Below, piece after piece: positions 1 to 64,000 of a stretch of DNA of 64,000 bases. The notes under the pieces were generated by a model. The model did not search any database. It had not been told where the DNA came from and was given only the letters and a program-made list of their open reading frames with translations. Position numbers and translations under genes: made by a program. The first letter of the stretch is position 1; each line of letters begins with the position of its first letter. The stretch covers positions 1,452,306 through 1,516,305 of the forward strand of contig NZ_BSNI01000002.1 of assembly GCF_030159895.1 (NCBI RefSeq), read 5' to 3'. This DNA is from Maritalea porphyrae. GTDB lineage: Bacteria > Pseudomonadota > Alphaproteobacteria > Rhizobiales > Devosiaceae.

Positions 1-239
1 AACCAAATATTGGCGAGGCATTCCTTGGCTTTGGTGAGCTGCAAGGCGAGGGCGACAATTGTCGGAACCTTTCGTCAACGGGCGATTTGGCAGAAGCGGC
101 TAAAAACCTTTTTCAGTATTTGCGAGAGCTTGATGGAACTGGCGCGGCGACAATCGCCGTGGCACCAATCCCCAATGAGGGGATCGGCATCGCCATCAAT
201 GATCGACTAACCCGCGCTGCCGCGGATCGCACAAGCTAG
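1..239 (+). CDS. L-threonylcarbamoyladenylate synthase, C-terminal fragment (Sua5 type)
   Basis: Only the last 78 codons are in the window, read from base 3 to a TAG at 237-239. The product makes threonylcarbamoyl-AMP for the t6A modification of tRNAs that read ANN codons. The fragment carries the pattern [16 protein letters not shown], then LRELD, then a final [14 protein letters not shown] recognise this order as the end of the C-terminal Sua5 domain of alphaproteobacterial proteins; the short TsaC form lacks this domain. The YrdC catalytic domain lies outside the window. The stop overlaps the stop of the convergent dnaJ-like gene by 4 bases in the palindrome CTAG. An ATG-initiated reading frame in another phase over the same bases (10-210) is a shadow. 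Confidence 0.8.
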
Positions 240-1174
240 TCCCGCGGATTGTAAGGTTTTTGGTCTCGCCAAAAGCGCATTAGGCTTTCAAGGTCCGGAT
301 CGGATTCGTCTGGCAGCTTGATCCGCAAATTGACATACAGATCGCCTTCACCAAACAACCCCTTGCCCTTCAGCCGCATAGCCTTGGATGTATCAACACC
401 TGCAGGGATGTTGAGTTCCACCGCGCCAGACAATGTCGGAACGCGCACTTTGCCGCCTAACACCGCTTCGTAAAGCGCAAGCGGTACATCAACACGTAGG
501 TTTTCACCGTCTTTGCGGAAGTGTTTGTGCGGTTGTATGCGCACATTGACAAGCACATCGCCTTTGGAGCCGCCAAATGGTGGTGCTTCGCCTTGGCCCT
601 TGAGACGGATCTGTTGCCCGTTTTCTAATGGCCAGGGCAGATTGACGGAAAGAGTTTTGCCATTTGGCAGTCGCACAGGAACGGGCTGTCGTGCGCTGAT
701 TTGCTCAAGCGTCACTTTTAAGCCCACCTTCACGTCCTGGCCTTTGGTTGCGCGACCAGCGCCACCCGTGAAGCCGCCAGCACTGCCCATGCCCATTGGG
801 CCCGCGCCGCGTCCGCCGCCGAAACCGCCCATAAACTCTTTCAAGATGTCTTCTGGGTTTACGCCAGCGCCGCCGCCAAAGCCACCTGCACTGCGTTGTC
901 CGCCGCGCTGACCGCCGCCGAAGCCAGAAAAGTCGAAACCAGCCATCTTTGGGTTGCCGTCGGCGTCGATTTCGCCGCGATCATATTGGCCACGCTTTTG
1001 CTTGTCGGACAAAAAGTCATAAGCATTCGAGGCTTCAGCAAACTTGGCTTGGGCCTTAGGGTCATCTTTATTCTGGTCGGGGTGATAGGTTTTGGCGAGT
1101 TTGCGATATGCAGACTTTATGTCTTTTTCGCTCGCGGACCTTGGTACACCCAACACACTGTAAGGATCACGCAT
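236..1174 (-). CDS. DnaJ C-terminal domain protein, CbpA-like (type II J protein)
   Basis: 312-residue Hsp40 co-chaperone that stimulates DnaK ATPase activity and delivers substrates. Residues 1-70 are a J domain with the HPD triad at 31-33. A Gly/Phe-rich linker follows, at about 78-140, with many GGFGGG runs. The C-terminal substrate-binding beta-sandwich domains run from about 145 to 305. The four CxxCxGxG zinc-finger repeats of DnaJ itself are absent, so this is a CbpA/DjlB-like type II protein rather than the main DnaJ. It converges on the Sua5 fragment with overlapping stops and has no partner gene on its own strand. A proline-rich open frame antisense to the Gly/Phe region is a composition artefact. 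Confidence 0.92.
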
Positions 1175-1302
1175 GTTTCTTCATTCACTCCTATCAACGC
1201 GTTGCAGCGACAAATTATGCGGCTACGCGGACATATTCATAAGTTGCGCCATATATGGCCATCCGGCGCTCGATTGTCCAGTGTTGCGCACTCCGTGTAG
1301 CG

Positions 1303-1767
1303 CTAAAGTGGTAGGGGACGTTGCTCTTCGATTGCCTCCATGGCGAAATATGAAGTAACAGAATCCAATTCAACCTTTGAAATCAGCCTTTGATAAACAT
1401 CATCATAGCTGTCCATATCGTTGGTGATGACCTTCAGAAAATAGTCGTAATCACCACCAATTCGGTAAAAATCGACCACTTCCGGAATTGTTGAGACATG
1501 TCGTCGAAATTTCTCGAGCCAATCAACCGAATGATGACGCGTCTTCAACATAACAAAAACGACAAGACCCAATCCGAGTAGCTTGCGGTTTAGCATCATA
1601 GATTGATTTAGAATCAACCCTGCCTCACGCAAGATCGTAATGCGCCGCCAGCACGCGTTTTGCGAAAGATTGACCATCTCCGCCAGCTCTCGTTGCGACA
1701 GTGATGCATCTCTTTGCAAAATTCTTAGGATCGCTATGTCAGTTTGATCGAGTTTTGCTCCATTCAT
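1303..1767 (-). CDS. Lrp/AsnC family transcriptional regulator
   Basis: 154-residue feast/famine regulator. The N-terminal helix-turn-helix begins LDQTDIAILRILQRDASLSQ and is followed by a RAM ligand-binding domain that usually senses an amino acid. The open frame extends 44 codons further upstream, but that extension lacks family similarity. The ATG at 1767, giving MNGAKLDQ, matches the usual family start and is preferred. The gene diverges from the glutamine amidotransferase gene at 1870, with about 100 bases between them. Lrp/AsnC proteins commonly regulate a divergent neighbour, so the amidotransferase and aminotransferase genes are the likely targets. The effector is unknown. Confidence 0.88.
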   Translation of the reverse strand: MNGAKLDQTDIAILRILQRDASLSQRELAEMVNLSQNACWRRITILREAGLILNQSMMLNRKLLGLGLVVFVMLKTRHHSVDWLEKFRRHVSTIPEVVDFYRIGGDYDYFLKVITNDMDSYDDVYQRLISKVELDSVTSYFAMEAIEEQRPLPL

Positions 1768-1836
1768 TCGTTCATTTGACAACAAAAGCAGTGGTTTTGG
1801 CAAGTAAAATGGTGAAATATTGCGATAGTGCAGTGG

Positions 1837-1842
1837 TATTAT
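1837..1842 (+). promoter_or_regulatory. Possible extended -10 element of the amidotransferase operon
   Basis: TATTAT at 1837-1842 is preceded by TGG, giving the extended -10 pattern TGnTATTAT. It lies 27 bases upstream of the amidotransferase ATG. I see no good -35 at the normal spacing, which suits an extended -10 promoter or one activated by the divergent Lrp-type regulator. The call rests on sequence resemblance only. Confidence 0.35.
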
Positions 1843-1869
1843 GGTATTTCTTGAGGAAATGAGGGTCAT

Positions 1870-2676
1870 ATGTGCCGCTGGATCGCATATTTGGGGCAAC
1901 CCACTTACATCGCTGAGTTCTTATATGACGGGCCGCGCTCGCTGTGCGCGCAGGCACAACAATCGCACAAAGCAAAGTTGGGCGTGCACGGTGATGGCGG
2001 TGGGCTTGGTTGGTATGGCGATCAGAAATGCCCAGGGCTATATCGCAATGAGGGGCCTGCATGGGCTGACCCCAACTTACGAGAGTTGACCGCGCAGCTC
2101 AAAGCCAAACTATTTTTTGCACATGTTCGCGCTTCAACTGGCGCACCAAATACGTTTGTCAATTGCCACCCATTTCGGATGAACCATTGGCTGTTTATGC
2201 ACAACGGCCAAATTGGCGAATTTGGCAAAATACAGCGCAAGCTTGAACAGGCATTGAGCGAAGATGCATACGCTGCGATGCAAGGCACCACGGACAGTGA
2301 ATTGATGTTTGGCCTATTGGTCACCAATGGATTGTTTAACGATCCCGAGGCAGCGATCCGAACCACACTAAACAGTATACGCGCTGTGATGCTTGAACAA
2401 GGTATCAAAGATCCATTCCGCGCAACGTTTGCCATCTCCAATGGAGAGCAAATCTGGGCGGTGCGTTGGTCAACTGACGTCTATGCCCCATCACTTTATC
2501 AGCGTGATCTGAATGGCGACATTCTGCTCGCATCTGAACCCTTGGACAGTGAAGCGCAAAATTGGCAGGAAATACCGCCAAATTCGCTCGTCTGCTTGCG
2601 AAGGGCTGCCGGTGCAAAAACCGAAATTGAAATTGAAGAGTTGTTTGACGAGGTGCCACATGTTCGAGCAGTTTAA
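1870..2676 (+). CDS. Class II glutamine amidotransferase
   Basis: 268-residue Ntn-type glutaminase. The sequence begins MCRWIAYLG, so Cys2 is the N-terminal nucleophile exposed after removal of the initiator Met. Family motifs seen are GDGGGLGWYGD, LFFAHVRASTG and a FMHNGQIG element near residue 113 that forms part of the glutamine site. The protein lacks the large synthetase domains of GltB, AsnB, PurF or GlmS. It belongs with the stand-alone YafJ/Dug3/EgtC group, which hydrolyse gamma-glutamyl bonds. It overlaps the following class V aminotransferase by 17 bases, so the two are probably translationally coupled. The substrate is unknown; EgtC was considered, but no ergothioneine partner genes are present. 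Confidence 0.88.
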   Translation: MCRWIAYLGQPTYIAEFLYDGPRSLCAQAQQSHKAKLGVHGDGGGLGWYGDQKCPGLYRNEGPAWADPNLRELTAQLKAKLFFAHVRASTGAPNTFVNCHPFRMNHWLFMHNGQIGEFGKIQRKLEQALSEDAYAAMQGTTDSELMFGLLVTNGLFNDPEAAIRTTLNSIRAVMLEQGIKDPFRATFAISNGEQIWAVRWSTDVYAPSLYQRDLNGDILLASEPLDSEAQNWQEIPPNSLVCLRRAAGAKTEIEIEELFDEVPHVRAV

Positions 2677-4132
2677 GGCGAAATTGAAATGCGATGATTT
2701 GATCGCCCAATTGCGTGCAGGATTGATTGGCGACGGTATAGACATTCCGGGGCCATATGGTGCCAAAAAGCTCGTATATGCAGACTATGTAGCTTCTGCA
2801 CGTGCGCTGAAACCGATTGAAGATTTTGTAACAAACAGCATTCTGCCTTACTACGCCAACTCGCACACGCGATCATCCTATTGCGGTGCCTATATGACGC
2901 AAATGCGGGAGCAAGCGCGCGCCGAAATTGCGCAATCGCTGGGTGCGGATGATCAGTATTCGGTTGTTTTTACCGGCGCTGGTGCCACTGCAGCAGTCAA
3001 TCGTCTTGTTCGGCTACTCGCGGTAGAAGAAGCCGTTCGGGCAGGGCTAAACCCCGTGATTTTCATTGGTCCATACGAGCACCATTCGAATATTTTACCC
3101 TGGCGCGAAACTGGCGCTGAAATTGTGATTATCCCGGAAGCAGTAAGTGGCGGACCGGATATGGACGCGTTGAAGGCGCAACTCGAAGCCCATTGCGAAT
3201 GTTCATTGAAAATCGGTTCGTTTTCTGCCGCTTCTAACGTGACAGGCATCACAACAGATGTTGTCGAGGTCACTCGGATACTCAAAGAAAACCGCGCGTT
3301 TGCTGTCTGGGACTATGCGGGTGGGGCGCCTTATCTGCCCGTTTCCGTCAAGCCGTCAGGTGTTGAGTTGGATGCAGTATTCCTCTCAGCCCATAAATAT
3401 CCGGGCGGTCCGGCTGCGTCTGGCATTCTGGCGGTCAGAAACCAACTAAGCTCAACCAATCGCCCAAGTTGGCCCGGCGGCGGCACCGTGACATACGTAT
3501 CGCCTTGGAGCCATGACTATGTGTCGTCACTTTCCGCACGCGAAGAGGCGGGTACACCCAACGTGATTGGCGATATCCGCGCAGCTCTGTGCTTCATGGT
3601 TAAAGATGCGATCGGGACGGGGTTTTTGGCGGAACGCCAAGCAGAACTGCGAGCGCGCGCCAAGTCAAAATGGCTCAAACAAGATAATATTCGGATTTTG
3701 GGCCATCAGTCAGCAGAACGGCTGCCCATTTTTTCATTCCAAGTTTTGGATGAAAACGGCGAGCTGGTGCATCATCAATTGTTTACGCGCATGTTGTCCG
3801 ATCTTTACGGCATTCAAGCCCGGGGTGGGTGTGCATGCGCTGGACCATACGGGCATGATTTGCTTGGTATTGACGCTGATCAATCAGCGCAAATGCGTCG
3901 TGAGATAAAAGATGGCAATCCACTTGCACGGCCTGGTTGGGTGCGACTGAATTTCAGCTATCTCCTTGACGATGAAAAAGCTAACTTCATCATTGAATCA
4001 GTTATCGAGTTGGCCAATAGTGCGAGCAAATTTATCGATAATTATGTCTTTGACCACGCAACGGGTAGCTTTTTACATCGAGATGAACTGAAGGCTGACG
4101 CGTCGTTACGAAACGTTGTTTGCTGTTCATAG
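2660..4132 (+). CDS. Class V aminotransferase-fold PLP enzyme (cysteine desulfurase-like)
   Basis: 490 residues. The PLP lysine is predicted at K246 in SAHKYPGGP, with D218 in WDYAGG as the pyridine-N partner and a HHSN element at 141-144. A conserved RGGCACAGPYG stretch holds C391 and C393. The N-terminal LVYADYVASARAL and YANSHT elements are typical of a long, uncharacterised branch of this fold rather than IscS or SufS. The ATG at 2660 has GAGG upstream (GACGAGGTGCC). A longer open frame from 2513 would run well inside the amidotransferase and is rejected. The gene overlaps the amidotransferase by 17 bases and is followed by pdxH, the last step of PLP synthesis. Activity could be transamination, desulfuration or C-S lysis. 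Confidence 0.85.
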   Translation: MFEQFKAKLKCDDLIAQLRAGLIGDGIDIPGPYGAKKLVYADYVASARALKPIEDFVTNSILPYYANSHTRSSYCGAYMTQMREQARAEIAQSLGADDQYSVVFTGAGATAAVNRLVRLLAVEEAVRAGLNPVIFIGPYEHHSNILPWRETGAEIVIIPEAVSGGPDMDALKAQLEAHCECSLKIGSFSAASNVTGITTDVVEVTRILKENRAFAVWDYAGGAPYLPVSVKPSGVELDAVFLSAHKYPGGPAASGILAVRNQLSSTNRPSWPGGGTVTYVSPWSHDYVSSLSAREEAGTPNVIGDIRAALCFMVKDAIGTGFLAERQAELRARAKSKWLKQDNIRILGHQSAERLPIFSFQVLDENGELVHHQLFTRMLSDLYGIQARGGCACAGPYGHDLLGIDADQSAQMRREIKDGNPLARPGWVRLNFSYLLDDEKANFIIESVIELANSASKFIDNYVFDHATGSFLHRDELKADASLRNVVCCS

Positions 4133-4183
4133 TTGTTGTTATGCACCCTAAGCGCAAGTTGAACCTGATCTGGGTGATGAAAT

Positions 4184-4816
4184 ATGCAAACCGAAGTGCA
4201 GAAACTAAACGAACAGCTTTTCGATCACAATTACACGGGTGAAATTGATCCGTATGAATTGTTTGATAAATGGTTGGTTCTCGCCTCAGAAAAAGAACCG
4301 ATGGCCAATGCACTAACCCTTGCCACGGTTGATGCAGACGGAATGCCGAACGCTCGCGTGTTGCTTTTGAAAGGGCGAACTTCTGAAGGGTTTGTCATCT
4401 ATACGAACAAGCAAAGCAAAAAGGGCGATGAATTGGGCCAAAATCCCAAAGCGGCCCTCGGCTTTTTTTGGAAATCACTTAACTGGCAAGTGCGCATTCG
4501 CGGCAACGCCGTTCCGGTATCATCGGAAACGGCCGATGCCTACTTCCAATCGCGCCCCCGTGGGTCGCGCATCGGCGCACATGCTTCCGAACAGTCTCAG
4601 CCCCTGGCCAATAGGCAGGTTTTGATGGATCGCGTTGCTCAGTTTGAAAAACAGTTTGGTGAAGATGTGCCGCGGCCGGAGCATTGGAGCGGTTACACGA
4701 TCGAGCCGGTTGAAATAGAATTTTGGTGCGATGGCGAATTCCGCCTGCACGACCGTGTTCGATTTACACGAGAAAACTCAAACCAACCTTGGACAAGAAA
4801 GCGTCTGTTCCCTTAA
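4184..4816 (+). CDS. pdxH: Pyridoxamine 5'-phosphate oxidase
   Basis: 210-residue FMN-dependent oxidase that converts pyridoxine or pyridoxamine 5'-phosphate to PLP. The split-barrel FMN-binding domain shows ANALTLATVDADGMPNARVL at about 41-60 and FVIYTNKQSKKG. The SRPRGSRIGAHAS segment and the C-terminal WTRKRLFP are hallmark PdxH elements that bind FMN and substrate. Length is normal for the family. It starts 51 bases after the PLP enzyme on the same strand, so it may share its transcript. Placing PLP supply beside a PLP enzyme suggests functional linkage, though pdxH is also a housekeeping gene. Confidence 0.94.
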   Translation: MQTEVQKLNEQLFDHNYTGEIDPYELFDKWLVLASEKEPMANALTLATVDADGMPNARVLLLKGRTSEGFVIYTNKQSKKGDELGQNPKAALGFFWKSLNWQVRIRGNAVPVSSETADAYFQSRPRGSRIGAHASEQSQPLANRQVLMDRVAQFEKQFGEDVPRPEHWSGYTIEPVEIEFWCDGEFRLHDRVRFTRENSNQPWTRKRLFP

Positions 4817-4848
4817 GGTCTGTCGCAGAAAACAAGTTGTAAGGTTTT

Positions 4849-5595
4849 ATGCGCGTATTTATCCGAACATCGGGTTGGGCAATTTGGGCTGCGCGAATTG
4901 CGCGCCCTGTGCTGCCTTTGGTCCTGTTGGCTGTGGCATTCCACTATATTGGCGTAATGACCAGTCCCGTGTTCGTGGCTGCGATCTTTGTGGCCATCGC
5001 CTTGGCACTGGTCTCGCTTGTACTTGGGCTTATTGGTTATGTCAGCATTTGGTACAGTGGCGACGCTGGCTGGCGTGAGGCGAGCAGCGGCGTTATTGTG
5101 GGATGCTGCGCAATTCTCTTTTCAGCATTTGTAGTTGTTACATCGGCCCAAAACCAAACATCAACTGACGTATCGACATCGCCTGCAACCACGCCAATTT
5201 TGCTTGAAGGCGAAGTGCGGAATGATCTGCCAGCCAATCCCGTGAACAGTGACCTTTTTCGTCTTGCTTCAACGCGGGAATACAGAGTTTCTGCAGCCGA
5301 AGGTATTGCGCTTGTGGAGCAAGCTGCAAATAGCCTTGGTTGGCTGTTTCTTGACCAAAAACGCAGCGGCGCAGCAGAACTTCACAATTTCTACGAGTCC
5401 AAAACACTGATTGGGTTCAAAGATGATGTAACAGTTAGCACTCGCGCAACTGCGCGTCTGCTCATTGTCAATGTACGCTCGGCCTCACGATATGGAGATG
5501 GCGACTTTGGCACCAACAGTCGTCGAATTGAGCAGTTTTTGCTAAAACTAGATGAACTGGTGGAGCAAGCGCAAAAGCAGTCAGCCGAAAACTAA
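4849..5595 (+). CDS. DUF1499 family membrane protein
   Basis: 248 residues. The N-terminal half has about three membrane segments: near residues 17-35, 42-68 and 80-103. A polar linker follows, then a DUF1499 domain from about 130 to 235. The domain ends in the recognisable VNVRSASRYGDGDFGTNSRRI pattern. DUF1499 is a conserved domain of unknown function found in alphaproteobacteria and plastids. The gene lies 32 bases after pdxH on the same strand. Its TAA overlaps the TAG of the convergent DUF2867 gene by 4 bases (5592-5595). No function can be assigned. Confidence 0.8.
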   Translation: MRVFIRTSGWAIWAARIARPVLPLVLLAVAFHYIGVMTSPVFVAAIFVAIALALVSLVLGLIGYVSIWYSGDAGWREASSGVIVGCCAILFSAFVVVTSAQNQTSTDVSTSPATTPILLEGEVRNDLPANPVNSDLFRLASTREYRVSAAEGIALVEQAANSLGWLFLDQKRSGAAELHNFYESKTLIGFKDDVTVSTRATARLLIVNVRSASRYGDGDFGTNSRRIEQFLLKLDELVEQAQKQSAEN

Positions 5596-6128
5596 GCGGT
5601 GGGTCGAAATCGCTTTTTGGCACCATCATCAAGTGTGGCGCACACAATTATCTTGTGAAAAGGAAGAATTGCGGCAAGATAAGCATGACCAAACGCATTA
5701 TGTCGTTTGCAGACTGTCGTCATGATGACGCGAGCATTCTTTCCCTTGGTACGATAGAGCGACACTCGAAAATCTTGGTGCCAATCATCCTCACCAAGAA
5801 TTATCTCATCATCCAAGATCTCAAATATGCGAAAGAATGCTACTCGATCACCAACGCGCTTCTCAGTTGCAGGTTTTTTAGCCTGTTCAGCCGCTAAATC
5901 GTCCGTTGTTTTGAGTTTTAGTGGGCTCATCAAAATATTGCGCAATTTGAGCAACCAAATTGCCCAGCCAAGTTCGATATTCCCGAACTGTTCTGCGAGT
6001 TCGCGCATGTCGCATTGTTGCAAATCTTGACGCTGCCTGATGTCAACGCCGTAGCTATCCATAAAGTCTTTTGCGCCGACATATGTTTGAAGCACGCTAT
6101 CACTAGGCAGTTGGTCAATCTTGGCCAT
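5592..6128 (-). CDS. DUF2867 domain-containing protein
   Basis: 178 residues. The C-terminal half shows the DUF2867 pattern: KRVGDRVAFFRIFEILDDEI, EDDWHQDFRVSLYR, then TTVCKRHNAFGHAYLAAILP. The domain is found alone or fused to NAD-binding epimerase-like domains; here it stands alone and its function is unknown. Three in-frame ATGs exist near the start. The one at 6128 (MAKIDQLP) has GGGG six bases upstream and is preferred over those at 6134 and 6161. It ends overlapping the DUF1499 gene. Confidence 0.75.
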   Translation of the reverse strand: MAKIDQLPSDSVLQTYVGAKDFMDSYGVDIRQRQDLQQCDMRELAEQFGNIELGWAIWLLKLRNILMSPLKLKTTDDLAAEQAKKPATEKRVGDRVAFFRIFEILDDEIILGEDDWHQDFRVSLYRTKGKNARVIMTTVCKRHNAFGHAYLAAILPFHKIIVCATLDDGAKKRFRPTA

Positions 6129-6216
6129 AATCATCCCCACAATCTGGCATCGTGCAGGCACTTTAGCCTAGTGAAAGGATTATGGAAGAAGTGCACTTGT
6201 CGCAAGCGACGATCGG

Positions 6217-7134
6217 TCACGCCTTAAGCTTGTAGCGTTTCGCCCAGAACATGCTTTGCGATTCAATTTCATCATTCGCTTCAAGATAGTGGAGATGCGC
6301 GTTCAGTGTTAACAAGGCTGCTGGCTTCACGTTCACTGGGATGTCTGGGTAGATCTTGTTCAACAGGGAAAGCGTCCACATTGGCCCCTTGGCAAGCGCA
6401 TCCAATATTTGAACGTTGCGTTCCTGTCGGTGGGCCAACAAAGTCGTCGCGAATTCTGGCCCGTCTTTTATTGTGTCGCCATGCGCGGGTAAGTAGCAAG
6501 TTGAACGCAAATGAATCACCTTTTCAAGCGACGCTAAATAGTGCTCAAGGCTTCCATCTGGGTCGGAAATTAAACTAGAAGACCATCCCATGATATGATC
6601 CCCTGTGAAAAGCTCATTCCGACCTTCTATCGCGATAGCAATGTGGTTTGCGCAATGCCCTGGCGTTGTGTGAATGATCAGTCCAATTTCACCCAAATCA
6701 ATTTTGCTGCCATCTCGAACCATATATTCTGGCTTTAGGCCGTAGTGACCTGATTTGCGCAAAGGATCGCGCTCAAAACGCTGTAAGGTTCGGGAAGGGC
6801 GATGCGGTCCCTCAAACATCAATGGAATACTCAAAGCCTTCGCTAACTTTGGTGCGAGAGCTGAATGGTCTCGATGCGTATGCGTAAGAAGGACGCCTTT
6901 GCATTTTTTGCCTGCAGTAGCGCTCAGTATCGAAGCGAAATGATCGTCATCGTCCGGCCCCGGGTCGATGATCACCACATCATCAAATCCCACAATGTAA
7001 CTATTTGTGCCACGAAAAGTGTATGGTCCTGAATTTGGAGCAACTATACGCGAAATACCTGGAGCCAAAATCTCAGGCTCCCCAACTGCAGGGTCGAAGT
7101 CTAGGTTATAGTTCGGCGCTGTCCGCGTCTGCAT
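6217..7134 (-). CDS. Metallo-beta-lactamase fold hydrolase (LACTB2-like)
   Basis: 305 residues. The binuclear metal motif HTHRDH is clear. A further histidine lies in TTPGHCANH, an aspartate in FTGDHIMGW, and a last histidine in LPAHGDTI, the normal order for the fold. A C-terminal winged-helix-like extension (about the last 70 residues: TTLLAHRQERNVQIL and LTLNAHLHYLEAN) matches the LACTB2/beta-lactamase-like group, which includes thioesterase- and RNase-like enzymes. The substrate cannot be predicted. The open frame reaches 7182, but the ATG at 7134 (MQTRTAPNYN) is a more plausible start because the family normally begins a little before this point. It stands alone. Confidence 0.82.
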   Translation of the reverse strand: MQTRTAPNYNLDFDPAVGEPEILAPGISRIVAPNSGPYTFRGTNSYIVGFDDVVIIDPGPDDDDHFASILSATAGKKCKGVLLTHTHRDHSALAPKLAKALSIPLMFEGPHRPSRTLQRFERDPLRKSGHYGLKPEYMVRDGSKIDLGEIGLIIHTTPGHCANHIAIAIEGRNELFTGDHIMGWSSSLISDPDGSLEHYLASLEKVIHLRSTCYLPAHGDTIKDGPEFATTLLAHRQERNVQILDALAKGPMWTLSLLNKIYPDIPVNVKPAALLTLNAHLHYLEANDEIESQSMFWAKRYKLKA

Positions 7135-7508
7135 ATATGCCCATTCTGAATTGGTCGAATTCAACCATACTTTGAAACACACATATGCAATAAAGCGAAA
7201 CTATTTGAACTGCAACAAATTGCGATCGTTCTGGTAAAAGCTTATTGCGGGAATGCTGCAACCCATAATGCAGCGAAATATTGGAAATAGATCTTTATTT
7301 ATGCTGTTCTGCCATTCAAATCCAGCGGCATATCTATTTGAAAACATTAGAAACAAGCACTAGCGCGTGCCTTGGGCGACTGATGAGCTTTTGAGTTGTG
7401 TGTTTTCTCAAAAAAATTTCATTTTCGCTCAATTGGGTGGTTGCACCTTCATCCTAAAACGCGTATAGACCGCACCGTTCAGTCATAAAACTGACGCGAA
7501 CAAATTGT
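7135..7508. other. Intergenic region between MBL hydrolase and tRNA-Gln
   Basis: 374 bases with no supported coding frame. It should hold the promoter of the leftward hydrolase gene and the promoter of the rightward tRNA. A weak candidate for the tRNA is TTGCAC at 7441 with TATAGA at 7464, 17 bases apart. A small stem (CAGT/ACTG) lies at about 7475-7497, just before the tRNA. I see no repeat or mobile-element trace. Confidence 0.4.
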
Positions 7509-7583
7509 TGGGGTGTAGCCAAGCGGTAAGGCAGCGGTTTTTGGTATCGCCATGCGAAGGTTCGAATCCTTCCACCCCAGCCA
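7509..7583 (+). tRNA. tRNA-Gln (anticodon TTG)
   Basis: Cloverleaf read by hand. The acceptor stem TGGGGTG (7509-7515) pairs with CACCCCA, followed by G73 and an encoded CCA at 7581-7583. The D arm is TAGCCAAGCGGTAAGGC. The anticodon stem GCGGT/ATCGC encloses the loop TTTTGGT, placing TTG at positions 34-36, which reads CAA and CAG glutamine codons. The T arm is GAAGGTTCGAATCCTTC. No flanking duplication that would mark an integrated element was seen. Confidence 0.97.
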
Positions 7584-7634
7584 TTCTTTCTTCAGAATCT
7601 ATCCGGCTAATGTGATTCAACGGCTTGCGAGCGG

Positions 7635-10600
7635 CTAGTAATCCTGCTCGAAGAACACACCAGCTTTGGTTTTTCCATCTTCAGAGGTTTCACCGCGCGC
7701 CGTGATGTTGTCCGTAATGTTCAGGTCGATCGTCACCTTGCCTGATCCGGCACCTGTGCCTTTTTCCACATTGAGATAAGTACGCTCGTTCAAATAGCCA
7801 CCGATACCAAGCGTGGTTTCGCCCTGTTCGTTGGTTTTGATGTCGACATCATCTAGACCGGCGATTGACCGCAGTCGACCAGCAAGCCCGCCATCTGTGC
7901 CCGCGCCATTCAGCGTATTAACAGCGCTAGCCAGTTGGACAAGTTGCAAAGGTGAAAGCTCAGTTAGGGAGCGGCCAAAAAACAGCTTGGCGACAATTTG
8001 GTCTTGCGGCAACGATGGCGAAGATGCGAACGAGAATTCAGGGGACGACGCTGGTCCGCTGACCAAAATTGAATACGAGCTTCCCGCTTCGCGCGTTGTT
8101 GCTGAAAAGTTCAACGTCGGGTCAAGTGGACCAGCAAATGTAATTTGTCCGGCGTCAAAGTCGAAGCGCTTCGTCAAGATCTCCATGCGCCCGCGGCTCA
8201 TGCGGATTGTGCCCTTTGCTGTCGGACGGGCGGTCGTGCCACCGATTGAAAGTCCGCCGCCCAACTCAGCATCAAGACCGCGCCCGCGAACAAAGATACG
8301 ATTCTGGGCGTTGACATTGATGTCTAAGGCCATCGAAGGACCAGATCCGCCAGACTGTTGTGGTTGTAGCGCTTTTGATTGCGCGTTGACCGCTTGGCTT
8401 GCATTCTTGTGCGATACTGCGACCGGCGACACAACATTTGGCAGGGCTGCTGGGATTGTAATGTCAGCACGTGTGACGCTGACCTGACCAGAGATTAGGC
8501 CCGTTTCCGCCAAGCGGCCCACCAGCGCCAAGTCCGCGTCAAAATCCGCTGAAATGAGCACACCGTCACTATAGTTCCCGTTTCGAACACTCAGGGTCAG
8601 ATCTGATTGTAATTTGTCACCTGGGCGCAAGGAAATGCTGCCCCTAGCGCTCAGCCGTCCGTTTTCACCTAGCCGGCCCTCAAGAGATGAAATGGTTGCA
8701 TTGTCACCGTTAAACGCCAAAACACCAGTTAGGTCTGTCACCCGTATGCGAGAAGCAATTTCGGTAAAGCGTGCCCCATTTGTACTGACTTGGCCGCGGT
8801 AATCTGGTGCATCAAAACTACCGCCGATGGTGGCGTCTAGATTTGCAGTACCCGATAACACAACACCAGAGTTCGTAAGTGGCTGAGCCACGTAGGAAAA
8901 CGGCAGATTTCCCTTTACCGCCAGACCAAGTCGCTTGTTCGCGATGTTTGTGTCGCCTGAAACAGAAATATCTAGACCGCCGCCTGAAACAGTCAGTTGA
9001 GTGGTCAGAATGTCGCCGTTGTATTTCCCCGCGCCGTTGATGTTTAGCGAGGCCAACTGGGCGTCCCTGAGTGGCGTGCCGGATAGACCGCTGCTATCAA
9101 TTTGGTAAGTGATAGTTGGGTTGGATGGCGATCCAGCAACTTTTGCACGGGCGGTGATCTGCCCCGAGGGCGCAAGGCCAGTTCTTGCCAGTTTTTCGAC
9201 CGTGGACATTGGCAGTTGTGACAATGTGATATCAAGGTCAAGATTGTTCGAAATCGAGCCAATGAGAGTGGCATTGGCCCCATCAATGCTTATTGCAGGC
9301 GCTGATATTGAAACCGAACCTTCGCTCAGTATCGCTTTTGCTGGTTTTGTATTTTCAATGGCTATGCCTTGATATCTGGTGGTAGCCTTTTCAACATCAA
9401 TAATTGTCTCGTTGGCATTTTGGCTCACCATTGCGCGCAACAAGATGGGGCTGCCATTTAGGCTTGCGTCAAAGCGAGTTGGCCAGAAACCGTTTTCTGT
9501 CGAAACACTGAGTTCGGCGTTTTTCAAAACTTGCCCTGCGGACGCAATTGTTTCGGCGCGTGCACTGATAAGCGGCATAGGTTTGCCAAACAAGTCCGAG
9601 ATGTTCGCTTCCAGTTGCAAATTAGATATTGTTGTCGTGTCATAGCCAAGAGAGGGCGCCGTTAGGTCGAGCTCTATTGATTGTTGGCCATTTTCTGCGC
9701 TCACATTCAATCTACCCGTGGCAGAACCGGAAAGCCCAGTCTGCAACAATAGTGGGGCGAGTTCGCTCAGATCAAATACTTGAAGGTCGGCGATGCCCGC
9801 GACCAACCCTGCTGAGTTAAAAGACAAATCTGCAACTATTTCAGCGCCGGGTATGTTGATGCGCAATGCGTCGACTTTGCGCGTGCCATCTTCATCTGCA
9901 GTTGTACTTGCCGCAACGGAAACTGGTGTCCCTGCATATTTGGCGTTGAGCTTGGCTGTCAGCGTTTCAAATGCAGTGCCGCTTATGGTGCCGTTAATGT
10001 CTGATAGCGACTCGTTTGCGATTGCGATATTCTGACCGCTCAACGACACATTGATGTTTGGGTTGTTTCTCGCTCCATCCGCAACTGCGTTGACGAGCAG
10101 TTGCCCCGTCAATCGTGGATCAAATTGGCCAATATCATCAAGGCGTAAATCGCCAGCCAAATTCAATTGATCTGCTGAGAGCGAACCGGACGCATTCGCG
10201 TTTAGATTGGCGCTTTCTACTTCTAGTTTCTGCGCACTGAGATTGCCCCGACCGTCAATCGTCAGATCGGCAATAATTGTGCCGGGCCCGCCACCAAGAA
10301 GTTTTCCAATAAGATTGTCCGTCGCAACATTAATATCGCTTACCGATGAAATCTGCATTGCGCCATCAATAAGATTGTATGCGCCTGAAAGACTGCTCGA
10401 AATCACATCATTCTTGATCGCAAGTGAGCTGATGCTCATCGTCCGATCAGCGATATTTAGGTCGCTTTTTATGCTTAGATTGCCGGCGAGAAGCGCATCG
10501 ACTGTTTGATCGCCAGTGACAATTGTTTCTATTGCAGCTGCTAGGCTTGCGGTGCCCTTTGGTTCAAGTAGATTGAGCTTTGGACTTTGGATGTCAAAGG

Positions 10601-11816
10601 ACGCGCCTTGCAGACCAAAGGAGCCTTCTTCAAGTTCGGTAATATGACCTTGAGCTTGAAGAACAGCCTCGCGAACTGTTCCCAAAACGCTTGCTTTTAG
10701 ACTGACCTTGCCAAGTCGCGTGACGGTTCCCGGTTGCCTTGCGAACTCGACGATCTCGCCGTCGCTGCCAATTCGCACATCAGTCATCAAGTCGACACGG
10801 TCCTGCTCGGGACTAAATGATCCGCTGGTTGTGATTTGTGCTAGCGCAGAGGTGAGGGTAGCCTGGTCGATTGTGACGTTGCCACCGGCATCTCGGCGAG
10901 CTGAAATCACAACGTCAGTGTTGCCTGCAACAAGTGGCAAAAGCGATTTGGGGAGCAAGGGGGCGAGTTGGCCGCTGAGTTGCGCTTCTATAGATTGCAA
11001 GTCATTCGTCAAAGACAGCGTTGCGCCGCCATCGACAACCTGTTTTCCGTTGAATGAAACCGCAAAATCAGATTTCCAAGAAGACGGGGGTCCACTGCCA
11101 GTTAAGCTTATGTCGAGTGCGGGTGTGTCTGGGATGTTTAGCAATTTTGCAAACACACCGTCTTTGCCATCGTTCAATTGAAACGAAAGACTGGTGGTTT
11201 CCGCCGCTGGGCTAAACTGCCAACTGGCTTCAAATGCACCATCGCCATCAGTCTGTTGAAAGCTAATTGCGCCATCAGTTTGGAGTGGTTGGTTTGCAGC
11301 GTTCAGTTCCCCCGAGATTGTAAATGTAGCTGGGTGGCCGACGAACACTTCGCCGAGTATCAGTTCGCCAATTTCGAGTCCCTCAATTGATGCGCTTCTA
11401 AGCGGTGCGGGAAGCAACGATTTTGGCCAATCAAAGCGTTGTGAAGGGGAAACTGGTTGCGCAATGGGAAGCCTTGCGACCTCTAGTTGTTGAATTGACG
11501 CTTTTTGGAGTTCCAGGCGACCAAACACCATATCCAAGAGACTGTAGTCGATGACGATGTCTTGTCCCGTCGCCCAAGTGCCATCGGCATCAGATAGAGT
11601 TACTTTTTCAACCACAATTTGGTTGCCCAGCAGTGAGTGCAGGCCGCGAATCTGAACCTGTTGGGTGTCATTGCTAGCGAGGTTGTTGATGAGGTTTGCT
11701 GTGACATCGCGCCCTGGTGGTGTCGCCAGCAGAAACGCAGCCGCAATGCCACTAAGCAAAAGCAACGACGCACAAAACAAAGCAACGCGCTTTATCAACG
11801 AGGGTAAAATCTGCAT
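7635..11816 (-). CDS. tamB: Translocation and assembly module subunit TamB
   Basis: 1393-residue inner-membrane-anchored protein that spans the periplasm as a long beta-taco. It works with TamA or BamA in outer-membrane protein insertion and phospholipid transport. A single N-terminal membrane anchor is seen at about 9-30. Then come many AsmA/TamB-type beta repeats with recurring SLxGxxxNPxI-like patterns. The C-terminal TamB (DUF490) domain includes GGLSIGGTTARPTAKGTIRM and ILVSGPASSPEFSF. Length is normal. It lies 32 bases downstream of tamA on the same strand, the standard tamA-tamB operon. Confidence 0.95.
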   Translation of the reverse strand: MQILPSLIKRVALFCASLLLLSGIAAAFLLATPPGRDVTANLINNLASNDTQQVQIRGLHSLLGNQIVVEKVTLSDADGTWATGQDIVIDYSLLDMVFGRLELQKASIQQLEVARLPIAQPVSPSQRFDWPKSLLPAPLRSASIEGLEIGELILGEVFVGHPATFTISGELNAANQPLQTDGAISFQQTDGDGAFEASWQFSPAAETTSLSFQLNDGKDGVFAKLLNIPDTPALDISLTGSGPPSSWKSDFAVSFNGKQVVDGGATLSLTNDLQSIEAQLSGQLAPLLPKSLLPLVAGNTDVVISARRDAGGNVTIDQATLTSALAQITTSGSFSPEQDRVDLMTDVRIGSDGEIVEFARQPGTVTRLGKVSLKASVLGTVREAVLQAQGHITELEEGSFGLQGASFDIQSPKLNLLEPKGTASLAAAIETIVTGDQTVDALLAGNLSIKSDLNIADRTMSISSLAIKNDVISSSLSGAYNLIDGAMQISSVSDINVATDNLIGKLLGGGPGTIIADLTIDGRGNLSAQKLEVESANLNANASGSLSADQLNLAGDLRLDDIGQFDPRLTGQLLVNAVADGARNNPNINVSLSGQNIAIANESLSDINGTISGTAFETLTAKLNAKYAGTPVSVAASTTADEDGTRKVDALRINIPGAEIVADLSFNSAGLVAGIADLQVFDLSELAPLLLQTGLSGSATGRLNVSAENGQQSIELDLTAPSLGYDTTTISNLQLEANISDLFGKPMPLISARAETIASAGQVLKNAELSVSTENGFWPTRFDASLNGSPILLRAMVSQNANETIIDVEKATTRYQGIAIENTKPAKAILSEGSVSISAPAISIDGANATLIGSISNNLDLDITLSQLPMSTVEKLARTGLAPSGQITARAKVAGSPSNPTITYQIDSSGLSGTPLRDAQLASLNINGAGKYNGDILTTQLTVSGGGLDISVSGDTNIANKRLGLAVKGNLPFSYVAQPLTNSGVVLSGTANLDATIGGSFDAPDYRGQVSTNGARFTEIASRIRVTDLTGVLAFNGDNATISSLEGRLGENGRLSARGSISLRPGDKLQSDLTLSVRNGNYSDGVLISADFDADLALVGRLAETGLISGQVSVTRADITIPAALPNVVSPVAVSHKNASQAVNAQSKALQPQQSGGSGPSMALDINVNAQNRIFVRGRGLDAELGGGLSIGGTTARPTAKGTIRMSRGRMEILTKRFDFDAGQITFAGPLDPTLNFSATTREAGSSYSILVSGPASSPEFSFASSPSLPQDQIVAKLFFGRSLTELSPLQLVQLASAVNTLNGAGTDGGLAGRLRSIAGLDDVDIKTNEQGETTLGIGGYLNERTYLNVEKGTGAGSGKVTIDLNITDNITARGETSEDGKTKAGVFFEQDY

Positions 11817-11848
11817 GTCTTAGGCGAATCCATTTGGCCGCAATGTGA

Positions 11849-13774
11849 TCAGAATGCCTGACCTATACCCAAATATAAGCCATATTGTGGTTGACCGGTA
11901 ATTTTGTTTAGCGGAAACGCTATGTCTGCGCGGATTGGACCGATCGGCGTGTAGTATCGCACGCCACCGCCAACGCCCGTGAACAAAGATCCACCCTGTC
12001 CAGGGATGTTTGAAGTGAAAGCGCCGCCAGTATCGATAAAGCCGACAACACCGATTTCGTCTGTGACCTTGTAGCGCGCCTCAGCTGACGCCTCGAGATA
12101 TGAAAGGCCGCCTTGCGGTTTACCCCCGCCTGTGAGCGGACCAGCCATTTGAAAGCCATAGCCACGTATTGAGCCGCCACCACCGGCAAAGAAACGTCGG
12201 TCAGTCGGCACATTCGCAATGTCGGTGCCAATAATGGTGCCCATTGCTGCACGTGCTGCAAGAACCAGTCGCTCGTCCTCATCAAGTGCCAAGTAAGTAC
12301 TTGCCTCTACCGACGATTTTACAAATATTGCATGCGAAGGATGCACATATGTTGGCTCGGTGGACAAAGTGACGAACCAACCACCCGTTGGATTTAGAGC
12401 ATTGTTGCGCGTGTCGTAGGTCAAAGAGATTGGTGTCGAGAGCAGGGCCGTATTTGATACGGTTGTACCATCATCTACCACTGCATATTCCGCGGCAATG
12501 CCGCCTTTTACCGTTAGGTCATCGCGTAAATCATTCGAAAGTGAAGCAGATATTTTGCCCGAACGTTTATTGAACGCATTTGTATTCGCTATATCAAACG
12601 TCGCGCGTGCTTCAAAACTCGTGGCAGGGCCAATTGCATTCGGTTTTTTGAATAACAAGTCAGCGTGATAATCAAGGTCGCCAAATCCACCTTGGCCAAT
12701 GCGGCCAATCGAGGCTTCCGCACGCAGGCTCTCGGCATTGCCAAACAGGTTCCGATGCTTCCAGAATCCTTCGACGCCAAAGCCCTCAAAGTTTTCGGCC
12801 GTTACGCCAAAGCCAATCGTGCGTGGCTTGCGCTCACTCACTTCGATTGTTACCGCGACACTTCCATCAGCTGATGGGCGTTCCGCAGTGCTAACGACCA
12901 CACTGTCAAATACACCCACTTCTTGGAGACGCTTCGTTGCGCGTTTGATCTGATCGGGACTATAAGTCGAGCCTGCAATAATGTCGGCTTGCTCAGCAAT
13001 AAATGATGAGTTTACGGTCTCGTTTCCTGTTACGACAATTTGGCCAAATGCCGCTTTGTTGCCAGAGTTAAACCAAAGCGAGACTTCTAATTGTCTTGTG
13101 TTGTGGTCTGCCTCGATGGTGCGTTTTTCAATGCGTGCGAAGGGATAACCCTTCTGGCGCCAATCCCCAACTAGCTTTGTTTCCGCATCGATGATCAGTG
13201 ATGATTTCGCCGCTTCCCCTGCGGTTATGCCAAATTGGTTCAAATCGATAGGACCATTTGGTGATCGCGCATCTGGACGTGCAAACGTGAATCTTGGCCC
13301 AGCTGAAACGTTGATTTCTATTTTTGGCGACGTTCCAGATAGCTGTCGCTCCAAAGAAACGTCTTCAATGTTTTGCCCGTTGATCAAAATTTGAATTGTG
13401 CCGCCATAGTGAGCTTCGCCATAAAGAGCGGCCAAAAGGCGCTTTTGATCAATCTTTGCACGGGTCACTAATCCCGTTGTTCCTGCTGCTGGCGTCGCTT
13501 GCTCTTTGATCAAAACGGAACTGGAACGCAACGCATCGTAGAGCGTTGGATCGCTAGTATTGATTTCGACCGAATAGTTTACGGGGTTTTCAATATCAAG
13601 AACGGCAGCAGATTGCTGCGATGAATCAGACTTGAATAAACCAAATAGATCAAATGCATGCGCAGGCGCGCTGGTTGCGCACAGTAACGCAACCAGGGGC
13701 CATAATCCGAGATTTTTCGAACCAAATATTTGCACTGCGGATGCTACTCCAAACTCAAGCAATTTCGCGGGCAA
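11849..13774 (-). CDS. tamA: Autotransporter assembly complex protein TamA (Omp85 family)
   Basis: 641-residue outer-membrane protein. An N-terminal signal sequence ends near APAHA at residue 40. POTRA-like domains occupy about 60-320, the last with the VTGNETVNSSFI pattern, followed by a C-terminal 16-strand Omp85 barrel from about 330. The barrel contains RFFAGGGGSIRGYGFQ, the conserved L6 loop motif (V/I)RGY, and ends with a terminal aromatic residue (GLYLGIGQAF), as outer-membrane proteins do. The long N-terminus before the hydrophobic core may reflect a start chosen too early. It forms an operon with tamB. Confidence 0.94.
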   Translation of the reverse strand: MPAKLLEFGVASAVQIFGSKNLGLWPLVALLCATSAPAHAFDLFGLFKSDSSQQSAAVLDIENPVNYSVEINTSDPTLYDALRSSSVLIKEQATPAAGTTGLVTRAKIDQKRLLAALYGEAHYGGTIQILINGQNIEDVSLERQLSGTSPKIEINVSAGPRFTFARPDARSPNGPIDLNQFGITAGEAAKSSLIIDAETKLVGDWRQKGYPFARIEKRTIEADHNTRQLEVSLWFNSGNKAAFGQIVVTGNETVNSSFIAEQADIIAGSTYSPDQIKRATKRLQEVGVFDSVVVSTAERPSADGSVAVTIEVSERKPRTIGFGVTAENFEGFGVEGFWKHRNLFGNAESLRAEASIGRIGQGGFGDLDYHADLLFKKPNAIGPATSFEARATFDIANTNAFNKRSGKISASLSNDLRDDLTVKGGIAAEYAVVDDGTTVSNTALLSTPISLTYDTRNNALNPTGGWFVTLSTEPTYVHPSHAIFVKSSVEASTYLALDEDERLVLAARAAMGTIIGTDIANVPTDRRFFAGGGGSIRGYGFQMAGPLTGGGKPQGGLSYLEASAEARYKVTDEIGVVGFIDTGGAFTSNIPGQGGSLFTGVGGGVRYYTPIGPIRADIAFPLNKITGQPQYGLYLGIGQAF

Positions 13775-13930
13775 TTGAACCCACTATACAACAAATATGT
13801 TGCTTTATCATTTAGATATTTAGCCCATTCAATACCATAGGCACAAACCATTATTGTTTTTGTACGTCTTCGTGACCACAACAGTTCAGCATAGGGCTCG
13901 CTTTTGCGTATGTCATAGCACCCGCATCGG

Positions 13931-13966
13931 TTGCCAAATGGCATTCTTTGAGATATATTATGCCAT
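13931..13966 (+). promoter_or_regulatory. Predicted promoter and operator of the Xre-RES toxin-antitoxin operon
   Basis: TTGCCA at 13931-13936 and TATATT at 13954-13959 are separated by 17 bases, which makes a good sigma-70 type promoter. ATGGCAT at 13938-13944 and its inverted copy ATGCCAT at 13960-13966 flank the -10, and TGCCA recurs inside the -35. Antitoxins of this class usually repress their own operon, so the inverted repeat is a likely autoregulatory site. The antitoxin ribosome-binding site AAGGAG follows at 13967-13972. Confidence 0.55.
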
Positions 13967-13977
13967 AAGGAGCTAAA

Positions 13978-14388
13978 ATGACGCTTGAATTGATTGATAC
14001 GGGACCAGAAGAGTTTATTGCGGCCCCAATCACAGATGAAGAGGGTGGAGCGATGCTTCGTGCAATCCTAAATCTCTTTCAGAAGTGGCGACTGACTGAC
14101 GAAGAGGCCGCGACGTTGCTTGACTTACCGTTGCGCACTTATCGACGCTGGAAGGCTGAACGGCCAGGACGTCTCAGCAACGATTTGAAGGCACGGCTGT
14201 CGAATCTTTTGGGCATACACAAGGCTTTGCGTTTGATTTTTGTTGAGCCTCAACGCGCATACGATTGGATAAAGCTGCAAAATGACGCATTTGGTGGCCA
14301 ATCAGCGCTTGAAATAATGCTTGGAGGCAATCTAACCGATTTGATGCGCGTGCGCCGATATTTAGATGCGGAGCGCGGCGCTTGGTAG
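13978..14388 (+). CDS. Antitoxin, Xre/MbcA/ParS family (DUF2384)
   Basis: 136 residues. The N-terminal half has a helix-turn-helix-like region (LTDEEAATLLDLPLRTYRRW), and the C-terminal half has the ParS/MbcA toxin-binding part ending GGNLTDLMRVRRYLDAERGA. This is the antitoxin of the type II Xre-RES family: it neutralises the toxin by covering its active site and represses the operon. A strong AAGGAGCTAAA ribosome site sets the ATG at 13978. Its stop overlaps the toxin start by 7 bases. Confidence 0.9.
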   Translation: MTLELIDTGPEEFIAAPITDEEGGAMLRAILNLFQKWRLTDEEAATLLDLPLRTYRRWKAERPGRLSNDLKARLSNLLGIHKALRLIFVEPQRAYDWIKLQNDAFGGQSALEIMLGGNLTDLMRVRRYLDAERGAW

Positions 14389-15095
14389 GTGGGACCGCAG
14401 ATGTTCCAATCTGTCATATAGAGTGGCAAAATGCATCGCGCATCGTTTGCTCAATTTACCCGCCGATCGACCTGTTTGAAGACATCGCGGCACCAGAAGA
14501 CTGGCCGCAATTGATTGCGGCTGAACAAAAAACCAATCCGCGATTAATGGAAACAATCGGTAATATTGATCTTGTGCCGGCGCATCGACGTGTCAGCGGA
14601 CCGGGCGCTAGCTACTTGATGGCACCGTTTACCCACACAAGTCGCGATCGGCCGAGCCGATTTTCCGACGGACGTTTGGGTGTCCTATATGTCGCTGCCG
14701 ACTTCGAAACAGCGGTACATGAAACGGCATTTCATCACGCAGAATTCATGCGTTCTACAAAACAGCAATCTGGTTGGACGTCACAGTTTAGAGAACTGGT
14801 ATTGTCAGTCGAAGCGATGCTGCACGATGTTCGGGAAATTGGGACTGAAAAAAGTGACATTCTGCACCTACAGGATTATTCAATTTCGCAGCATTTTGCG
14901 GCTCAATTACGTGCTCAGTCTTCGGAAGGGCTCGTTTATCCCAGTGTCCGAGGTGAAGGCGATTGTGTTGCATTGTTCTATCCGGATTTGGCGAGCGATC
15001 CAATGCAGGGTCGGCATCTAAACTATCATTGGGATGGTCATAAAGTAGACTTAGTGCGAGATATTGGCACTGGCGATGTATTCAGATTGGTTTGA
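14382..15095 (+). CDS. RES domain toxin (NAD+ phosphorylase family)
   Basis: 237 residues. The RES domain is recognisable: RLGVLYVAADFETAVHETAFHH contains the Y and E of the catalytic pocket, and QHFAAQLRAQSSEGLVYPSVR contains the Ser of the R-E-S triad. Characterised RES toxins degrade NAD+ by phosphorolysis or hydrolysis and arrest growth. Translation appears to begin at TTG 14382, with GGAG at 14370-14373; no in-frame ATG occurs near there. The frame overlaps the antitoxin by 7 bases, consistent with coupling. The pair sits between tamAB and the polysaccharide locus. Confidence 0.9.
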   Translation: MVGGTADVPICHIEWQNASRIVCSIYPPIDLFEDIAAPEDWPQLIAAEQKTNPRLMETIGNIDLVPAHRRVSGPGASYLMAPFTHTSRDRPSRFSDGRLGVLYVAADFETAVHETAFHHAEFMRSTKQQSGWTSQFRELVLSVEAMLHDVREIGTEKSDILHLQDYSISQHFAAQLRAQSSEGLVYPSVRGEGDCVALFYPDLASDPMQGRHLNYHWDGHKVDLVRDIGTGDVFRLV

Positions 15096-15238
15096 TCTGA
15101 GTGCGAACTTAAGTATAGTCACACTCATACTTTTACTTAATTCACTTATTGCGTGACAATTTTTTATGTTCTTTTTAATCGTCAAGGCGTTTTTCGCCGT
15201 CATTATGCTAGCGTGTATCTATTCGAGGACAGCATAGG

Positions 15239-16459
15239 ATGCGCGTCCTGTTAGCACACAAATTCTATGAAACGGTTGGCGGGGCTGAGGTTTTTTTTCG
15301 AGAGACTGAGCGCGCATTGAGGCTGGCTGGGCATCAGACGGAAATGATCGCTACTGGCAATGCCAGTTCAACAGTGCCAAAAAACGTTCATTTGCTTGAT
15401 GCACCTGACTACAAGAACGGCAGCTTCTTCAAAAAAGCTTTGAGTTTGCACACCTCAATTTATGATCTGAACAAACAGAGACAGGCTGCGCAAATAATCG
15501 AAAGATTTAAGCCCGACATTCTTCACATCTTCGCAATCAACGTGCATTTAACACCGGCAATTGTGTTCGCTGCCAAACAAGCAGGTGTGCCCGTCGTTGT
15601 TACCATGAACGACTACAAGCATATTTGCCCAAACTATAAGCTTTATCATCATGGCAAAGTCTGCCGCGACTGCGAAGGTGGAAAATTCTACAACGCAATA
15701 AAGAATAAATGTTGCAAGAACGAACTTGGTTTGTCGGTTGCCAGCGCAATGGAAGCCTATGTTCACCGCGCTATTCGGTATTTTGATCAGATCGACCATT
15801 TCACCTTTTCTAGCGATTTCATTGCACAAGAGACCCAGCAGTTTTGGCCCAACAGGCAAATATCATGGTCTAAACTCCGCAATCCTTTTCAGTCGGATGC
15901 GTACGAAGCCACCGCCGAATATGCGCCATATGGATTGTATGTGGGGCGCGTGATTGAAGAAAAGGGCGTCGACAAAATCCTGCAGGCCGCCGAGGCAGTC
16001 GATGGGTTTTGCATCAAAATTGTCGGAGAGGGGCCAGACCTTGAACTATTGTCGCGCCGGGCTGATCAAAGTGGCGTAACTAACATCGAGTTTCTTGGGG
16101 CCAAATGGGGGGATGAACTCGAGTTGCTAATTGCCGACGCGCGATTTGTCATCGTTCCATCGCTTTGGCACGAGAACTACCCTTATGTTGTGATTGAGGC
16201 ATTTGCCAAAGGAAAACCTGTGATTGGCAGCATAAGGGGCGGTATTCCAGAACTCGTCACGGACGGCGAAACGGGCTTGCTATTTGAGCCTGAGAATCCA
16301 GTTGAGCTTGCCACCAAAATCAGGTTCCTTGCGCAAAATGTAGACATTGCACGTCGTCTCGGAAGGAATGCAAAAGCATTTGCCGATAGGCAATTCACCC
16401 ATGAGTTGTTTTTGCAAGAATTGATGCAAGCCTATGAGTGTGCACTAGACGCTGATTAG
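15239..16459 (+). CDS. Glycosyltransferase family 4
   Basis: 406-residue GT-B fold enzyme. The N-terminal domain begins MRVLLAHKFYETVGGAEVFF, a classic GT4 acceptor-domain opening. The C-terminal donor domain shows YVGRVIEEKGVDKIL near 236 and a SLWHENYPYVVIEAFAKGKPV element near 305-325 holding the EX7E-type nucleotide-sugar motif. A cysteine-rich insert (CPNYKLYHHGKVCRDCEGG and a later KCCKNE) is seen near 130-160 and also occurs in related capsule GT4 enzymes. It probably adds a sugar to the lipid-linked capsule repeat on the cytoplasmic face. It converges on the sulfotransferase gene with a 15-base overlap. Confidence 0.9.
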   Translation: MRVLLAHKFYETVGGAEVFFRETERALRLAGHQTEMIATGNASSTVPKNVHLLDAPDYKNGSFFKKALSLHTSIYDLNKQRQAAQIIERFKPDILHIFAINVHLTPAIVFAAKQAGVPVVVTMNDYKHICPNYKLYHHGKVCRDCEGGKFYNAIKNKCCKNELGLSVASAMEAYVHRAIRYFDQIDHFTFSSDFIAQETQQFWPNRQISWSKLRNPFQSDAYEATAEYAPYGLYVGRVIEEKGVDKILQAAEAVDGFCIKIVGEGPDLELLSRRADQSGVTNIEFLGAKWGDELELLIADARFVIVPSLWHENYPYVVIEAFAKGKPVIGSIRGGIPELVTDGETGLLFEPENPVELATKIRFLAQNVDIARRLGRNAKAFADRQFTHELFLQELMQAYECALDAD

Positions 16460-17470
16460 CACCCGACCCGCGCTCTCGTTGTAACCGGCATCGTGAAGTG
16501 TCTGCTGAAACGGTTCAGCGATTTCTGAACAAAGCGAAATGTTGCCATGTGACGGCGGAGGGTTTGTGTGCGATTTTGCATATTTGAATACTTGGAGGTC
16601 ATCGACAATGTTCAGCCATTCAAATAGTAGCCGCAACTCATTTTCTGAATCGCTGCAGATATTTTCGTAGCGGCAAATACGAAATTGCGAAGCTGGGTTT
16701 ACATCAAGTTTGAGCGCTTCGCGCGTTGTTAGTATCCATTCAACAGCTGCTCGGTCAAAATCAGATTTGGTATCGCGTAACTTCGCTTGATGGGGCGCCA
16801 AGTCGTTATGCTCAGGAACAAGCTGGTCGACTAGTGCTGTCCACTTTCGATCATTTTTTCCCCACCAATTGTGTTTGTCAGATTTGCGGAAGCTAGCATT
16901 CCTCGATGTCCAACGGGCGACCGAGTTTACAACATCAACGCCGTCTCGGATTGGACAAACAAACCTTGCGTCCGGAAACAACGCCTGCACATATTTGGTT
17001 CTAAATACCAACTCCGGATATTTGTCGACGATATGTTTGGCACCCGACGCTGCTAAAGAGAAACCATAAACACGCTGAATTTTCTTTCGGGCTTCGTCAT
17101 TGTCGATTCCTGGTTCAGTCCGTACCGCAGCGGCAACGTCGCTATAAGAACCAATAAGGTCCTCCGCGCCATGTGCGAAATGCCAAAGAGCCTTGGGTTC
17201 ATTCAGGAAGCTGACATCTTGGTGGAGTGCGAACAGTCTTCCAACGAAAGTCGTGCCGCTTCGCCCATTGCCAATTATAAAAATTGGTCGCTCAACAGAT
17301 CGCAACGGTGGCATGAGTTGTGCAATCTTGAACATTGAGAATACAAGCGGATTGATCCATTGACCGCGTGTGGTCAATGGACGTCCCTCCAACAAAGCGT
17401 AATTAACTAGCCTTCCAATTGCCATGGAGGGTCTGTGGCGAAGCATGTCGAGGTCAATTTGCGCAACCAT
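16445..17470 (-). CDS. Sulfotransferase family protein
   Basis: 341 residues. The 5'-phosphosulfate loop of PAPS-dependent enzymes is seen at about 67-80 (GNGRSGTTFVGRLF), and a 3'-phosphate element follows in RFVCPIRDGVDVVNSVARW. No signal peptide is obvious. Located directly behind polymerase and flippase genes on the same strand, it most likely sulfates a sugar of the exported polysaccharide. The acceptor cannot be told from sequence. It begins one base after the polymerase gene ends, so it is probably coupled to it. Confidence 0.85.
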   Translation of the reverse strand: MVAQIDLDMLRHRPSMAIGRLVNYALLEGRPLTTRGQWINPLVFSMFKIAQLMPPLRSVERPIFIIGNGRSGTTFVGRLFALHQDVSFLNEPKALWHFAHGAEDLIGSYSDVAAAVRTEPGIDNDEARKKIQRVYGFSLAASGAKHIVDKYPELVFRTKYVQALFPDARFVCPIRDGVDVVNSVARWTSRNASFRKSDKHNWWGKNDRKWTALVDQLVPEHNDLAPHQAKLRDTKSDFDRAAVEWILTTREALKLDVNPASQFRICRYENICSDSENELRLLFEWLNIVDDLQVFKYAKSHTNPPPSHGNISLCSEIAEPFQQTLHDAGYNESAGRVLISV

Positions 17471-18931
17471 TTACGTTCGCCTCTCCAATAATGATATGCG
17501 ATCGGTTTGTTGCATTCCCAACCGATGGGTTAGGCGCGCGCCAAGTAGGGTGAAAGCAAGCACCCAATAGATTGCCTGTCCAAATATACCGGTTAGAGTG
17601 CCCAGAATAAGCACTGACATGACGAAGCCATGTTCAATCAAGCGAAAGTGCGATTGCCGATCACAAACTCTTTTGTAAGTTAGACCGGACAAGGCGCCAA
17701 ACCCGGCGCAGTAGAGCGCAATGCCAGCGGAGCCCAAGTCAGCATAGGCTTCCCCGAGCAATGTGGCATTCAGTCCGTCCCCTTCAAAGGTGTTGTAGGA
17801 TAGAAGCTTTAGCGTTTGATCGAAAGACATTTGCTGCCCAGGGAGCAGAGTAGACAATGTGTATTGGAACACTGTTGCATCGAAAACATCGGGGTTTGCT
17901 TCCTTTAGTGCGATCACCTGTTGGAACCCCGCAACATAGTTTGAAAACTGTAGCGATCCCCAATGTAAAAACATTGAAAGATTGTCTGAGGATGTAGCTT
18001 GTATGAAGGTAAGTGCACCTATTTCAGTGCTGGTTGAATAGACAACCAGCCGCAAATAACCCCAAATTAAAGCTCCAAAAACTGTTGTAGAGATAAGCGC
18101 TGTCACGAGAAAGGTGTGCTTTTGCGCAGTCGCATAGTTGAAGATAAAAACCAATGTAATCAGTATGAAAAAGGCAGGTCCGCGCCATCCCATTGTAAGG
18201 TTGATTGCAAGCACAAACGCGAACAGGATAAACGCAAGAATGTACATTGATCTTTCTCGCGTGGCTAATGCCAAGACAAAGAAAAAGTATACAGCGAACT
18301 GGGACATCCGCGTAAGGTATACGATATAACTTGTGACTTCTTGACGGGCGGCAAGTCGCGAAACCAATCCATTTTCTGATAGCGCTGGAATGCCGACTTT
18401 GATGTAGATATAGACAGTTGCCAGCGCCGCCGTGCCCACCAAACACCACAGGTAAATGCGCAACAATGTCGATATCGCAAAATCATTCATTTTGGGCGGC
18501 GTGGTTCGAAAATGGACACCAGAACTAAGCAACCAATTCGAAATGGCGAATGACCAAACACCTATGTTTGCGAAAAAAACGATTTGCGCTGCATTTGGCG
18601 ATCCGCTTTCGAAATGTCGAATTGAACCAAGGCCAAAAACGACAAAGAACAACAGTGCAATCACGGATGCCGGATGAAAAAAATCGAGCTTTATCCCGGC
18701 ACCAGCGACAATTATTGCACCACAGGTAAGGGCTAATGAAAAAAGATGCAGACGATAGCTTTCATCTGGGCTTGTGTTTGATACAGCGAGTACGAGAACC
18801 GCAGATCCGATCGCGCAACTCGCAGCAAGCACAATCATCACAATGTGAAGAATACCCAACCGGCGCGGGTGCGCTGTTGATAGAAGTTCACTACTTTGCT
18901 GAGCTCCGGTTTTGCTAGGCAATTGCTGCAT
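17471..18931 (-). CDS. O-antigen/capsule polymerase (Wzy-like)
   Basis: 486-residue integral membrane protein with about ten to twelve hydrophobic segments. A large periplasmic loop lies in the second half (about residues 295-390), the usual topology of oligosaccharide repeat-unit polymerases. It lacks recognisable enzyme motifs, as Wzy proteins do. The final segments fit the O-antigen ligase/polymerase class, and the gene lies between a flippase and a sulfotransferase. It overlaps the flippase gene by 17 bases. The call rests on topology and context more than on motifs. Confidence 0.75.
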   Translation of the reverse strand: MQQLPSKTGAQQSSELLSTAHPRRLGILHIVMIVLAASCAIGSAVLVLAVSNTSPDESYRLHLFSLALTCGAIIVAGAGIKLDFFHPASVIALLFFVVFGLGSIRHFESGSPNAAQIVFFANIGVWSFAISNWLLSSGVHFRTTPPKMNDFAISTLLRIYLWCLVGTAALATVYIYIKVGIPALSENGLVSRLAARQEVTSYIVYLTRMSQFAVYFFFVLALATRERSMYILAFILFAFVLAINLTMGWRGPAFFILITLVFIFNYATAQKHTFLVTALISTTVFGALIWGYLRLVVYSTSTEIGALTFIQATSSDNLSMFLHWGSLQFSNYVAGFQQVIALKEANPDVFDATVFQYTLSTLLPGQQMSFDQTLKLLSYNTFEGDGLNATLLGEAYADLGSAGIALYCAGFGALSGLTYKRVCDRQSHFRLIEHGFVMSVLILGTLTGIFGQAIYWVLAFTLLGARLTHRLGMQQTDRISLLERRT

Positions 18932-20195
18932 GGCCTCCCACCAAAGTTCGACATGTGTAGGCGATCAATACACCTCTGATAACGGTTGCGAGGGCGACGG
19001 CGGCGGCTACAAAAACAATGCTGCCGAAAAGACAAGCGCATGCAATCGCGGCGAGACAAAACGGAACTGTCCAAATCATCACATCACGCACCGATCTTTC
19101 GCGTCCGGCTGCCACTAGTGCCGTGCCGCCAAAGCCCGTTGCGATTGTTACCAAATGACCGGTCGCAAGGATTACAGCGACCAACCAAGTTGTATCATTG
19201 GCAGTGCCAAATATGATTGGCAAGAAAGGTCGAGAGAAAACAATTATGGCAAGAACAATGCCGCCTGCCAAAAAAGCAAGTTTGGTCGTGTCACGGCAGA
19301 TTCTAAGCGCTTGAGATGTTCGGTCCTGAGCAAACTCCTGCGCAAGTCTTGGGGCAATGGCGAGGTTAAGCGTGACTTGAACGTAGATCGTCAGAATAGC
19401 AATTCGATTTGCAGGAAAGTATTGAGCGGCATCTTCATTTCCCAATAATATGCCAACGGCGACAACATCCATTGATACAAGAATTAAGCCCGCAGCGTTC
19501 ACCATCATCAGATCAAAAGAAGATTTGAGGTACTTCAGATCCAGGCATTCTTTTAGCTTGAGAAAAGAAAGTGTGGGAACAAACCCAATAGAATTGAAGC
19601 GAAAAAATTGTAGTCCAACGCAGATGAGCAACGCTGACAATAGGGAGATCGCGCCAGTTTCAATTGTCGCGTTCCCGACTAGCCCCAAGATGAGCAGAAT
19701 TATCGCAAGTGTGAGCAAGCGCCATAAAACCTCGCGTGGTGCCATCGCCCAAACAAACATCCCATGCGCGCGACCTATTCCAGATAGGGCACCGTTTATT
19801 GATAGAATGACTGTCAAAATGTTTGAACAAAACACAATTGTCGGAGTTGCTCCGTTGGCCATGTAAAACCCGGCTACCACTAATCCGCAGAACAAGCCAA
19901 ATACTAGGCTGATGATGACGGCGAGGCTTGCTTTTTCAGATGAGTGGCCAGCATCACGCAGTGCCAGTCCTTTTGAAATCTCCCGTGCGACAAGATCGCG
20001 CTGGCCAAACTCGCCAATGGTGCCCATGAACAAAATCATACTCAGCAAAGTGGCTAACTGCCCGAAGTCATTGGCGGGAAGTAGAAAAGAAGCGATGGAT
20101 GCAAATCCAAATGTGGAAATTAGCCCAAGTACGCGAATTGAAAGTGTATTGCCTACGGCCGCGATTAGCGGGCGCCTGTAGCTCTGCAAAAACAT
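18915..20195 (-). CDS. Polysaccharide flippase (Wzx/MATE-like)
   Basis: 426 residues with about twelve membrane helices, in the pattern of the polysaccharide biosynthesis (PST)/MVF family. The start MFLQSYRRPLIAAVGNTLSIRVLGLIS carries a short basic tail before helix 1. FGQLATLLSMILFMGTIGEFGQRD and the later FLPIIFGTAND are typical of Wzx. It would move lipid-linked repeats across the inner membrane to the polymerase encoded just downstream. A terminator for the upstream spike genes lies only about 25 bases before its start, so its promoter may overlap that terminator or the end of the spike gene. Confidence 0.85.
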   Translation of the reverse strand: MFLQSYRRPLIAAVGNTLSIRVLGLISTFGFASIASFLLPANDFGQLATLLSMILFMGTIGEFGQRDLVAREISKGLALRDAGHSSEKASLAVIISLVFGLFCGLVVAGFYMANGATPTIVFCSNILTVILSINGALSGIGRAHGMFVWAMAPREVLWRLLTLAIILLILGLVGNATIETGAISLLSALLICVGLQFFRFNSIGFVPTLSFLKLKECLDLKYLKSSFDLMMVNAAGLILVSMDVVAVGILLGNEDAAQYFPANRIAILTIYVQVTLNLAIAPRLAQEFAQDRTSQALRICRDTTKLAFLAGGIVLAIIVFSRPFLPIIFGTANDTTWLVAVILATGHLVTIATGFGGTALVAAGRERSVRDVMIWTVPFCLAAIACACLFGSIVFVAAAVALATVIRGVLIAYTCRTLVGGHAAIA

Positions 20196-20217
20196 TAAGC
20201 AACCAAAAAAGTGTAAT

Positions 20218-20253
20218 CTAAAAAATATCGTCGCTCGAAAAATTGAGCGACGA
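20218..20253 (-). terminator. Rho-independent terminator after the spike fibre gene
   Basis: A perfect 9-bp stem pairs TCGTCGCTC (20228-20236) with GAGCGACGA (20245-20253) around an 8-base loop. On the minus strand it is followed by TATTTTTTAG. It lies about 50 bases past the spike fibre stop and should end a transcript coming from the spike genes, separating them from the flippase gene. Confidence 0.8.
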
Positions 20254-20301
20254 ATGGGATGATTGCATGTTTAAAGCGGGTTGCCAAACTTGTTCGATTG
20301 T

Positions 20302-21276
20302 TCAGCCCAGATATGGGTAGGCGACTATGCGTCTTATAGGAGCGCCGGACAGCGGAGGAGTAACAATGTGGCTCCCAGCAATTTCTTCATCACCGGTTTC
20401 AGTTTCAAGAGTTATACGGTGCGTTCCGGTAGGAAGATCCAGCGTAAGAATATCGGCAAGGCGCGATTTCGGCGTGCCGGAAGATAGCACGGGTGTCGTG
20501 GGCGAGGAACCAACTCCGATATTCGGCACGGCGAGACGAATTGAAAAGTCTATTGGGATGCCGCTCGTCGCTGAAAAGAAGTCCAAATTTGCTTTGGCAC
20601 AACCTACCGGGGATGACGAAAGTTTTGAAAAACGCTGAAAACTGGTATCAATGTCGCCACCAATTGCTTTCAGTCCCGCCGCAAGATACCCATTTGCTGC
20701 CGTGTACCAAATTGGACCAAATTGGAAACTGCTGGCATTCGGCAAGTTGCCAGATACAAGCGAACAAAAGAGGGTGGCAATGTGTTCTGCAAGCGGTGTT
20801 GCATTGCATTCGGCAACACCACTAGGGCGCAGCCGCCAATGACTGGTTGGCGTACCTTGGAAACGAAGGTCGATAGACGTTAGCCCTTTGTGGTCGCCAA
20901 CGGCTAGAACCTCGACATTTACTCCGCTGCTTGTTGCGGTCTCGGTCCATCCGGCCGGCAACGTTCCCCCTGCACCAAGGATGCCAATGGTTGCCGAGCT
21001 AGTGCTCGTATAGCTGCCAATTTCGGTAAACTCGCTCTCAATCGTGATACCGTTTTCAGCGAGCGCCAATTGTTCAGTAGCGACGTTTTCCCAATTTCCA
21101 CTATTGTCTGCGACAAGTTTTTCCGTCGCGCGAGTAAACATATAGGCTTCGTCTACGCTTATGTGTTTGCCTAGCGAAACGGCACGACGTCGTAGGAAAT
21201 CTAGGGCAAAGGTTGCATTCTGCGGCCACCACGTCTGTGGTGTCGATGCTCGGGGCGAAATGTAGCCGGATAACAT
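20302..21276 (-). CDS. Phage/GTA head spike fibre-like protein
   Basis: 324 residues, not an enzyme of polysaccharide synthesis. An N-terminal segment (about 45-85) reads FTRATEKLVADNSG, then NGITIES, then T: the FSRAS-type strand pattern found at the start of many phage tail and head-spike fibres. A jelly-roll-like domain follows, with LPAGW at 106-110 and IDLRFQGTP at 135-143. It closes with LAVPNIGVGSSPTTP and SSGTPKSRLAD, the equivalent of the phage motif LPQLExGxxxTSPIxTxGxxxTRxAD. The end is PIRRIVAYPYLG. It starts on the TAATG that ends the spike base gene. In Rhodobacter capsulatus GTA the matching pair (GhsA/GhsB, rcc01079/rcc01080) forms capsule-binding head spikes. The family match is from recall of patterns, not a search. 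Confidence 0.72.
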   Translation of the reverse strand: MLSGYISPRASTPQTWWPQNATFALDFLRRRAVSLGKHISVDEAYMFTRATEKLVADNSGNWENVATEQLALAENGITIESEFTEIGSYTSTSSATIGILGAGGTLPAGWTETATSSGVNVEVLAVGDHKGLTSIDLRFQGTPTSHWRLRPSGVAECNATPLAEHIATLFCSLVSGNLPNASSFQFGPIWYTAANGYLAAGLKAIGGDIDTSFQRFSKLSSSPVGCAKANLDFFSATSGIPIDFSIRLAVPNIGVGSSPTTPVLSSGTPKSRLADILTLDLPTGTHRITLETETGDEEIAGSHIVTPPLSGAPIRRIVAYPYLG

Positions 21277-21539
21277 TAGACAATTCCGACAAGGCTTGTG
21301 GCCGTCGTCCCTGTGGCAAGCACAGCTTGTGCGCGGACCGGCAAAACCGAGCCGCCAGACAGACCTTCAAACGTAACGAGAGCGCCTGATGGGGTTTTTA
21401 ATGTGACCTGACCAGGGCCACCAATGTAGATCGCGCGTACCAATTCGGCGAAATCTGTTACGTCACTTGGCGTAATTGAAAAAGCGTCAAGCGCTGGAGC
21501 GTCAAAGCTAGGTGCTCGTCCTTGAAATCTATCTTGCAT
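21276..21539 (-). CDS. Spike base protein, RCAP_Rcc01079-like
   Basis: 87 residues, the normal size of this small family. Recognisable elements are DAFSITPSDVTDFAELVRAI, YIGGPGQVTLKTPSG, VTFEGLSGGSVLPVRA and a final ATGTTATSLVGIV. I know this order from the head-spike base protein of the R. capsulatus gene transfer agent and its phage relatives. The base anchors the spike fibre to the capsid. The ATG at 21539 has AAGGAA about eight bases upstream, within a small hairpin. The stop overlaps the spike fibre start (TAATG), so the two genes are coupled. No other capsid or tail gene is in the window. Confidence 0.8.
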   Translation of the reverse strand: MQDRFQGRAPSFDAPALDAFSITPSDVTDFAELVRAIYIGGPGQVTLKTPSGALVTFEGLSGGSVLPVRAQAVLATGTTATSLVGIV

Positions 21540-21542
21540 CAG

Positions 21543-21568
21543 GGTGTTCCTTCTTTTTCGAGAACACC
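21543..21568 (-). promoter_or_regulatory. Hairpin over the spike base ribosome-binding site
   Basis: GGTGTTC (21543-21549) and GAACACC (21562-21568) form a 7-bp stem with a 12-base loop. On the minus-strand mRNA the Shine-Dalgarno AAGGAA straddles the loop and the second arm, four to ten bases before the spike base ATG. The structure could limit translation of the spike genes, or could be an incidental stem. Confidence 0.4.
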
Positions 21569-21586
21569 AAAATACTACCGCCCTTG

Positions 21587-22723
21587 TTAGCGGGGATAAG
21601 TTTTTCGAACTTGGTCTTCGAGCAACGCTTCATATTGGCTAAGAACGTTGCCCCATGTGAATTGCCTTCTATGCCGCTCTGCCGCCGCATATCGAGCGGT
21701 TTCTAGCTTATCGGAAGGCGCTGAAAGCATCTCGATAAGCTGTTGGCATTGCACATCGCCAGAGAAAAAGAACTGGGAGTCTCCAGCAGTCCAGCGATTG
21801 TATAAGTTGTCGTGGGCAATAACTGCGCTACCAGCGGCCATTGCCTCGACCAGTGACGGGTTTGTGCCTCCAACGCGGTGCCCATGAATGTGCGCGCGTG
21901 CGTAATAGCGGAGAGCGCCAACAATAGTTTTGTCATAAATGGCGCCGGGGAATATGACATCCTGATTGGCGGCTGCGCGCACCTTTTTGTGGTAGCGGAT
22001 ATTGTCATCCAACGGACCTACAATAACCAGTTTTTGATTTGTCTTCGCATTCGAAAACGCAGTCACAATTTCCAGGATTGAGTTTTCGGGTTCGATGCGC
22101 GCGATTGATAAGAAATAGCAGTCCCGTTTTAATTGAAAACTGTCGAGCACAGAAATCGAGGGAGTTTCAATTTGATCAGCGCCGTAGGGGATCATTGTCG
22201 GCGATTTGAATGAACGAGCGGCAATATGGGTTGCAATGTGTGGGTTGTCCGCAATAGCAATTGAACTGACATTGGCACCGATAAGCTCGTTGCACAGCAG
22301 CCAAAATTTGGCGGGCAATGACCATTTGTCCCGATGCCACTCAATGCCGTCCATATTCATTATAACGGTACGACCCAGCATACGTTGAATGATGTTGAAA
22401 ATTGCTGTGTTATATCCAAGGACGAGATCGATACCATCGCGCCAAACGACATCTTTTACGCATTTGAGATCAAATTCCATTGTGCCTAGAACACCAGCAA
22501 ATTGCGTTCCAATATGAACTCTTTCTACGCCGTGCCAGCGGTCCACGTGAATTTGGATATTTGAAGTCTGTTCCCTAGAACTGGATTGGCAATAGACGCG
22601 TACAAGCCATCCCTTTTGTGTGAGAAAGAGAGCAAGATGCTCAGCAAACGTCTCAAAGCCGCCGTGTCTGGCAGGTACGCCCCTGGTGCCTAAGATGTTG
22701 AGGGTTTTTTGTTTTTTAGACAT
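21587..22723 (-). CDS. Glycosyltransferase family 4 with DUF1972 N-terminal domain (rhamnosyltransferase-like)
   Basis: 378 residues from the ATG at 22723 (MSKKQKTLNILGTRG). NILGTRGVPARHGGFETFAEHL is the hallmark of the DUF1972 acceptor domain of rhamnosyl- and related transferases (WsaF/RgpA type). The C-terminal GT-B domain shows SIARIEPENSILEIV, a HGHRVGGTNPSLVEAMAAG donor motif and a normal family end. The frame continues to a GTG at 22786 and would add a hydrophobic 21-residue leader, but AAGGA lies directly against that GTG, so the internal ATG is preferred. It is transcribed toward the spike genes, 47 bases away. Confidence 0.86.
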   Translation of the reverse strand: MSKKQKTLNILGTRGVPARHGGFETFAEHLALFLTQKGWLVRVYCQSSSREQTSNIQIHVDRWHGVERVHIGTQFAGVLGTMEFDLKCVKDVVWRDGIDLVLGYNTAIFNIIQRMLGRTVIMNMDGIEWHRDKWSLPAKFWLLCNELIGANVSSIAIADNPHIATHIAARSFKSPTMIPYGADQIETPSISVLDSFQLKRDCYFLSIARIEPENSILEIVTAFSNAKTNQKLVIVGPLDDNIRYHKKVRAAANQDVIFPGAIYDKTIVGALRYYARAHIHGHRVGGTNPSLVEAMAAGSAVIAHDNLYNRWTAGDSQFFFSGDVQCQQLIEMLSAPSDKLETARYAAAERHRRQFTWGNVLSQYEALLEDQVRKTYPR

Positions 22724-23126
22724 GCCGTATGTGGGCTTAGTTTTAAGAATGAAATAAAGTAAAAGTGCAAAATATAAGTTGGCCACTCCTTGAACACTGA
22801 ATAAGTATTTTCAGCGAGACCATGAATAGTTAATCAGACTGAACCGTGCGACACAATTCAATTGTTAGGCAGTATTTCCAACAAAAAGCGTTGGATTGCC
22901 GTTTAGCGATAAAGTTGCTAGCCTACCTAAATATTTTTTGACTTTTTAGTTGTTGTTTTGGTTTTGTTTTGGGTTTTCGTTTGATGCCTTTGCACATGAG
23001 TGTTCAAGTTCTCAATTAATGGTATTACTTTGCTCGTCTCAAGCGAATGGGACGGTTGAGAATTCGCGTGCGCGTCTTTTGTAGCCTACTTGCCAAACAC
23101 GACATGGCAATGAATGGGGCTGCGCC
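22724..23126. other. Divergent intergenic region upstream of the autokinase gene
   Basis: About 400 bases without a supported gene, between the leftward glycosyltransferase and rightward wzc-like gene. It is AT-rich with a G/T-rich low-complexity stretch at about 22940-22985 (repeated TTTTG). TTCTCAA at 23009-23015 is repeated inverted as TTGAGAA at 23056-23062, a possible regulator site. Promoters for both directions are expected here, but none is convincing. Confidence 0.4.
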
Positions 23127-25277
23127 ATGAACGAACGAAATATTGATCTGCGGGGCATATTCGTCATCTTACGCCGCCGGGTGAAATTGGTATTGTTCAT
23201 AATTGTCATCGGGATGCTGGCTACCGCGTCATTGCTCTACGCGTTACCTTCCAACTATGTCGCAAAAACTCAGCTTTTTTTGGATGTCGCAGGCGCCGAT
23301 GGCTCCAATACAAAACAATCTAATGCATTTGGGTTGACCAATTCCATCGTCGAAAGTGAGGTGAAGTTGATCAAATCCGAACCAGTTTTGGTCAAAGCGT
23401 TTGCGGATTTGCAGCTCTTGCAGACAGAAGAGTTTGGGAACAAGCGGTCTTGGCTCAGCGTCTTTGGCGTTCCCGGCAGCCCTTCAGGTTTGCAGCAGGA
23501 CGAAGCAGCTGCGTCTCAAGCGTTTGAAGAGTTCAACAAACGAATTTCCGCAAAAAGACTGGGGCTGACCTTTTTAATAGAGGTGACGGCTCGATCGGAA
23601 AACGCGAAGCGTGCAGCAGATATTGCGAATGCTATTGCGAGTTCGCATATCGAGTTAAAACTGAAATACAATCTTGCTCAAACTAAATCAGTACAAGTTC
23701 TGTTGGATGCCAGCGCCGTTGAAACGCGGAAGGTACTTGATGTCGCTGAGACTCAATTGCAGTCATATTTCGTCGACAACTTAGACGAATTCGCGGCGCA
23801 AACTTCTGACACACAACTTGATCAAATTCGGCGTGAACTCCAACTAGTGCAAGAAGATAGAGCGCGTGATGAGCGGCGTTTCGAACTACTAAATGAATTT
23901 GGGCGCGAAAAGAACTGGGATATTCTCAAATCCAGTTCCATAAGTTCGAACTTGCAATTAGCGCAAAAACAAAGGGACGCCTTGCTTCGCCGCATTGAAG
24001 CCGAACCCAATTCGGATGCGAATGAGGCGCTTGATGAACAGCTAGAGCTGTTGCAGAAGCAAATAAATCTATTGGTTGACCAAGAGGTTTCAGTCATCGA
24101 GACAGACCTGCGCAAAGGTATTGTTTTGGAGAAAGACTTGCTTTCTAGGGCGCGGAACCGAGCAGTTGAGTTGGATTTTCCTTCGCCACTTCTAAGACAA
24201 TTCTATCAAATAAAGGCAAGTGCAGAGACAGCGCGCAAGCAATATGAAAATGCGCTCGAGGCAGCTTCTTCCAATCGCGTCCGTGCCGCAACATTGCTTT
24301 CAGATGTCCGTATTGTATCTACAGCGACGGTGCCACTTCACGCCGTCTCGCCAAACCGGCCGTTGATGCTGGCTTTGGCGTTATTGTTCTTTGTTACGGT
24401 TGCAATAATTCTTGCACTTTTGTTGGATCATTATTGGGGTGGCATTTCCTCAAGTGAGCAGCTTGAAGAATTATTGGGTTTGCGAACCGGAGCTGTTTTG
24501 CCGCAAGTTGAAAGTCGCGATGCCTCCTTGCATGCCCGACAGCAACACCTTGCGTTTATTATGGATGATGCACCCAACTCTGCTTTTTCAGAGGCGGTAC
24601 GAAAGCTGCGATCTGAAATTGAAATCTCGGCAGGCAAAGCAAAAGGAAATTCGGATACTGGCGGCACAGTCATTTTGCTTTCTTCTGCTGTTGCGAAAGA
24701 AGGAAAATCAACTGTTTCAATTGCGTTGGCGAAAAACTTGGCTGCGTCTGGCGCACGCACGCTTATCATCGACGCAGATTTGAGAAAGCCGACAATTCAC
24801 GAATATTTGGGTTTGGAGGGGGAAAACGGCCTTGTTGAGTTCTTAAAAGACACAAAGGAAACTGATTTTCTGGCGAAATCCTTCAAAACCCGTGTCGCCC
24901 CAAATTTGGATGTGTTGCCTGGGCGCAGTTTGCTTGGTTTAAAGACGGATGCGCTTGTTTCCAGTGTCGGGTTTCAACAGCTCATTAGAAGCGTGCGTAG
25001 ACATTATGATTTTATCATTCTTGACACGCCGCCGCTGCTGCCTGTCGTCGATACAACCTATCTTTTGCCGCATGCCGACGTGGTGCTTTTGATCGTTGGA
25101 TTCCAAAGTACCGACCAACGACAGGTCCAGCACGCCGCCAAATTGATTGTAGAACACGCAGGCGCAAAAGCTGCAATAATACCGATTCTAAACAAAAGCG
25201 ACCTAATCGCAGCACAATACCTCCAGCATTACGGCGGCTACCGTTTTTCAGGGATTACGCAAATCGCTGCGGATTGA
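23127..25277 (+). CDS. Polysaccharide co-polymerase and tyrosine autokinase (Wzc/ExoP-like)
   Basis: 716 residues. A Wzz domain starts the protein, with a membrane helix at about 20-40. A long coiled-coil periplasmic part (about 190-400) follows, and a second helix at about 412-436. The C-terminal BY-kinase domain has Walker A at about 520-530 (AVAKEGKSTVS), Walker A' (IIDADLRKP) and Walker B at about 628-635 (FIILDTPP). The tail carries three tyrosines in YLQHYGGYRF, fewer than in E. coli Wzc. It controls chain length and export by autophosphorylation cycles. Matching Wza and phosphatase genes are not in the window. Followed after 260 bases by the phosphoglycosyl transferase gene. Confidence 0.92.
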   Translation: MNERNIDLRGIFVILRRRVKLVLFIIVIGMLATASLLYALPSNYVAKTQLFLDVAGADGSNTKQSNAFGLTNSIVESEVKLIKSEPVLVKAFADLQLLQTEEFGNKRSWLSVFGVPGSPSGLQQDEAAASQAFEEFNKRISAKRLGLTFLIEVTARSENAKRAADIANAIASSHIELKLKYNLAQTKSVQVLLDASAVETRKVLDVAETQLQSYFVDNLDEFAAQTSDTQLDQIRRELQLVQEDRARDERRFELLNEFGREKNWDILKSSSISSNLQLAQKQRDALLRRIEAEPNSDANEALDEQLELLQKQINLLVDQEVSVIETDLRKGIVLEKDLLSRARNRAVELDFPSPLLRQFYQIKASAETARKQYENALEAASSNRVRAATLLSDVRIVSTATVPLHAVSPNRPLMLALALLFFVTVAIILALLLDHYWGGISSSEQLEELLGLRTGAVLPQVESRDASLHARQQHLAFIMDDAPNSAFSEAVRKLRSEIEISAGKAKGNSDTGGTVILLSSAVAKEGKSTVSIALAKNLAASGARTLIIDADLRKPTIHEYLGLEGENGLVEFLKDTKETDFLAKSFKTRVAPNLDVLPGRSLLGLKTDALVSSVGFQQLIRSVRRHYDFIILDTPPLLPVVDTTYLLPHADVVLLIVGFQSTDQRQVQHAAKLIVEHAGAKAAIIPILNKSDLIAAQYLQHYGGYRFSGITQIAAD

Positions 25278-25545
25278 CCGGCGCTCCAACTTCAGGTGAG
25301 GCTAATTTGCCCGTCGGTGCGCCACTTCGCTCAACCTTGGGTTAAGTGCGCCGCGTACAGTAGCGCTAGATTTTGTTTTCCGAACGCGAAAATTGAAATC
25401 TTTAAGGCGACGTGTCCCTAAAACATATTTTAATTCAGTGTATTATTGGCGGGTTAATGTTTTGTTAATATATGTATTGATGCGTAAGTAGGTCGCTGTT
25501 AGCGTCAACACATACTTATACTGAAAAATATACTCTAGGTTGTTT

Positions 25546-26244
25546 GTGTTTAATTCAATTGCAAATGCGCGAAATTCAGCCCTTGTGTCGGCAGAATGCC
25601 ACCGATTGATTGAGACTGTCAGCATACCGCGATCAAAGCGGATACTCGACATCTTTGGGGCCTCGATAGGTTTGATAATCTTGTCACCACTGTTCTTGCT
25701 TATTGCAGTTGCGGTTGGGCTGTCGTCGCCAGGCCCTGTGTTTTTTACCCAAACAAGATATGGCCAAGGCGCGAGGCGAATTCGAATACACAAATTCCGC
25801 ACCATGTCTTGGCATCATTGCGACGCACTTGGGGTCACACAGGCGACAAACAATGATGTGCGCGTGACGAGGCTTGGTCGCATTTTGCGTTGGACTAGCT
25901 TTGATGAGCTTCCCCAACTTTGGAATGTTTTAACGGGAGAACTATCCTTGGTCGGTCCGCGCTGCCATGTGCCAAACATGCTTGCTGGGGGTGTGCCCTA
26001 CGAACAGCTTGTCCCGCATTATGAAATGCGCCATCAGGTCGTCCCTGGCATGACAGGATTGGCGCAAGTGAGGGGACTGCGTGGTCCCACGACAAATGCT
26101 AAGCTCGCCATCCGCAGGGTTCACGCAGACATTGAGTATATTCAGAACTGGTCCATTGTTATGGATGTGATTATCCTAATCAGAACCCTCTTTCTGCCAT
26201 TCCGCGGGCTTTCCACCCTTGCGAGAGGCGCAGCTGACGCGTAA
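25546..26244 (+). CDS. Initiating sugar-1-phosphate (phosphoglycosyl) transferase
   Basis: About 232 residues. It links the first sugar phosphate to undecaprenyl phosphate. PF02397 features are KRILDIFGASIGLIILSPLF (re-entrant helix region), SPGPVFFTQTRYG, a HKFRTM element with the catalytic E/D replaced in the usual position by WHHCDA, then FDELPQLWNVL and LVGPRCHVP. PGMTGLAQV is followed by DIEYIQNWS. It is a short form without the four extra N-terminal membrane helices of WcaJ/WbaP, resembling ExoY or PglC. There is no ATG near the start. GTG at 25546, seven bases after TAGG, is preferred over TTG at 25540. The sugar is unknown. Confidence 0.88.
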   Translation: MFNSIANARNSALVSAECHRLIETVSIPRSKRILDIFGASIGLIILSPLFLLIAVAVGLSSPGPVFFTQTRYGQGARRIRIHKFRTMSWHHCDALGVTQATNNDVRVTRLGRILRWTSFDELPQLWNVLTGELSLVGPRCHVPNMLAGGVPYEQLVPHYEMRHQVVPGMTGLAQVRGLRGPTTNAKLAIRRVHADIEYIQNWSIVMDVIILIRTLFLPFRGLSTLARGAADA

Positions 26245-26254
26245 GTGTTCGCGC

Positions 26255-26602
26255 ATGCGAATACTCGACAACATCTTAACCGATCGCGGATCAAAATACG
26301 CTGTTGCAGGTGGCCCTTGCCACTCGGCAGACGAGGCAAAATCTTTCATCAAGGAACTAAAACGCAATAAGAAGTTTGCAAAGGCCACGCACAACACGTG
26401 GGGACTAATTTGTTCCGATGGCGCAATCAAAAATGATGACGGCGAAAGCGGCGCCGGAATGATCATCCTGCGTATGCTTGAGCGCGAAGAAGTCGAGAAC
26501 GAAATTGTCGTCGTGACAAGATGGTATGGCGGTAAACACCTTGGAGGGGATCGTTTCCGACATGTTCAAACTGCTGTGCGAGCCTATATGGACGCACGAT
26601 AA
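26255..26602 (+). CDS. YigZ/IMPACT family protein (UPF0029 N-terminal domain)
   Basis: 115 residues matching only the N-terminal IMPACT domain of YigZ: SADEAKSFIKELKR, ATHNTWGLIC, NDDGESGAG and VVVTRWYGGKHLGGDRF. The C-terminal ferredoxin-like domain of E. coli YigZ is absent, as in other alphaproteobacterial short forms. Its molecular role is not settled; the eukaryotic relative IMPACT regulates Gcn2 signalling. The start is uncertain: ATG 26255 gives the best family fit but has no clear ribosome site. It converges on the sensor kinase gene, only 4 bases away. Confidence 0.75.
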   Translation: MRILDNILTDRGSKYAVAGGPCHSADEAKSFIKELKRNKKFAKATHNTWGLICSDGAIKNDDGESGAGMIILRMLEREEVENEIVVVTRWYGGKHLGGDRFRHVQTAVRAYMDAR

Positions 26603-26606
26603 GCGA

Positions 26607-28112
26607 TCAAATCCAGCGCGGTAAATCCATGACTACTTCCAACCCGTTCTGTCCCTGAGAAAAGGACAGAGTACCGCCATGGTTCTTCACGACTGAGTTG
26701 GTGATGGTCAATCCAAGACCTGCGCCTTTTAGGAGTTTTGCATTTTCACCACGGACAAACGGCTCAAGCAGTTTTTCTGGCTGTTCGAACGATGTATGCG
26801 ACCCGCGATCGCTAACAACTATGGTGAAATGATCCGCCGTTGCATGCAGTGCAACCTGCGCTTCCTCGCCGTATTTTAGGGCGTTTTCAATCAGATTGGT
26901 AAGAGCTCGCCGAATGGCATTTGGGCGGCATTTGCACAAAACCCTTTGATGGTCGCGGATCAGTATCTGAGTGTTTTCACTTGTCTGACTAAAAACATTG
27001 CCAAGCCGATCCAAGTTGATCTTGTCGGGTGCCTCCAACGTAACCGGTTTACCAAGATCCTGATAGTCGTCGACAATCGCTTCAACCAAAGATCGCATAG
27101 AGATTTTACGCGGCGCTTCGGTGTCCATTTCGTGTCTGGTATAGCTGAGCACACCATCGATCATATCGGTCATCTGGTCGATATCGCGGTCTAGCTTCTC
27201 ACGCAGGATTTGGTCATCGATTAGGGCTGTTCTCAACTTGAGACGAGTTGCAGGGGTGCCAAGGTCGTGGGATATCCCGGAAAGCAATAGCGCTCGCTGT
27301 TCCAATCGCTGTCGCTCGCTTGCAAAAAAAGCATTCACAGCCGAGGTCAGATTTTTGACTTCATTTGCGCCGCGTTCGGGGATTTCTTCGATTGAACCGC
27401 TGGTAGCTGCCTTACGAATGTCGGACGCAAGGTTTTCTAGCATCTGCGAAAATCCATTTGCCACGCTAAAAAGAATACCCAATGTGAGAGCGGCTAGCAG
27501 CAGCGCTGGTAGCCTAAGGTCTGCTGGGCGAGAAGAACAAGACCAAATACTCGGCGCTCGAATTGAAAGCCAATTGTCGCTGTCAATTTCGACGAACATG
27601 GTTGCATCTGAACAAAGTCTTGCAATGCCCCGCGAAAGCTCGCCGAATTGAAAGGCTAGGCCATCATTGGTCGCGGGTAGGTTGGAAACGGAATACTGAA
27701 ACTGCGGTGAGAAAATTCGAACTGCCACACGATCCGCCGAAGACGTCACCGCCGCACTTGGAGGATGCAAAGTCAAACTAGTTTCATATACTGACGAGTT
27801 TGGTACGGAAAAACGCAACTGTGTCACGTTGCTTTCTGGGACTTTAGTGGGTTGTACAATTTCAAATTCAAAAATGTCGGATTGAACTTCGCGACTGGGT
27901 TGAGATCGCAATTCTGAAACTGTACCAAACAGTGCAATGCCGCCATTAAATGCTTTGTCTAAATGCGTTTGCCATGAACTGTTTGATCGCTCCCACATCA
28001 GTGCCGACGTTAGACCGCAAGCAAAGGCAAAAACCAGCATCACAATTGAAATTGTTGTAGCTGAAAACAACCATGAAAATGCGCTTGATGATTTGGTCGT
28101 TGTCTTATTCAT
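26607..28112 (-). CDS. Sensor histidine kinase (EnvZ/GtrS-like)
   Basis: 501-residue membrane kinase. Two helices, at about 17-39 and 201-222, bound a periplasmic sensor domain of about 160 residues. A HAMP-like linker follows, with the phosphoacceptor His282 in the H box (SGISHDLGTPATRLKLR). The N box is IENALKYGEEAQ, G1 is DRG, and G2 is KGAGLGLTI. It overlaps the response regulator by 8 bases and pairs with it. The locus abuts a GtsABCD-like sugar transporter, as GtrS/GltR does in Pseudomonas, so periplasmic sugar or sugar acid is a plausible signal. Confidence 0.9.
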   Translation of the reverse strand: MNKTTTKSSSAFSWLFSATTISIVMLVFAFACGLTSALMWERSNSSWQTHLDKAFNGGIALFGTVSELRSQPSREVQSDIFEFEIVQPTKVPESNVTQLRFSVPNSSVYETSLTLHPPSAAVTSSADRVAVRIFSPQFQYSVSNLPATNDGLAFQFGELSRGIARLCSDATMFVEIDSDNWLSIRAPSIWSCSSRPADLRLPALLLAALTLGILFSVANGFSQMLENLASDIRKAATSGSIEEIPERGANEVKNLTSAVNAFFASERQRLEQRALLLSGISHDLGTPATRLKLRTALIDDQILREKLDRDIDQMTDMIDGVLSYTRHEMDTEAPRKISMRSLVEAIVDDYQDLGKPVTLEAPDKINLDRLGNVFSQTSENTQILIRDHQRVLCKCRPNAIRRALTNLIENALKYGEEAQVALHATADHFTIVVSDRGSHTSFEQPEKLLEPFVRGENAKLLKGAGLGLTITNSVVKNHGGTLSFSQGQNGLEVVMDLPRWI

Positions 28113-28839
28113 CTGAACTCACGGCACAGCACAATTGATAACCAGTGCCACGCATTGTTTTGATCAGCTTTGGTGCTTTTGCATTTACCTCAATCTTTTG
28201 GCGCAATCGGCCTACCAGCACATCGATAGCTCGACTTTGTTGCGCATCCAGCGTTTCTTCCGTTTCTTCACCGTTAAGCGCGCTGGCGATTTCTTCTCTT
28301 GTCAGGGGTATTTGCGGGTTTGCTAGCATCACTTTGAGCAATGCGGTTTCTCGCTTAGAAAGCATCGTCTCAACACCATCGGCACCGATCAACTCTTCCC
28401 GATCACCGTGGAATGTCCATTTGTCAAAATGGTATGTTCGCGCATCGCGACGGTAGGCCAAGGAGGATGCTCGGTGCGTACGACGAAAAACGGCGCGCAC
28501 CCTTGCAAGCAAAAGGCCAGGATTGAACGGTTTTGCAATATAGTCGTCTCCGCCCATTTGATAGCCGGTGAGACGGTGATGGTCAGCCGACAATGCAGAT
28601 AAGAAGATAATTGGTACAGCGTTGTCGGCACGCAGTTTCTTGCAAACATCAAAACCGGATTCTTCGCCAAGCATAACGTCCAGAAAAATCAAATCGACGC
28701 GCCGTTGACCAACAATGCTCATGGCAGCTTGCGTGGTGTGCGCGCTTTCCACTGCGTAGCCTTCACGCGTCAGATATTGCTTGAGCATTGCGCATACATC
28801 TGGATCATCATCAATTACCAGAATCCGGCGAATGGCCAT
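28105..28839 (-). CDS. OmpR/PhoB-family response regulator
   Basis: 244 residues. The receiver domain (1-120) has acidic residues at 10-13, the phosphoacceptor D54 in IFLDVML and the switch lysine in DYIAKPF. The C-terminal winged-helix DNA-binding domain (about 145-240) ends with IDVLVGRLRQKIE and TMRGTGYQL. It is the cognate partner of the kinase encoded 8 bases into its 3' end. Four GTAACA repeats lie 39-84 bases upstream of its start and are a likely binding array controlling itself and the divergent sugar transporter operon. Confidence 0.93.
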   Translation of the reverse strand: MAIRRILVIDDDPDVCAMLKQYLTREGYAVESAHTTQAAMSIVGQRRVDLIFLDVMLGEESGFDVCKKLRADNAVPIIFLSALSADHHRLTGYQMGGDDYIAKPFNPGLLLARVRAVFRRTHRASSLAYRRDARTYHFDKWTFHGDREELIGADGVETMLSKRETALLKVMLANPQIPLTREEIASALNGEETEETLDAQQSRAIDVLVGRLRQKIEVNAKAPKLIKTMRGTGYQLCCAVSSDE

Positions 28840-28877
28840 GTTTACTCCTTACTTGGTCGGTTTGGCGCGGATATTGA

Positions 28878-28923
28878 GTAACAAACTGTAACAAGCCAAG
28901 CCCCAATGTAACAGGGCGTAACA
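28878..28923. promoter_or_regulatory. Four GTAACA direct repeats, predicted OmpR-type binding array
   Basis: GTAACA occurs at 28878, 28888, 28908 and 28918, giving spacings of exactly 10, 20 and 10 bases. The second and third copies are preceded by T (TGTAACA). Pairs of direct repeats about one helical turn apart are the standard target of OmpR/PhoB regulators. The array lies between the response regulator start (28839) and the divergent binding-protein gene (29067). Assignment to this regulator is inferred from position. Confidence 0.6.
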
Positions 28924-29066
28924 TTTGCATCATAAAATCGCACGTCTGCAAGTTTGTTGGTGTGATTCCGTATTGAATTGTACACAGCCACAATGTCTTG
29001 GTGATCCCAGCTTCGCGAACAGGGGTTTGCGAGGTACACTTGAATTTCTCTCGGGAGGGGAATGTA

Positions 29067-30311
29067 ATGAAAAAATCAGTTCTTTTAACCGGTGCTTTGG
29101 CTCTCGGCCTTACAGCGTCTGCTGCGCATGCCGATCCACAGGCCGAAGTACTTCACTGGTGGACATCAGGCGGCGAAGCCGCTTCCGTCAAAGTGTTGAT
29201 GGATGAGTTTGCTGCAAACGGCGGCACTTGGACAGATATGCCAGTTGCTGGCGGCGGCGGCGATGCTGCAATGACTGCTTTGCGTGCCCGTGTATTGTCA
29301 GGCAACGCACCAACTGCAGTGCAGCTCAAAGGCCCTTCTATTCAAGAATGGTACGAAGAGGGTGCAATCGGCAACATTGATGATGTTGCAAAGGCAGAAA
29401 ACTGGGATGCTCTACTTCCTGCCGCAATTGCGGATCACATGAAGTGTGACGGTGCATATTGTGCGGCACCAGTAAACGTTCACCGGATCGATTGGATCTG
29501 GGGCAACTCAAAAGTTCTTGCAGACGCAGGCATTGAACCACCTACCACTTGGGACGAGTTCAACGCTGCTGCAGAAAAGCTAAAAGGCATGGGCATCACA
29601 CCACTTGCGCATGGCGGTCAAGCTTGGCAGGACGCCACTGTGTTTGAAGCCGTGGCTGTTGGCCTTGGTGGTCCAGAATTCTACCGCAAAGCGTTTGTAG
29701 AATTGGACATGGACACACTGAAGTCTGACCAAATGAAAGCTGTTTTCGATCAGATGCGCACAATGCGTGGCTATGTAGACGACAACTTCTCAGGTCGTGA
29801 TTGGAATCTTGCAACTGCAATGGTCATCAATGGCGAAGCAGCATTCCAAATCATGGGTGACTGGGCCAAAGGTGAGTTTATCAATGCAGGCAAAGTGCCA
29901 GGCAAAGACTTCACATGTACATCACCATCAGGTGGTGCATACCTTTACAACGTAGATAGCTTTGCGTTCTTCAACGTTGACGGTGAAGACAATGTTGCAG
30001 GACAGAAGCTGCTGGCTAAATTGGTCATGGGTGGCAACTTCCAAAAAGTATTCAACTTGAACAAAGGTTCTGTTCCAGCTCGTTTGGACGTTTCAATGGA
30101 CGAGTTTGAATTCTGTGGTCGCCAGTCAAATGCAGATCTAAACACTGCGATTGACCAAGGCTTCTTGTTGCCTTCTTACGCGCACGGCATGGCCCTTCGC
30201 GGCGCACAAGCTGGTGCAATTACCGATGTTGTTACAGCACACTTCAACTCAGATATGAGCTCAGAAGAAGCTGTTGAAGCTTTGGCACAAGCAGTGGCAA
30301 ACTCACTGTAA
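29067..30311 (+). CDS. Glucose/mannose-type ABC transporter substrate-binding protein (GtsA-like)
   Basis: 414-residue periplasmic protein. A signal peptide MKKSVLLTGALALGLTASAAHA is cleaved after AHA at 22. The mature start AEVLHWWTSGGEAASVKVL and the segments VNVHRIDWIWGN, GGQAWQDATVFE, INGEAAFQIMGDWAKGE and FQKVFNLNKGSVPAR match Pseudomonas GtsA as I recall it. The upstream frame from 28998 is rejected because GGGAGGGG sits directly before ATG 29067. It is the first gene of a four-gene transporter operon and diverges from the two-component system. Confidence 0.92.
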   Translation: MKKSVLLTGALALGLTASAAHADPQAEVLHWWTSGGEAASVKVLMDEFAANGGTWTDMPVAGGGGDAAMTALRARVLSGNAPTAVQLKGPSIQEWYEEGAIGNIDDVAKAENWDALLPAAIADHMKCDGAYCAAPVNVHRIDWIWGNSKVLADAGIEPPTTWDEFNAAAEKLKGMGITPLAHGGQAWQDATVFEAVAVGLGGPEFYRKAFVELDMDTLKSDQMKAVFDQMRTMRGYVDDNFSGRDWNLATAMVINGEAAFQIMGDWAKGEFINAGKVPGKDFTCTSPSGGAYLYNVDSFAFFNVDGEDNVAGQKLLAKLVMGGNFQKVFNLNKGSVPARLDVSMDEFEFCGRQSNADLNTAIDQGFLLPSYAHGMALRGAQAGAITDVVTAHFNSDMSSEEAVEALAQAVANSL

Positions 30312-30330
30312 TTGTAACTTAAAAACCAAT

Positions 30331-30362
30331 CGTCCACGCGGCCTTCTTGCTTCGCGTGGACG
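30331..30362 (+). promoter_or_regulatory. Intercistronic stem-loop after the gtsA-like gene
   Basis: CGTCCACGCG (30331-30340) pairs perfectly with CGCGTGGACG (30353-30362). No T-run follows, so it is not a strong terminator. It lies between the binding-protein gene and the first permease gene, where such stems protect the upstream mRNA and let more binding protein than permease be made. Confidence 0.65.
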
Positions 30363-30380
30363 AACCTTTGGAGCAAACTA

Positions 30381-31253
30381 ATGACCGAATGGCTTGAAAA
30401 ACACGCGCCCAAGATGGTGCTGGCACCAAGCTTCATAGCAATTTTGGTCTTTGTGTATGGGTTTATCGGATGGACCGCCTATGTGTCCTTCACCCGCTCA
30501 AAGCTTTTGCCAAAATACGACCTTAAAGGCACCATCCAATATGAGCGCTTGGCAGACTCGCCACGCTTTGAAGTGGCGCTAACAAACCTTGCCATATTTG
30601 GCGTCTTGTTCATTTTGTTCGCCACAATCATTGGTCTTACGCTTGCGATTTTGCTTGATCAAAAAATCCGCACCGAAGGTCCGTTGCGCACAATCTACCT
30701 ATATCCAATGGCGCTAAGTTTCATTGTTACGGGTACTGCGTGGAAATGGATTTTGAACCCGGGTTTGGGCATTGAATCTGTTATGCATGATCTTGGTTGG
30801 ACAGACTTTGCCTTCAACTGGCTCGTGGACCCCAATCTGGCGATCTACACGGTGGTGATTGCTGGCGTTTGGCAGTCGTCCGGATTTGTCATGGCCTTGT
30901 TCCTCGCTGGCCTTCGGTCGGTCGACAACGAAGTCATTCGCGCTGCAATGGTGGACGGCGTATCTACACCGCGCATCTATATGAGCATCATTATCCCATC
31001 GATGGCGCCAATCTTCTTGTCTGCATTCATCGTATTGTCTCACCTCGCCATCAAGAGCTTTGACTTGGTCATTGCGCTTACAGGTGGTGGCCCAGGATAC
31101 GCAACGGATATGCCTGCGACTTTCATGTACGCAATGGCGTTCTCGCGCGGCGACATTGGACAGGCAGCCTCATCAGCAACTGTAATGATGGTCATCGTGA
31201 CAGCCATTATTGTTCCATACCTCTATTCAGAATTGAGACCACGCCATGACTGA
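30381..31253 (+). CDS. Sugar ABC transporter permease (GtsB-like, MalF-type)
   Basis: 290-residue inner-membrane permease with six predicted helices. The first is at about 15-38 (MVLAPSFIAILVFVYGFIGW). The EAA loop that contacts the ATPase reads AAMVDGVSTPRIYMSIIIPSM near 198-216. A terminal GGGPGYATDMPATFMY motif is typical of the MalF/UgpA group. GGAG lies 9 bases before the ATG. The next permease overlaps its end by 8 bases. Confidence 0.92.
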   Translation: MTEWLEKHAPKMVLAPSFIAILVFVYGFIGWTAYVSFTRSKLLPKYDLKGTIQYERLADSPRFEVALTNLAIFGVLFILFATIIGLTLAILLDQKIRTEGPLRTIYLYPMALSFIVTGTAWKWILNPGLGIESVMHDLGWTDFAFNWLVDPNLAIYTVVIAGVWQSSGFVMALFLAGLRSVDNEVIRAAMVDGVSTPRIYMSIIIPSMAPIFLSAFIVLSHLAIKSFDLVIALTGGGPGYATDMPATFMYAMAFSRGDIGQAASSATVMMVIVTAIIVPYLYSELRPRHD

Positions 31254-32157
31254 TATTTCTGTGAATAGCGTGTCCTCGGAAAAGAACGCAGCTCGTATTC
31301 GACTGGCGCAGCGTATTGCGCTTCGCTTCGGCCTCTACGCCATGCTGCTTGTTTTCGCGCTTTACTATTTGATGCCGCTTTTTGTGATGTTGACCACGTC
31401 ACTCAAAAGCTTGGATGAAATCCGCACTGGCTCGCTGCTTTCGCTGCCACGGGACATTGATTTTACCTCATGGGCAACAGCATGGTCAGGTGCCTGTACG
31501 GGTATTCAGTGTGACGGACTGCAACCGTTTTTCTGGAACTCTGTTCTTTTGTCTGTTCCAGCCGTCTTTCTGTCGACTTTGCTCGGCGCGGTAAATGGAT
31601 ATGTGCTTGCTCAGTGGCGCTTCAAAGGCTCAAACATCTTGTTTGCTCTGATGTTGTTTGGTTGCTTTATACCTTTCCAAGTGGTCATTTTGCCGATGGC
31701 AATTGTTCTTGGAAAATTGCAATTAGCCGGCACAATTGGCGGATTGGTTTTGGTACACGTGGTCTATGGCATTGGCTTCACCACACTGTTCTTCCGCAAC
31801 TTCTATGTGACGGTGCCACAAGAATTGGTGAAGGCTGCAAAAGTTGATGGGGCAGGGTTCTTCAGAATCTTTTACTCGATCTTCTTGCCCATTTCGCCGC
31901 CGATTATCGTTGTGACTGTTATTTGGCAATTCACCCAAATCTGGAACGACTTCCTATTTGGTGTGTCCTTCAGCCAAGCGGGTACGCAACCGATTACTGT
32001 GGCGCTCAATAATATCGTGAACTCAACAACTGGCGTCAAAGAATACAATGTGGACATGGCTGCCGCGATCATCGCTGCGCTGCCCACACTCATTGTCTAT
32101 GTCGTTGCCGGAAAATATTTCATCCGCGGTCTAACCGCCGGTTCTGTGAAGGGATAA
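31246..32157 (+). CDS. Sugar ABC transporter permease (GtsC-like, MalG-type)
   Basis: 303-residue partner permease with six helices. The EAA loop reads KAAKVDGAGFFRIFYSIFLP near 203-222, and WQFTQIWNDFLFGV is the MalG/UgpE signature. The end IRGLTAGSVKG is conserved in this class. It would form the membrane channel with the preceding permease. It overlaps that gene by 8 bases and is 4 bases from the ATPase gene. Confidence 0.92.
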   Translation: MTDISVNSVSSEKNAARIRLAQRIALRFGLYAMLLVFALYYLMPLFVMLTTSLKSLDEIRTGSLLSLPRDIDFTSWATAWSGACTGIQCDGLQPFFWNSVLLSVPAVFLSTLLGAVNGYVLAQWRFKGSNILFALMLFGCFIPFQVVILPMAIVLGKLQLAGTIGGLVLVHVVYGIGFTTLFFRNFYVTVPQELVKAAKVDGAGFFRIFYSIFLPISPPIIVVTVIWQFTQIWNDFLFGVSFSQAGTQPITVALNNIVNSTTGVKEYNVDMAAAIIAALPTLIVYVVAGKYFIRGLTAGSVKG

Positions 32158-32161
32158 AAAG

Positions 32162-33286
32162 ATGACAGAAACCACACAATCGATTTTGTCGATCGAAAAT
32201 CTCGATAAGAGCTTCGGCGCGGTCAAAATCCTCAAAGACATCAACGTTTCAATCGAGCCAGGTGAATTCCTTGTTCTGGTTGGACCCTCTGGTTGCGGTA
32301 AGTCTACATTGCTCAACTGTATTGCGGGCCTTGAGGAGTCAACTGCGGGCGACATCAACATCGGTGGTCGTTCAATGATCGGCGTGGCGCCAAAAGACCG
32401 TGACATCGCAATGGTGTTCCAATCTTACGCGCTTTACCCCACCATGACTGTAGGTAAGAACATCACCTTCGGCATGAAGGTGCGGGGCACACCAGAAGCT
32501 GAGCAACAGGCAAAGCTAAATGAAGTGGCGACGCTCCTTCAAATAGATCACTTGCTAGATCGCAAGCCTTCGCAACTTTCAGGCGGTCAGCGTCAGCGGG
32601 TCGCCATGGGGCGGGCACTTGTTCGGGACCCACAACTGTTCTTGTTTGACGAGCCATTGTCCAACTTGGATGCAAAGCTTCGGGTTGAAATGCGTACTGA
32701 AATCAAACGCTTGCACCAAACCTTGGGCGCATCGATTGTTTACGTAACGCACGACCAAATCGAAGCGATGACATTGGCGACCAAGATTGTGGTGATGAAA
32801 GACGGCGTGATCCAGCAAGTGGGCACACCGAACGAAATCTACAATCACCCAGCGAACATGTTTGTGGCTGATTTTATGGGTTCGCCTTCGATGAACCTTA
32901 TTCCGGCTCAGGCAACGTCTTCGGGAAACAGCACGCAGATCTCGATTGCTCGTGCTGCTGGAGATGAATTGGTACTCAACTTTGATCGCGAGATTTCGGG
33001 CCTAAACGGTTCGGGCTCCAAAGAAGTAATATTGGGCTTGCGTCCTGAAAATATCACTGACCCGCTCAGCATCGTGGCGCAAAGTGGTCAGCTCGCTGAT
33101 TGCCAAATTGATGTTGTGGAACCTGCTGGATCCGACACATTCGTGGTGACAAGCTTGGGCGGAAAACAGGTAACAGCTCGGTTGCGTGCTGACGCTGAGG
33201 TCATGGCTGGCCAAAGTGCTTCGCTGGCGTTTGACCTCACAAAGGCATCTGTGTTCGAGCCGGATAGCGGCGCTCGGATCGCTTAG
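32162..33286 (+). CDS. Sugar ABC transporter ATPase (UgpC/MalK family, GtsD-like)
   Basis: 374 residues. Walker A is GPSGCGKST at about 41-49, the signature is LSGGQRQRVA near 139, and Walker B is LFLFDEPLSNLD. The D loop and H loop (YVTHDQIEAMTLA) follow in order. A C-terminal MalK-type OB (TOBE) domain covers about 240-374. It energises the two permeases encoded upstream. It is the last gene of the operon, with a strong terminator 34 bases after its stop. Confidence 0.95.
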   Translation: MTETTQSILSIENLDKSFGAVKILKDINVSIEPGEFLVLVGPSGCGKSTLLNCIAGLEESTAGDINIGGRSMIGVAPKDRDIAMVFQSYALYPTMTVGKNITFGMKVRGTPEAEQQAKLNEVATLLQIDHLLDRKPSQLSGGQRQRVAMGRALVRDPQLFLFDEPLSNLDAKLRVEMRTEIKRLHQTLGASIVYVTHDQIEAMTLATKIVVMKDGVIQQVGTPNEIYNHPANMFVADFMGSPSMNLIPAQATSSGNSTQISIARAAGDELVLNFDREISGLNGSGSKEVILGLRPENITDPLSIVAQSGQLADCQIDVVEPAGSDTFVVTSLGGKQVTARLRADAEVMAGQSASLAFDLTKASVFEPDSGARIA

Positions 33287-33319
33287 TAATCTAGAACGTC
33301 AACTCCCACGACGTCTACA

Positions 33320-33357
33320 GCCAGACGGGTTGCCTCCAACCCGTCTGGCACTTTTTA
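33320..33357 (+). terminator. Rho-independent terminator of the gts-like operon
   Basis: A perfect 13-bp stem pairs 33320-33332 with 33337-33349 around the loop CCTC, followed by ACTTTTTATT. The T-run overlaps the stop codon of the convergent glutathionyl-hydroquinone reductase gene. There is no T-run on the minus-strand side, so it should act mainly on rightward transcripts. Confidence 0.9.
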
Positions 33358-34314
33358 TTCAGCAAACAATTTGTTGGGCCCAATGGGCACTATTCCGTTT
33401 GGGTTCAGAGCCTTAACTGAGTAATAGCCCTTTTTAATATGATCCAAGTTGACCGTGCGTCTTATCGCTTCAATATCATATAGTCGCTTGGTGTGACGCA
33501 TAAGGTGAGGGAAGGCGCTTAAGGGAGCCAAGTTACATTTGAATAAGCCAAAGTAAGCGGCGTCAAATCGGATCATGGTGACAAATAAACGAATGTCACT
33601 GCCCGTCAACTTGTCACCAAACAGGTATGGCCGCCCGTCTGACAATCGGTCATCGATACCTTCCATTTCAGCGAACAGCATTTCAACAGCTTCTTCGTAT
33701 GCAGTTTGAGAAGACGCAAATCCGGCTTTGTAGACCCCGTTGTTAACCCGGTCATAAAGGCGCGCGTCAAACTCCTCAAAATCATCAGCCAACGCAGCAG
33801 TAAAAAGATCAATTTGCTCGTTCGCCAATTCGCCAAACCCGCTATTCAAGATGCGCATAATATCTGCGCTTTCATTGTTGACGATGGTTTGCTGTTCTTT
33901 GTCCCATAGTATGGGAACCGTTGCTCGGCCCGAAAATGTGGCGTCTGAATGGGTATAAAGTTCGTGCATATACCGGGCGCCGATCAAATTATCGGTCGCG
34001 GTATCAGCATCATATCCACCAAATCTCCAGCCCTGCTTCGTAAGTTGCGGATTAACAACGGATACGGAAACTACATCTTCCAAGCCCTTTAGGGCGCGAA
34101 CGGCCAATGTCCGCGAGGCCCAAGGGCAAATATAGGCCACCACCAGGTGAAATCGTCCTGCCTCTGCCTTCAGTGCTGGCTGACCCTCTGGCCCAGCAGA
34201 GCCATCGGGTGTGATCCAGTTTCTGAACGTCGATCGTTGCCGGATAAATCGACCGTCATTGTCTTTGCTTTGTACGGGATGCCAGTCGGCATCCCATTTT
34301 CCTTGGATCAACAT
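33355..34314 (-). CDS. yqjG: Glutathionyl-hydroquinone reductase (YqjG/ECM4-like GST)
   Basis: 319-residue xi-class glutathione transferase. C63 in the CPWASRT motif is the nucleophile that reduces glutathionyl-hydroquinones. The N-terminal thioredoxin fold is followed by an all-helical domain with RPYLFGDKLTGSDIRLFVTMIRFD. The family fits in length. Its start is one base before the stop of doxX, so the two genes are probably co-transcribed. Together they suggest quinone or electrophile detoxification, possibly controlled by the divergent LysR regulator. Confidence 0.9.
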   Translation of the reverse strand: MLIQGKWDADWHPVQSKDNDGRFIRQRSTFRNWITPDGSAGPEGQPALKAEAGRFHLVVAYICPWASRTLAVRALKGLEDVVSVSVVNPQLTKQGWRFGGYDADTATDNLIGARYMHELYTHSDATFSGRATVPILWDKEQQTIVNNESADIMRILNSGFGELANEQIDLFTAALADDFEEFDARLYDRVNNGVYKAGFASSQTAYEEAVEMLFAEMEGIDDRLSDGRPYLFGDKLTGSDIRLFVTMIRFDAAYFGLFKCNLAPLSAFPHLMRHTKRLYDIEAIRRTVNLDHIKKGYYSVKALNPNGIVPIGPNKLFAE

Positions 34315-34737
34315 TTATGCCACACCACCAACGTATTGGAGTTTACCGTTTGTGATGTCCATTCGATATGCGCCCGCGCCAAGCAATGCTTGCACAATCA
34401 ACGCGACTGCCCAAAAAGCGGGGAATTCCCAGCCGCCATTTGGAGCCGAAAACAACCACCCGTTTGCGCCATGAACAAAAACAATCGAGCCGATTAGAAT
34501 AGGCGTCAATGCCAAGCTGACCCAGCGAGTCTGTAGTCCAATAATCAGGGCGATTGCGCCAATAACCTCAGCGAATATTGTGAGATAAGCCACAATGCCC
34601 GGTAGCCCAAGCGATTCAAAAAAGCCTGAAGTACCCGCTGGGGTGAACACAAATATCTTCAGCCAAGCGTGCGCCAAAAAGAGCGCCGCCAATGTTAAAC
34701 GCAGCAACAATGCCGCTATGTCATTTGAATTTGTCAT
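34315..34737 (-). CDS. DoxX family membrane protein
   Basis: 140 residues with four predicted membrane helices. The pattern LLLRLTLAALFLAHAWLKIF, GFFESLGLPGIVAYLTIFAEVIGAIALI and a final PAFWAVALIVQALLGAGAY is that of DoxX/YphA proteins, quinone-linked membrane components of poorly defined role. The ATG at 34737 is preceded by AAGGAAATTGAA and is preferred to the longer frame starting at 34773. It directly precedes yqjG and diverges from a LysR gene. Confidence 0.83.
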   Translation of the reverse strand: MTNSNDIAALLLRLTLAALFLAHAWLKIFVFTPAGTSGFFESLGLPGIVAYLTIFAEVIGAIALIIGLQTRWVSLALTPILIGSIVFVHGANGWLFSAPNGGWEFPAFWAVALIVQALLGAGAYRMDITNGKLQYVGGVA

Positions 34738-34840
34738 TTCAATTTCCTTTGCATTTGAGTTGATGCAACACAACTACTGGGGTATTAATTGGAGATAAAT
34801 ATCGCAAAAAGCGAATTACTATCGCCATTATGGAGATAAT

Positions 34841-35731
34841 ATGGATCGTATTGAGCTAATGCAGGCGTTTCGAGCCGTTGCGGAGGAAGGTTCATTTGTT
34901 GCCGCCGCAGAACGACTTGAGCGATCTAATAAGCAACTATCCAAGCAGGTTGCAGCGCTCGAATCTGAGCTTGGGGTAACCTTGCTTCACCGGACGACGC
35001 GCCGAGTACAGCTTACGGAAATCGGGCGTGCGTTCTTAGAACAGTGCTCAGTGATCTTAGAGCAGCAATCCCAATTATGGTCAGCGGTTCAAAGTGAAAA
35101 CCAAGAGGTGCGTGGATTGCTTCGCATTTCTGCGCCGCTGTCGTTCGGCGAACTAAAAATCGCCCCCGTCTTGCCGAGCCTTTTGGCAAAGTATCCAAAA
35201 CTAAAGATCCAAATGGACCTAACAGACCAATATGTTGACCTTGTTGCTTCGGCAAATGACGTTGCTGTGCGGATCGGTTCTTTGGAGGATTCATCGCTCA
35301 TTGCGCGAAGAATTGGCGAAACCGGTTTGGTCTTAGTTGCGTCGCCGCAATATCTGAAAGAAAATGGCACGCCAAAGCTACCAGAAGACTTGCGCACGCA
35401 TTCAGCTATTGTGGACCGCAATTATCGGGGGCGCTTTCAATGGCCATTTGTCGTCAATGGCAAAGCCACAAAAATGCGTGTCGACGCGCGCATAGAAGTT
35501 AATAGTCCAGGTGCGGCAAAGCAGTTCGCACTTTCCCATTGTGGCGTCACTTTGTGTCCAAGCTATATGGTTGAAGCAGAAATCAAATCAGGTGAACTGG
35601 TGTCTGTCCTCAGCAATAACATGCCTGATCCAATGGGCATTTATATCGTCTATCCGAGCAACAAGCATCTTGCTCCAAATGTGCGCGCTTTCAGTGACCA
35701 TGTGGCGCAACGGGTGCGCGAAAGCATTTGA
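34841..35731 (+). CDS. LysR-family transcriptional regulator
   Basis: 296 residues. The N-terminal winged helix is MDRIELMQAFRAVAEEGSFV with the recognition region LERSNKQLSKQVAALES. The effector-binding domain follows from about 90. The sequence belongs to the CrgA/AaeR-like group near quinone- and aldehyde-response genes. GGAGATAAT lies just before the ATG. It diverges from doxX-yqjG across about 100 bases; autoregulation and control of those genes is the usual arrangement. TGGAGATAA occurs twice in the gap (34790 and 34831), the second copy being the ribosome site. Confidence 0.9.
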   Translation: MDRIELMQAFRAVAEEGSFVAAAERLERSNKQLSKQVAALESELGVTLLHRTTRRVQLTEIGRAFLEQCSVILEQQSQLWSAVQSENQEVRGLLRISAPLSFGELKIAPVLPSLLAKYPKLKIQMDLTDQYVDLVASANDVAVRIGSLEDSSLIARRIGETGLVLVASPQYLKENGTPKLPEDLRTHSAIVDRNYRGRFQWPFVVNGKATKMRVDARIEVNSPGAAKQFALSHCGVTLCPSYMVEAEIKSGELVSVLSNNMPDPMGIYIVYPSNKHLAPNVRAFSDHVAQRVRESI

Positions 35732-35787
35732 TTTCGGTCATTTGCATATCCAGGATTCATCTCTAACGTTGTTTATGCAAGGTAGAG

Positions 35788-36519
35788 ATGGGGATCCACA
35801 TGCACCAAATGACGGGTGATACTGCATTTCGAACGCGAGGGCTGACAAAAGTCTACGGCTCCGGCGCGGCAGCGGTGCATGCGCTTCGCGGAGTTGATAT
35901 CGACATACCCAAAGGCGAAATGGTGGTGCTGTTGGGCCCGTCAGGCTCTGGCAAGTCTACACTTCTGAATATATTGGGCGGACTGGATGACGCAACTGAT
36001 GGAACAGCACAGTTCTTCGATCACGACCTAACTGCAATGCGGGAGAGGGAGCTTACGCTCTACCGGCGCGAGCATGTTGGCTTCGTGTTCCAATTCTACA
36101 ACCTGATGCCAAGCCTTACAGCAAAGGAAAATGTCGAGCTGGTCACCGAAATTGCCGATGACCCAATGGACGCAGCGGAAGCATTGGCGCGTGTTGGGTT
36201 GAAAGAGCGTATCAACCATTTTCCTGCGCAATTGTCAGGCGGTGAACAGCAACGTGTTGCAATTGCGCGAGCTGTCGCGAAGCAGCCCACCGTTATGTTC
36301 TGTGATGAGCCGACCGGCGCACTGGACAGCGCGACTGGCCGCTCAGTGTTAAATGTGCTTCAGAGCGTCAATCAGGACCTTGGCACCACGGTGATGATCG
36401 TCACCCACGCCGCGGCAACTGCGGCGATGGCTGACCGCGTCATCCACTTTGCTGATGGAGGTGTGCGTGAGGTCATCAGAAACACCACAAAGCTCACAGC
36501 TGATGAGATTGAGTGGTAG
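35788..36519 (+). CDS. ABC transporter ATP-binding protein (LolD/MacB-type)
   Basis: 243 residues. Walker A is GPSGSGKST, the signature is [15 protein letters not shown], and Walker B is [16 protein letters not shown], all typical of the LolD/MacB/DevA group that works with FtsX-like permeases. Three in-frame ATGs occur in the first eight codons (35788, 35800, 35809); the first is annotated. It overlaps the permease gene by 7 bases. With the following FtsX-type permease and HlyD-type adaptor it forms a tripartite exporter of unknown cargo. Confidence 0.92.
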
Positions 36520-38891
36520 CGATCATGTTCTCAGCCCTCGACAAGAAGCTATTTCGAGACCTTGGCCGCATGAAAATGCAGGCTATTGCTATTGGATTGG
36601 TGATTGCGGTCGGGGTTGTTGTTTTGGTCATGATGGATGGTTTGTTCAATTCACTGAGCCAAACAAAAACGACATATTATGATCGTTATCGGTTGGCTGA
36701 AGTGTACGCCCCTGCGGTACGCGCGCCCAAGCATTTGCTGGAAAACTTGGCGAATGTGCCCGGCGTGGATAGCGTCATTGGCCGCATTAGAGGCGGTGGT
36801 CTTGTCAATTTGCCGCAAGAAGACGTGCCGATAACTGCCGCAATTGTTTCATTGCCAGATCATGGCGCTGTGCGATTGAACGATATCTATTTAGCCGAAG
36901 GGAAACAAATCGAACGTGGCCGCGAAGACCAAATCCTTTTGCTTCGCTCATTTGCCAAAGCGCATGGTTTGCAGCCAGGCGATAGGATTTCGGCGACCAT
37001 AAATGGTGCGAAGCGCAAGCTAGAGATTGCCGGACTAGCGCAATCTCCTGAGTTTTTGTTGTCCATGGCACCCGGCGATCTCGCACCCGATGATAAACGA
37101 TATGCCGTGATTTGGATGAGCGAAACCAGTTTGGGCGCTGCCTTTGACCTAAAAGGCGCGTTTAGCGAGGCACTTTTCTCGCTCACAAGGGACGCGAAGC
37201 TGCCAGAAGTTTTGGATCGCGTTGATCAAATATTGGCGAACTATGGCGGCACGGGCGCTTATGGTTTGGAGGATCAAACCTCAAACCGTTTCCTCACCGA
37301 AGAAATCAAAGGTCTTGCAACTCAAAGCAAAATCTTGCCGCCGATCTTTCTGGCGATTGCTGCGTTCTTGCTCAACATTGTGATTTCAAGAATGATCCAA
37401 TCCGAGCGCGAGCAAATCGGGTTGTTGAAGGCTTTTGGCTACTCCTCCATGGAAGTCAGTGCACATTACTTCAAATTCGTGCTGGCCATCGCAATTGGCG
37501 GTGCCTTAGTTGGTTGTCTCATCGGTGTGTGGGTGGGCCGCAGCTACGCAGATTTGTTCCAGCAATACTATAAGTTTCCATTCCTTGTCTTTCGGGTGGA
37601 CCCGCAAGCGTTCATCATCGGCATTCTGGTTAGCGTGTTTACCGCCTCAGCGGGTGCACTATTTGTGTTGCGCAAGGTCTTTGCCTTGACGCCAGCGGTC
37701 GCCATGCGGCCACCTGCGCCTGCCGATTACTCAAGGGCGGGTGGTTTTATGGCGGCGGTGAAACGTATATTCGATCAACCGACCCGTATGGTTTTGCGGC
37801 GGATTGCGCGCCACCCGGGAAGGGCCTTTGGTGCAGCACTTGGGGTTGGCGCCGGGATGGGACTGTCCGCAGCTTCAATTGGCCTGATGATGACGTTCAC
37901 AAACGTCGTCGATCAGACCTTTGATTATGTCGATCGCTCCGACATGACGGTAGTATTTGCCGCTCTGCGGTCCACGGACACACTAAACGAGCTGCGAAGC
38001 TTAGAGGGTGTAACCCACGTCGAGCCATTCCGAGCAGTTCCGGTGATCCTTCGCAATGGATTGCACAGTCACAAAGGTGCCGTGACCGGTCTGCTTGCAA
38101 ATCCTCAACAATATCGTGCGGTAGACAAGGACTTAAATCCAATTACCTTGCGTGAAGATGGCATCATCATCGCAAAGCCGTTGGCCAAGAAACTAGCCAT
38201 TAGCCCAGGACAGAAACTGTTCATAGAAGTGCAAGATGGTGAACGCCCAACGCTGCAAATGCCGGTGGTTGGTGTTGCTGAAACTTTGTCGGGTGCGCCT
38301 GCATATCTTGAAATTGGTGCGCTCAATCGCGCGCTCAAGCAGCCGAACCAAATCAGCGGCGCATATCTGCAAATTGACGAGAAACTTCAAGCACCGCTCT
38401 ATGAAGCACTTAAAGCTATGCCCGTCATCGCTGGCGCGAGTTTGAAATCGAAATCGCGCGAGGCATTTGAGACCTTGATGGATCAAAGCGCTGGTTCTAT
38501 GCGCTACGTGATGAGTTTCATCGCCGCCATCATCACATTTGGCATCGTTTACAATAGTGCGCGCATCGCATTTGCAGAACGCTCGCGCGACCTTGCAAGC
38601 TTGCGGGTTATCGGTTTCACGAAAGGCGAAACGGCTTTTGTATTGCTTGGCGAACTCGCCATTATGGTGATCATGGCAGTGCCGATTGGTATTGCGTTTG
38701 GGCTGGGGCTCAACGCGGCAATTGTTGAGGGCTTCTCGACCGATCTCTACCAAATTCCAAATCAAATCCAACCTGAAGCGTTTGGCACCGCCGGCATCGC
38801 CGTGCTGGTTTCTTCGGTTTTTTCCGGTTGGATGGTAAAACGAAACATGGACGGGCTCGATCTCGTTTCCGCCTTGAAGACAAGGGAATAG
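36513..38891 (+). CDS. FtsX-like ABC transporter permease (DevC-like)
   Basis: 792 residues with two copies of the FtsX/MacB module. Each has a membrane anchor, a large periplasmic domain and a three-helix bundle, at about 265-400 and 660-785, the first starting [17 protein letters not shown]. The N-terminal helix is at about 25-42. Mechanotransmission-type exporters of this kind move lipids or small molecules from the periplasmic leaflet. The start could be GTG 36513 or ATG 36525; the first overlaps the ATPase stop and suits coupling. Confidence 0.9.
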
Positions 38892-38894
38892 GAC

Positions 38895-40118
38895 ATGGCT
38901 AAAAGAAAATCACGCAACTGGATCATATTGTTGGTGATCGCCGGCGTTGCCGCTTCTTTGGTTTATGCATTTTGGCCGAAGCCAATCGCTGTTGACTTTG
39001 GCAAGGTAGAACGCGCCCACATGATCGTGACTATAGACGAAGATGCAAAGACACGGGTGCAGGATGTCTATACCGTATCGACACCAGTTGCCGGTCGATT
39101 GCAGCGCGTTGAAGTGGAGCCGGGCGAAACCGTAATTGGCGGAGAATCAATCATTGCGCGCATGTTGCCAACAAATCCCGCAGCCCTTGATGTGCGCACG
39201 CGAGAGCAGGCGCTAGCAGCGGTGAAAGCCGCTGAAGCTGCGCTTGAACTCGCAGTTGCGGATCATAACCGTGCGATTGCAGATAAAGATCTTTCAGATC
39301 TCGATTTGCAGCGCACTAAGCAGCTTTTCGACAAAGAAATAGTTGCTCAGGCGGCGCTTGACCGCGCCGAACGTGTGGCGCGCGCGTCCGACGCAGCGCT
39401 AGATACGGCAAAAGCGGCGATTTCGATCAGAGAGGCCGACTTGGCAAATGCGCGTGCGCGCCTAATTGGCTTTGACGACGATCCAAATTCAGCTACCGCC
39501 CAAGGTGAGGGCGCTATTCCGATGCGCGCCCCTGTTTCTGGCCGAGTGTTGCGGGTGATGCAGGAAAGCGAAACCACCTTGCCCGCCGGCGCGCCCGTGT
39601 TGGAGATCGGTGACACATCAAACGGATTGGAAATTGTTGTCGAACTATTGTCCAGCGATGCGGTGAAGGTTCGCGTTGGTAATCGGGTGATTGTCGACAA
39701 TTGGGGTGGCCCAAACCAATTGGATGGCGTGGTGACGCGTGTCGACCCGTGGGGATTTACAAAATACTCCGCATTGGGCGTTGAGGAACAACGCGTCAAC
39801 GCTGTCATAGAGTTCTCAGAGCCGTGGCAACAACGACAGAGTTTGGGCCATGGCTTCCGCGTAGAAGTGATGATTGTGGTCTGGGAAGATCAAAATGCGT
39901 TGGTACTGCCTTCAAGCGCGCTTTTCCGTGAGGCCAATGACTGGGCCGTATTCACGGTTGCAGACGGTAGTGTGAGCAAGCGCATGGTTAGGATCGGCCA
40001 AAACAACGGCTTACAAGCTCAAGTTCTTGAGGGATTGGAAGAAGGGGAAGCAATCGTCCTTTATCCGGGCGCCAACTTGGTTGAAGGCGCAAAGGTTGAG
40101 CAGCGGGTTGTGCAATAG
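38895..40118 (+). CDS. HlyD-family periplasmic adaptor subunit (DevB-like)
   Basis: 407 residues. One N-terminal membrane helix at about 8-25 is followed by a split lipoyl domain (VAGRLQRVEVEPGETV and RAPVSGRVLRVM). Between its halves is an alpha-helical hairpin at about 95-190, long enough to reach an outer-membrane channel. Beta-barrel and membrane-proximal domains close the protein. No outer-membrane TolC gene is present nearby. It starts 3 bases after the permease gene, completing the ATPase-permease-adaptor operon. Confidence 0.91.
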   Translation: MAKRKSRNWIILLVIAGVAASLVYAFWPKPIAVDFGKVERAHMIVTIDEDAKTRVQDVYTVSTPVAGRLQRVEVEPGETVIGGESIIARMLPTNPAALDVRTREQALAAVKAAEAALELAVADHNRAIADKDLSDLDLQRTKQLFDKEIVAQAALDRAERVARASDAALDTAKAAISIREADLANARARLIGFDDDPNSATAQGEGAIPMRAPVSGRVLRVMQESETTLPAGAPVLEIGDTSNGLEIVVELLSSDAVKVRVGNRVIVDNWGGPNQLDGVVTRVDPWGFTKYSALGVEEQRVNAVIEFSEPWQQRQSLGHGFRVEVMIVVWEDQNALVLPSSALFREANDWAVFTVADGSVSKRMVRIGQNNGLQAQVLEGLEEGEAIVLYPGANLVEGAKVEQRVVQ

Positions 40119-40157
40119 CTACTGGCCAACCGCATTTGCGATCGCTAAGAAGTCGCT

Positions 40158-40601
40158 ATGACAAAAATTTATGTAGATGGCGACGCTTGCCCGGTCAAAG
40201 ATGAAATTATTCGCGTTGCCGAACGATATGCCGTTCCGGTCGTGATTGTATCAAATGGCGGCCTGCGTCCTTCACGCGACCCAATGATCCAGCACGTCAT
40301 TGTGCCCCATGGTGCCGACGAGGCAGACAATTGGATTGCCGATGAAATCGTCGAAGGTGATGTCGCCGTGACCGCAGACATTCCACTTGCGCAGCGCTGC
40401 CTTGATAAAAAAGCTCGAGTGCTCGGACCAACTGGCAAACCATTTACCGATGAAAATATCGGCATGGCAATTGCGATGCGTGGCCTTAAACAGGACTTGC
40501 GCGAGAGTGGCGAAATTAAAGGATATAACCCGGGTTTCACCAAAGCAGATCGGTCCAACTTTTTACAAGCGTTGGACCGATTGCTGTCGTCGAAGAGCTA
40601 G
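40158..40601 (+). CDS. YaiI/YqxD family protein (DUF188)
   Basis: 147 residues, the usual family length. The opening KIYVDGDACPVKDEIIR is the DUF188 signature and includes conserved D7 and D9 of a PIN-like acidic site. VTADIPLAQRCLDK and GPTGKPFTDENIG follow in order. The function is not established. Its TAG is shared with the stop of the convergent UgpC-type gene in the palindrome CTAG at 40598-40601. Confidence 0.87.
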   Translation: MTKIYVDGDACPVKDEIIRVAERYAVPVVIVSNGGLRPSRDPMIQHVIVPHGADEADNWIADEIVEGDVAVTADIPLAQRCLDKKARVLGPTGKPFTDENIGMAIAMRGLKQDLRESGEIKGYNPGFTKADRSNFLQALDRLLSSKS

Positions 40602-41662
40602 CGGATGCGTTTTTCCGTTTTTGCGTCAAACAGCATCACGTTTTCATCGTCGAATGTGACTGAAACATCGCTGCCATAAGAAGGCGCGTCGACTTCCGCG
40701 CTTGCTTCCACAATTATCCGTTCGCCGTTGGCTGCATCAAGATAGATGTAGGTCACGCCGCCCAAATGCTCCACAAGGTCGACTTTTAATCCCGAGCCTT
40801 TAGGGTCAACGCGCAAATGCTGTGGACGAATGCCGACCGTCACCGATGCACCGTTTTCTGGCAGTTTGGCGGTCGAAGCCACTGCGCGATCTGCAAACGC
40901 ATCCACTTTGATTGCGCCCGCCTCAACGATGCCGTTTACAAAGTTCATGCCAGGTGAACCGATAAAACCTGCTACGAATTTGTTGTCGGGATTTTTGTAA
41001 AGCTGCATTGGGGAGCCTACCTGCTCCACAACGCCCGCACGCAACACGACAATTTTGTCGGCCAGCGTCATAGCTTCGACCTGATCATGCGTCACATAGA
41101 TCATGGTTGCGCCAATTTCTTTGTGCAATCGCGCCAACTCGACGCGCATCTCTACACGCAACTCGGCGTCTAGGTTGGAAAGCGGCTCATCAAACAAAAA
41201 CACTTCTGGGCCACGCACAATCGCACGGCCAATGGCCACACGCTGCCTTTGTCCGCCCGAAAGTGCTTTGGGTTTGCGATCTAAATAGTCGTCAAGCTTG
41301 AGGATTTGCGATGCCTCGCCAACTTTCCTGTCAATTTCGGCCTTGGGAACACCGTTCATCTTCAGGCCAAAGCCCATATTCTCTGCAACGGTCATATGTG
41401 GGTAAAGCGCGTAGGTCTGGAAAACCATTGCGACACCACGATCCGCAGGATCTGCTCTGGTTACATCGCGATTACCAATTTCGATGCTGCCATCGGTCGT
41501 CTCTTCAAGACCCGCAATCATGCGCAATAGCGTGGACTTGCCGCAACCCGAAGGTCCAACAAAAACGCAAAACTCGCCATCGTCAACTTGCAAATCCACG
41601 CCGTGAATAACCTGAACAGCCTCGTACTTCTTGATGGCATTTGTAATTTTTACACCAGACAT
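40598..41662 (-). CDS. Sugar ABC transporter ATPase (UgpC/MalK family), for the galactoside transporter
   Basis: 354 residues. Walker A GPSGCGKST, signature LSGGQRQRVAIGRAI and Walker B LFDEPLSNLDAEL are intact, with a C-terminal TOBE domain. The ATG at 41662 has GGGAGG seven bases upstream, so the 32-codon upstream extension is rejected. It lies 41 bases behind the IclR gene on the same strand. The divergent galactoside operon has a binding protein and two permeases but no ATPase, so this is its likely partner. Confidence 0.93.
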   Translation of the reverse strand: MSGVKITNAIKKYEAVQVIHGVDLQVDDGEFCVFVGPSGCGKSTLLRMIAGLEETTDGSIEIGNRDVTRADPADRGVAMVFQTYALYPHMTVAENMGFGLKMNGVPKAEIDRKVGEASQILKLDDYLDRKPKALSGGQRQRVAIGRAIVRGPEVFLFDEPLSNLDAELRVEMRVELARLHKEIGATMIYVTHDQVEAMTLADKIVVLRAGVVEQVGSPMQLYKNPDNKFVAGFIGSPGMNFVNGIVEAGAIKVDAFADRAVASTAKLPENGASVTVGIRPQHLRVDPKGSGLKVDLVEHLGGVTYIYLDAANGERIIVEASAEVDAPSYGSDVSVTFDDENVMLFDAKTEKRIR

Positions 41663-41702
41663 GAATCCTCCCGATGGATCTTGATTGGTTGGGGCCGCAG
41701 CC

Positions 41703-42485
41703 CTAGTGGTTGGGGAACTGCCAATTCTCAGAAGCAGTCGCAATTTCCTTTGCCGCAATTTTCATTTGCGGCGCATAATTCTTCATTTCGTCTATTGATG
41801 TGCGGTTCGTCGAACTAGTGATTGAAAGCCCACCCAGAACCCGGTTTGACTGCGCTAAGATCGGCACGGCGACACAAATAATGTTTGGTTCGTGCTCTTC
41901 ACAGTCGAAAGACACACCGCTTTTGCGAATCTCAGCGAGCTCTTCTTCGAGCTTGGCCGATTCTGTAATCGTGTTTTCTGTAAAGGGGTAGAATGCTTGC
42001 TGCGCAAGCGCCTTGGCTTGGGTGTCTTCGTCTAGATAGGCGAGCATTGCTTTTCCAACACCTGTACAATATCCCGGCCCGACTTTCCCAGCCTGGCTGA
42101 ACATTTCGATTGGGCGATTTGCGTCTCGTTTATCCACATAAAGCACTTGGCCATTGTCGAGCTGCGCCAAGTGAATGGTCTGACCAAGTTCTTGCGACAA
42201 CCTATCGATTGCAGGCTTGGCAATTGGGGCAAGGGAAGACTGCTGCCATGCGGAATGCGCTAGTCTTACAAGCCGCACGCCGGGCGCATATGTTTGGTGG
42301 TCTGGATTATAGTCGAGCATGCCTTGGTTCGTCAGCGTTTGCATCAGACGGTATAATGTCGCTTTTGGATGCTTGGATTGCGCCAACAAATCATTGAAGC
42401 GCACAGGGCGACCAAATGCAGCCACATCGTCCAGTATTTCCAAGGCTTTGCCAACGGTTCCGTCTTTATTTGCTTGGCTGCTCAT
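41703..42485 (-). CDS. IclR-family transcriptional regulator
   Basis: 260 residues. The N-terminal winged helix-turn-helix (about 8-75) includes RPVRFNDLLAQSKHPKATLYRLM. The IclR effector domain follows, with MFSQAGKVGPGYCTGVGKAMLAYL and VSFDCEEHEPNIICVAVPIL, carrying the ligand-pocket Cys and His typical of the fold. GAGGGATGAAAA precedes the ATG. It diverges from the galactoside operon, and tandem palindromic 16-mers overlap that operon's start region. Galactose, galactonate or KDGal are plausible effectors by pathway logic. Confidence 0.9.
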   Translation of the reverse strand: MSSQANKDGTVGKALEILDDVAAFGRPVRFNDLLAQSKHPKATLYRLMQTLTNQGMLDYNPDHQTYAPGVRLVRLAHSAWQQSSLAPIAKPAIDRLSQELGQTIHLAQLDNGQVLYVDKRDANRPIEMFSQAGKVGPGYCTGVGKAMLAYLDEDTQAKALAQQAFYPFTENTITESAKLEEELAEIRKSGVSFDCEEHEPNIICVAVPILAQSNRVLGGLSITSSTNRTSIDEMKNYAPQMKIAAKEIATASENWQFPNH

Positions 42486-42530
42486 TTTTCATCCCTCGTC
42501 GTTTTTTATGACTTTTACTCAACGACCCTG

Positions 42531-42560
42531 TTGACAACAATAGGATTAACGAACAATAAT
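42531..42560 (+). promoter_or_regulatory. Promoter of the galactoside operon
   Basis: A perfect -35 TTGACA at 42531-42536 and AATAAT at 42555-42560 (five of six matches to TATAAT) are 18 bases apart. Transcription would start around 42567, about 48 bases before the binding-protein ATG. The -35 lies in a near-palindrome TGTTGACAACA. Confidence 0.65.
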
Positions 42561-42595
42561 TTCAATAGTTAAAACCTAGTTTCATATGTTGGAAC
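42560..42595 (+). promoter_or_regulatory. Tandem 16-base operator-like repeats, likely IclR sites
   Basis: TTTCAATAGTTAAAAC (42560-42575) and TTTCATATGTTGGAAC (42580-42595) match at 11 of 16 positions and start exactly 20 bases apart, two helical turns. The second, with its preceding G, reads as an imperfect palindrome GTTTCA-n5-TGGAAC. They cover the end of the -10 and the predicted transcription start, a place where bound repressor would block initiation. Linking them to the adjacent IclR protein is inference. Confidence 0.55.
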
Positions 42596-42614
42596 CAATC
42601 GGGAGGTAAAACCA

Positions 42615-43850
42615 ATGAAACGACTACTAGGCGGCGGCGTGGCCGCAATGCTTGCGGCGACGATGATGTCGGCAACGGCCCTAGCTGGTGATCTTGTCAT
42701 CAACTTCGATGATTTGAACCCAGGACCTAAAAAAGGCTTTGATGACGCGGTAGCGCAATTCCAAGCTGAAAACCCAGACATCAACGTCATTGTGAACAAC
42801 AATGACCGCGAAGCGCACAAAACAGCGATTCGGAACTTCCTAACGGCTGACGCACCAGACGTAACGTCTTGGTACCCAGGTAACCGGATGGCTCCATTTG
42901 TGGATGCTGGATTGTTCGAGCCTGTAACTGACCTTTGGGCAGAGCAGGGCTTCAACGAAGATTTGGCGGCGATCAAGCCAACAATGTCTCGCAATGGTGA
43001 GATCTGGGGTGTTCCGTATTCTTACTACCAGTGGGGCGTGTATTACCGCAAAGACTTGTTTGATCTTCTAAAGATCGAAGAGCCAAAAACATGGGACGAG
43101 CTATTGTCGGCATGTGCGGTGATGAAAGAAAACAATGTCACTCCATTTACAATTGGTACAAAGTTCCTTTGGACTGCAGCTGGTGTATTTGACTACATCA
43201 ACCTGCGTACAAATGGTTATGACGTGCACAACGGCCTAACAGCTGGCGAAATCAAATATACAGATCCACGTATCGTCAAAACGTTCGAAAACTGGGCACA
43301 GTTGATCGAAGAGTGTGGCTTTATTGACAACCACGCATCAATGAGCTGGCAGGACGCTATTGCACCATTCGCAAACGGCGATGCTGCAATGTACGTCATG
43401 GGCAACTTCTCTGTTGACGGGTACAAGAATGCTGGTTTGACTGAAGATCAAATCGACTTCTTCCAGTTCCCTGAAATCACACCTGGCTTGCCACGTGCTG
43501 AAGAAGCACCTGCTGATGCATTCTTCATTCCAACCAATGCGAAAAACAAAGAAGATGCACGTAAGTTCCTCGCCTTTGTTGCTCGCCCAGACGTTCAGTC
43601 TAAGTGGAATGCGACCATTGGTCAGTTGCCGATCAACTCAAAAGCGACCGTTGGTGATGACAAATTCATCCAGCAAGGTTTTGAGACGGTATCAACAGCT
43701 GCAGGTCTTGCACAATTCTATGACCGCGATGCTCCAGCCGCTATGGCTAAAGCGGGTATGGAAGGCTTCCAAGAGTTTATGCTCGACACATCAAAAATGA
43801 TGGCCATTCTTGAACGTCTCGACGGCGTGCAAGAGGAAGTCTACAAATAA
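42615..43850 (+). CDS. Sugar ABC transporter substrate-binding protein (galactoside)
   Basis: 411-residue periplasmic protein. The signal peptide covers about 1-24 and ends SATALAGD. It belongs to the family 1 extracellular sugar-binding proteins: LVINFDDLNPGPKKGFDDAV, DVTSWYPGNRMAPFVDAG, WGVPYSYYQWGVYYRK and MYVMGNFSVDGYK. GGGAGG lies before the ATG. It heads the galactoside operon, and an intercistronic stem-loop follows it. Specificity is inferred from the downstream galactosidases. Confidence 0.9.
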   Translation: MKRLLGGGVAAMLAATMMSATALAGDLVINFDDLNPGPKKGFDDAVAQFQAENPDINVIVNNNDREAHKTAIRNFLTADAPDVTSWYPGNRMAPFVDAGLFEPVTDLWAEQGFNEDLAAIKPTMSRNGEIWGVPYSYYQWGVYYRKDLFDLLKIEEPKTWDELLSACAVMKENNVTPFTIGTKFLWTAAGVFDYINLRTNGYDVHNGLTAGEIKYTDPRIVKTFENWAQLIEECGFIDNHASMSWQDAIAPFANGDAAMYVMGNFSVDGYKNAGLTEDQIDFFQFPEITPGLPRAEEAPADAFFIPTNAKNKEDARKFLAFVARPDVQSKWNATIGQLPINSKATVGDDKFIQQGFETVSTAAGLAQFYDRDAPAAMAKAGMEGFQEFMLDTSKMMAILERLDGVQEEVYK

Positions 43851-43863
43851 TCCATAACATCTT

Positions 43864-43891
43864 GATGGTGGGCGCCTTTGTGCCCACCATC
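43864..43891 (+). promoter_or_regulatory. Intercistronic stem-loop after the galactoside-binding protein gene
   Basis: GATGGTGGGC (43864-43873) pairs perfectly with GCCCACCATC (43882-43891) around an 8-base loop and is followed by TCTTTCC. It sits between the binding-protein and permease genes, as in the glucose-type operon. It may be an mRNA-stabilising or partly terminating structure that favours binding-protein expression. Confidence 0.65.
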
Positions 43892-43924
43892 TCTTTCCAA
43901 GTTGGTTATTGGGGGAGATAGGCA

Positions 43925-44914
43925 ATGGCTGTCACCGACAACGCAAAAATCGTCACTCAAGCGTCTTGGCTATCTCGAAATAAACTCACAATCGCACCTT
44001 GGCTCTTTCTTCTGCCTGCGCTCGTTTACTTCGCCATCTATGTCGTCATCCCGATTTTTGAATCGATTTGGCTTTCATTCTATGAGTGGAACGGGTTGTA
44101 TCTTGCCGACGGCACTTCGACTGCCTCTTGGGTAGGTTTTCAAAACTACATCAAACTTTGGGACGATCCAAAGTTTTGGATGTCGCTGAAAAACAACGTG
44201 CTTTGGCTCTTGCTATTTATGCTTGCTGTGCCAGCTGGATTGTTTATCGCGCTGTTTTTGAACCAAAAAACGCCCGGTATGCGCTTGTACAAATCGCTAT
44301 TCTTTTTCCCATTCGTCATTTCCCAAGTGGTTGTGGGTTTGATTTTTGGCTGGTTCTATAACCCAGATTTTGGGGTGGTGGGTTCCATCTGGAAGGCACT
44401 CTATTGCGAAGAAACGGTGAACCTGTTGGGCAATGTGACCTTCAGATGTTCCCAAACGCCACCTGATATTCTTTCAAGCGCGGAATTTGCCACCTACGGC
44501 ATTATCGCTGCTGGCCTTTGGCCCCAAATCGCTTACTGCATGATTTTGTATCTTACTGGTCTCAACAATGTCGCCGCTGATCAAATCGAAGCGGGGCGTC
44601 TTGATGGCGCGAAGGGCTGGAAAATGCTCTGGTACATCGTGTTGCCCCAATTGCGCCCCGCAACCTTTATCGCCGTCGTGGTTACCGTAATTGGCGCTCT
44701 CCGCTCATTTGATATGATTGCGATCATGACCCAAGGCGGACCATACGGCTCCACAAATGTGCTCGCTTACTACATGTATGAAACCGCCATCTCAGAATAT
44801 GGCGAACGTTATGGATATGGCTCGGCCATCGCAACGGTGTTGTTCATCATTATGCTGTTCTACATTAGCTACTTCTTGTGGCGCATGTACCAAGACGAAA
44901 AGGGAGGTCGCTGA
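43925..44914 (+). CDS. Galactoside ABC transporter permease (MalF-type)
   Basis: 329 residues with six core helices and a longer N-terminus than the GtsB-like protein. The EAA loop reads EAGRLDGAKGWKMLWYIVLPQL near 218-239. MTQGGPYGSTNVLAYYMY is the usual final-loop motif. A cysteine-containing insert (YCEETVNLLGNVTFRCSQT) near 157-175 lies in a periplasmic loop. GGGGGAGATAGGC precedes the ATG. It pairs with the following permease. Confidence 0.92.
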   Translation: MAVTDNAKIVTQASWLSRNKLTIAPWLFLLPALVYFAIYVVIPIFESIWLSFYEWNGLYLADGTSTASWVGFQNYIKLWDDPKFWMSLKNNVLWLLLFMLAVPAGLFIALFLNQKTPGMRLYKSLFFFPFVISQVVVGLIFGWFYNPDFGVVGSIWKALYCEETVNLLGNVTFRCSQTPPDILSSAEFATYGIIAAGLWPQIAYCMILYLTGLNNVAADQIEAGRLDGAKGWKMLWYIVLPQLRPATFIAVVVTVIGALRSFDMIAIMTQGGPYGSTNVLAYYMYETAISEYGERYGYGSAIATVLFIIMLFYISYFLWRMYQDEKGGR

Positions 44915-44916
44915 TC

Positions 44917-45765
44917 ATGTTTCCACGTCCAATTGATCGCTCAGGCTTTGCGACCCAACTCGGCTACCAAATCATTGTGCCAATCGCGCTTCTGATCTGG
45001 CTGTTGCCACTGATCGCAATTTTCATGACGTCTATTCGTCCAGCAGCAGACATCAATTCAGGCAATGTGTTCGGCATCCCATCTCGCATTGCTCTGATTG
45101 AAAACTACATCGCGGTGTTTACCCAATCAGAAGCGCTGCGCTACCTCACCAACTCATTTTTGATCACCATACCTACAGTGATCATTTCTGTTGGGCTCGC
45201 CTGCTTGGGCGGCTATGCGCTTGCAATCTATCGATTCAAGGTCGCGCTGCCATTGTTCTTCCTTTTTGTAGCTGGCAATTTTGTGCCCTATCAAATCCTG
45301 ATGGTGCCCGTGCGCGATATGTCAGTGCAATCAGGCTTGTACGACACCATTCAAGGGCAGGTGCTGTTCCACGGTGCGTTCCAAACTGGTTTCTGCACGC
45401 TGTTTATGCGCAACTTCATCAAGGCCTTGCCGTTTGATCTGATCGAGAGCGCTCGCATTGAAGGCGTGAAGGAATGGAAGATCTTTTGGTATGTCGTGCT
45501 GCCTTTGGTGCGCCCCGCGATTGCTGCGCTTTCTGTTTTGATTTTCACATTCGTCTGGAACGATTTCTTCTGGGCCAACGTTTTGACCCAAGGTGAAAGC
45601 GTTAAACCAATAACCGCGGGCGTTCGTGCGCTAAACGGTCAGTTCGTAAATAACTGGCACTTGGTTTCCGCTGCGTCTTTGATGGCCGCAATGCCACCGG
45701 TGGCGATGTTCTTCTTGATGCAGAAGCACTTCATTGCTGGTCTGACTTTGGGCGCGGTAAAATGA
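44917..45765 (+). CDS. Galactoside ABC transporter permease (MalG-type)
   Basis: 282 residues with six helices. The EAA loop reads ESARIEGVKEWKIFWYVVLP, followed by FTFVWNDFFWANVL. The ending IAGLTLGAVK is typical. The ATG at 44917 follows GGGAGG and the upstream stop by two bases, so the longer frame from 44878 is rejected. The last 4 bases overlap the alpha-galactosidase ATG (ATGA). Confidence 0.92.
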   Translation: MFPRPIDRSGFATQLGYQIIVPIALLIWLLPLIAIFMTSIRPAADINSGNVFGIPSRIALIENYIAVFTQSEALRYLTNSFLITIPTVIISVGLACLGGYALAIYRFKVALPLFFLFVAGNFVPYQILMVPVRDMSVQSGLYDTIQGQVLFHGAFQTGFCTLFMRNFIKALPFDLIESARIEGVKEWKIFWYVVLPLVRPAIAALSVLIFTFVWNDFFWANVLTQGESVKPITAGVRALNGQFVNNWHLVSAASLMAAMPPVAMFFLMQKHFIAGLTLGAVK

Positions 45766-47855
45766 TACGGACTTGGAGACTAGATGATCAGCGCCAAACA
45801 CTTGTGCTTGGCGCCAATGGCGAACGGCTGGCCGAAGTTATCTATTGGGGCGAAAAACTCCCCGATGATCAGGATTTAGCCGCGCTTTATCAAGCTTGCG
45901 AATTGGACGTGACGGGCGGCATGCTGGACGCCAATCCCGAACTCTCTATTTGCCCTGAAGCATCGCGCAGTTTCCCAGGGCAACCCGGGCTAATCATTCG
46001 CGATGAAGATGGCACGCCGCTAATGCCGAAATTCTGCTTTGAACGAGCAGAGGAACAACAAGACTCTCTTGAGCTGGTCTATATCGATCAAACCAAATTG
46101 CTAACCTATCGCGCCCAGTTCAAGATTGATCAGCACAGCCATATGATTGTGGCAAAGACCATTCTTGAAGCCAGCCGACCAGTGCATTTGCATTGGCTTG
46201 CCGCTCCGGTTTTGCCAGCCAGCCAGCACGCGTCCGAAATGATCGATTTTGCTGGCCGCTGGTGTGATGAGTTTCAAGTGAACCGCACCGCATGGTCCGC
46301 CGGTGTGCGCTTTCGTGAAAACCGTACCGGCCGCACAGGGCATGAGCATTTCCCAGGACTGATTGTACCTGATCACGGCACCACCAATACGCGCGGTAAA
46401 GCCTACGGCTTCCACTATGGATGGTCCGGCGGTCACAAAATGATCGCCGAAGAGTTGCCTGATGGTCGACGTCAAATCCAGTTCGGTCACGCCGCGCGCA
46501 TGGAAACTTCTGCGCAAACACGCTTTGAAACCGCGCCGCTTTATTTCACCTTTTCAAACACTGGTCTCAATGGCTGCGCCGTCGCATTCCAGCGTTATCT
46601 GCGCGATAAGATCGTCAGCTTCCCAAATCCGGAACGTCCGCGCCCAGTACATTACAATTGCTGGGAAGCGGTCTATTTCAACCACAATTTGGCCGAGCTG
46701 CAAGACATCGCCACGCGCGCTGCTGACTTGGGTGCCGAACGGTTTGTGCTGGATGATGGGTGGTTTGGCAATCGTGATGACGACACGCGATCCTTGTCCG
46801 ACTGGCAAGTTGACCCGCGCAAATATCCAGATGGCCTTGGCCCGTTAATTGCGCACGTTCATAGTCTTGGTATGACGTTTGGCATTTGGTTTGAACCTGA
46901 AATGATCAACCCAGATTCAGACCTTTATCGCGCACATCCAAATTGGGCGCTTGGCGGCGAAGACCAGATATTGGGTCGTCAGCAAAAAGCACTCAATATG
47001 GCCTTGCCCGAAGTTCGGGCCTTCTTGTTTGATCGCATAAGCGCAGTGCTTAAAGACAATGACATTGATTACATCAAGTGGGACCATAACCGCGTGCTGC
47101 CGATGCCTGATGCAGCGCAAACACGCGGTTCCTATGCGCTGATCGACCAGCTTCGCGAAACATTCCCCCATGTGGAAATAGAAAGCTGCGCGTCTGGCGG
47201 TGGGCGTATTGATTTCGGCATTTTGCAGCGCACCCACCGCGTTTGGTTGTCTGATAGCAACGATGCTGTTGAGCGACTAAACATCCAACATAATGCAGCG
47301 CTATTTTTGCCAGCTATTGTCACCGGCTCTCATGTTGGACCGCGCAAGTGTCATACATCCGGTCGCACAATTGATATGAGCATGCGCGCCTGGGTCGCTG
47401 CCCAGCGGCACATGGGCTTTGAAATGGACCCGCGTGAGCTAACCGCGGATGAGGCGACAACGCTTAAGGCCGTCACAAATTGGTGGAAGCAAAATCGCGA
47501 CTGGATGATGAAAGCCGACATTTTGCGCCTTGATACGCTAGACGAAGCGATTGTGGCGGAGCAACATATGTCTGCAGACCAAAATAGATTCGTCGCCTTT
47601 GTCGGAAAGCGCGCGACATCCAAACAGATTTTGCCAAGGCCTGTTGCTTTGGCCAATCTTGATCCAACTGCATTGTACAAAATTGAGTTGATCAACAAAG
47701 AAGACATTGTGGGGCTTTCGCGGGGAAGCAACGCAATGAAAACTGGAGCGATAGAGCTGTCGGGGGCCTACCTGCTCAATAATGGCATCAATTTGCCGTG
47801 GAGTTTTCCAAACTCCATCTGGGTTATTGAAGGAAGTAGAATAAATGACCGATAA
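45762..47855 (+). CDS. Alpha-galactosidase, GH36
   Basis: 697 residues. It hydrolyses terminal alpha-1,6-linked (and related) galactosides such as melibiose or raffinose. An N-terminal beta-supersandwich domain is followed by the (beta/alpha)8 barrel from about 295. The nucleophile D441 lies in YIKWDHNR and the acid/base D498 in WLSDSND. The barrel also shows NCWEAVYFN, FVLDDGWFGNRDDD and ESCASGGGRIDFG, all classic GH36 elements. There is no signal peptide, so substrate must be imported intact. The coding frame overlaps the permease by 4 bases and the dehydratase by 11. Confidence 0.95.
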   Translation: MIRTWRLDDQRQTLVLGANGERLAEVIYWGEKLPDDQDLAALYQACELDVTGGMLDANPELSICPEASRSFPGQPGLIIRDEDGTPLMPKFCFERAEEQQDSLELVYIDQTKLLTYRAQFKIDQHSHMIVAKTILEASRPVHLHWLAAPVLPASQHASEMIDFAGRWCDEFQVNRTAWSAGVRFRENRTGRTGHEHFPGLIVPDHGTTNTRGKAYGFHYGWSGGHKMIAEELPDGRRQIQFGHAARMETSAQTRFETAPLYFTFSNTGLNGCAVAFQRYLRDKIVSFPNPERPRPVHYNCWEAVYFNHNLAELQDIATRAADLGAERFVLDDGWFGNRDDDTRSLSDWQVDPRKYPDGLGPLIAHVHSLGMTFGIWFEPEMINPDSDLYRAHPNWALGGEDQILGRQQKALNMALPEVRAFLFDRISAVLKDNDIDYIKWDHNRVLPMPDAAQTRGSYALIDQLRETFPHVEIESCASGGGRIDFGILQRTHRVWLSDSNDAVERLNIQHNAALFLPAIVTGSHVGPRKCHTSGRTIDMSMRAWVAAQRHMGFEMDPRELTADEATTLKAVTNWWKQNRDWMMKADILRLDTLDEAIVAEQHMSADQNRFVAFVGKRATSKQILPRPVALANLDPTALYKIELINKEDIVGLSRGSNAMKTGAIELSGAYLLNNGINLPWSFPNSIWVIEGSRINDR

Positions 47856-49560
47856 GAAGAACCGTCGCAGCCAAGCTTGGTATGGCAAACTCGATAAAGA
47901 CGGCTTTATCCATCGTTCTTGGATGAAAAACCAAGGCTTTCCAGACCATGTGTTTGATGGCCGGCCCATCATTGGCATTTGCAATACATGGTCAGAACTA
48001 ACCCCCTGCAATTCGGGATTGCGGGTGTTGGCTGAGGCGGTGAAACGAGGCGTTTGGGAGGCCGGCGGCTTCCCCGTCGAGTTTCCCGTCATGAGCCTTG
48101 GCGAAACGCAAATGAAGCCAACTGCAATGTTGTTCCGCAACTTGTTGGCAATGGATGTGGAAGAAAGCATCCGCGCTTATGGTATCGACGGTGTGGTGCT
48201 GTTGGGCGGTTGCGACAAGACAACGCCTGGCCAGTTGATGGGCGCTGCATCGGTGGATTTGCCAACGATTGTCGTTTCGTCTGGCCCAATGCTCAACGGC
48301 AAGTTTAAAGGTAACGACATTGGCTCTGGCACAGACGTTTGGAAGTTTTCCGAAGAGGTGCGCGCCGGCGACATGACCTTGCAAGATTTCATGGCCGCAG
48401 AAAGTGGCATGAGCCGATCAGCTGGTGTTTGTATGACCATGGGCACTGCTTCCACCATGGCCTCAATTGTTGAAGCTATGGGCATGAGCCTGCCAACAAA
48501 TGCGGCTCTGCCAGCGGTTGATGCGCGACGTACTTCGCTTGCGCACCTGACGGGCAAGCGCATTGTGGAAATGGTCGAAGAAGGCTTGGTGATGTCCAAG
48601 GTTGTCGACAAAGCCAGCTTTGAAAATGCGATTTTGGCAAACGCTGCGGTTGGTGGGTCGACCAACGCTGTTGTTCATTTGTTGGCCATGGCGGGCCGGG
48701 TTGGTGTTGATCTCACGCTCAAGGACTTTGAACTTGGCAGTGACGTGCCGCTTCTGGTCAATTGCATGCCGTCCGGCAAATATCTAATGGAAGACTTTTG
48801 CTATGCAGGTGGAATGCCCGTCGTGCTCAAAGAACTTGGCGACAAACTTCGGCCTGCAAATACCGTTCTAAACAAAGACATTTCCGTCTTTGCCGACGGC
48901 GCCGAGTGCTACAATCGTGACGTCATTTACCCAATCGATGCACCGCTTAAACCAGCTGCTGGTCTGCGGGTATTGCGTGGTAATTTGGCCCCAAATGGCG
49001 CGATCATAAAGCCGTCCGCCGCGACTGATGAATTGTTGGAACACGAAGCCGAAGCCTATGTGTTTGAATCGATTGAAGATTTAAAGGCCAATATCGACAA
49101 GCCTGATCTGCCAGTCACCAAGGATACGATTTTGGTGCTAAAGGGCTGTGGGCCCAAGGGTTATCCAGGCATGCCCGAAGTTGGCAATATGCCCATTCCA
49201 CGCGTGCTTGTTGAGCAAGGCGTTCGGGACATGGTGCGCATTTCTGATGCGAGGATGTCCGGCACAGCGTTCGGCACTGTAATTCTGCACGTCAGCCCAG
49301 AGGCGCAAGCAGGCGGCACCCTTGCACTGGTTAAGACCGGGGATCGCATTCGCGTTAGTGCTTCTAAGGGCGAGCTTGAGCTGCTTGTTGATGAAACGGA
49401 ACTGGAAACGCGTCGCGCGGCTTGGCAGCCTGATCAACCTCATTATGATCGTGGCTATGCCAAACTTTATATCGACCATGTGTTGCAGGCAGACAAAGGC
49501 GCTGACCTAGATTTCTTGGTCGGTAAAGACACCAGACCAGTTACAAGGGAAAGCCACTAA
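47845..49560 (+). CDS. IlvD/Edd-family sugar-acid dehydratase (probable D-galactonate dehydratase)
   Basis: 571 residues. Cysteines 55 (TPCNSG), 123 (GGCDKTTPG) and 196 (AGVCMTMGT) are placed as the [2Fe-2S] cluster ligands of the L-arabinonate dehydratase branch. MSLGETQMKPTAMLFRNL supplies Mg-binding residues. Members of this branch dehydrate L-arabinonate, D-xylonate, D-fuconate or D-galactonate. Set between alpha-galactosidase and galactose dehydrogenase, the likely reaction is D-galactonate to 2-keto-3-deoxygalactonate, replacing the enolase-type DgoD. GAAGGAAG precedes the ATG. Confidence 0.88.
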   Translation: MTDKKNRRSQAWYGKLDKDGFIHRSWMKNQGFPDHVFDGRPIIGICNTWSELTPCNSGLRVLAEAVKRGVWEAGGFPVEFPVMSLGETQMKPTAMLFRNLLAMDVEESIRAYGIDGVVLLGGCDKTTPGQLMGAASVDLPTIVVSSGPMLNGKFKGNDIGSGTDVWKFSEEVRAGDMTLQDFMAAESGMSRSAGVCMTMGTASTMASIVEAMGMSLPTNAALPAVDARRTSLAHLTGKRIVEMVEEGLVMSKVVDKASFENAILANAAVGGSTNAVVHLLAMAGRVGVDLTLKDFELGSDVPLLVNCMPSGKYLMEDFCYAGGMPVVLKELGDKLRPANTVLNKDISVFADGAECYNRDVIYPIDAPLKPAAGLRVLRGNLAPNGAIIKPSAATDELLEHEAEAYVFESIEDLKANIDKPDLPVTKDTILVLKGCGPKGYPGMPEVGNMPIPRVLVEQGVRDMVRISDARMSGTAFGTVILHVSPEAQAGGTLALVKTGDRIRVSASKGELELLVDETELETRRAAWQPDQPHYDRGYAKLYIDHVLQADKGADLDFLVGKDTRPVTRESH

Positions 49561-50330
49561 TGAGTGAGAATGTCACCTTTCACGACCTAAAGGGTCAAAG
49601 CGTTTTCATTACCGGCGGTGGATCTGGAATTGGTGCGTCGCTAACCGAAGGTTTTTTGCAGCAAGGTGCAAATGTTGCGTTTGTTCAACGCTCCGATGCG
49701 ACAGAGTTTGCTGAGGAAATGGGCAAGAAATACAACAACAAACCGCTATTCATAAAATGCGACATTACCGACATTCCCTCTTTGCGTTATGCGATGAAGG
49801 AAGCTGCAAAGGCATTTGGTCCCATCACCGTTTTGGTCAACAATGCGGCGAACGACAAGCGCCACGCGCTTGAAGGATACACCGTTGAAGAGTGGGATAT
49901 GGCGATGGATGTAAATCTACGTCCACACTATTTCACGGCCCAAGCAGCAGCCGAAGGCATGCGCGAAGCTGAGGGCGGATCGATCATCAATTTCTCGTCA
50001 ATTTCATACATGATGGGTAATGCTGGCTACACCTCATATGTCACCTCAAAAGCTGGGATAACGGGGCTTACGCGTGCGCTTGCGCGAGAACTTGGTCCAA
50101 ACAAAATTCGCGTGAACGCGCTATTGCCGGGGTGGGTGCTTACCGAACGTCAGCTCGACAAATGGGCCACGCCAGAAGATTTGGCCGCTCATTTGGAAAA
50201 ACAATGTCTAAAAGAACATTTGGCGCCTGACGACATCGTAGATGCAACACTATTTTTAGCGTCAAAAGCCAGCCGCATGATGACCGGCCAAGCCATGGTT
50301 GTCGATGGTGGCGTGGTAGTTACAGGATAA
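49560..50330 (+). CDS. SDR-family D-galactose 1-dehydrogenase
   Basis: 256 residues. The Rossmann motif is TGGGSGIG at 20-27. The NNAAND segment follows, with the catalytic Ser in INFSSIS and YxxxK in YVTSKAG (Y160/K164 region). The extended LLPGWVLTERQLDKW loop resembles the Rhizobium galactose dehydrogenase I know. It would oxidise galactose to galactono-lactone with NAD(P)+. The ATG overlaps the dehydratase stop (TAATG), which indicates tight coupling. L-arabinose or fucose activity cannot be excluded. Confidence 0.87.
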   Translation: MSENVTFHDLKGQSVFITGGGSGIGASLTEGFLQQGANVAFVQRSDATEFAEEMGKKYNNKPLFIKCDITDIPSLRYAMKEAAKAFGPITVLVNNAANDKRHALEGYTVEEWDMAMDVNLRPHYFTAQAAAEGMREAEGGSIINFSSISYMMGNAGYTSYVTSKAGITGLTRALARELGPNKIRVNALLPGWVLTERQLDKWATPEDLAAHLEKQCLKEHLAPDDIVDATLFLASKASRMMTGQAMVVDGGVVVTG

Positions 50331-50334
50331 TACA

Positions 50335-51252
50335 ATGAACAATAAGATCGAATGGATAGCGTTGGATTGGGGCACAACCCATTTCCGCGCATGGGCCATG
50401 GGCGCCGGTGGCCAGGTGCTTGATCAGGTTAAATCTGATCAGGGCATGGGCAAACTTGAACGTGATGAGTTTGAAACTGTGTTCTTAGAACATGTTGAGA
50501 AGTGGCTGGTCGGGCGAAACAGCCCTGTCAGCGCTTTTGCCTGCGGCATGGTTGGCGCGAAACAAGGTTGGATCGAAGCCAAATATATTGAAACGCCATG
50601 TGCCCCACCACGCAACGAACAATTGGTGCAAGCGCCATTGTCTGATCCGCGCGTTCAAGTCTTCATCGTTCCTGGATTATCGCAGCACAAACCGGCTGAC
50701 GTCATGCGCGGTGAAGAAACGCAAATTGCAGGCTTCTTGGCCAGCATGCCAACATTTGATGGTGTCGCTTGTATGCCGGGAACCCATTCAAAATGGGTGA
50801 CCATCTCAAAAGGTGTGGTCAAACATTTCACCACATTTATGACCGGCGAGATGTTTGGTCTGTTGGCGAAAAAGTCGGTGCTTCGTCATTCTGTCGGTGG
50901 ACGCGGCTGGGACAATGCGGCCTTTATTGGCGGTGTCAAATTAGCAATGGATACGCCCGAACTTGTGGCGCAAGAACTGTTCTCCATCCGCCCACAGACC
51001 ATGCTGCATGATTTGCCAGCCAACGAGGCACGAGCGCGGCTTTCTGGGTTGTTGGTCGGTGCGGAATTGCGCGCAACTGAGCACCTATGGTCGTCGCGAG
51101 ATGTCTGTATCATTGGCGATCCTAAGCTTTCAGAGCATTACAACAAGGCGTTGGAGTTCTACAATTGCCAAGCAACAATCGCTGACGGTGACATGATGAC
51201 CCTTGGCGGCCTTCACGCCGTCGCACTTTCTGCCATGGAACAGGCATCGTAA
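50335..51252 (+). CDS. dgoK: 2-dehydro-3-deoxygalactonokinase
   Basis: 305 residues, normal length. The N-terminal ATPase-fold signature WIALDWGTTHFRAWAMGAGGQV, the central MRGEETQIAGFLAS and PGTHSKWV segments, and a TFMTGEMFGLL element are diagnostic of DgoK. It phosphorylates 2-keto-3-deoxygalactonate with ATP to give KDPGal. It lies 4 bases after the dehydrogenase gene and 1 base before the aldolase gene. Confidence 0.94.
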   Translation: MNNKIEWIALDWGTTHFRAWAMGAGGQVLDQVKSDQGMGKLERDEFETVFLEHVEKWLVGRNSPVSAFACGMVGAKQGWIEAKYIETPCAPPRNEQLVQAPLSDPRVQVFIVPGLSQHKPADVMRGEETQIAGFLASMPTFDGVACMPGTHSKWVTISKGVVKHFTTFMTGEMFGLLAKKSVLRHSVGGRGWDNAAFIGGVKLAMDTPELVAQELFSIRPQTMLHDLPANEARARLSGLLVGAELRATEHLWSSRDVCIIGDPKLSEHYNKALEFYNCQATIADGDMMTLGGLHAVALSAMEQAS

Positions 51253-51253
51253 T

Positions 51254-51859
51254 ATGACCAGAAAAATCATTGCGATCTTGCGCGGTGTTCAGGCCCACGA
51301 AGCGGTTGAAATCACGAGGCAAATTGTTGAAGCGGGTATCACCATGATTGAGGTGCCGCTCAATTCGCCACAGCCGTTTGATAGCATCAAAGCAATGCGC
51401 GAGGCGTTTGATGGGGCCGCTCAAATCGGTGCTGGCACCGTGCTCACAACAGATGATGTTGAAGCACTGAAAGCCGCAAATGGGCAATTTGTTGTTTCAC
51501 CAGATTGCAACCCAGAGGTCATCAAAGCGACCAAAGCAGCGGGCATGAACTCATACCCTGGTGTCTTCACTGCAACTGAATGCTTCGCAGCAATCCACTC
51601 AGGGGCTGACGGGCTGAAACTGTTCCCGGCCAGCGTTCTCGGCACAGGCGGTTTAAAGGCGTTGCGCGCGGTTTTGCCAGCCGACATTGATGCTTACGCG
51701 GTCGGTGGAGCAGGGCCAGACAATTTCGATAAATGGAAAGAAGCAGGCGCTGATGGATTTGGCATCGGCACAGCCATTTACAAGCCCGGCGATGACGCTA
51801 AAACTGTTCGCGCCAAAGCCGACAAGATCGTCGCTGCATATGATGAGGTTTTTAACTAA
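51254..51859 (+). CDS. dgoA: 2-dehydro-3-deoxy-6-phosphogalactonate aldolase
   Basis: 201 residues. A trimeric class I (beta/alpha)8 aldolase. The Schiff-base lysine is K122 in DGLKLFPAS, with catalytic E33 in MIEVPLNSP. GAGTVLT and AVGGAGPDNF form the phosphate site. It splits KDPGal to pyruvate and glyceraldehyde 3-phosphate. The start at ATG 51254, just after the dgoK stop, fits the family, and the longer frame from 51203 is rejected. Its stop overlaps the lactonase ATG (TAATG). Confidence 0.94.
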   Translation: MTRKIIAILRGVQAHEAVEITRQIVEAGITMIEVPLNSPQPFDSIKAMREAFDGAAQIGAGTVLTTDDVEALKAANGQFVVSPDCNPEVIKATKAAGMNSYPGVFTATECFAAIHSGADGLKLFPASVLGTGGLKALRAVLPADIDAYAVGGAGPDNFDKWKEAGADGFGIGTAIYKPGDDAKTVRAKADKIVAAYDEVFN

Positions 51860-52731
51860 TGCAATTCGATGTGTTTGATGATCACAAATGCAGCCTAGGT
51901 GAGGGACCGTTGTGGCACCCTGAAACGGGCGATTTTTTTTGGTTTGATATCGACAAAAAACTGATGTTTAAACGTGTGCCGAATGTGGCAGGAAAAAACG
52001 TGAATCAGACGGAACAAATACACTTTTTCCGGCACGTTTCAGCCGCTGGATGGCTCGATTCTGACCACTTGCTGGTCGCCGATGAGCTCGGCTTGTTCAA
52101 GTTTAATCACATCACCAAGCAAGAAACGCGCATTGCGGATATTGAAAAAGACAATCCAATAACCCGATCAAACGATGGTCGAGCTGATCCTTTTGGTGGG
52201 TTTTGGATTGGGACAATGGGCAAGAATGCCGAAGCAGAGGCCGGTGCCATCTATCGCTTTTATCGTGGTGAGGTTCGCCAACTGTTTGAAAAGGTTAGTA
52301 TTCCCAACTCAATCTGCTTTTCACCTGACGGCAAAACTGCCTATTTCGCCGATACGGTGACCAAGAAGATTATGCAGGTTGCATTGGAGCAACAAAACGG
52401 TTGGCCCGTCGGTGAACCGCAAGTTTTTGCAGATTTAACTGCCGATGAACTAAACCCAGACGGTTCAGTTGTTGATGCAAAGGGCCACCTTTGGAACGCA
52501 CAATGGGGCGCAAATCGTGTCGCAGAATATGACCAGAATGGTGCATTTTTACGCGCAATTGACCTGCCAGCCAGCCAAATTACTTGCCCGTCTTTTGGCG
52601 GAGAAAATCTGGTTCAATTGATCATCACATCAGCAAAAATTGGCCTTGGCGATAGCGAAGAATTAGCTGGCGCGACTTTTTCCGTTTCGCTTAATGTTAA
52701 AGGGCAAAAAGAACATCGGGTTGTCCTGTAA
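51859..52731 (+). CDS. SMP-30/gluconolactonase-type sugar lactonase
   Basis: 290-residue six-bladed propeller. Metal-binding elements are E15 in LGEGPLWH, the SNDGRADPFGGFWIGTM stretch, PNSICFSPDG and NPDGSVVDAKGHLW. It would open galactono-1,4- or 1,5-lactone to galactonate, closing the gap between the dehydrogenase and the dehydratase. There is no signal peptide. It is coupled at both ends by TAATG overlaps. Confidence 0.92.
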   Translation: MQFDVFDDHKCSLGEGPLWHPETGDFFWFDIDKKLMFKRVPNVAGKNVNQTEQIHFFRHVSAAGWLDSDHLLVADELGLFKFNHITKQETRIADIEKDNPITRSNDGRADPFGGFWIGTMGKNAEAEAGAIYRFYRGEVRQLFEKVSIPNSICFSPDGKTAYFADTVTKKIMQVALEQQNGWPVGEPQVFADLTADELNPDGSVVDAKGHLWNAQWGANRVAEYDQNGAFLRAIDLPASQITCPSFGGENLVQLIITSAKIGLGDSEELAGATFSVSLNVKGQKEHRVVL

Positions 52732-54647
52732 TGACCATTCAACGCGCACTTGGTACCTGCTACTACCCCGAACATTGGCCCCGCGAACAATGGGCGAATG
52801 ACGCGCGTCGCATGGCTGAGTTGGGTTTGAAATGGGTGCGGATCGGCGAGTTTGCTTGGAGTCGCATTGAGCCGGAACATGGCTATTTCCAATGGGAGTG
52901 GTTGGACGAAGCGATTGAAATATTAGGTGAAAACGGCTTGAAAGTCGTACTTGGTACCCCCACGGCAACGCCGCCACGCTGGATGATAGACCGTCACCCA
53001 GACATATATGCTGTTGATGAAATGGGAAATACACGCAAGTTTGGATCGCGCCGCCATTATTGTTTTTCTCATCTTGGCTACCGAGCAGAATGCGAACGCA
53101 TAGTTGATATTTTGGCGCAACGCTACGGCGGCAATCCACATATCGCCGCTTGGCAAACCGACAACGAATATGGCTGCCACGATACCGTGATTTCCTATTC
53201 GGAAGCGGCATTGCACGGCTTTTGGCGTTGGTGCGAAGAGCGATACGGAACGATTGAGAACCTCAATCAGGCTTGGGGCAACGTCTTTTGGTCAATGGAA
53301 TATAGCTCGTTTGAGCAAATTGAGTTGCCCAACCTTACTGTCACCGAGGCAAATCCGGCGCACTGCATGGCATTTCGTCGATTTTCGTCCGACCAAGTGA
53401 CGAGTTTCAATCGATTGCAGGTTGACGCAATCAAGCAATTTAGCAACATACCAATCGCTCATAACTATATGGGGCGCATCACAGAATTCGATCATTTTGA
53501 GGTTGGGAATGATCTTGAGATCGCGAGCTGGGACAGCTACCCGCTCGGCTTTCTGGAAGACCGCATTGATGAAACTGAACAGTTCAAACATGAACACTCA
53601 CGTCAAGGTCACCCTGATTTTCAAGCATTCCATCATGATATCTACCGCGCCGTAGGTAAGGGGCGTTGGTGGGTGATGGAGCAGCAGCCAGGGCCGGTAA
53701 ACTGGGCGCCATATAATCCCGCGCCTCTGCCGGGAATGGTGCGACTATGGACTTGGGAAGCGTTTGCGCATGGCGCTGAAAATGTGATGTATTTCCGTTG
53801 GCGGCAGGCGCCGTTTGCGCAGGAACAAATGCATTCCGGCCTGTTGCGGCCAGATAGCGAAACGGCGCCAGCGTTTGATGAAGCGCTGCAAGTCGCTAAT
53901 GAGTTGAAGGCGCTATCAACTGACGAAAATGTGGATGCGAAAGTTGCGCTGGTATTTGACTATCAAAGCGCTTGGGCGACGGATATTCAGCCGCAAGGCA
54001 AAGACTGCCACTATTTCGATTTGGCATTCGACTATTACCGCGCCGCACGAAAGCTTGGGCTTTCATTGGATATTCTGCCACCTGATTGCGCTGATTTGTC
54101 GGCATATCAACTCGTTCTGGTGCCGGGCGTCATGACGCTTAGCAGCGAGTTGAAGCAGGCAATTGAGCAGTTTGCAGGGCAGGTGATTGCAGGTCCGCGC
54201 ACGAATTCAAAGACGGATGAATTTGCTATTCCATCGCCTTTGCCTCCCAATTTTCCTGGGTTGGACGCAACGATTGAATATGTTGAAAGCATGCGCCCAA
54301 CCGCGCAAGTCGCACTCAACACCCGCGGCAATTTTATCAAGTGGCAGGAGAAAATTGCTTCTTCCGCCGCCACCTTGGCCCAAACGCTGGATGGACAAGC
54401 CGCCGTCACAAAAAGCAACAACATCACCTACGTCGCAGGTTGGCCAGACCAAGAAGCGCTGATGTATATTTTGGCTGAGCAATGTGCAGAACTGGATATT
54501 CCAACGGAGTTGATGCCAGCAAGTGTGAGACGCCGCGACACCAAAACTCACCGCTTCTATTTTAACTATGGCAACCAAGCGCAAAACATTGCTGGTGTGA
54601 CAATTGAGCCTACGGGTGTTTATTGGTCAGAACAGATATCGACCTAA
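52731..54647 (+). CDS. Beta-galactosidase, GH42
   Basis: 638 residues. The opening GTCYYPEHWPREQWANDARRM and RIGEFAWSRIEPEHG are GH42 hallmarks. The acid/base is E146 in TDNEYG and the nucleophile E317 in VMEQQPGPVNW. A trimerisation domain and a small C-terminal beta domain follow. There is no signal peptide, so it acts on imported galactosides. It is last in the ten-gene operon; the ATG overlaps the lactonase stop. No convincing terminator follows it. Confidence 0.95.
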   Translation: MTIQRALGTCYYPEHWPREQWANDARRMAELGLKWVRIGEFAWSRIEPEHGYFQWEWLDEAIEILGENGLKVVLGTPTATPPRWMIDRHPDIYAVDEMGNTRKFGSRRHYCFSHLGYRAECERIVDILAQRYGGNPHIAAWQTDNEYGCHDTVISYSEAALHGFWRWCEERYGTIENLNQAWGNVFWSMEYSSFEQIELPNLTVTEANPAHCMAFRRFSSDQVTSFNRLQVDAIKQFSNIPIAHNYMGRITEFDHFEVGNDLEIASWDSYPLGFLEDRIDETEQFKHEHSRQGHPDFQAFHHDIYRAVGKGRWWVMEQQPGPVNWAPYNPAPLPGMVRLWTWEAFAHGAENVMYFRWRQAPFAQEQMHSGLLRPDSETAPAFDEALQVANELKALSTDENVDAKVALVFDYQSAWATDIQPQGKDCHYFDLAFDYYRAARKLGLSLDILPPDCADLSAYQLVLVPGVMTLSSELKQAIEQFAGQVIAGPRTNSKTDEFAIPSPLPPNFPGLDATIEYVESMRPTAQVALNTRGNFIKWQEKIASSAATLAQTLDGQAAVTKSNNITYVAGWPDQEALMYILAEQCAELDIPTELMPASVRRRDTKTHRFYFNYGNQAQNIAGVTIEPTGVYWSEQIST

Positions 54648-54712
54648 GGGCTATTTCGCTGTCCCTTTTTCTCTGCTAGTGAGCAAGCAAACATAAAATG
54701 GGGACATAAGTG

Positions 54713-55750
54713 ATGACAAATCAAGCAACAGGTGCCGCCAATCCAGTTTTGGCGGAATTTGTCCGCGGCAATATGGTCGAAAACCGACATCGTGGTGCCT
54801 TTTGTGTCGTTGATCAGCACGGCGAGATTGTTGCAAAGGCGGGCGATATCAGTGCGCTGATTTATCCTCGTTCTGCCATTAAGTCTCTGCAAGCGCTTGC
54901 GCTTTTTCAAAGCGGGGCAGCAGAAATGTTTGACCTTGATGACAAAGACCTTGCCCTGGCCTGTGCTTCACATTTGGGTGAAGAGTTTCACGTCGCCGGT
55001 GTCTCCAGGTTTTTGGAAAAAATTGGACTAACCGCAGCAGATTTGGAATGTGGCGCGCATTTGCCGACCAACAAGGCTGCCCGCAAGGCGTTGTTGGCAT
55101 CGGGACAGCAACCGTCAGCGCTTCACAACAATTGCTCTGGCAAACACGCGGGTATGCTAGCGGTCGCCAAGGCGCTTGGTGTGGACACCAAAGGATACAT
55201 TGAGAGCGAGCACCCAGTGCAAGTTTTGGTACGCGAATGCGTCGAGCGCGTGCTGAATGTGCAGCTTACACCGGATCATTGCGGACGTGATGGTTGCTCG
55301 ATCCCGACTTGGGGCGCGCCATTGATCAATTTTGCGCAGGCTTTTGCCAAAATGTCTTCGGGGTCCAACGAACTGCCAACAGTTTATGCGAACGCAGGTG
55401 ATCGCCTGTTCAAAGCGGCGGCAAGTAACGCTGAACTGGTTTCCGGAACAGGTGGTTTTGACACAGATGCGATGAACGTATTCGCAGGTGATCTGATGTT
55501 GAAAATCGGGGCCGCTGGTGTGTTCTGTGGTGCATTGCGTGGTCGAAACTGGGGATTTGCGCTTAAATGCGATGACGGCAACATGGATGCAGCACACGCG
55601 ATTGTTGCCGGTCTGCTCAGTGCTATTGGCGGCAATAGTGATGAAATCGAAAACGTGTTGAAAACGATGAAGGTGCAGGTTTCAAAAAACTGGCGCGGGT
55701 TCGAAGTCGGGCATATGCAATCGGCTTCAGAAATTGCGAGCTATTTCTAA
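54713..55750 (+). CDS. L-asparaginase, Rhizobium etli type (asparaginase II family)
   Basis: 345 residues. Elements are YPRSAIKSLQALALFQSG (N-terminal SxxK), HNNCSGKHAGML (a second SxK) and CGRDGCSIPTWG (the paired cysteines of the zinc site). These define the ReAV-type asparaginases, which are distinct from bacterial type I/II enzymes. It hydrolyses L-asparagine to aspartate and ammonia. GGGGACATAAGTG precedes the ATG at 54713, and a GTG three bases earlier is possible. It starts 65 bases after the beta-galactosidase gene and is probably a separate unit. Confidence 0.88.
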   Translation: MTNQATGAANPVLAEFVRGNMVENRHRGAFCVVDQHGEIVAKAGDISALIYPRSAIKSLQALALFQSGAAEMFDLDDKDLALACASHLGEEFHVAGVSRFLEKIGLTAADLECGAHLPTNKAARKALLASGQQPSALHNNCSGKHAGMLAVAKALGVDTKGYIESEHPVQVLVRECVERVLNVQLTPDHCGRDGCSIPTWGAPLINFAQAFAKMSSGSNELPTVYANAGDRLFKAAASNAELVSGTGGFDTDAMNVFAGDLMLKIGAAGVFCGALRGRNWGFALKCDDGNMDAAHAIVAGLLSAIGGNSDEIENVLKTMKVQVSKNWRGFEVGHMQSASEIASYF

Positions 55751-55757
55751 TCGGTGA

Positions 55758-57095
55758 CTAGCTAAACTGATTGTCTGCAACGACGAGCTGGGCATACTTG
55801 GCCGAAGCTTTTTGCAAATCCAATTCAACAATATCATCCCAACGCGCGCCAACAATTGGTGCGCGTTTTGCGTTGCTGATTTGATTGTCTTTGACTTGGG
55901 CTGCCCCAACACCTTCGACCACCGAAACATAGATGCCAATATGCGTGTTTTGCACCAGATTGTTGGTGAGTGTTAGGTTTCGCATATACGGCCCCCAGCC
56001 TGCAGCCATGCCGGTTCCGGGCACATTCTCAATAACATTGCCGTTTGCCACAATGTCCGCCTCTAGGCCAATGCCCACTGGTGATGTGTCAGGATTGGTT
56101 GGGCTTTTTGCCCAAATATTGCGCACAATATTGTTGGCGCACACGGCCAAATGACCGCCATCATTCCAGTTGGTGATGGAGATGCCTTGTGCGGCTTCGT
56201 CAATGATGTTTTGCGCAACAATTGAGCCGGAGAATTCAAATTCCGAAAAAATGGCGACTTCAGACAAATTGCGACAATTATTGCCCACTATCTGACAATT
56301 TACTGTGCCGTTTGCCCTTACGGCAGAGAAGGTGCAGTCGGTGATCACATTGTTCGCAACAATTACATCGGCTGACCGAAACACGTTGATTCCATTGCCG
56401 TTTTGTCCGTTGCCACCGCTCTTCCAGTCGATATTTTTGATGTGGTTGCCTGTGACGATTGTTCCATCGTGACCATTGTCGTTGCGCCAAACGAGGATGC
56501 CATTATTGCCGCAGCCGTCTACGAAATTATCGTTAATTGATAGCCCAGTTGCATCGACAGATTTTATCGCTGCATTGGCGATCTTTTCAAAACGGTTTTC
56601 AGTGATGGTGCCGCCTGTACCGTATAGTGAAATGCCGTAAGACGAAGCAGTTTCAAAGTGGCATTGTTCCACCAAAACATCTTCGCAGTTTACGAAGTCC
56701 AAAAGGCCAAAACTTGGGTCTGCAAGTGCGCCACCAGTGCCCACCAATGCGATATCGTGAAGGCTGAGCCGGCTTGTCCCTTGTCCTGCAAGGATTGGCC
56801 CTTCACGAGACGCCAGCAAGCGGGTGCTGCCACGCGCGCCATAGAGTGCGGTGCCAGAGGGCAAAGAAATGTTGCTGACTAAATACTCGCCGGCGGGCAA
56901 ATAGACGGGTTGGGATAGGCTCGCAGCCTTTTCTAGGAGCGCGGACAAATCGCTGGAGATATCGCTGCCAGTGTTTGCGACTACGCCATTTGCACTGGCG
57001 TCAATTGCGCCAAACTGCGCCATCGCTTTGTTGGCGAACGTCAACGCGCCAAATCCGGCACCAGCAAATGTGAGTAAACCGCGTCGCGAAATCAT
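55758..57095 (-). CDS. Tat-exported right-handed beta-helix protein (TIGR03808-like)
   Basis: 445 residues from ATG 57095. The N-terminus MISRRGLLTFAGAGFGAL is a twin-arginine signal with RR at 4-5 and a cleavage site near AMAQ. A pectate-lyase-like parallel beta-helix follows. Repeats of the type N-x-I/V-x-N-x-I/V occur throughout, for example ITENRFEKI, IVTGNHIKNI and VIVANNVITD. The family is common in Rhizobiales and uncharacterised. A surface or periplasmic polysaccharide-related role is possible but unproven. It converges on the asparaginase gene, 7 bases away. Confidence 0.85.
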   Translation of the reverse strand: MISRRGLLTFAGAGFGALTFANKAMAQFGAIDASANGVVANTGSDISSDLSALLEKAASLSQPVYLPAGEYLVSNISLPSGTALYGARGSTRLLASREGPILAGQGTSRLSLHDIALVGTGGALADPSFGLLDFVNCEDVLVEQCHFETASSYGISLYGTGGTITENRFEKIANAAIKSVDATGLSINDNFVDGCGNNGILVWRNDNGHDGTIVTGNHIKNIDWKSGGNGQNGNGINVFRSADVIVANNVITDCTFSAVRANGTVNCQIVGNNCRNLSEVAIFSEFEFSGSIVAQNIIDEAAQGISITNWNDGGHLAVCANNIVRNIWAKSPTNPDTSPVGIGLEADIVANGNVIENVPGTGMAAGWGPYMRNLTLTNNLVQNTHIGIYVSVVEGVGAAQVKDNQISNAKRAPIVGARWDDIVELDLQKASAKYAQLVVADNQFS

Positions 57096-57181
57096 GCACC
57101 AAACTCCTCTGTTGTCCTGAAATTGACCATCAATTGGTCTTCGGTGCAATCAAAGCTTGTTGTTGGCGTTAATGGGGTTAC

Positions 57182-57508
57182 TTAGAGCTTGCGAAGTCGG
57201 ACGGCAGTGCCTGCACATGTCACCATCAACATAGCGCCGCGTGCGCCAACGGTTTCATAATCCAAATCAACACCAACGACCGCATCTGCACCCATCATGC
57301 GGGCGCGGTCAGTCATTTCTTCAAGCGCTGCCTTGCGCGATTTTGACAGGGTTTCTTCGTACGCGCCTGAACGTCCACCAATGTAGTCGGTCACAGTGGC
57401 CATTAGATCGCGGATGATGTTTGCGCCCAAAATGGTTTCGCCCATTACGATGCCCAAATACTCAGTTACTTCGAAGCCTTCGAGCGTGTCAGTGGTTGTT
57501 GTTAGCAT
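57182..57508 (-). CDS. YbjQ family protein (UPF0145)
   Basis: 108 residues, the usual family length. [42 protein letters not shown] and [13 protein letters not shown] are the YbjQ signature. It is thought to form a pentameric ring, with function unknown. The ATG at 57508 has GGGGG seven bases upstream; the longer frame to 57583 is rejected. It diverges from the HerA-like ATPase gene. Confidence 0.88.
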
Positions 57509-57692
57509 GTTGCCCCCAAATGCAGTGTTGTTTGTTGCTACACCAAATAGGTCTAAACCTTCGCCATTCCAAGCCTTGGTCAAAATTTGTTCTGTTAAAA
57601 AAGCCGCTTTGCTGCCACAAGATACGCATAATCTATTGAGATTGCTGGGTTGAGCGTTTTATATAGCGCCAGGCAACATGCAAAGGGCAACG

Positions 57693-59246
57693 ATGGAACG
57701 GTTTGTTGACGGCACGGTCTATTTGGGGACCAGCACCAAAGGTGAATATCTAAATCTCAAGCTAGCCAACCGGCACGGTTTGATCACAGGAGCCACCGGT
57801 ACTGGTAAAACTGTTAGCTTGCAGGTGATGGCCGAAGGCTTTTCCCGTGCAGGTGTTCCTGTTTTCTGCGCTGACGTAAAAGGCGACTTGTCGGGTATCG
57901 CAGTGACTGGCGAAACCAAAGACTTTTTGGAAAAACGCGCCACCGATATCGGGTTTGGCGACTATGTCTATGAAAGTTTCCCCACCATCTTTTGGGACCT
58001 GTTCGGCAAAAAAGGCCACCCGATCCGCGCTACGATTTCAGATATGGGTCCTTTGCTGCTTTCGCGTTTGCTTGACCTATCTGACGTGCAAGAAGGTGTG
58101 CTCAACATAGCGTTTGCCCTTGCCGACGATGAAGGGTTGCTGCTGCTAGATTTGAAAGATCTGCGCGCGCTGCTCGTGGAGATCGATGAACGCTCAGACG
58201 AGATTTCCAAAACATATGGACGCGTGTCACGGGCGTCGATTGGTGCAATTCAGCGCTCATTGTTGGTGCTTGAGCAACAAGGCGCAGAGAATTTCTTCGG
58301 CGAGCGCGCACTCGACATTCGTGATTTGATGCGTACCGACAAAGACGGCCGTGGTTTTGTATCTGTCTTGGCCGCCGACGAGTTAATGCAGTCGCCACGT
58401 CTTTATGCAACATTTTTGCTATGGCTGTTGTCTGAACTGTTTGAAGAGTTGCCTGAAGTAGGTAACCCAGACAAGCCACACCTTGTGTTCTTCTTTGATG
58501 AAGCGCATTTGCTGTTTGACGACGCGCCGAAGGCCTTGCTGGACAAGGTTGAGCAGGTGGTCAAGTTGGTGCGTTCAAAAGGTGTCGGTGTTTATTTCGT
58601 AACGCAAAATCCGCTCGATATTCCTGATCCTGTTTTGGCGCAGTTGGGCAACCGCGTACAGCATGCTTTGCGCGCCTATACGCCGCGGGAGCAAAAAGCG
58701 GTGCGCACTGCGGCCGATACATTCCGCCCGAACCCCGAATTTGACACTGAAGAAGTGATTACACAGCTTGGTGTTGGTGAGGCCTTGGTATCCACTTTGG
58801 AAAAAAAGGGCGTGCCTTCAATTGTTGGGCGCACCATGATGCGCCCGCCATCTTCGCGATTGGGCCCAATTACTGACAGTGAGCGCAGGGCCATTCTGCG
58901 CAGCAGCCCGATGGCTGACCTTTATGACGAAACGATTGATCGCGAATCTGCAGCTGAAGTGTTGGCCGAACGCGCAGAACAGCGTCGTCTCGAAGAAGAA
59001 CGCCAGCGTGAACGTGAAGAAATGGAACGCGAAGAATATGGTCGCATGAAGCGCTCTCGCTCAGGCTACAATGACGACTATCGCGATGATCGGCCGACCA
59101 AGCGTTCGCGGTCAAAGACCCGTCGATCACGTTCTCGTCAAACAACCACAGAAAAAGCCATCAATAGCTTCGCCCGAACCGTGGCCCGCCAATTGGGTAA
59201 CCAGTTGGTGCGTGGGATTCTTGGCAGCCTCAAACGCGGTCGATAG
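57693..59246 (+). CDS. HerA-like ATPase (DUF853, YjgR family)
   Basis: 517 residues. Walker A is GATGTGKT at 33-40, Walker B is [13 protein letters not shown] near 265-277, and [20 protein letters not shown] holds sensor residues of FtsK/HerA ATPases. A highly charged coiled tail (about 410-465, rich in E and R) precedes a basic end. It is probably a hexameric DNA or protein translocase; the E. coli relative is YjgR. ATG 57693 has AAAGGG at good spacing and is preferred over 57678. The next gene starts 3 bases after its stop. Confidence 0.9.
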
Positions 59247-59249
59247 GAT

Positions 59250-59819
59250 TTGAAATTGCTCAAACGACGTTCAAAAGCCAAGTTGGCCAAGCTACAAACT
59301 ATCGACACGCCTGCGGGTTTTCTTGCACCAATTGGGCGTGCAAACCAGCAAATCCATGTGGAAGAGGCGCATAGTTGTGGCGAGTTCATCGCCAGTAAAG
59401 GATCGAGAATTGTTTGCACTGAGCCCGAAGGCGAAGTTGGAATTGCTTTGCTAACAGGTGCACTGTCAACCGGCGGACAAGTCAAAATCTATGCCGACGC
59501 TGAGCATGAAGGTATTGCCCGGCCAGAAGGCGCTGAAATAGTTGAGGTTGGCGCTTCTGCAACTGAAAAAACGCTCACAGATGTTGGGCATTTCTGGGTA
59601 ATGCCGCCAGCATTTTCCGACCTTGAACGCTATTTGGAAGTTTGGGTGTACTCTGGGTACAAACCGCTCTTGTGTATCTCCCCGCGTGATGAGTTTTTGC
59701 TATTGCGCGGGTTTGTGCAGGAGATTGTTTCGGCTGGTGCGCCACGCGCTGCCGAACGGCTGATGTTCGCAAGGACGCCTGAAGAAGGTTGGGAAAAACT
59801 TTCGGAGCTACTCGCCTAG
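59250..59819 (+). CDS. Divergent SLOG/LOG-like Rossmann-fold protein
   Basis: About 189 residues, not a named family that I recognise. Alignment by eye to LOG (cytokinin phosphoribohydrolase) proteins is convincing in order. GEFIASKGSRIVC corresponds to the LA-x-G-x-x-LVYGG strand. EVGIALLTGALSTGGQVKIY corresponds to GLMGAVADAALAAGG-x-VIG. GHFWVMPPAFSDLERYLEVW stands where LOG has ALPGGxGTxxELxEV. The catalytic PGGxGT motif is replaced by MPPAFSD, so LOG-type hydrolysis is unlikely and ligand sensing is possible. There is no ATG; TTG 59250 or, with better spacing from AGGA, TTG 59256 starts it. It is tightly linked to the HerA-like gene. Confidence 0.6.
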   Translation: MKLLKRRSKAKLAKLQTIDTPAGFLAPIGRANQQIHVEEAHSCGEFIASKGSRIVCTEPEGEVGIALLTGALSTGGQVKIYADAEHEGIARPEGAEIVEVGASATEKTLTDVGHFWVMPPAFSDLERYLEVWVYSGYKPLLCISPRDEFLLLRGFVQEIVSAGAPRAAERLMFARTPEEGWEKLSELLA

Positions 59820-59829
59820 CAACAATCTG

Positions 59830-60369
59830 TTAGACCAGTTCAGGGTGTTGCTCTGGTTGCTTCTGTCCAAACAGTGGAACCACGTTTTCCGGCAAATCGC
59901 GATTTTGCGCGATCGTCTCGATATAAGCATCGACACGGGCAGCAAGGCCACTATTTTGCGCCGGAACACGCTTGTACTTTGCCGGTTGTTCTAGTCGTGC
60001 AATTGCACGCTCGCGAATATAAGCAGGAGACGTCGGCTTTACGATGACTTCGTCAATTCCAGCAAGGCCAACTTGGCGTTGCATTGCGCGATCGACTTTG
60101 CGCGTTAGTGCAATGATTTGCATGTTCTCAGTATGCATTTGTGGGTTTGATTTCACTGATGAAACCAGTTGCGGGCAGCTCATGTCGTCAAGCTGATAGT
60201 CGCACAGCAACAGATGAATTGGCGCGATGCGCAAATAGACCTGCAGGGCCTTGTGGGTTTCAAAAACGCGCACGCGTACGTCAGGGGTATCTTTTAGCAT
60301 CATAGCCAAAATCGAGCCCAACGCCTTATTTTGTGCAACAATTCCAACAACTTTAAGCGTACGCAACAC
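59830..60369 (-). CDS. Atypical receiver-domain protein
   Basis: 179 residues from GTG 60369. A CheY-like receiver occupies the first 120 residues, with the phosphoacceptor D57 in LLLCDYQLDD and the switch lysine in EVIVKPTSP. The acidic pair that normally follows strand 1 is missing (VVGIVAQNKAL), so Mg-dependent phosphorylation is doubtful. The remaining ~60 residues form no known output domain. AGAGG lies just before both GTG 60369 and TTG 60366, and either may be the start. No kinase lies next to it. Confidence 0.68.
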   Translation of the reverse strand: MLRTLKVVGIVAQNKALGSILAMMLKDTPDVRVRVFETHKALQVYLRIAPIHLLLCDYQLDDMSCPQLVSSVKSNPQMHTENMQIIALTRKVDRAMQRQVGLAGIDEVIVKPTSPAYIRERAIARLEQPAKYKRVPAQNSGLAARVDAYIETIAQNRDLPENVVPLFGQKQPEQHPELV

Positions 60370-60445
60370 ACCACCTCTTTGGTTAATCAAATATTAACAC
60401 CTGGAGGTGTGTCGAGAGAAGGGAAGAATTCAATTTCCCCAATTT

Positions 60446-60483
60446 CAAACAAAAAGCCCGCTCAGCAGGGCGCGGAGCGGGCT
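60446..60483 (-). terminator. Rho-independent terminator of the superoxide dismutase gene
   Basis: AGCCCGCTC (60455-60463) pairs perfectly with GAGCGGGCT (60475-60483) around an 11-base loop. On the minus strand it is followed by TTTTTGTTTG. It lies 25 bases past the sod stop. Confidence 0.9.
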
Positions 60484-60507
60484 AAAAGACTAAAGTCTTG
60501 AAAGGGA

Positions 60508-61104
60508 TTAGCTTGCTGCGTCAAACAGCTCGGCTACATATTCCCAATTGATCATAGAATCAAAGAACGCTTCGAGATATTTCGGGCGCGCATTGCGGTA
60601 GTCAATGTAATAGGAGTGCTCCCAAACATCACAACCGAGCAACGGTGTTTGGCCGTGAATCAATGGGTTTTCACCATTTGGTGTTTTGGTGACTTCAAGC
60701 TTGCCATTGTTCAAAACAAGCCATGCCCATCCAGAACCAAATTGTGTCGCGCCTGCATTTAGAAATGCTTCGCGGAATTCTGCAACAGAACCCAAATCTG
60801 AGATAATCTTGGCTTCCAATTCACCCGGAATTGCGCCGCCACCATTTGCTTTCATCCACTTCCAAAAATGGATGTGGTTGTAGTGTTGCGCAGCGTTGTT
60901 GAACAAGCCAGCATTTTTGCCATGGCTTTCACGCACAACATCTTCAAGTGACTTGCCTTCAAGGCCAGAACCCTCAAGCAACTTGTTGCCGTTGGTTACA
61001 TAGGCCTGGTGGTGCTTGTCATGGTGAAACTCAAGAGTTTCAGCTGACATATATGGAGCCAAAGCATCATATGCATATGGCAGTTCAGGAAGTTCAAAAG
61101 ACAT
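60508..61104 (-). CDS. sodB: Superoxide dismutase (Fe/Mn family)
   Basis: 198 residues. Metal ligands fall in FHHDKHHQAYV (His), NHIHFWKW (His), and DVWEHSYYIDYRN (Asp and His), in the usual order. GSGWAWLVL and a FNNAAQHYNH segment favour the Fe or cambialistic type. GGAGGCACCT precedes ATG 61104; an upstream in-frame ATG at 61116 is rejected. Converts superoxide to peroxide and oxygen in the cytoplasm. It is monocistronic with its own terminator. Confidence 0.95.
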   Translation of the reverse strand: MSFELPELPYAYDALAPYMSAETLEFHHDKHHQAYVTNGNKLLEGSGLEGKSLEDVVRESHGKNAGLFNNAAQHYNHIHFWKWMKANGGGAIPGELEAKIISDLGSVAEFREAFLNAGATQFGSGWAWLVLNNGKLEVTKTPNGENPLIHGQTPLLGCDVWEHSYYIDYRNARPKYLEAFFDSMINWEYVAELFDAAS

Positions 61105-61218
61105 AGGTGCCTCCATTTTTTTGCTTTTTCAGCGATTTTGCCGCGTTTCCACAAGAGTTATAAGCCCACAGAAGCGCGACAACAATACTTCAATAAGAAA
61201 ATACTTTTTAAATCCGCA

Positions 61219-63291
61219 CTATTTTGTAGTTTCCAATGCGAAAACATAGGCCATCGCGACTTCTTTAATTCGCTCAAACCGCCCGGACATACCCGCATGT
61301 CCCGCACCCATATGGGTCTTAAGGATCAGTGGGTTATCGTCCGTTTTTGTCACTCTCAGTTTCGCAACCCACTTTGCTGGTTCCCAATAGGTCACGCGCG
61401 GATCGGTTAAACCAGCCATAACAAATGTCGCCGGATAGTTTTGTGCGGACACGTTGTCATAAGGCGAATAAGCTGCGATGCGCTCGTAATCCTCTTTTGA
61501 TTCAATAGGATTTCCCCATTCCGGCCATTCAGGTGGGGTGAGGGGCAGCGTGTCATCCAGCATCGTATTCAACACGTCGACAAATGGCACCAAAGCGATA
61601 ATCGAACCAAATAGTTCTGGCGCTTTGTTGGCGATGGCGCCCATCAGCATACCACCGGCGGATCCACCCATGGCCGCGATTTTGCCTTTTGCCGTATATC
61701 CCTTTTCAATTAGCATATTGGCCGAAGCGATAAAATCATCGAACGTGTTTGTTTTGTGCTTGTGCTTGCCATTGGTGTACCAAGCATAGCCTTTTTCCAT
61801 GCCACCTCGAACGTGGGCAATTGCATAGACAACGCCACGGTCAACAAGCGACAGATTATTCTCAGAAAATCCTGCAGGCATCGACATCCCGTAAGATCCG
61901 TACCCGTACAACAGCAGAGGCGCAGTGCCGTCCAATTCCAGGTCCGCCAAATGCAAGATTGTAACCGGCACTTGCTCGCCGTCTGACGCTGTGGCGAACA
62001 GACGTCGTGTGACGTACTTCTTTGGGTCGTGACCAGATGGGATTTCTTGAGTTTTGCGCAGCACACGCTCTTTGGTTTTTAAGTCATAGTCAAAAACCTG
62101 AGACGGCGTGGTCGGCGATGAGTAGTAATAGCGGATCTCACTTGAGTCATACTCATAGCCACCTGCCACGGACAGAGTGTACGCCTCTTCGTCAAAGCTA
62201 ATCGCTTCTTCTTCGCCATTTTCCAGATTGCGCACAATGATACGCGGCAGTCCTTCAAACTGCTCCTTGCGAACCAAAAAGCCATCTTTCAAGAAATAGC
62301 CTTGAAGCAAAACCCCTGGCCGGTGCTCAATTAAGTCAGTCCAGTTTTCAGCGCTTGGCGAAGTGAGGGGCGCGGTGACCATTTTAAAGTCGATGGCATT
62401 GTCAGCGTTGGTGACAATGTAAAGCGTATCACCATCATCTTCGACACCATATTCGCGACCGGTAACACGCTCGGCAACAAGAACGGGTTCGCTGTCCGCT
62501 TTGTCCGCGGGGATGTAGCGAATTTCGCTCGTAATGTGGTCGTTCGCATCAATCAAAATCAGATTGCTGGAGCTGGTTTTGTTCAGGCTAAGGAAGAAGC
62601 CGGGGTTCTTTTCTTCATAAACGAGGCGGTCTTTGGAAGCATCGTCACCGAGTTTATGTTGGAAAACTTTGTGTGGACGATGGTTCTCGTCCTGGACAAT
62701 GTAGAAGAAGCTTTGACTGTCGGCGGCCCAAACGGTGCCGCCCGACGTGTTGATAATCTGATCTTCTAGTTCTTTGCCTGTTTCTAAATCCCGCACAAAA
62801 ATCGTGAAGTATTCAGAACCCTTACGGTCACAAGACCATGCCAGATATTTGTGGTTTGGAGAATGCGAAGCGCCGCCCGAGCGGAAATAGCCGTCGCCCG
62901 CTTCAACGTTCTGATCAAGCAGTACAGTTTCATTTCCGCCGTCGCGATCTGTGCGACAAAGCTGGCTATATTGTTGCCCCTCTAACGTGCGGCTGAAATA
63001 TGCATATGGCCCGTGTTTAAAGGGAACGGAGGTATCGTCCTCTTTGATGCGGCCACGGATTTCCTTGTAAATCGTGTCTTTGAGCTCTTCATGCGCATCC
63101 ATGAATTGGTCAAAGTAGGCGTTCTCCGCTTCTAGGTAGTCTCGAATATCTTGTCGCAAAACCGAAGGGTCATGCATGACCTTTTGCCAGTTTTCGTCGC
63201 GCAACCAGTGGTAAACATCGTTACGCTTATATCCATGGTTTTCGCTGAAATGTGGCCGAGTTTCTGCAATTGGCGGATTGATGTGACCCAT
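61219..63291 (-). CDS. ptrB: Oligopeptidase B (S9A family)
   Basis: 690 residues. A seven-bladed propeller spans about 75-410 and an alpha/beta-hydrolase catalytic domain about 425-690. Ser544 in GGSAGG is the nucleophile, the Asp lies in GLTDPRVTYWEPAKW, and the His in HMGAGHAG. HVRGGMEKGYAWYTNGK is a strong PtrB marker. Cleaves short peptides after Arg or Lys in the cytoplasm. AAGGAAAACAA lies before the ATG. It diverges from the GNAT gene. Confidence 0.95.
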   Translation of the reverse strand: MGHINPPIAETRPHFSENHGYKRNDVYHWLRDENWQKVMHDPSVLRQDIRDYLEAENAYFDQFMDAHEELKDTIYKEIRGRIKEDDTSVPFKHGPYAYFSRTLEGQQYSQLCRTDRDGGNETVLLDQNVEAGDGYFRSGGASHSPNHKYLAWSCDRKGSEYFTIFVRDLETGKELEDQIINTSGGTVWAADSQSFFYIVQDENHRPHKVFQHKLGDDASKDRLVYEEKNPGFFLSLNKTSSSNLILIDANDHITSEIRYIPADKADSEPVLVAERVTGREYGVEDDGDTLYIVTNADNAIDFKMVTAPLTSPSAENWTDLIEHRPGVLLQGYFLKDGFLVRKEQFEGLPRIIVRNLENGEEEAISFDEEAYTLSVAGGYEYDSSEIRYYYSSPTTPSQVFDYDLKTKERVLRKTQEIPSGHDPKKYVTRRLFATASDGEQVPVTILHLADLELDGTAPLLLYGYGSYGMSMPAGFSENNLSLVDRGVVYAIAHVRGGMEKGYAWYTNGKHKHKTNTFDDFIASANMLIEKGYTAKGKIAAMGGSAGGMLMGAIANKAPELFGSIIALVPFVDVLNTMLDDTLPLTPPEWPEWGNPIESKEDYERIAAYSPYDNVSAQNYPATFVMAGLTDPRVTYWEPAKWVAKLRVTKTDDNPLILKTHMGAGHAGMSGRFERIKEVAMAYVFALETTK

Positions 63292-63490
63292 TTGTTTTCC
63301 TTCATCAACTGGCGCGATACATTCGAGAACGCTGTTCGCAATGCTTCAGTTTTTACGATATTTCAGATCGCAACGTGTCGACCTGCGCCGTCACATATGG
63401 TTCTGATTGGACGATTTTTAAGGATTCGCCGCGAAAAGACACACTAACTATTGTGTGAAAGATGGCAACCATTCGGTTCAGGGATTGATG

Positions 63491-64000
63491 ATGAATACGT
63501 CGCCGCACCCAAATGAGATATCGCTTCGCGTTGCGAACAAAGCTGATGAGCGTCAGGTCACAAATATCTGTCTTCAAACCGCAGATAGCGGGAAAGACGC
63601 TTCTAGCCTTTATTCAATTCCCGATTTGCCAGCAATAATCTGGGCAACGCCATATCTGCATTTTGATCCCAGTTTTTGCTTTGTGATCGAAAAAGACACC
63701 AAATTATTGGGCTACATCGTTTCCGCCCCGAACACTGAAGTATTCAAGCGCTGGCAAAATGACAATTGGTGGCCGTTGGTCGCGCAGCGATTACAGGGCA
63801 TTGTTCCCAAGACGAAGCATGATCGGCTTGGGTGGGAAGCCATCGCCAATGAAAAACAGGCAGCACCCAAGTTCGCCGAACTCTACCCGGCCCACTTGCA
63901 CATCAATCTACTTCCAGAAGCACAGGGAACGGGTTTTGGGCGTAAATTGATTGAAGCGGTGTGCGAAAAACTCCAGTCATCGCGCGTTAGCGGAGTTCAT
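63491..64000 (+). CDS. GNAT-family N-acetyltransferase, truncated by the window end
   Basis: 170 codons are present with no stop. A first GNAT strand (EISLRVANKADERQVTNICL) is followed by FVIEKDTKLLGYIVSAP. The acetyl-CoA binding part is HLHINLLPEAQGTGFGRKLI, with the Q/RxxGxG/A signature near 150-158. The closest type I know is the O-GlcNAcase-associated or stand-alone acetyltransferases with the HLHI-x-x-LPE-x-QG pattern. The substrate is unknown. ATG 63491 and ATG 63488 are both possible. Confidence 0.85.
   Translation, partial: MNTSPHPNEISLRVANKADERQVTNICLQTADSGKDASSLYSIPDLPAIIWATPYLHFDPSFCFVIEKDTKLLGYIVSAPNTEVFKRWQNDNWWPLVAQRLQGIVPKTKHDRLGWEAIANEKQAAPKFAELYPAHLHINLLPEAQGTGFGRKLIEAVCEKLQSSRVSGVH

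Follow-up and report, generated by a model that had tools for sequence, protein, structure and literature searches.

How gene transfer agents (GTAs) persist despite the lysis of the cells that produce them is an open question. The closest described system to the locus reported here is the GTA of Rhodobacter capsulatus (RcGTA), the head spikes of which are built from a GhsA pentamer and a GhsB fibre (PMC7296036; PMC10218006). The spike genes of R. capsulatus adjoin the capsule genes and are co-regulated with them, and the fibre binds the capsule (PMC10218006); residues 2–10 of the fibre (IALGLGLGL) dock into the base pentamer (PMC7296036). According to a standing proposal, put forward in a 2024 study, receptor polysaccharides restrict GTAs to kin, the particles being aimed at close relatives via a specific surface polysaccharide (PMC10883770).

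We have analysed a stretch of 64,000 nucleotides from Maritalea porphyrae (Devosiaceae), referred to throughout as the window, in which an earlier note, made from the letters alone, had described a pair of GTA-type head-spike genes inside a capsule locus. Both reading frames were confirmed on the minus strand at the positions that had been described (Table 1).

Identification of the spike genes

The 87-residue protein, which the earlier note had taken to be a spike base, is by homology a GhsA-type head-spike base: phmmer aligns residues 3–83 with the PDB entry 6tb9 chain 'Head spike base Rcc01079' (E = 1.3e-13), and the protein matches PHROG_12296 with E = 1.8e-26. The homology to Rcc01079 spans the whole ∼85-residue jellyroll protein, and residues Pro15, Ala16, Asp26, Arg35, Gly43 and Pro67 are invariant among 29 relatives. 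ghsA is present as a single copy in the genome. Its reading frame overlaps that of ghsB in an ATGA-type stop/start (one base of stop and start), an arrangement common to most relatives.

Single-sequence searches with the 324-residue protein gave no match in Pfam, PHROGs, the PDB, phages or viral contigs, and its family membership is therefore profile-based. A profile of GhsB and nine relatives (A4) found 'Head spike fiber Rcc01080' (6tb9_F3) over positions 45–313 with E = 2.5e-9, and a 13-member profile (A5) found it over positions 3–290 with E = 3e-21; both values depend on profiles that include GhsB itself. On these profiles the protein is assigned to the Rcc01080 spike-fibre family, as had been proposed, and the motifs FTRAT, LPAGW and SPTTP..SRLAD proved to be genuine columns of the fibre-family alignment.

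The AlphaFold2 model of GhsB (13 sequences; pLDDT 70, pTM 0.69) is a beta-sandwich protein. A first model from six sequences was poor (pLDDT 47) and its fold matches were set aside. In Foldseek, the best PDB matches of the 13-sequence model are CBM4, the Klebsiella capsule-depolymerase K2-2 tailspike and proteins of phage baseplates or fibres, with E values of 2e-4 to 1e-3, and the best viral structure matches include tail fibres. The model thus resembles carbohydrate-binding modules (CBMs) and phage tailspike domains; the scores are moderate, and it suggests a 'carbohydrate-binding-like' protein without pointing to which sugar.

The leader of the window GhsB reads MLSGYISP and has no LGLGL or LGL repeat; the leaders of several intact relatives (among them G044 and G052) are also weak. 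The absent repeat is the main weakness of the argument that this GhsB would function on a particle. Among 101 genes that follow ghsA, LGL-type triplets occur in the leaders at 1.36 per protein versus 0.20, and no shuffle was as high. The bodies behind the LGL-type leader fall into unrelated groups: lectin-like proteins, GDSL esterases, and sialate O-acetylesterase with LamG. Mean normalised distances are 0.32 for GTA_TIM, 0.53 for GhsA and 0.95 for GhsB; that GhsA lies well under GhsB fits a base that is retained and a fibre that is swapped. Judged from these leaders and bodies, the fibre has been exchanged across the relatives for unrelated bodies beneath a recurrent leader anchor, which is new here.

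On three plasmids, from Thioclava, Limimaricola and Cereibacter (L343, L344 and L345), the genes in the fibre position are annotated as sialate O-acetylesterase or SGNH hydrolase, and their products are possible deacetylating GTA head spikes. Orphan spike bases, with no fibre gene behind ghsA, were seen at L035, L037, L043, L044, L070 and L073, and include that of the closest relative of the window genome (G003).

The polysaccharide locus around the pair

Table 1. Features of the spike and polysaccharide locus (positions in the window)
Feature	Position	Strand	Evidence
Glycosyltransferase family 4	15239..16459	+	Pfam Glycos_transf_1, E = 1.7e-30
Sulfotransferase	16445..17470	-	Pfam Sulfotransfer_3, E = 5.8e-21
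Probable polymerase (Wzy-like), adjoining wzx	17471..18931	-	Pfam O-ag_pol_Wzy, 19.4 bits, below cut-off of 26.6
Flippase (Wzx-like, Polysacc_synt/MatE)	18915..20195	-	Pfam, E = 2.1e-7, above cut-off
Intrinsic terminator directly 3' of ghsB, between ghsB and wzx	20228..20253	-	9-pair hairpin and T tail
ghsB, head-spike fibre, 324 aa, predicted beta-sandwich carbohydrate-binding protein	20302..21276	-	Profiles A4/A5, AlphaFold2, Foldseek
ghsA, head-spike base protein, 87 aa	21276..21539	-	phmmer to Rcc01079; PHROG_12296
Glycosyltransferase (DUF1972 + Glycos_transf_1), 47 bp upstream of ghsA	21587..22786	-	Pfam, E = 1.7e-17 and 1.9e-9
Wzz/BY-kinase polysaccharide co-polymerase	23127..25277	+	Pfam Wzz, GNVR, AAA_31
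Candidate CtrA-type site (TTAACAAAACATTAAC), 72 bp before the priming transferase	25453..25468	-	Motif match
Priming sugar-phosphate transferase	25540..26244	+	Pfam Bac_transf, E = 7.1e-59

The pair does lie, as described, between a glycosyltransferase gene and the flippase and polymerase genes on the same strand. Bac_transf, Polysacc_synt, Wzz with AAA_31 and two glycosyltransferases together give the composition of a Wzx/Wzy-dependent polysaccharide locus, the polymerase match being weak (Table 1). No Wza-type export protein was found in the locus, and the sole Poly_export protein of the genome lies 370 kb away; a 'capsule locus', as opposed to one for O-antigen or slime, is therefore not established, and 'polysaccharide locus' is the safer term. 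The flanks are housekeeping genes, with TamA/TamB on one side and a two-component system and a sugar ABC transporter on the other. The ghsB–wzx spacer has a folding z-score of −4.36 and, because this strong intrinsic terminator closes ghsB before wzx, ghsAB are probably carried on the transcript of the upstream glycosyltransferase gene, apart from wzx–wzy.

CtrA controls GTA genes in R. capsulatus. CtrA-type sites occur at two distinct places in the 64 kb (mean expected 0.32). One is the candidate in Table 1; the second, a palindrome (TTAATCAAATATTAA) at 60382–60398, overlaps the start side of a minus-strand ORF at 59830–60390. The stretch that holds the GTA cluster yielded no full CtrA-type site, which leaves the site at 25453 as a lead only.

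An Xre/MbcA-type antitoxin and a RES-domain toxin are encoded at 13978–15095 (+) of the window, at the edge of the polysaccharide genes, and toxin–antitoxin pairs are also frequent at plasmid-borne spike loci. In the window, and again on four marine plasmids (L336, L337, L338 and L346), the spike pair has a sulfotransferase gene nearby, a recurrence that gives a hint of sulfated polysaccharide receptors.

Linkage in relatives and on plasmids

The linkage with polysaccharide genes recurs in relatives and is statistically strong there. At least one core polysaccharide gene lies within 10 kb of ghsA at 34 of 43 Devosiaceae loci, compared with two of 40 random 20 kb regions of the same genomes; the Devosiaceae genomes share ancestry, and the 43 loci are not 43 independent events. 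The polysaccharide gene models were trained on Devosiaceae and built partly from ghsA neighbourhoods, and Pfam Wzx over whole genomes was therefore used as a second measure: it is found within 10 kb of ghsA in 13 of the 43 genomes, where 0.86 are expected and the maximum among a million random placements was eight. The gene immediately upstream of ghsA varies (ManC, Wzz/BY-kinase, GDP-mannose dehydratase, glycosyltransferase and others). Wza (PF02563), taken as a linkage marker, was unlinked to ghsA in every genome, so that the association concerns assembly genes and not the exporter.

In Rhodobacterales, polysaccharide genes were detected within 10 kb at 18 of 34 named chromosomal loci and at none of the other 16, some of which the Devosiaceae-trained models may miss. 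The contig of R. capsulatus SP108 (L124) stops inside the fibre gene and does not bear on linkage. In Caulobacterales none of nine loci has polysaccharide genes and all nine have the pair inside the GTA cluster, as is likewise the case in Kaistia. Set against the Devosiaceae, this gives the ghs genes two homes.

At three loci of the Devosiaceae genus g9 (L046, L049 and L052), a short DUF2793-like gene (GTA tail-fibre type; 247–264 residues) lies 9–18 bp upstream of ghsA, with glycosyltransferase genes near two of the three, as if head and tail adhesins had moved jointly.

ghsA was also found on 23 PLSDB plasmids, nearly all from Rhodobacterales. Polysaccharide genes lie beside it on nine of the 12 annotated plasmids examined (Marinovum, Tritonibacter, Sulfitobacter W002, S. 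dubius, Rhodovulum, Loktanella, Roseivivax, Limimaricola and Acuticoccus), a raw count without a random-region baseline; the neighbours, within 10–12 kb, are flippase, polymerase, sugar transferase, glycosyltransferase, sulfotransferase or dTDP-rhamnose genes. The Acuticoccus copy is not followed by a fibre gene. The Thioclava FTW29 and Cereibacter plasmids have no polysaccharide genes near ghsA, and the copy on the plasmid of Paracoccus sp. TOH lies among phage genes (a prophage). With the linkage present on plasmids, the genes for ligand and receptor can be moved together by a single replicon.

The GTA of the genome and the distribution of ghsA

The earlier note had proposed a search of the rest of the genome for a GTA structural cluster, and a full one was found, from the terminase through to GTA_TIM and DUF2793. 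It lies on the same contig (L034; C2, 1534.9–1549.9 kb), about 62–76 kb from ghsA, and contains terminase, portal, S78 protease, capsid, tail tube, DUF2460, hub, GTA_TIM (E = 1e-138) and DUF2793 genes. By gene content, this is a complete RcGTA-type structural cluster, including the GTA-specific megatron.

GTA_TIM is present in 116 of 151 relatives and ghsA in 50 of 151. The family in question is Devosiaceae, since the sequence of one of its genomes (G044) is the same as that of Devosia subaequoris throughout the part compared. Within Devosiaceae, ghsA accompanies 38 of 70 genomes with GTA_TIM versus five of 21 without it (odds ratio 3.8, Fisher p = 0.024). One of the five Devosiaceae with ghsA and no GTA_TIM match (G075) is a single finished contig in which ghsB is intact.

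Covariation of fibre and polysaccharide genes

With the GTA_TIM distance removed, the distances between fibres are correlated with those between polysaccharide genes (partial Mantel r = 0.32, p = 0.0002). Leaving out two genomes that are near-duplicates lowers the coefficient to 0.125 (p = 0.045), and leaving out five lowers it to 0.09 (p = 0.12). For glycosyltransferase, Wzx and Wzy alone, with close genomes removed, r is 0.23 (p = 0.018). The fibre covaries no less strongly with all neighbours (r = 0.43) than with polysaccharide genes, and one pair of genomes (G057 and G066) has a common fibre and different polysaccharide genes.

Loci without ghsB have 0.8 polysaccharide neighbours on average versus 2.6 for loci with it (p = 0.002). 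In the sister genome G003, the locus is conserved on either flank and has a ghsA with 84% identity, while ghsB and every polysaccharide gene are absent; ghsB and the polysaccharide genes thus behave together there, and ghsA apart. Three further congeners have the GTA and lack the cassette beside a conserved flank; the syntenic sites in G001, G002 and G005 were placed through a flanking gene. By eye, the G003 site (L289 and L035; C11, about 464–481 kb) carries genes that include sulfur-oxidation (sox)-like and recQ-like ones instead of polysaccharide genes, and forms a variable island bounded by TamAB and a sensor kinase.

The suggestion that ligand and receptor 'travel and evolve together' as 'one cassette' is therefore upheld in part. 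The plasmids and the relatives speak for travelling together; strict ligand–receptor co-evolution is only suggested, given the fall in the coefficient without near-duplicates and the mismatch of G057 and G066. The cassette stands as a linkage and not as an indivisible unit, since G003 keeps ghsA without ghsB or polysaccharide genes.

Discussion

We consider it probable that the pair encodes GTA head spikes that bind the surface polysaccharide built by their own locus, with matching specificity maintaining the linkage. A GhsA pentamer would cap each capsid vertex and hold one flexible GhsB fibre, the beta-sandwich body of which would bind the cell-surface polysaccharide; the spike genes would stay in the locus that assembles this polysaccharide (priming transferase, glycosyltransferases, Wzx, Wzy-like protein, Wzz/BY-kinase and sulfotransferase). 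When recombination or plasmid transfer gives a lineage a different surface sugar, the spike for that sugar would tend to accompany it, and particles would thereby keep reaching cells of like surface type. We infer that the spikes of the window are mounted on the GTA of this genome, that they bind the product of the neighbouring locus and that matching specificity is what keeps spike and polysaccharide genes linked. Against this stand the MLSGYISP leader, the five genomes with ghsA and no GTA_TIM match, the terminator, the weak covariation, the 16 of 34 Rhodobacterales loci and the lack of a CtrA-type site in the GTA stretch.

The most serious competitor, which we hold to be unlikely although worth keeping in view, is that polysaccharide loci are recombination hot spots that gather surface-related genes, so that fibre and local polysaccharide would not have to match. 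The equal covariation with all neighbours and the shared fibre of G057 and G066 agree with this, and Rhodobacterales plasmids may be rich in polysaccharide genes in general; however, loss of ghsB accompanies loss of polysaccharide neighbours, both on average and in the sister G003, the covariation with glycosyltransferase, Wzx and Wzy persists after close genomes are removed, and the R. capsulatus fibre binds a locally encoded capsule (PMC10218006). It is improbable that the pair is instead left over from a prophage or moron, stranded among the polysaccharide genes and without a role on a GTA. Phages commonly encode relatives of GhsA (38 phage records, with a further 232 stretches that match in viral contigs), the Paracoccus plasmid copy does sit among phage genes and several relatives have ghsA without ghsB. 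Yet both frames are intact with a conserved overlapping start, the polysaccharide association recurs at 34 of 43 loci, ghsA is associated with the presence of a GTA, and the distances of GhsA and GhsB are those of a retained base and a swapped fibre. The earlier statement that no other phage gene is present in 64 kb holds for the neighbours scanned, no phage family being found among about 20 window proteins, which are part of the ORFs.

Slighter still is the chance that the fibre is an enzyme-type spike, a depolymerase or esterase that trims the polysaccharide for particle passage, and not a simple lectin. Elsewhere, GDSL or sialate O-acetylesterases make up the body of several GhsB proteins, and one match of the model is a capsule-depolymerase tailspike, but the window GhsB has no esterase family match and its model fits non-catalytic CBMs best.

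That spike and capsule genes adjoin and are regulated together is already known from R. capsulatus. New here are the Devosiaceae-wide linkage, the plasmid-borne pairs, the swapped fibre bodies, including esterases, and the GTA-internal home in Caulobacterales and Kaistia; our search, which covered open-access literature, turned up no account of such linkage in Devosiaceae or on plasmids, nor of GTA head fibres of the esterase type. As a tentative extension, in which we place clearly less belief than in locus-matched head spikes, spike and surface-polysaccharide genes might act as an exchangeable unit of recognition, on the chromosome or on a plasmid, by which a conserved chromosomal GTA is re-addressed, with a fibre slot that takes lectin-like bodies or polysaccharide esterases. 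If so, a new surface locus or plasmid would bring its matching adhesin and with it entry to a new gene-exchange group, a greenbeard-like form of horizontal transfer. If the ligand is encoded within the receptor-building locus across the family and on plasmids, surface type would set the partners in gene exchange, the surface coat may help to decide which cells swap genes, and the kin-targeting proposal becomes testable. The linkage also offers a simple route, in annotated genomes where ghs genes are generally labelled 'hypothetical protein', to the polysaccharide likely to be recognised by a given GTA.

Comparison with known systems

Capsule-specific phage tailspikes such as the Klebsiella K2-2 TSP share local fold similarity and presumed polysaccharide recognition with GhsB, which differs in having no sequence family match, in being a head rather than a tail spike and in being host-encoded. 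Phage head spikes (RcapNL, RcWaterboi and others) have GhsA relatives that are about 40% identical, but their genes lie among phage structural or integrase genes; no relative of the window fibre was detected in the phage collection. GTA clusters with internal spikes (Brevundimonas, Kaistia, Sphingomonas and others) use the same ghsA family, usually followed by a fibre gene, and carry the ghs genes among those for terminase, portal, capsid or megatron, whereas in Devosiaceae they are found with polysaccharide genes. The nearest system is that of RcGTA (Rcc01079/Rcc01080), which shares with the window a homologous base and fibre encoded by overlapping genes outside the main GTA cluster and beside polysaccharide genes (PMC10218006; PMC7296036). 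In contrast to RcGTA, the window pair belongs to Hyphomicrobiales (Devosiaceae) and lies between a glycosyltransferase gene and a separate wzx–wzy–sulfotransferase unit, its fibre lacks the canonical LGLGL anchor, and the fibre bodies across its relatives are unrelated folds that include esterases.
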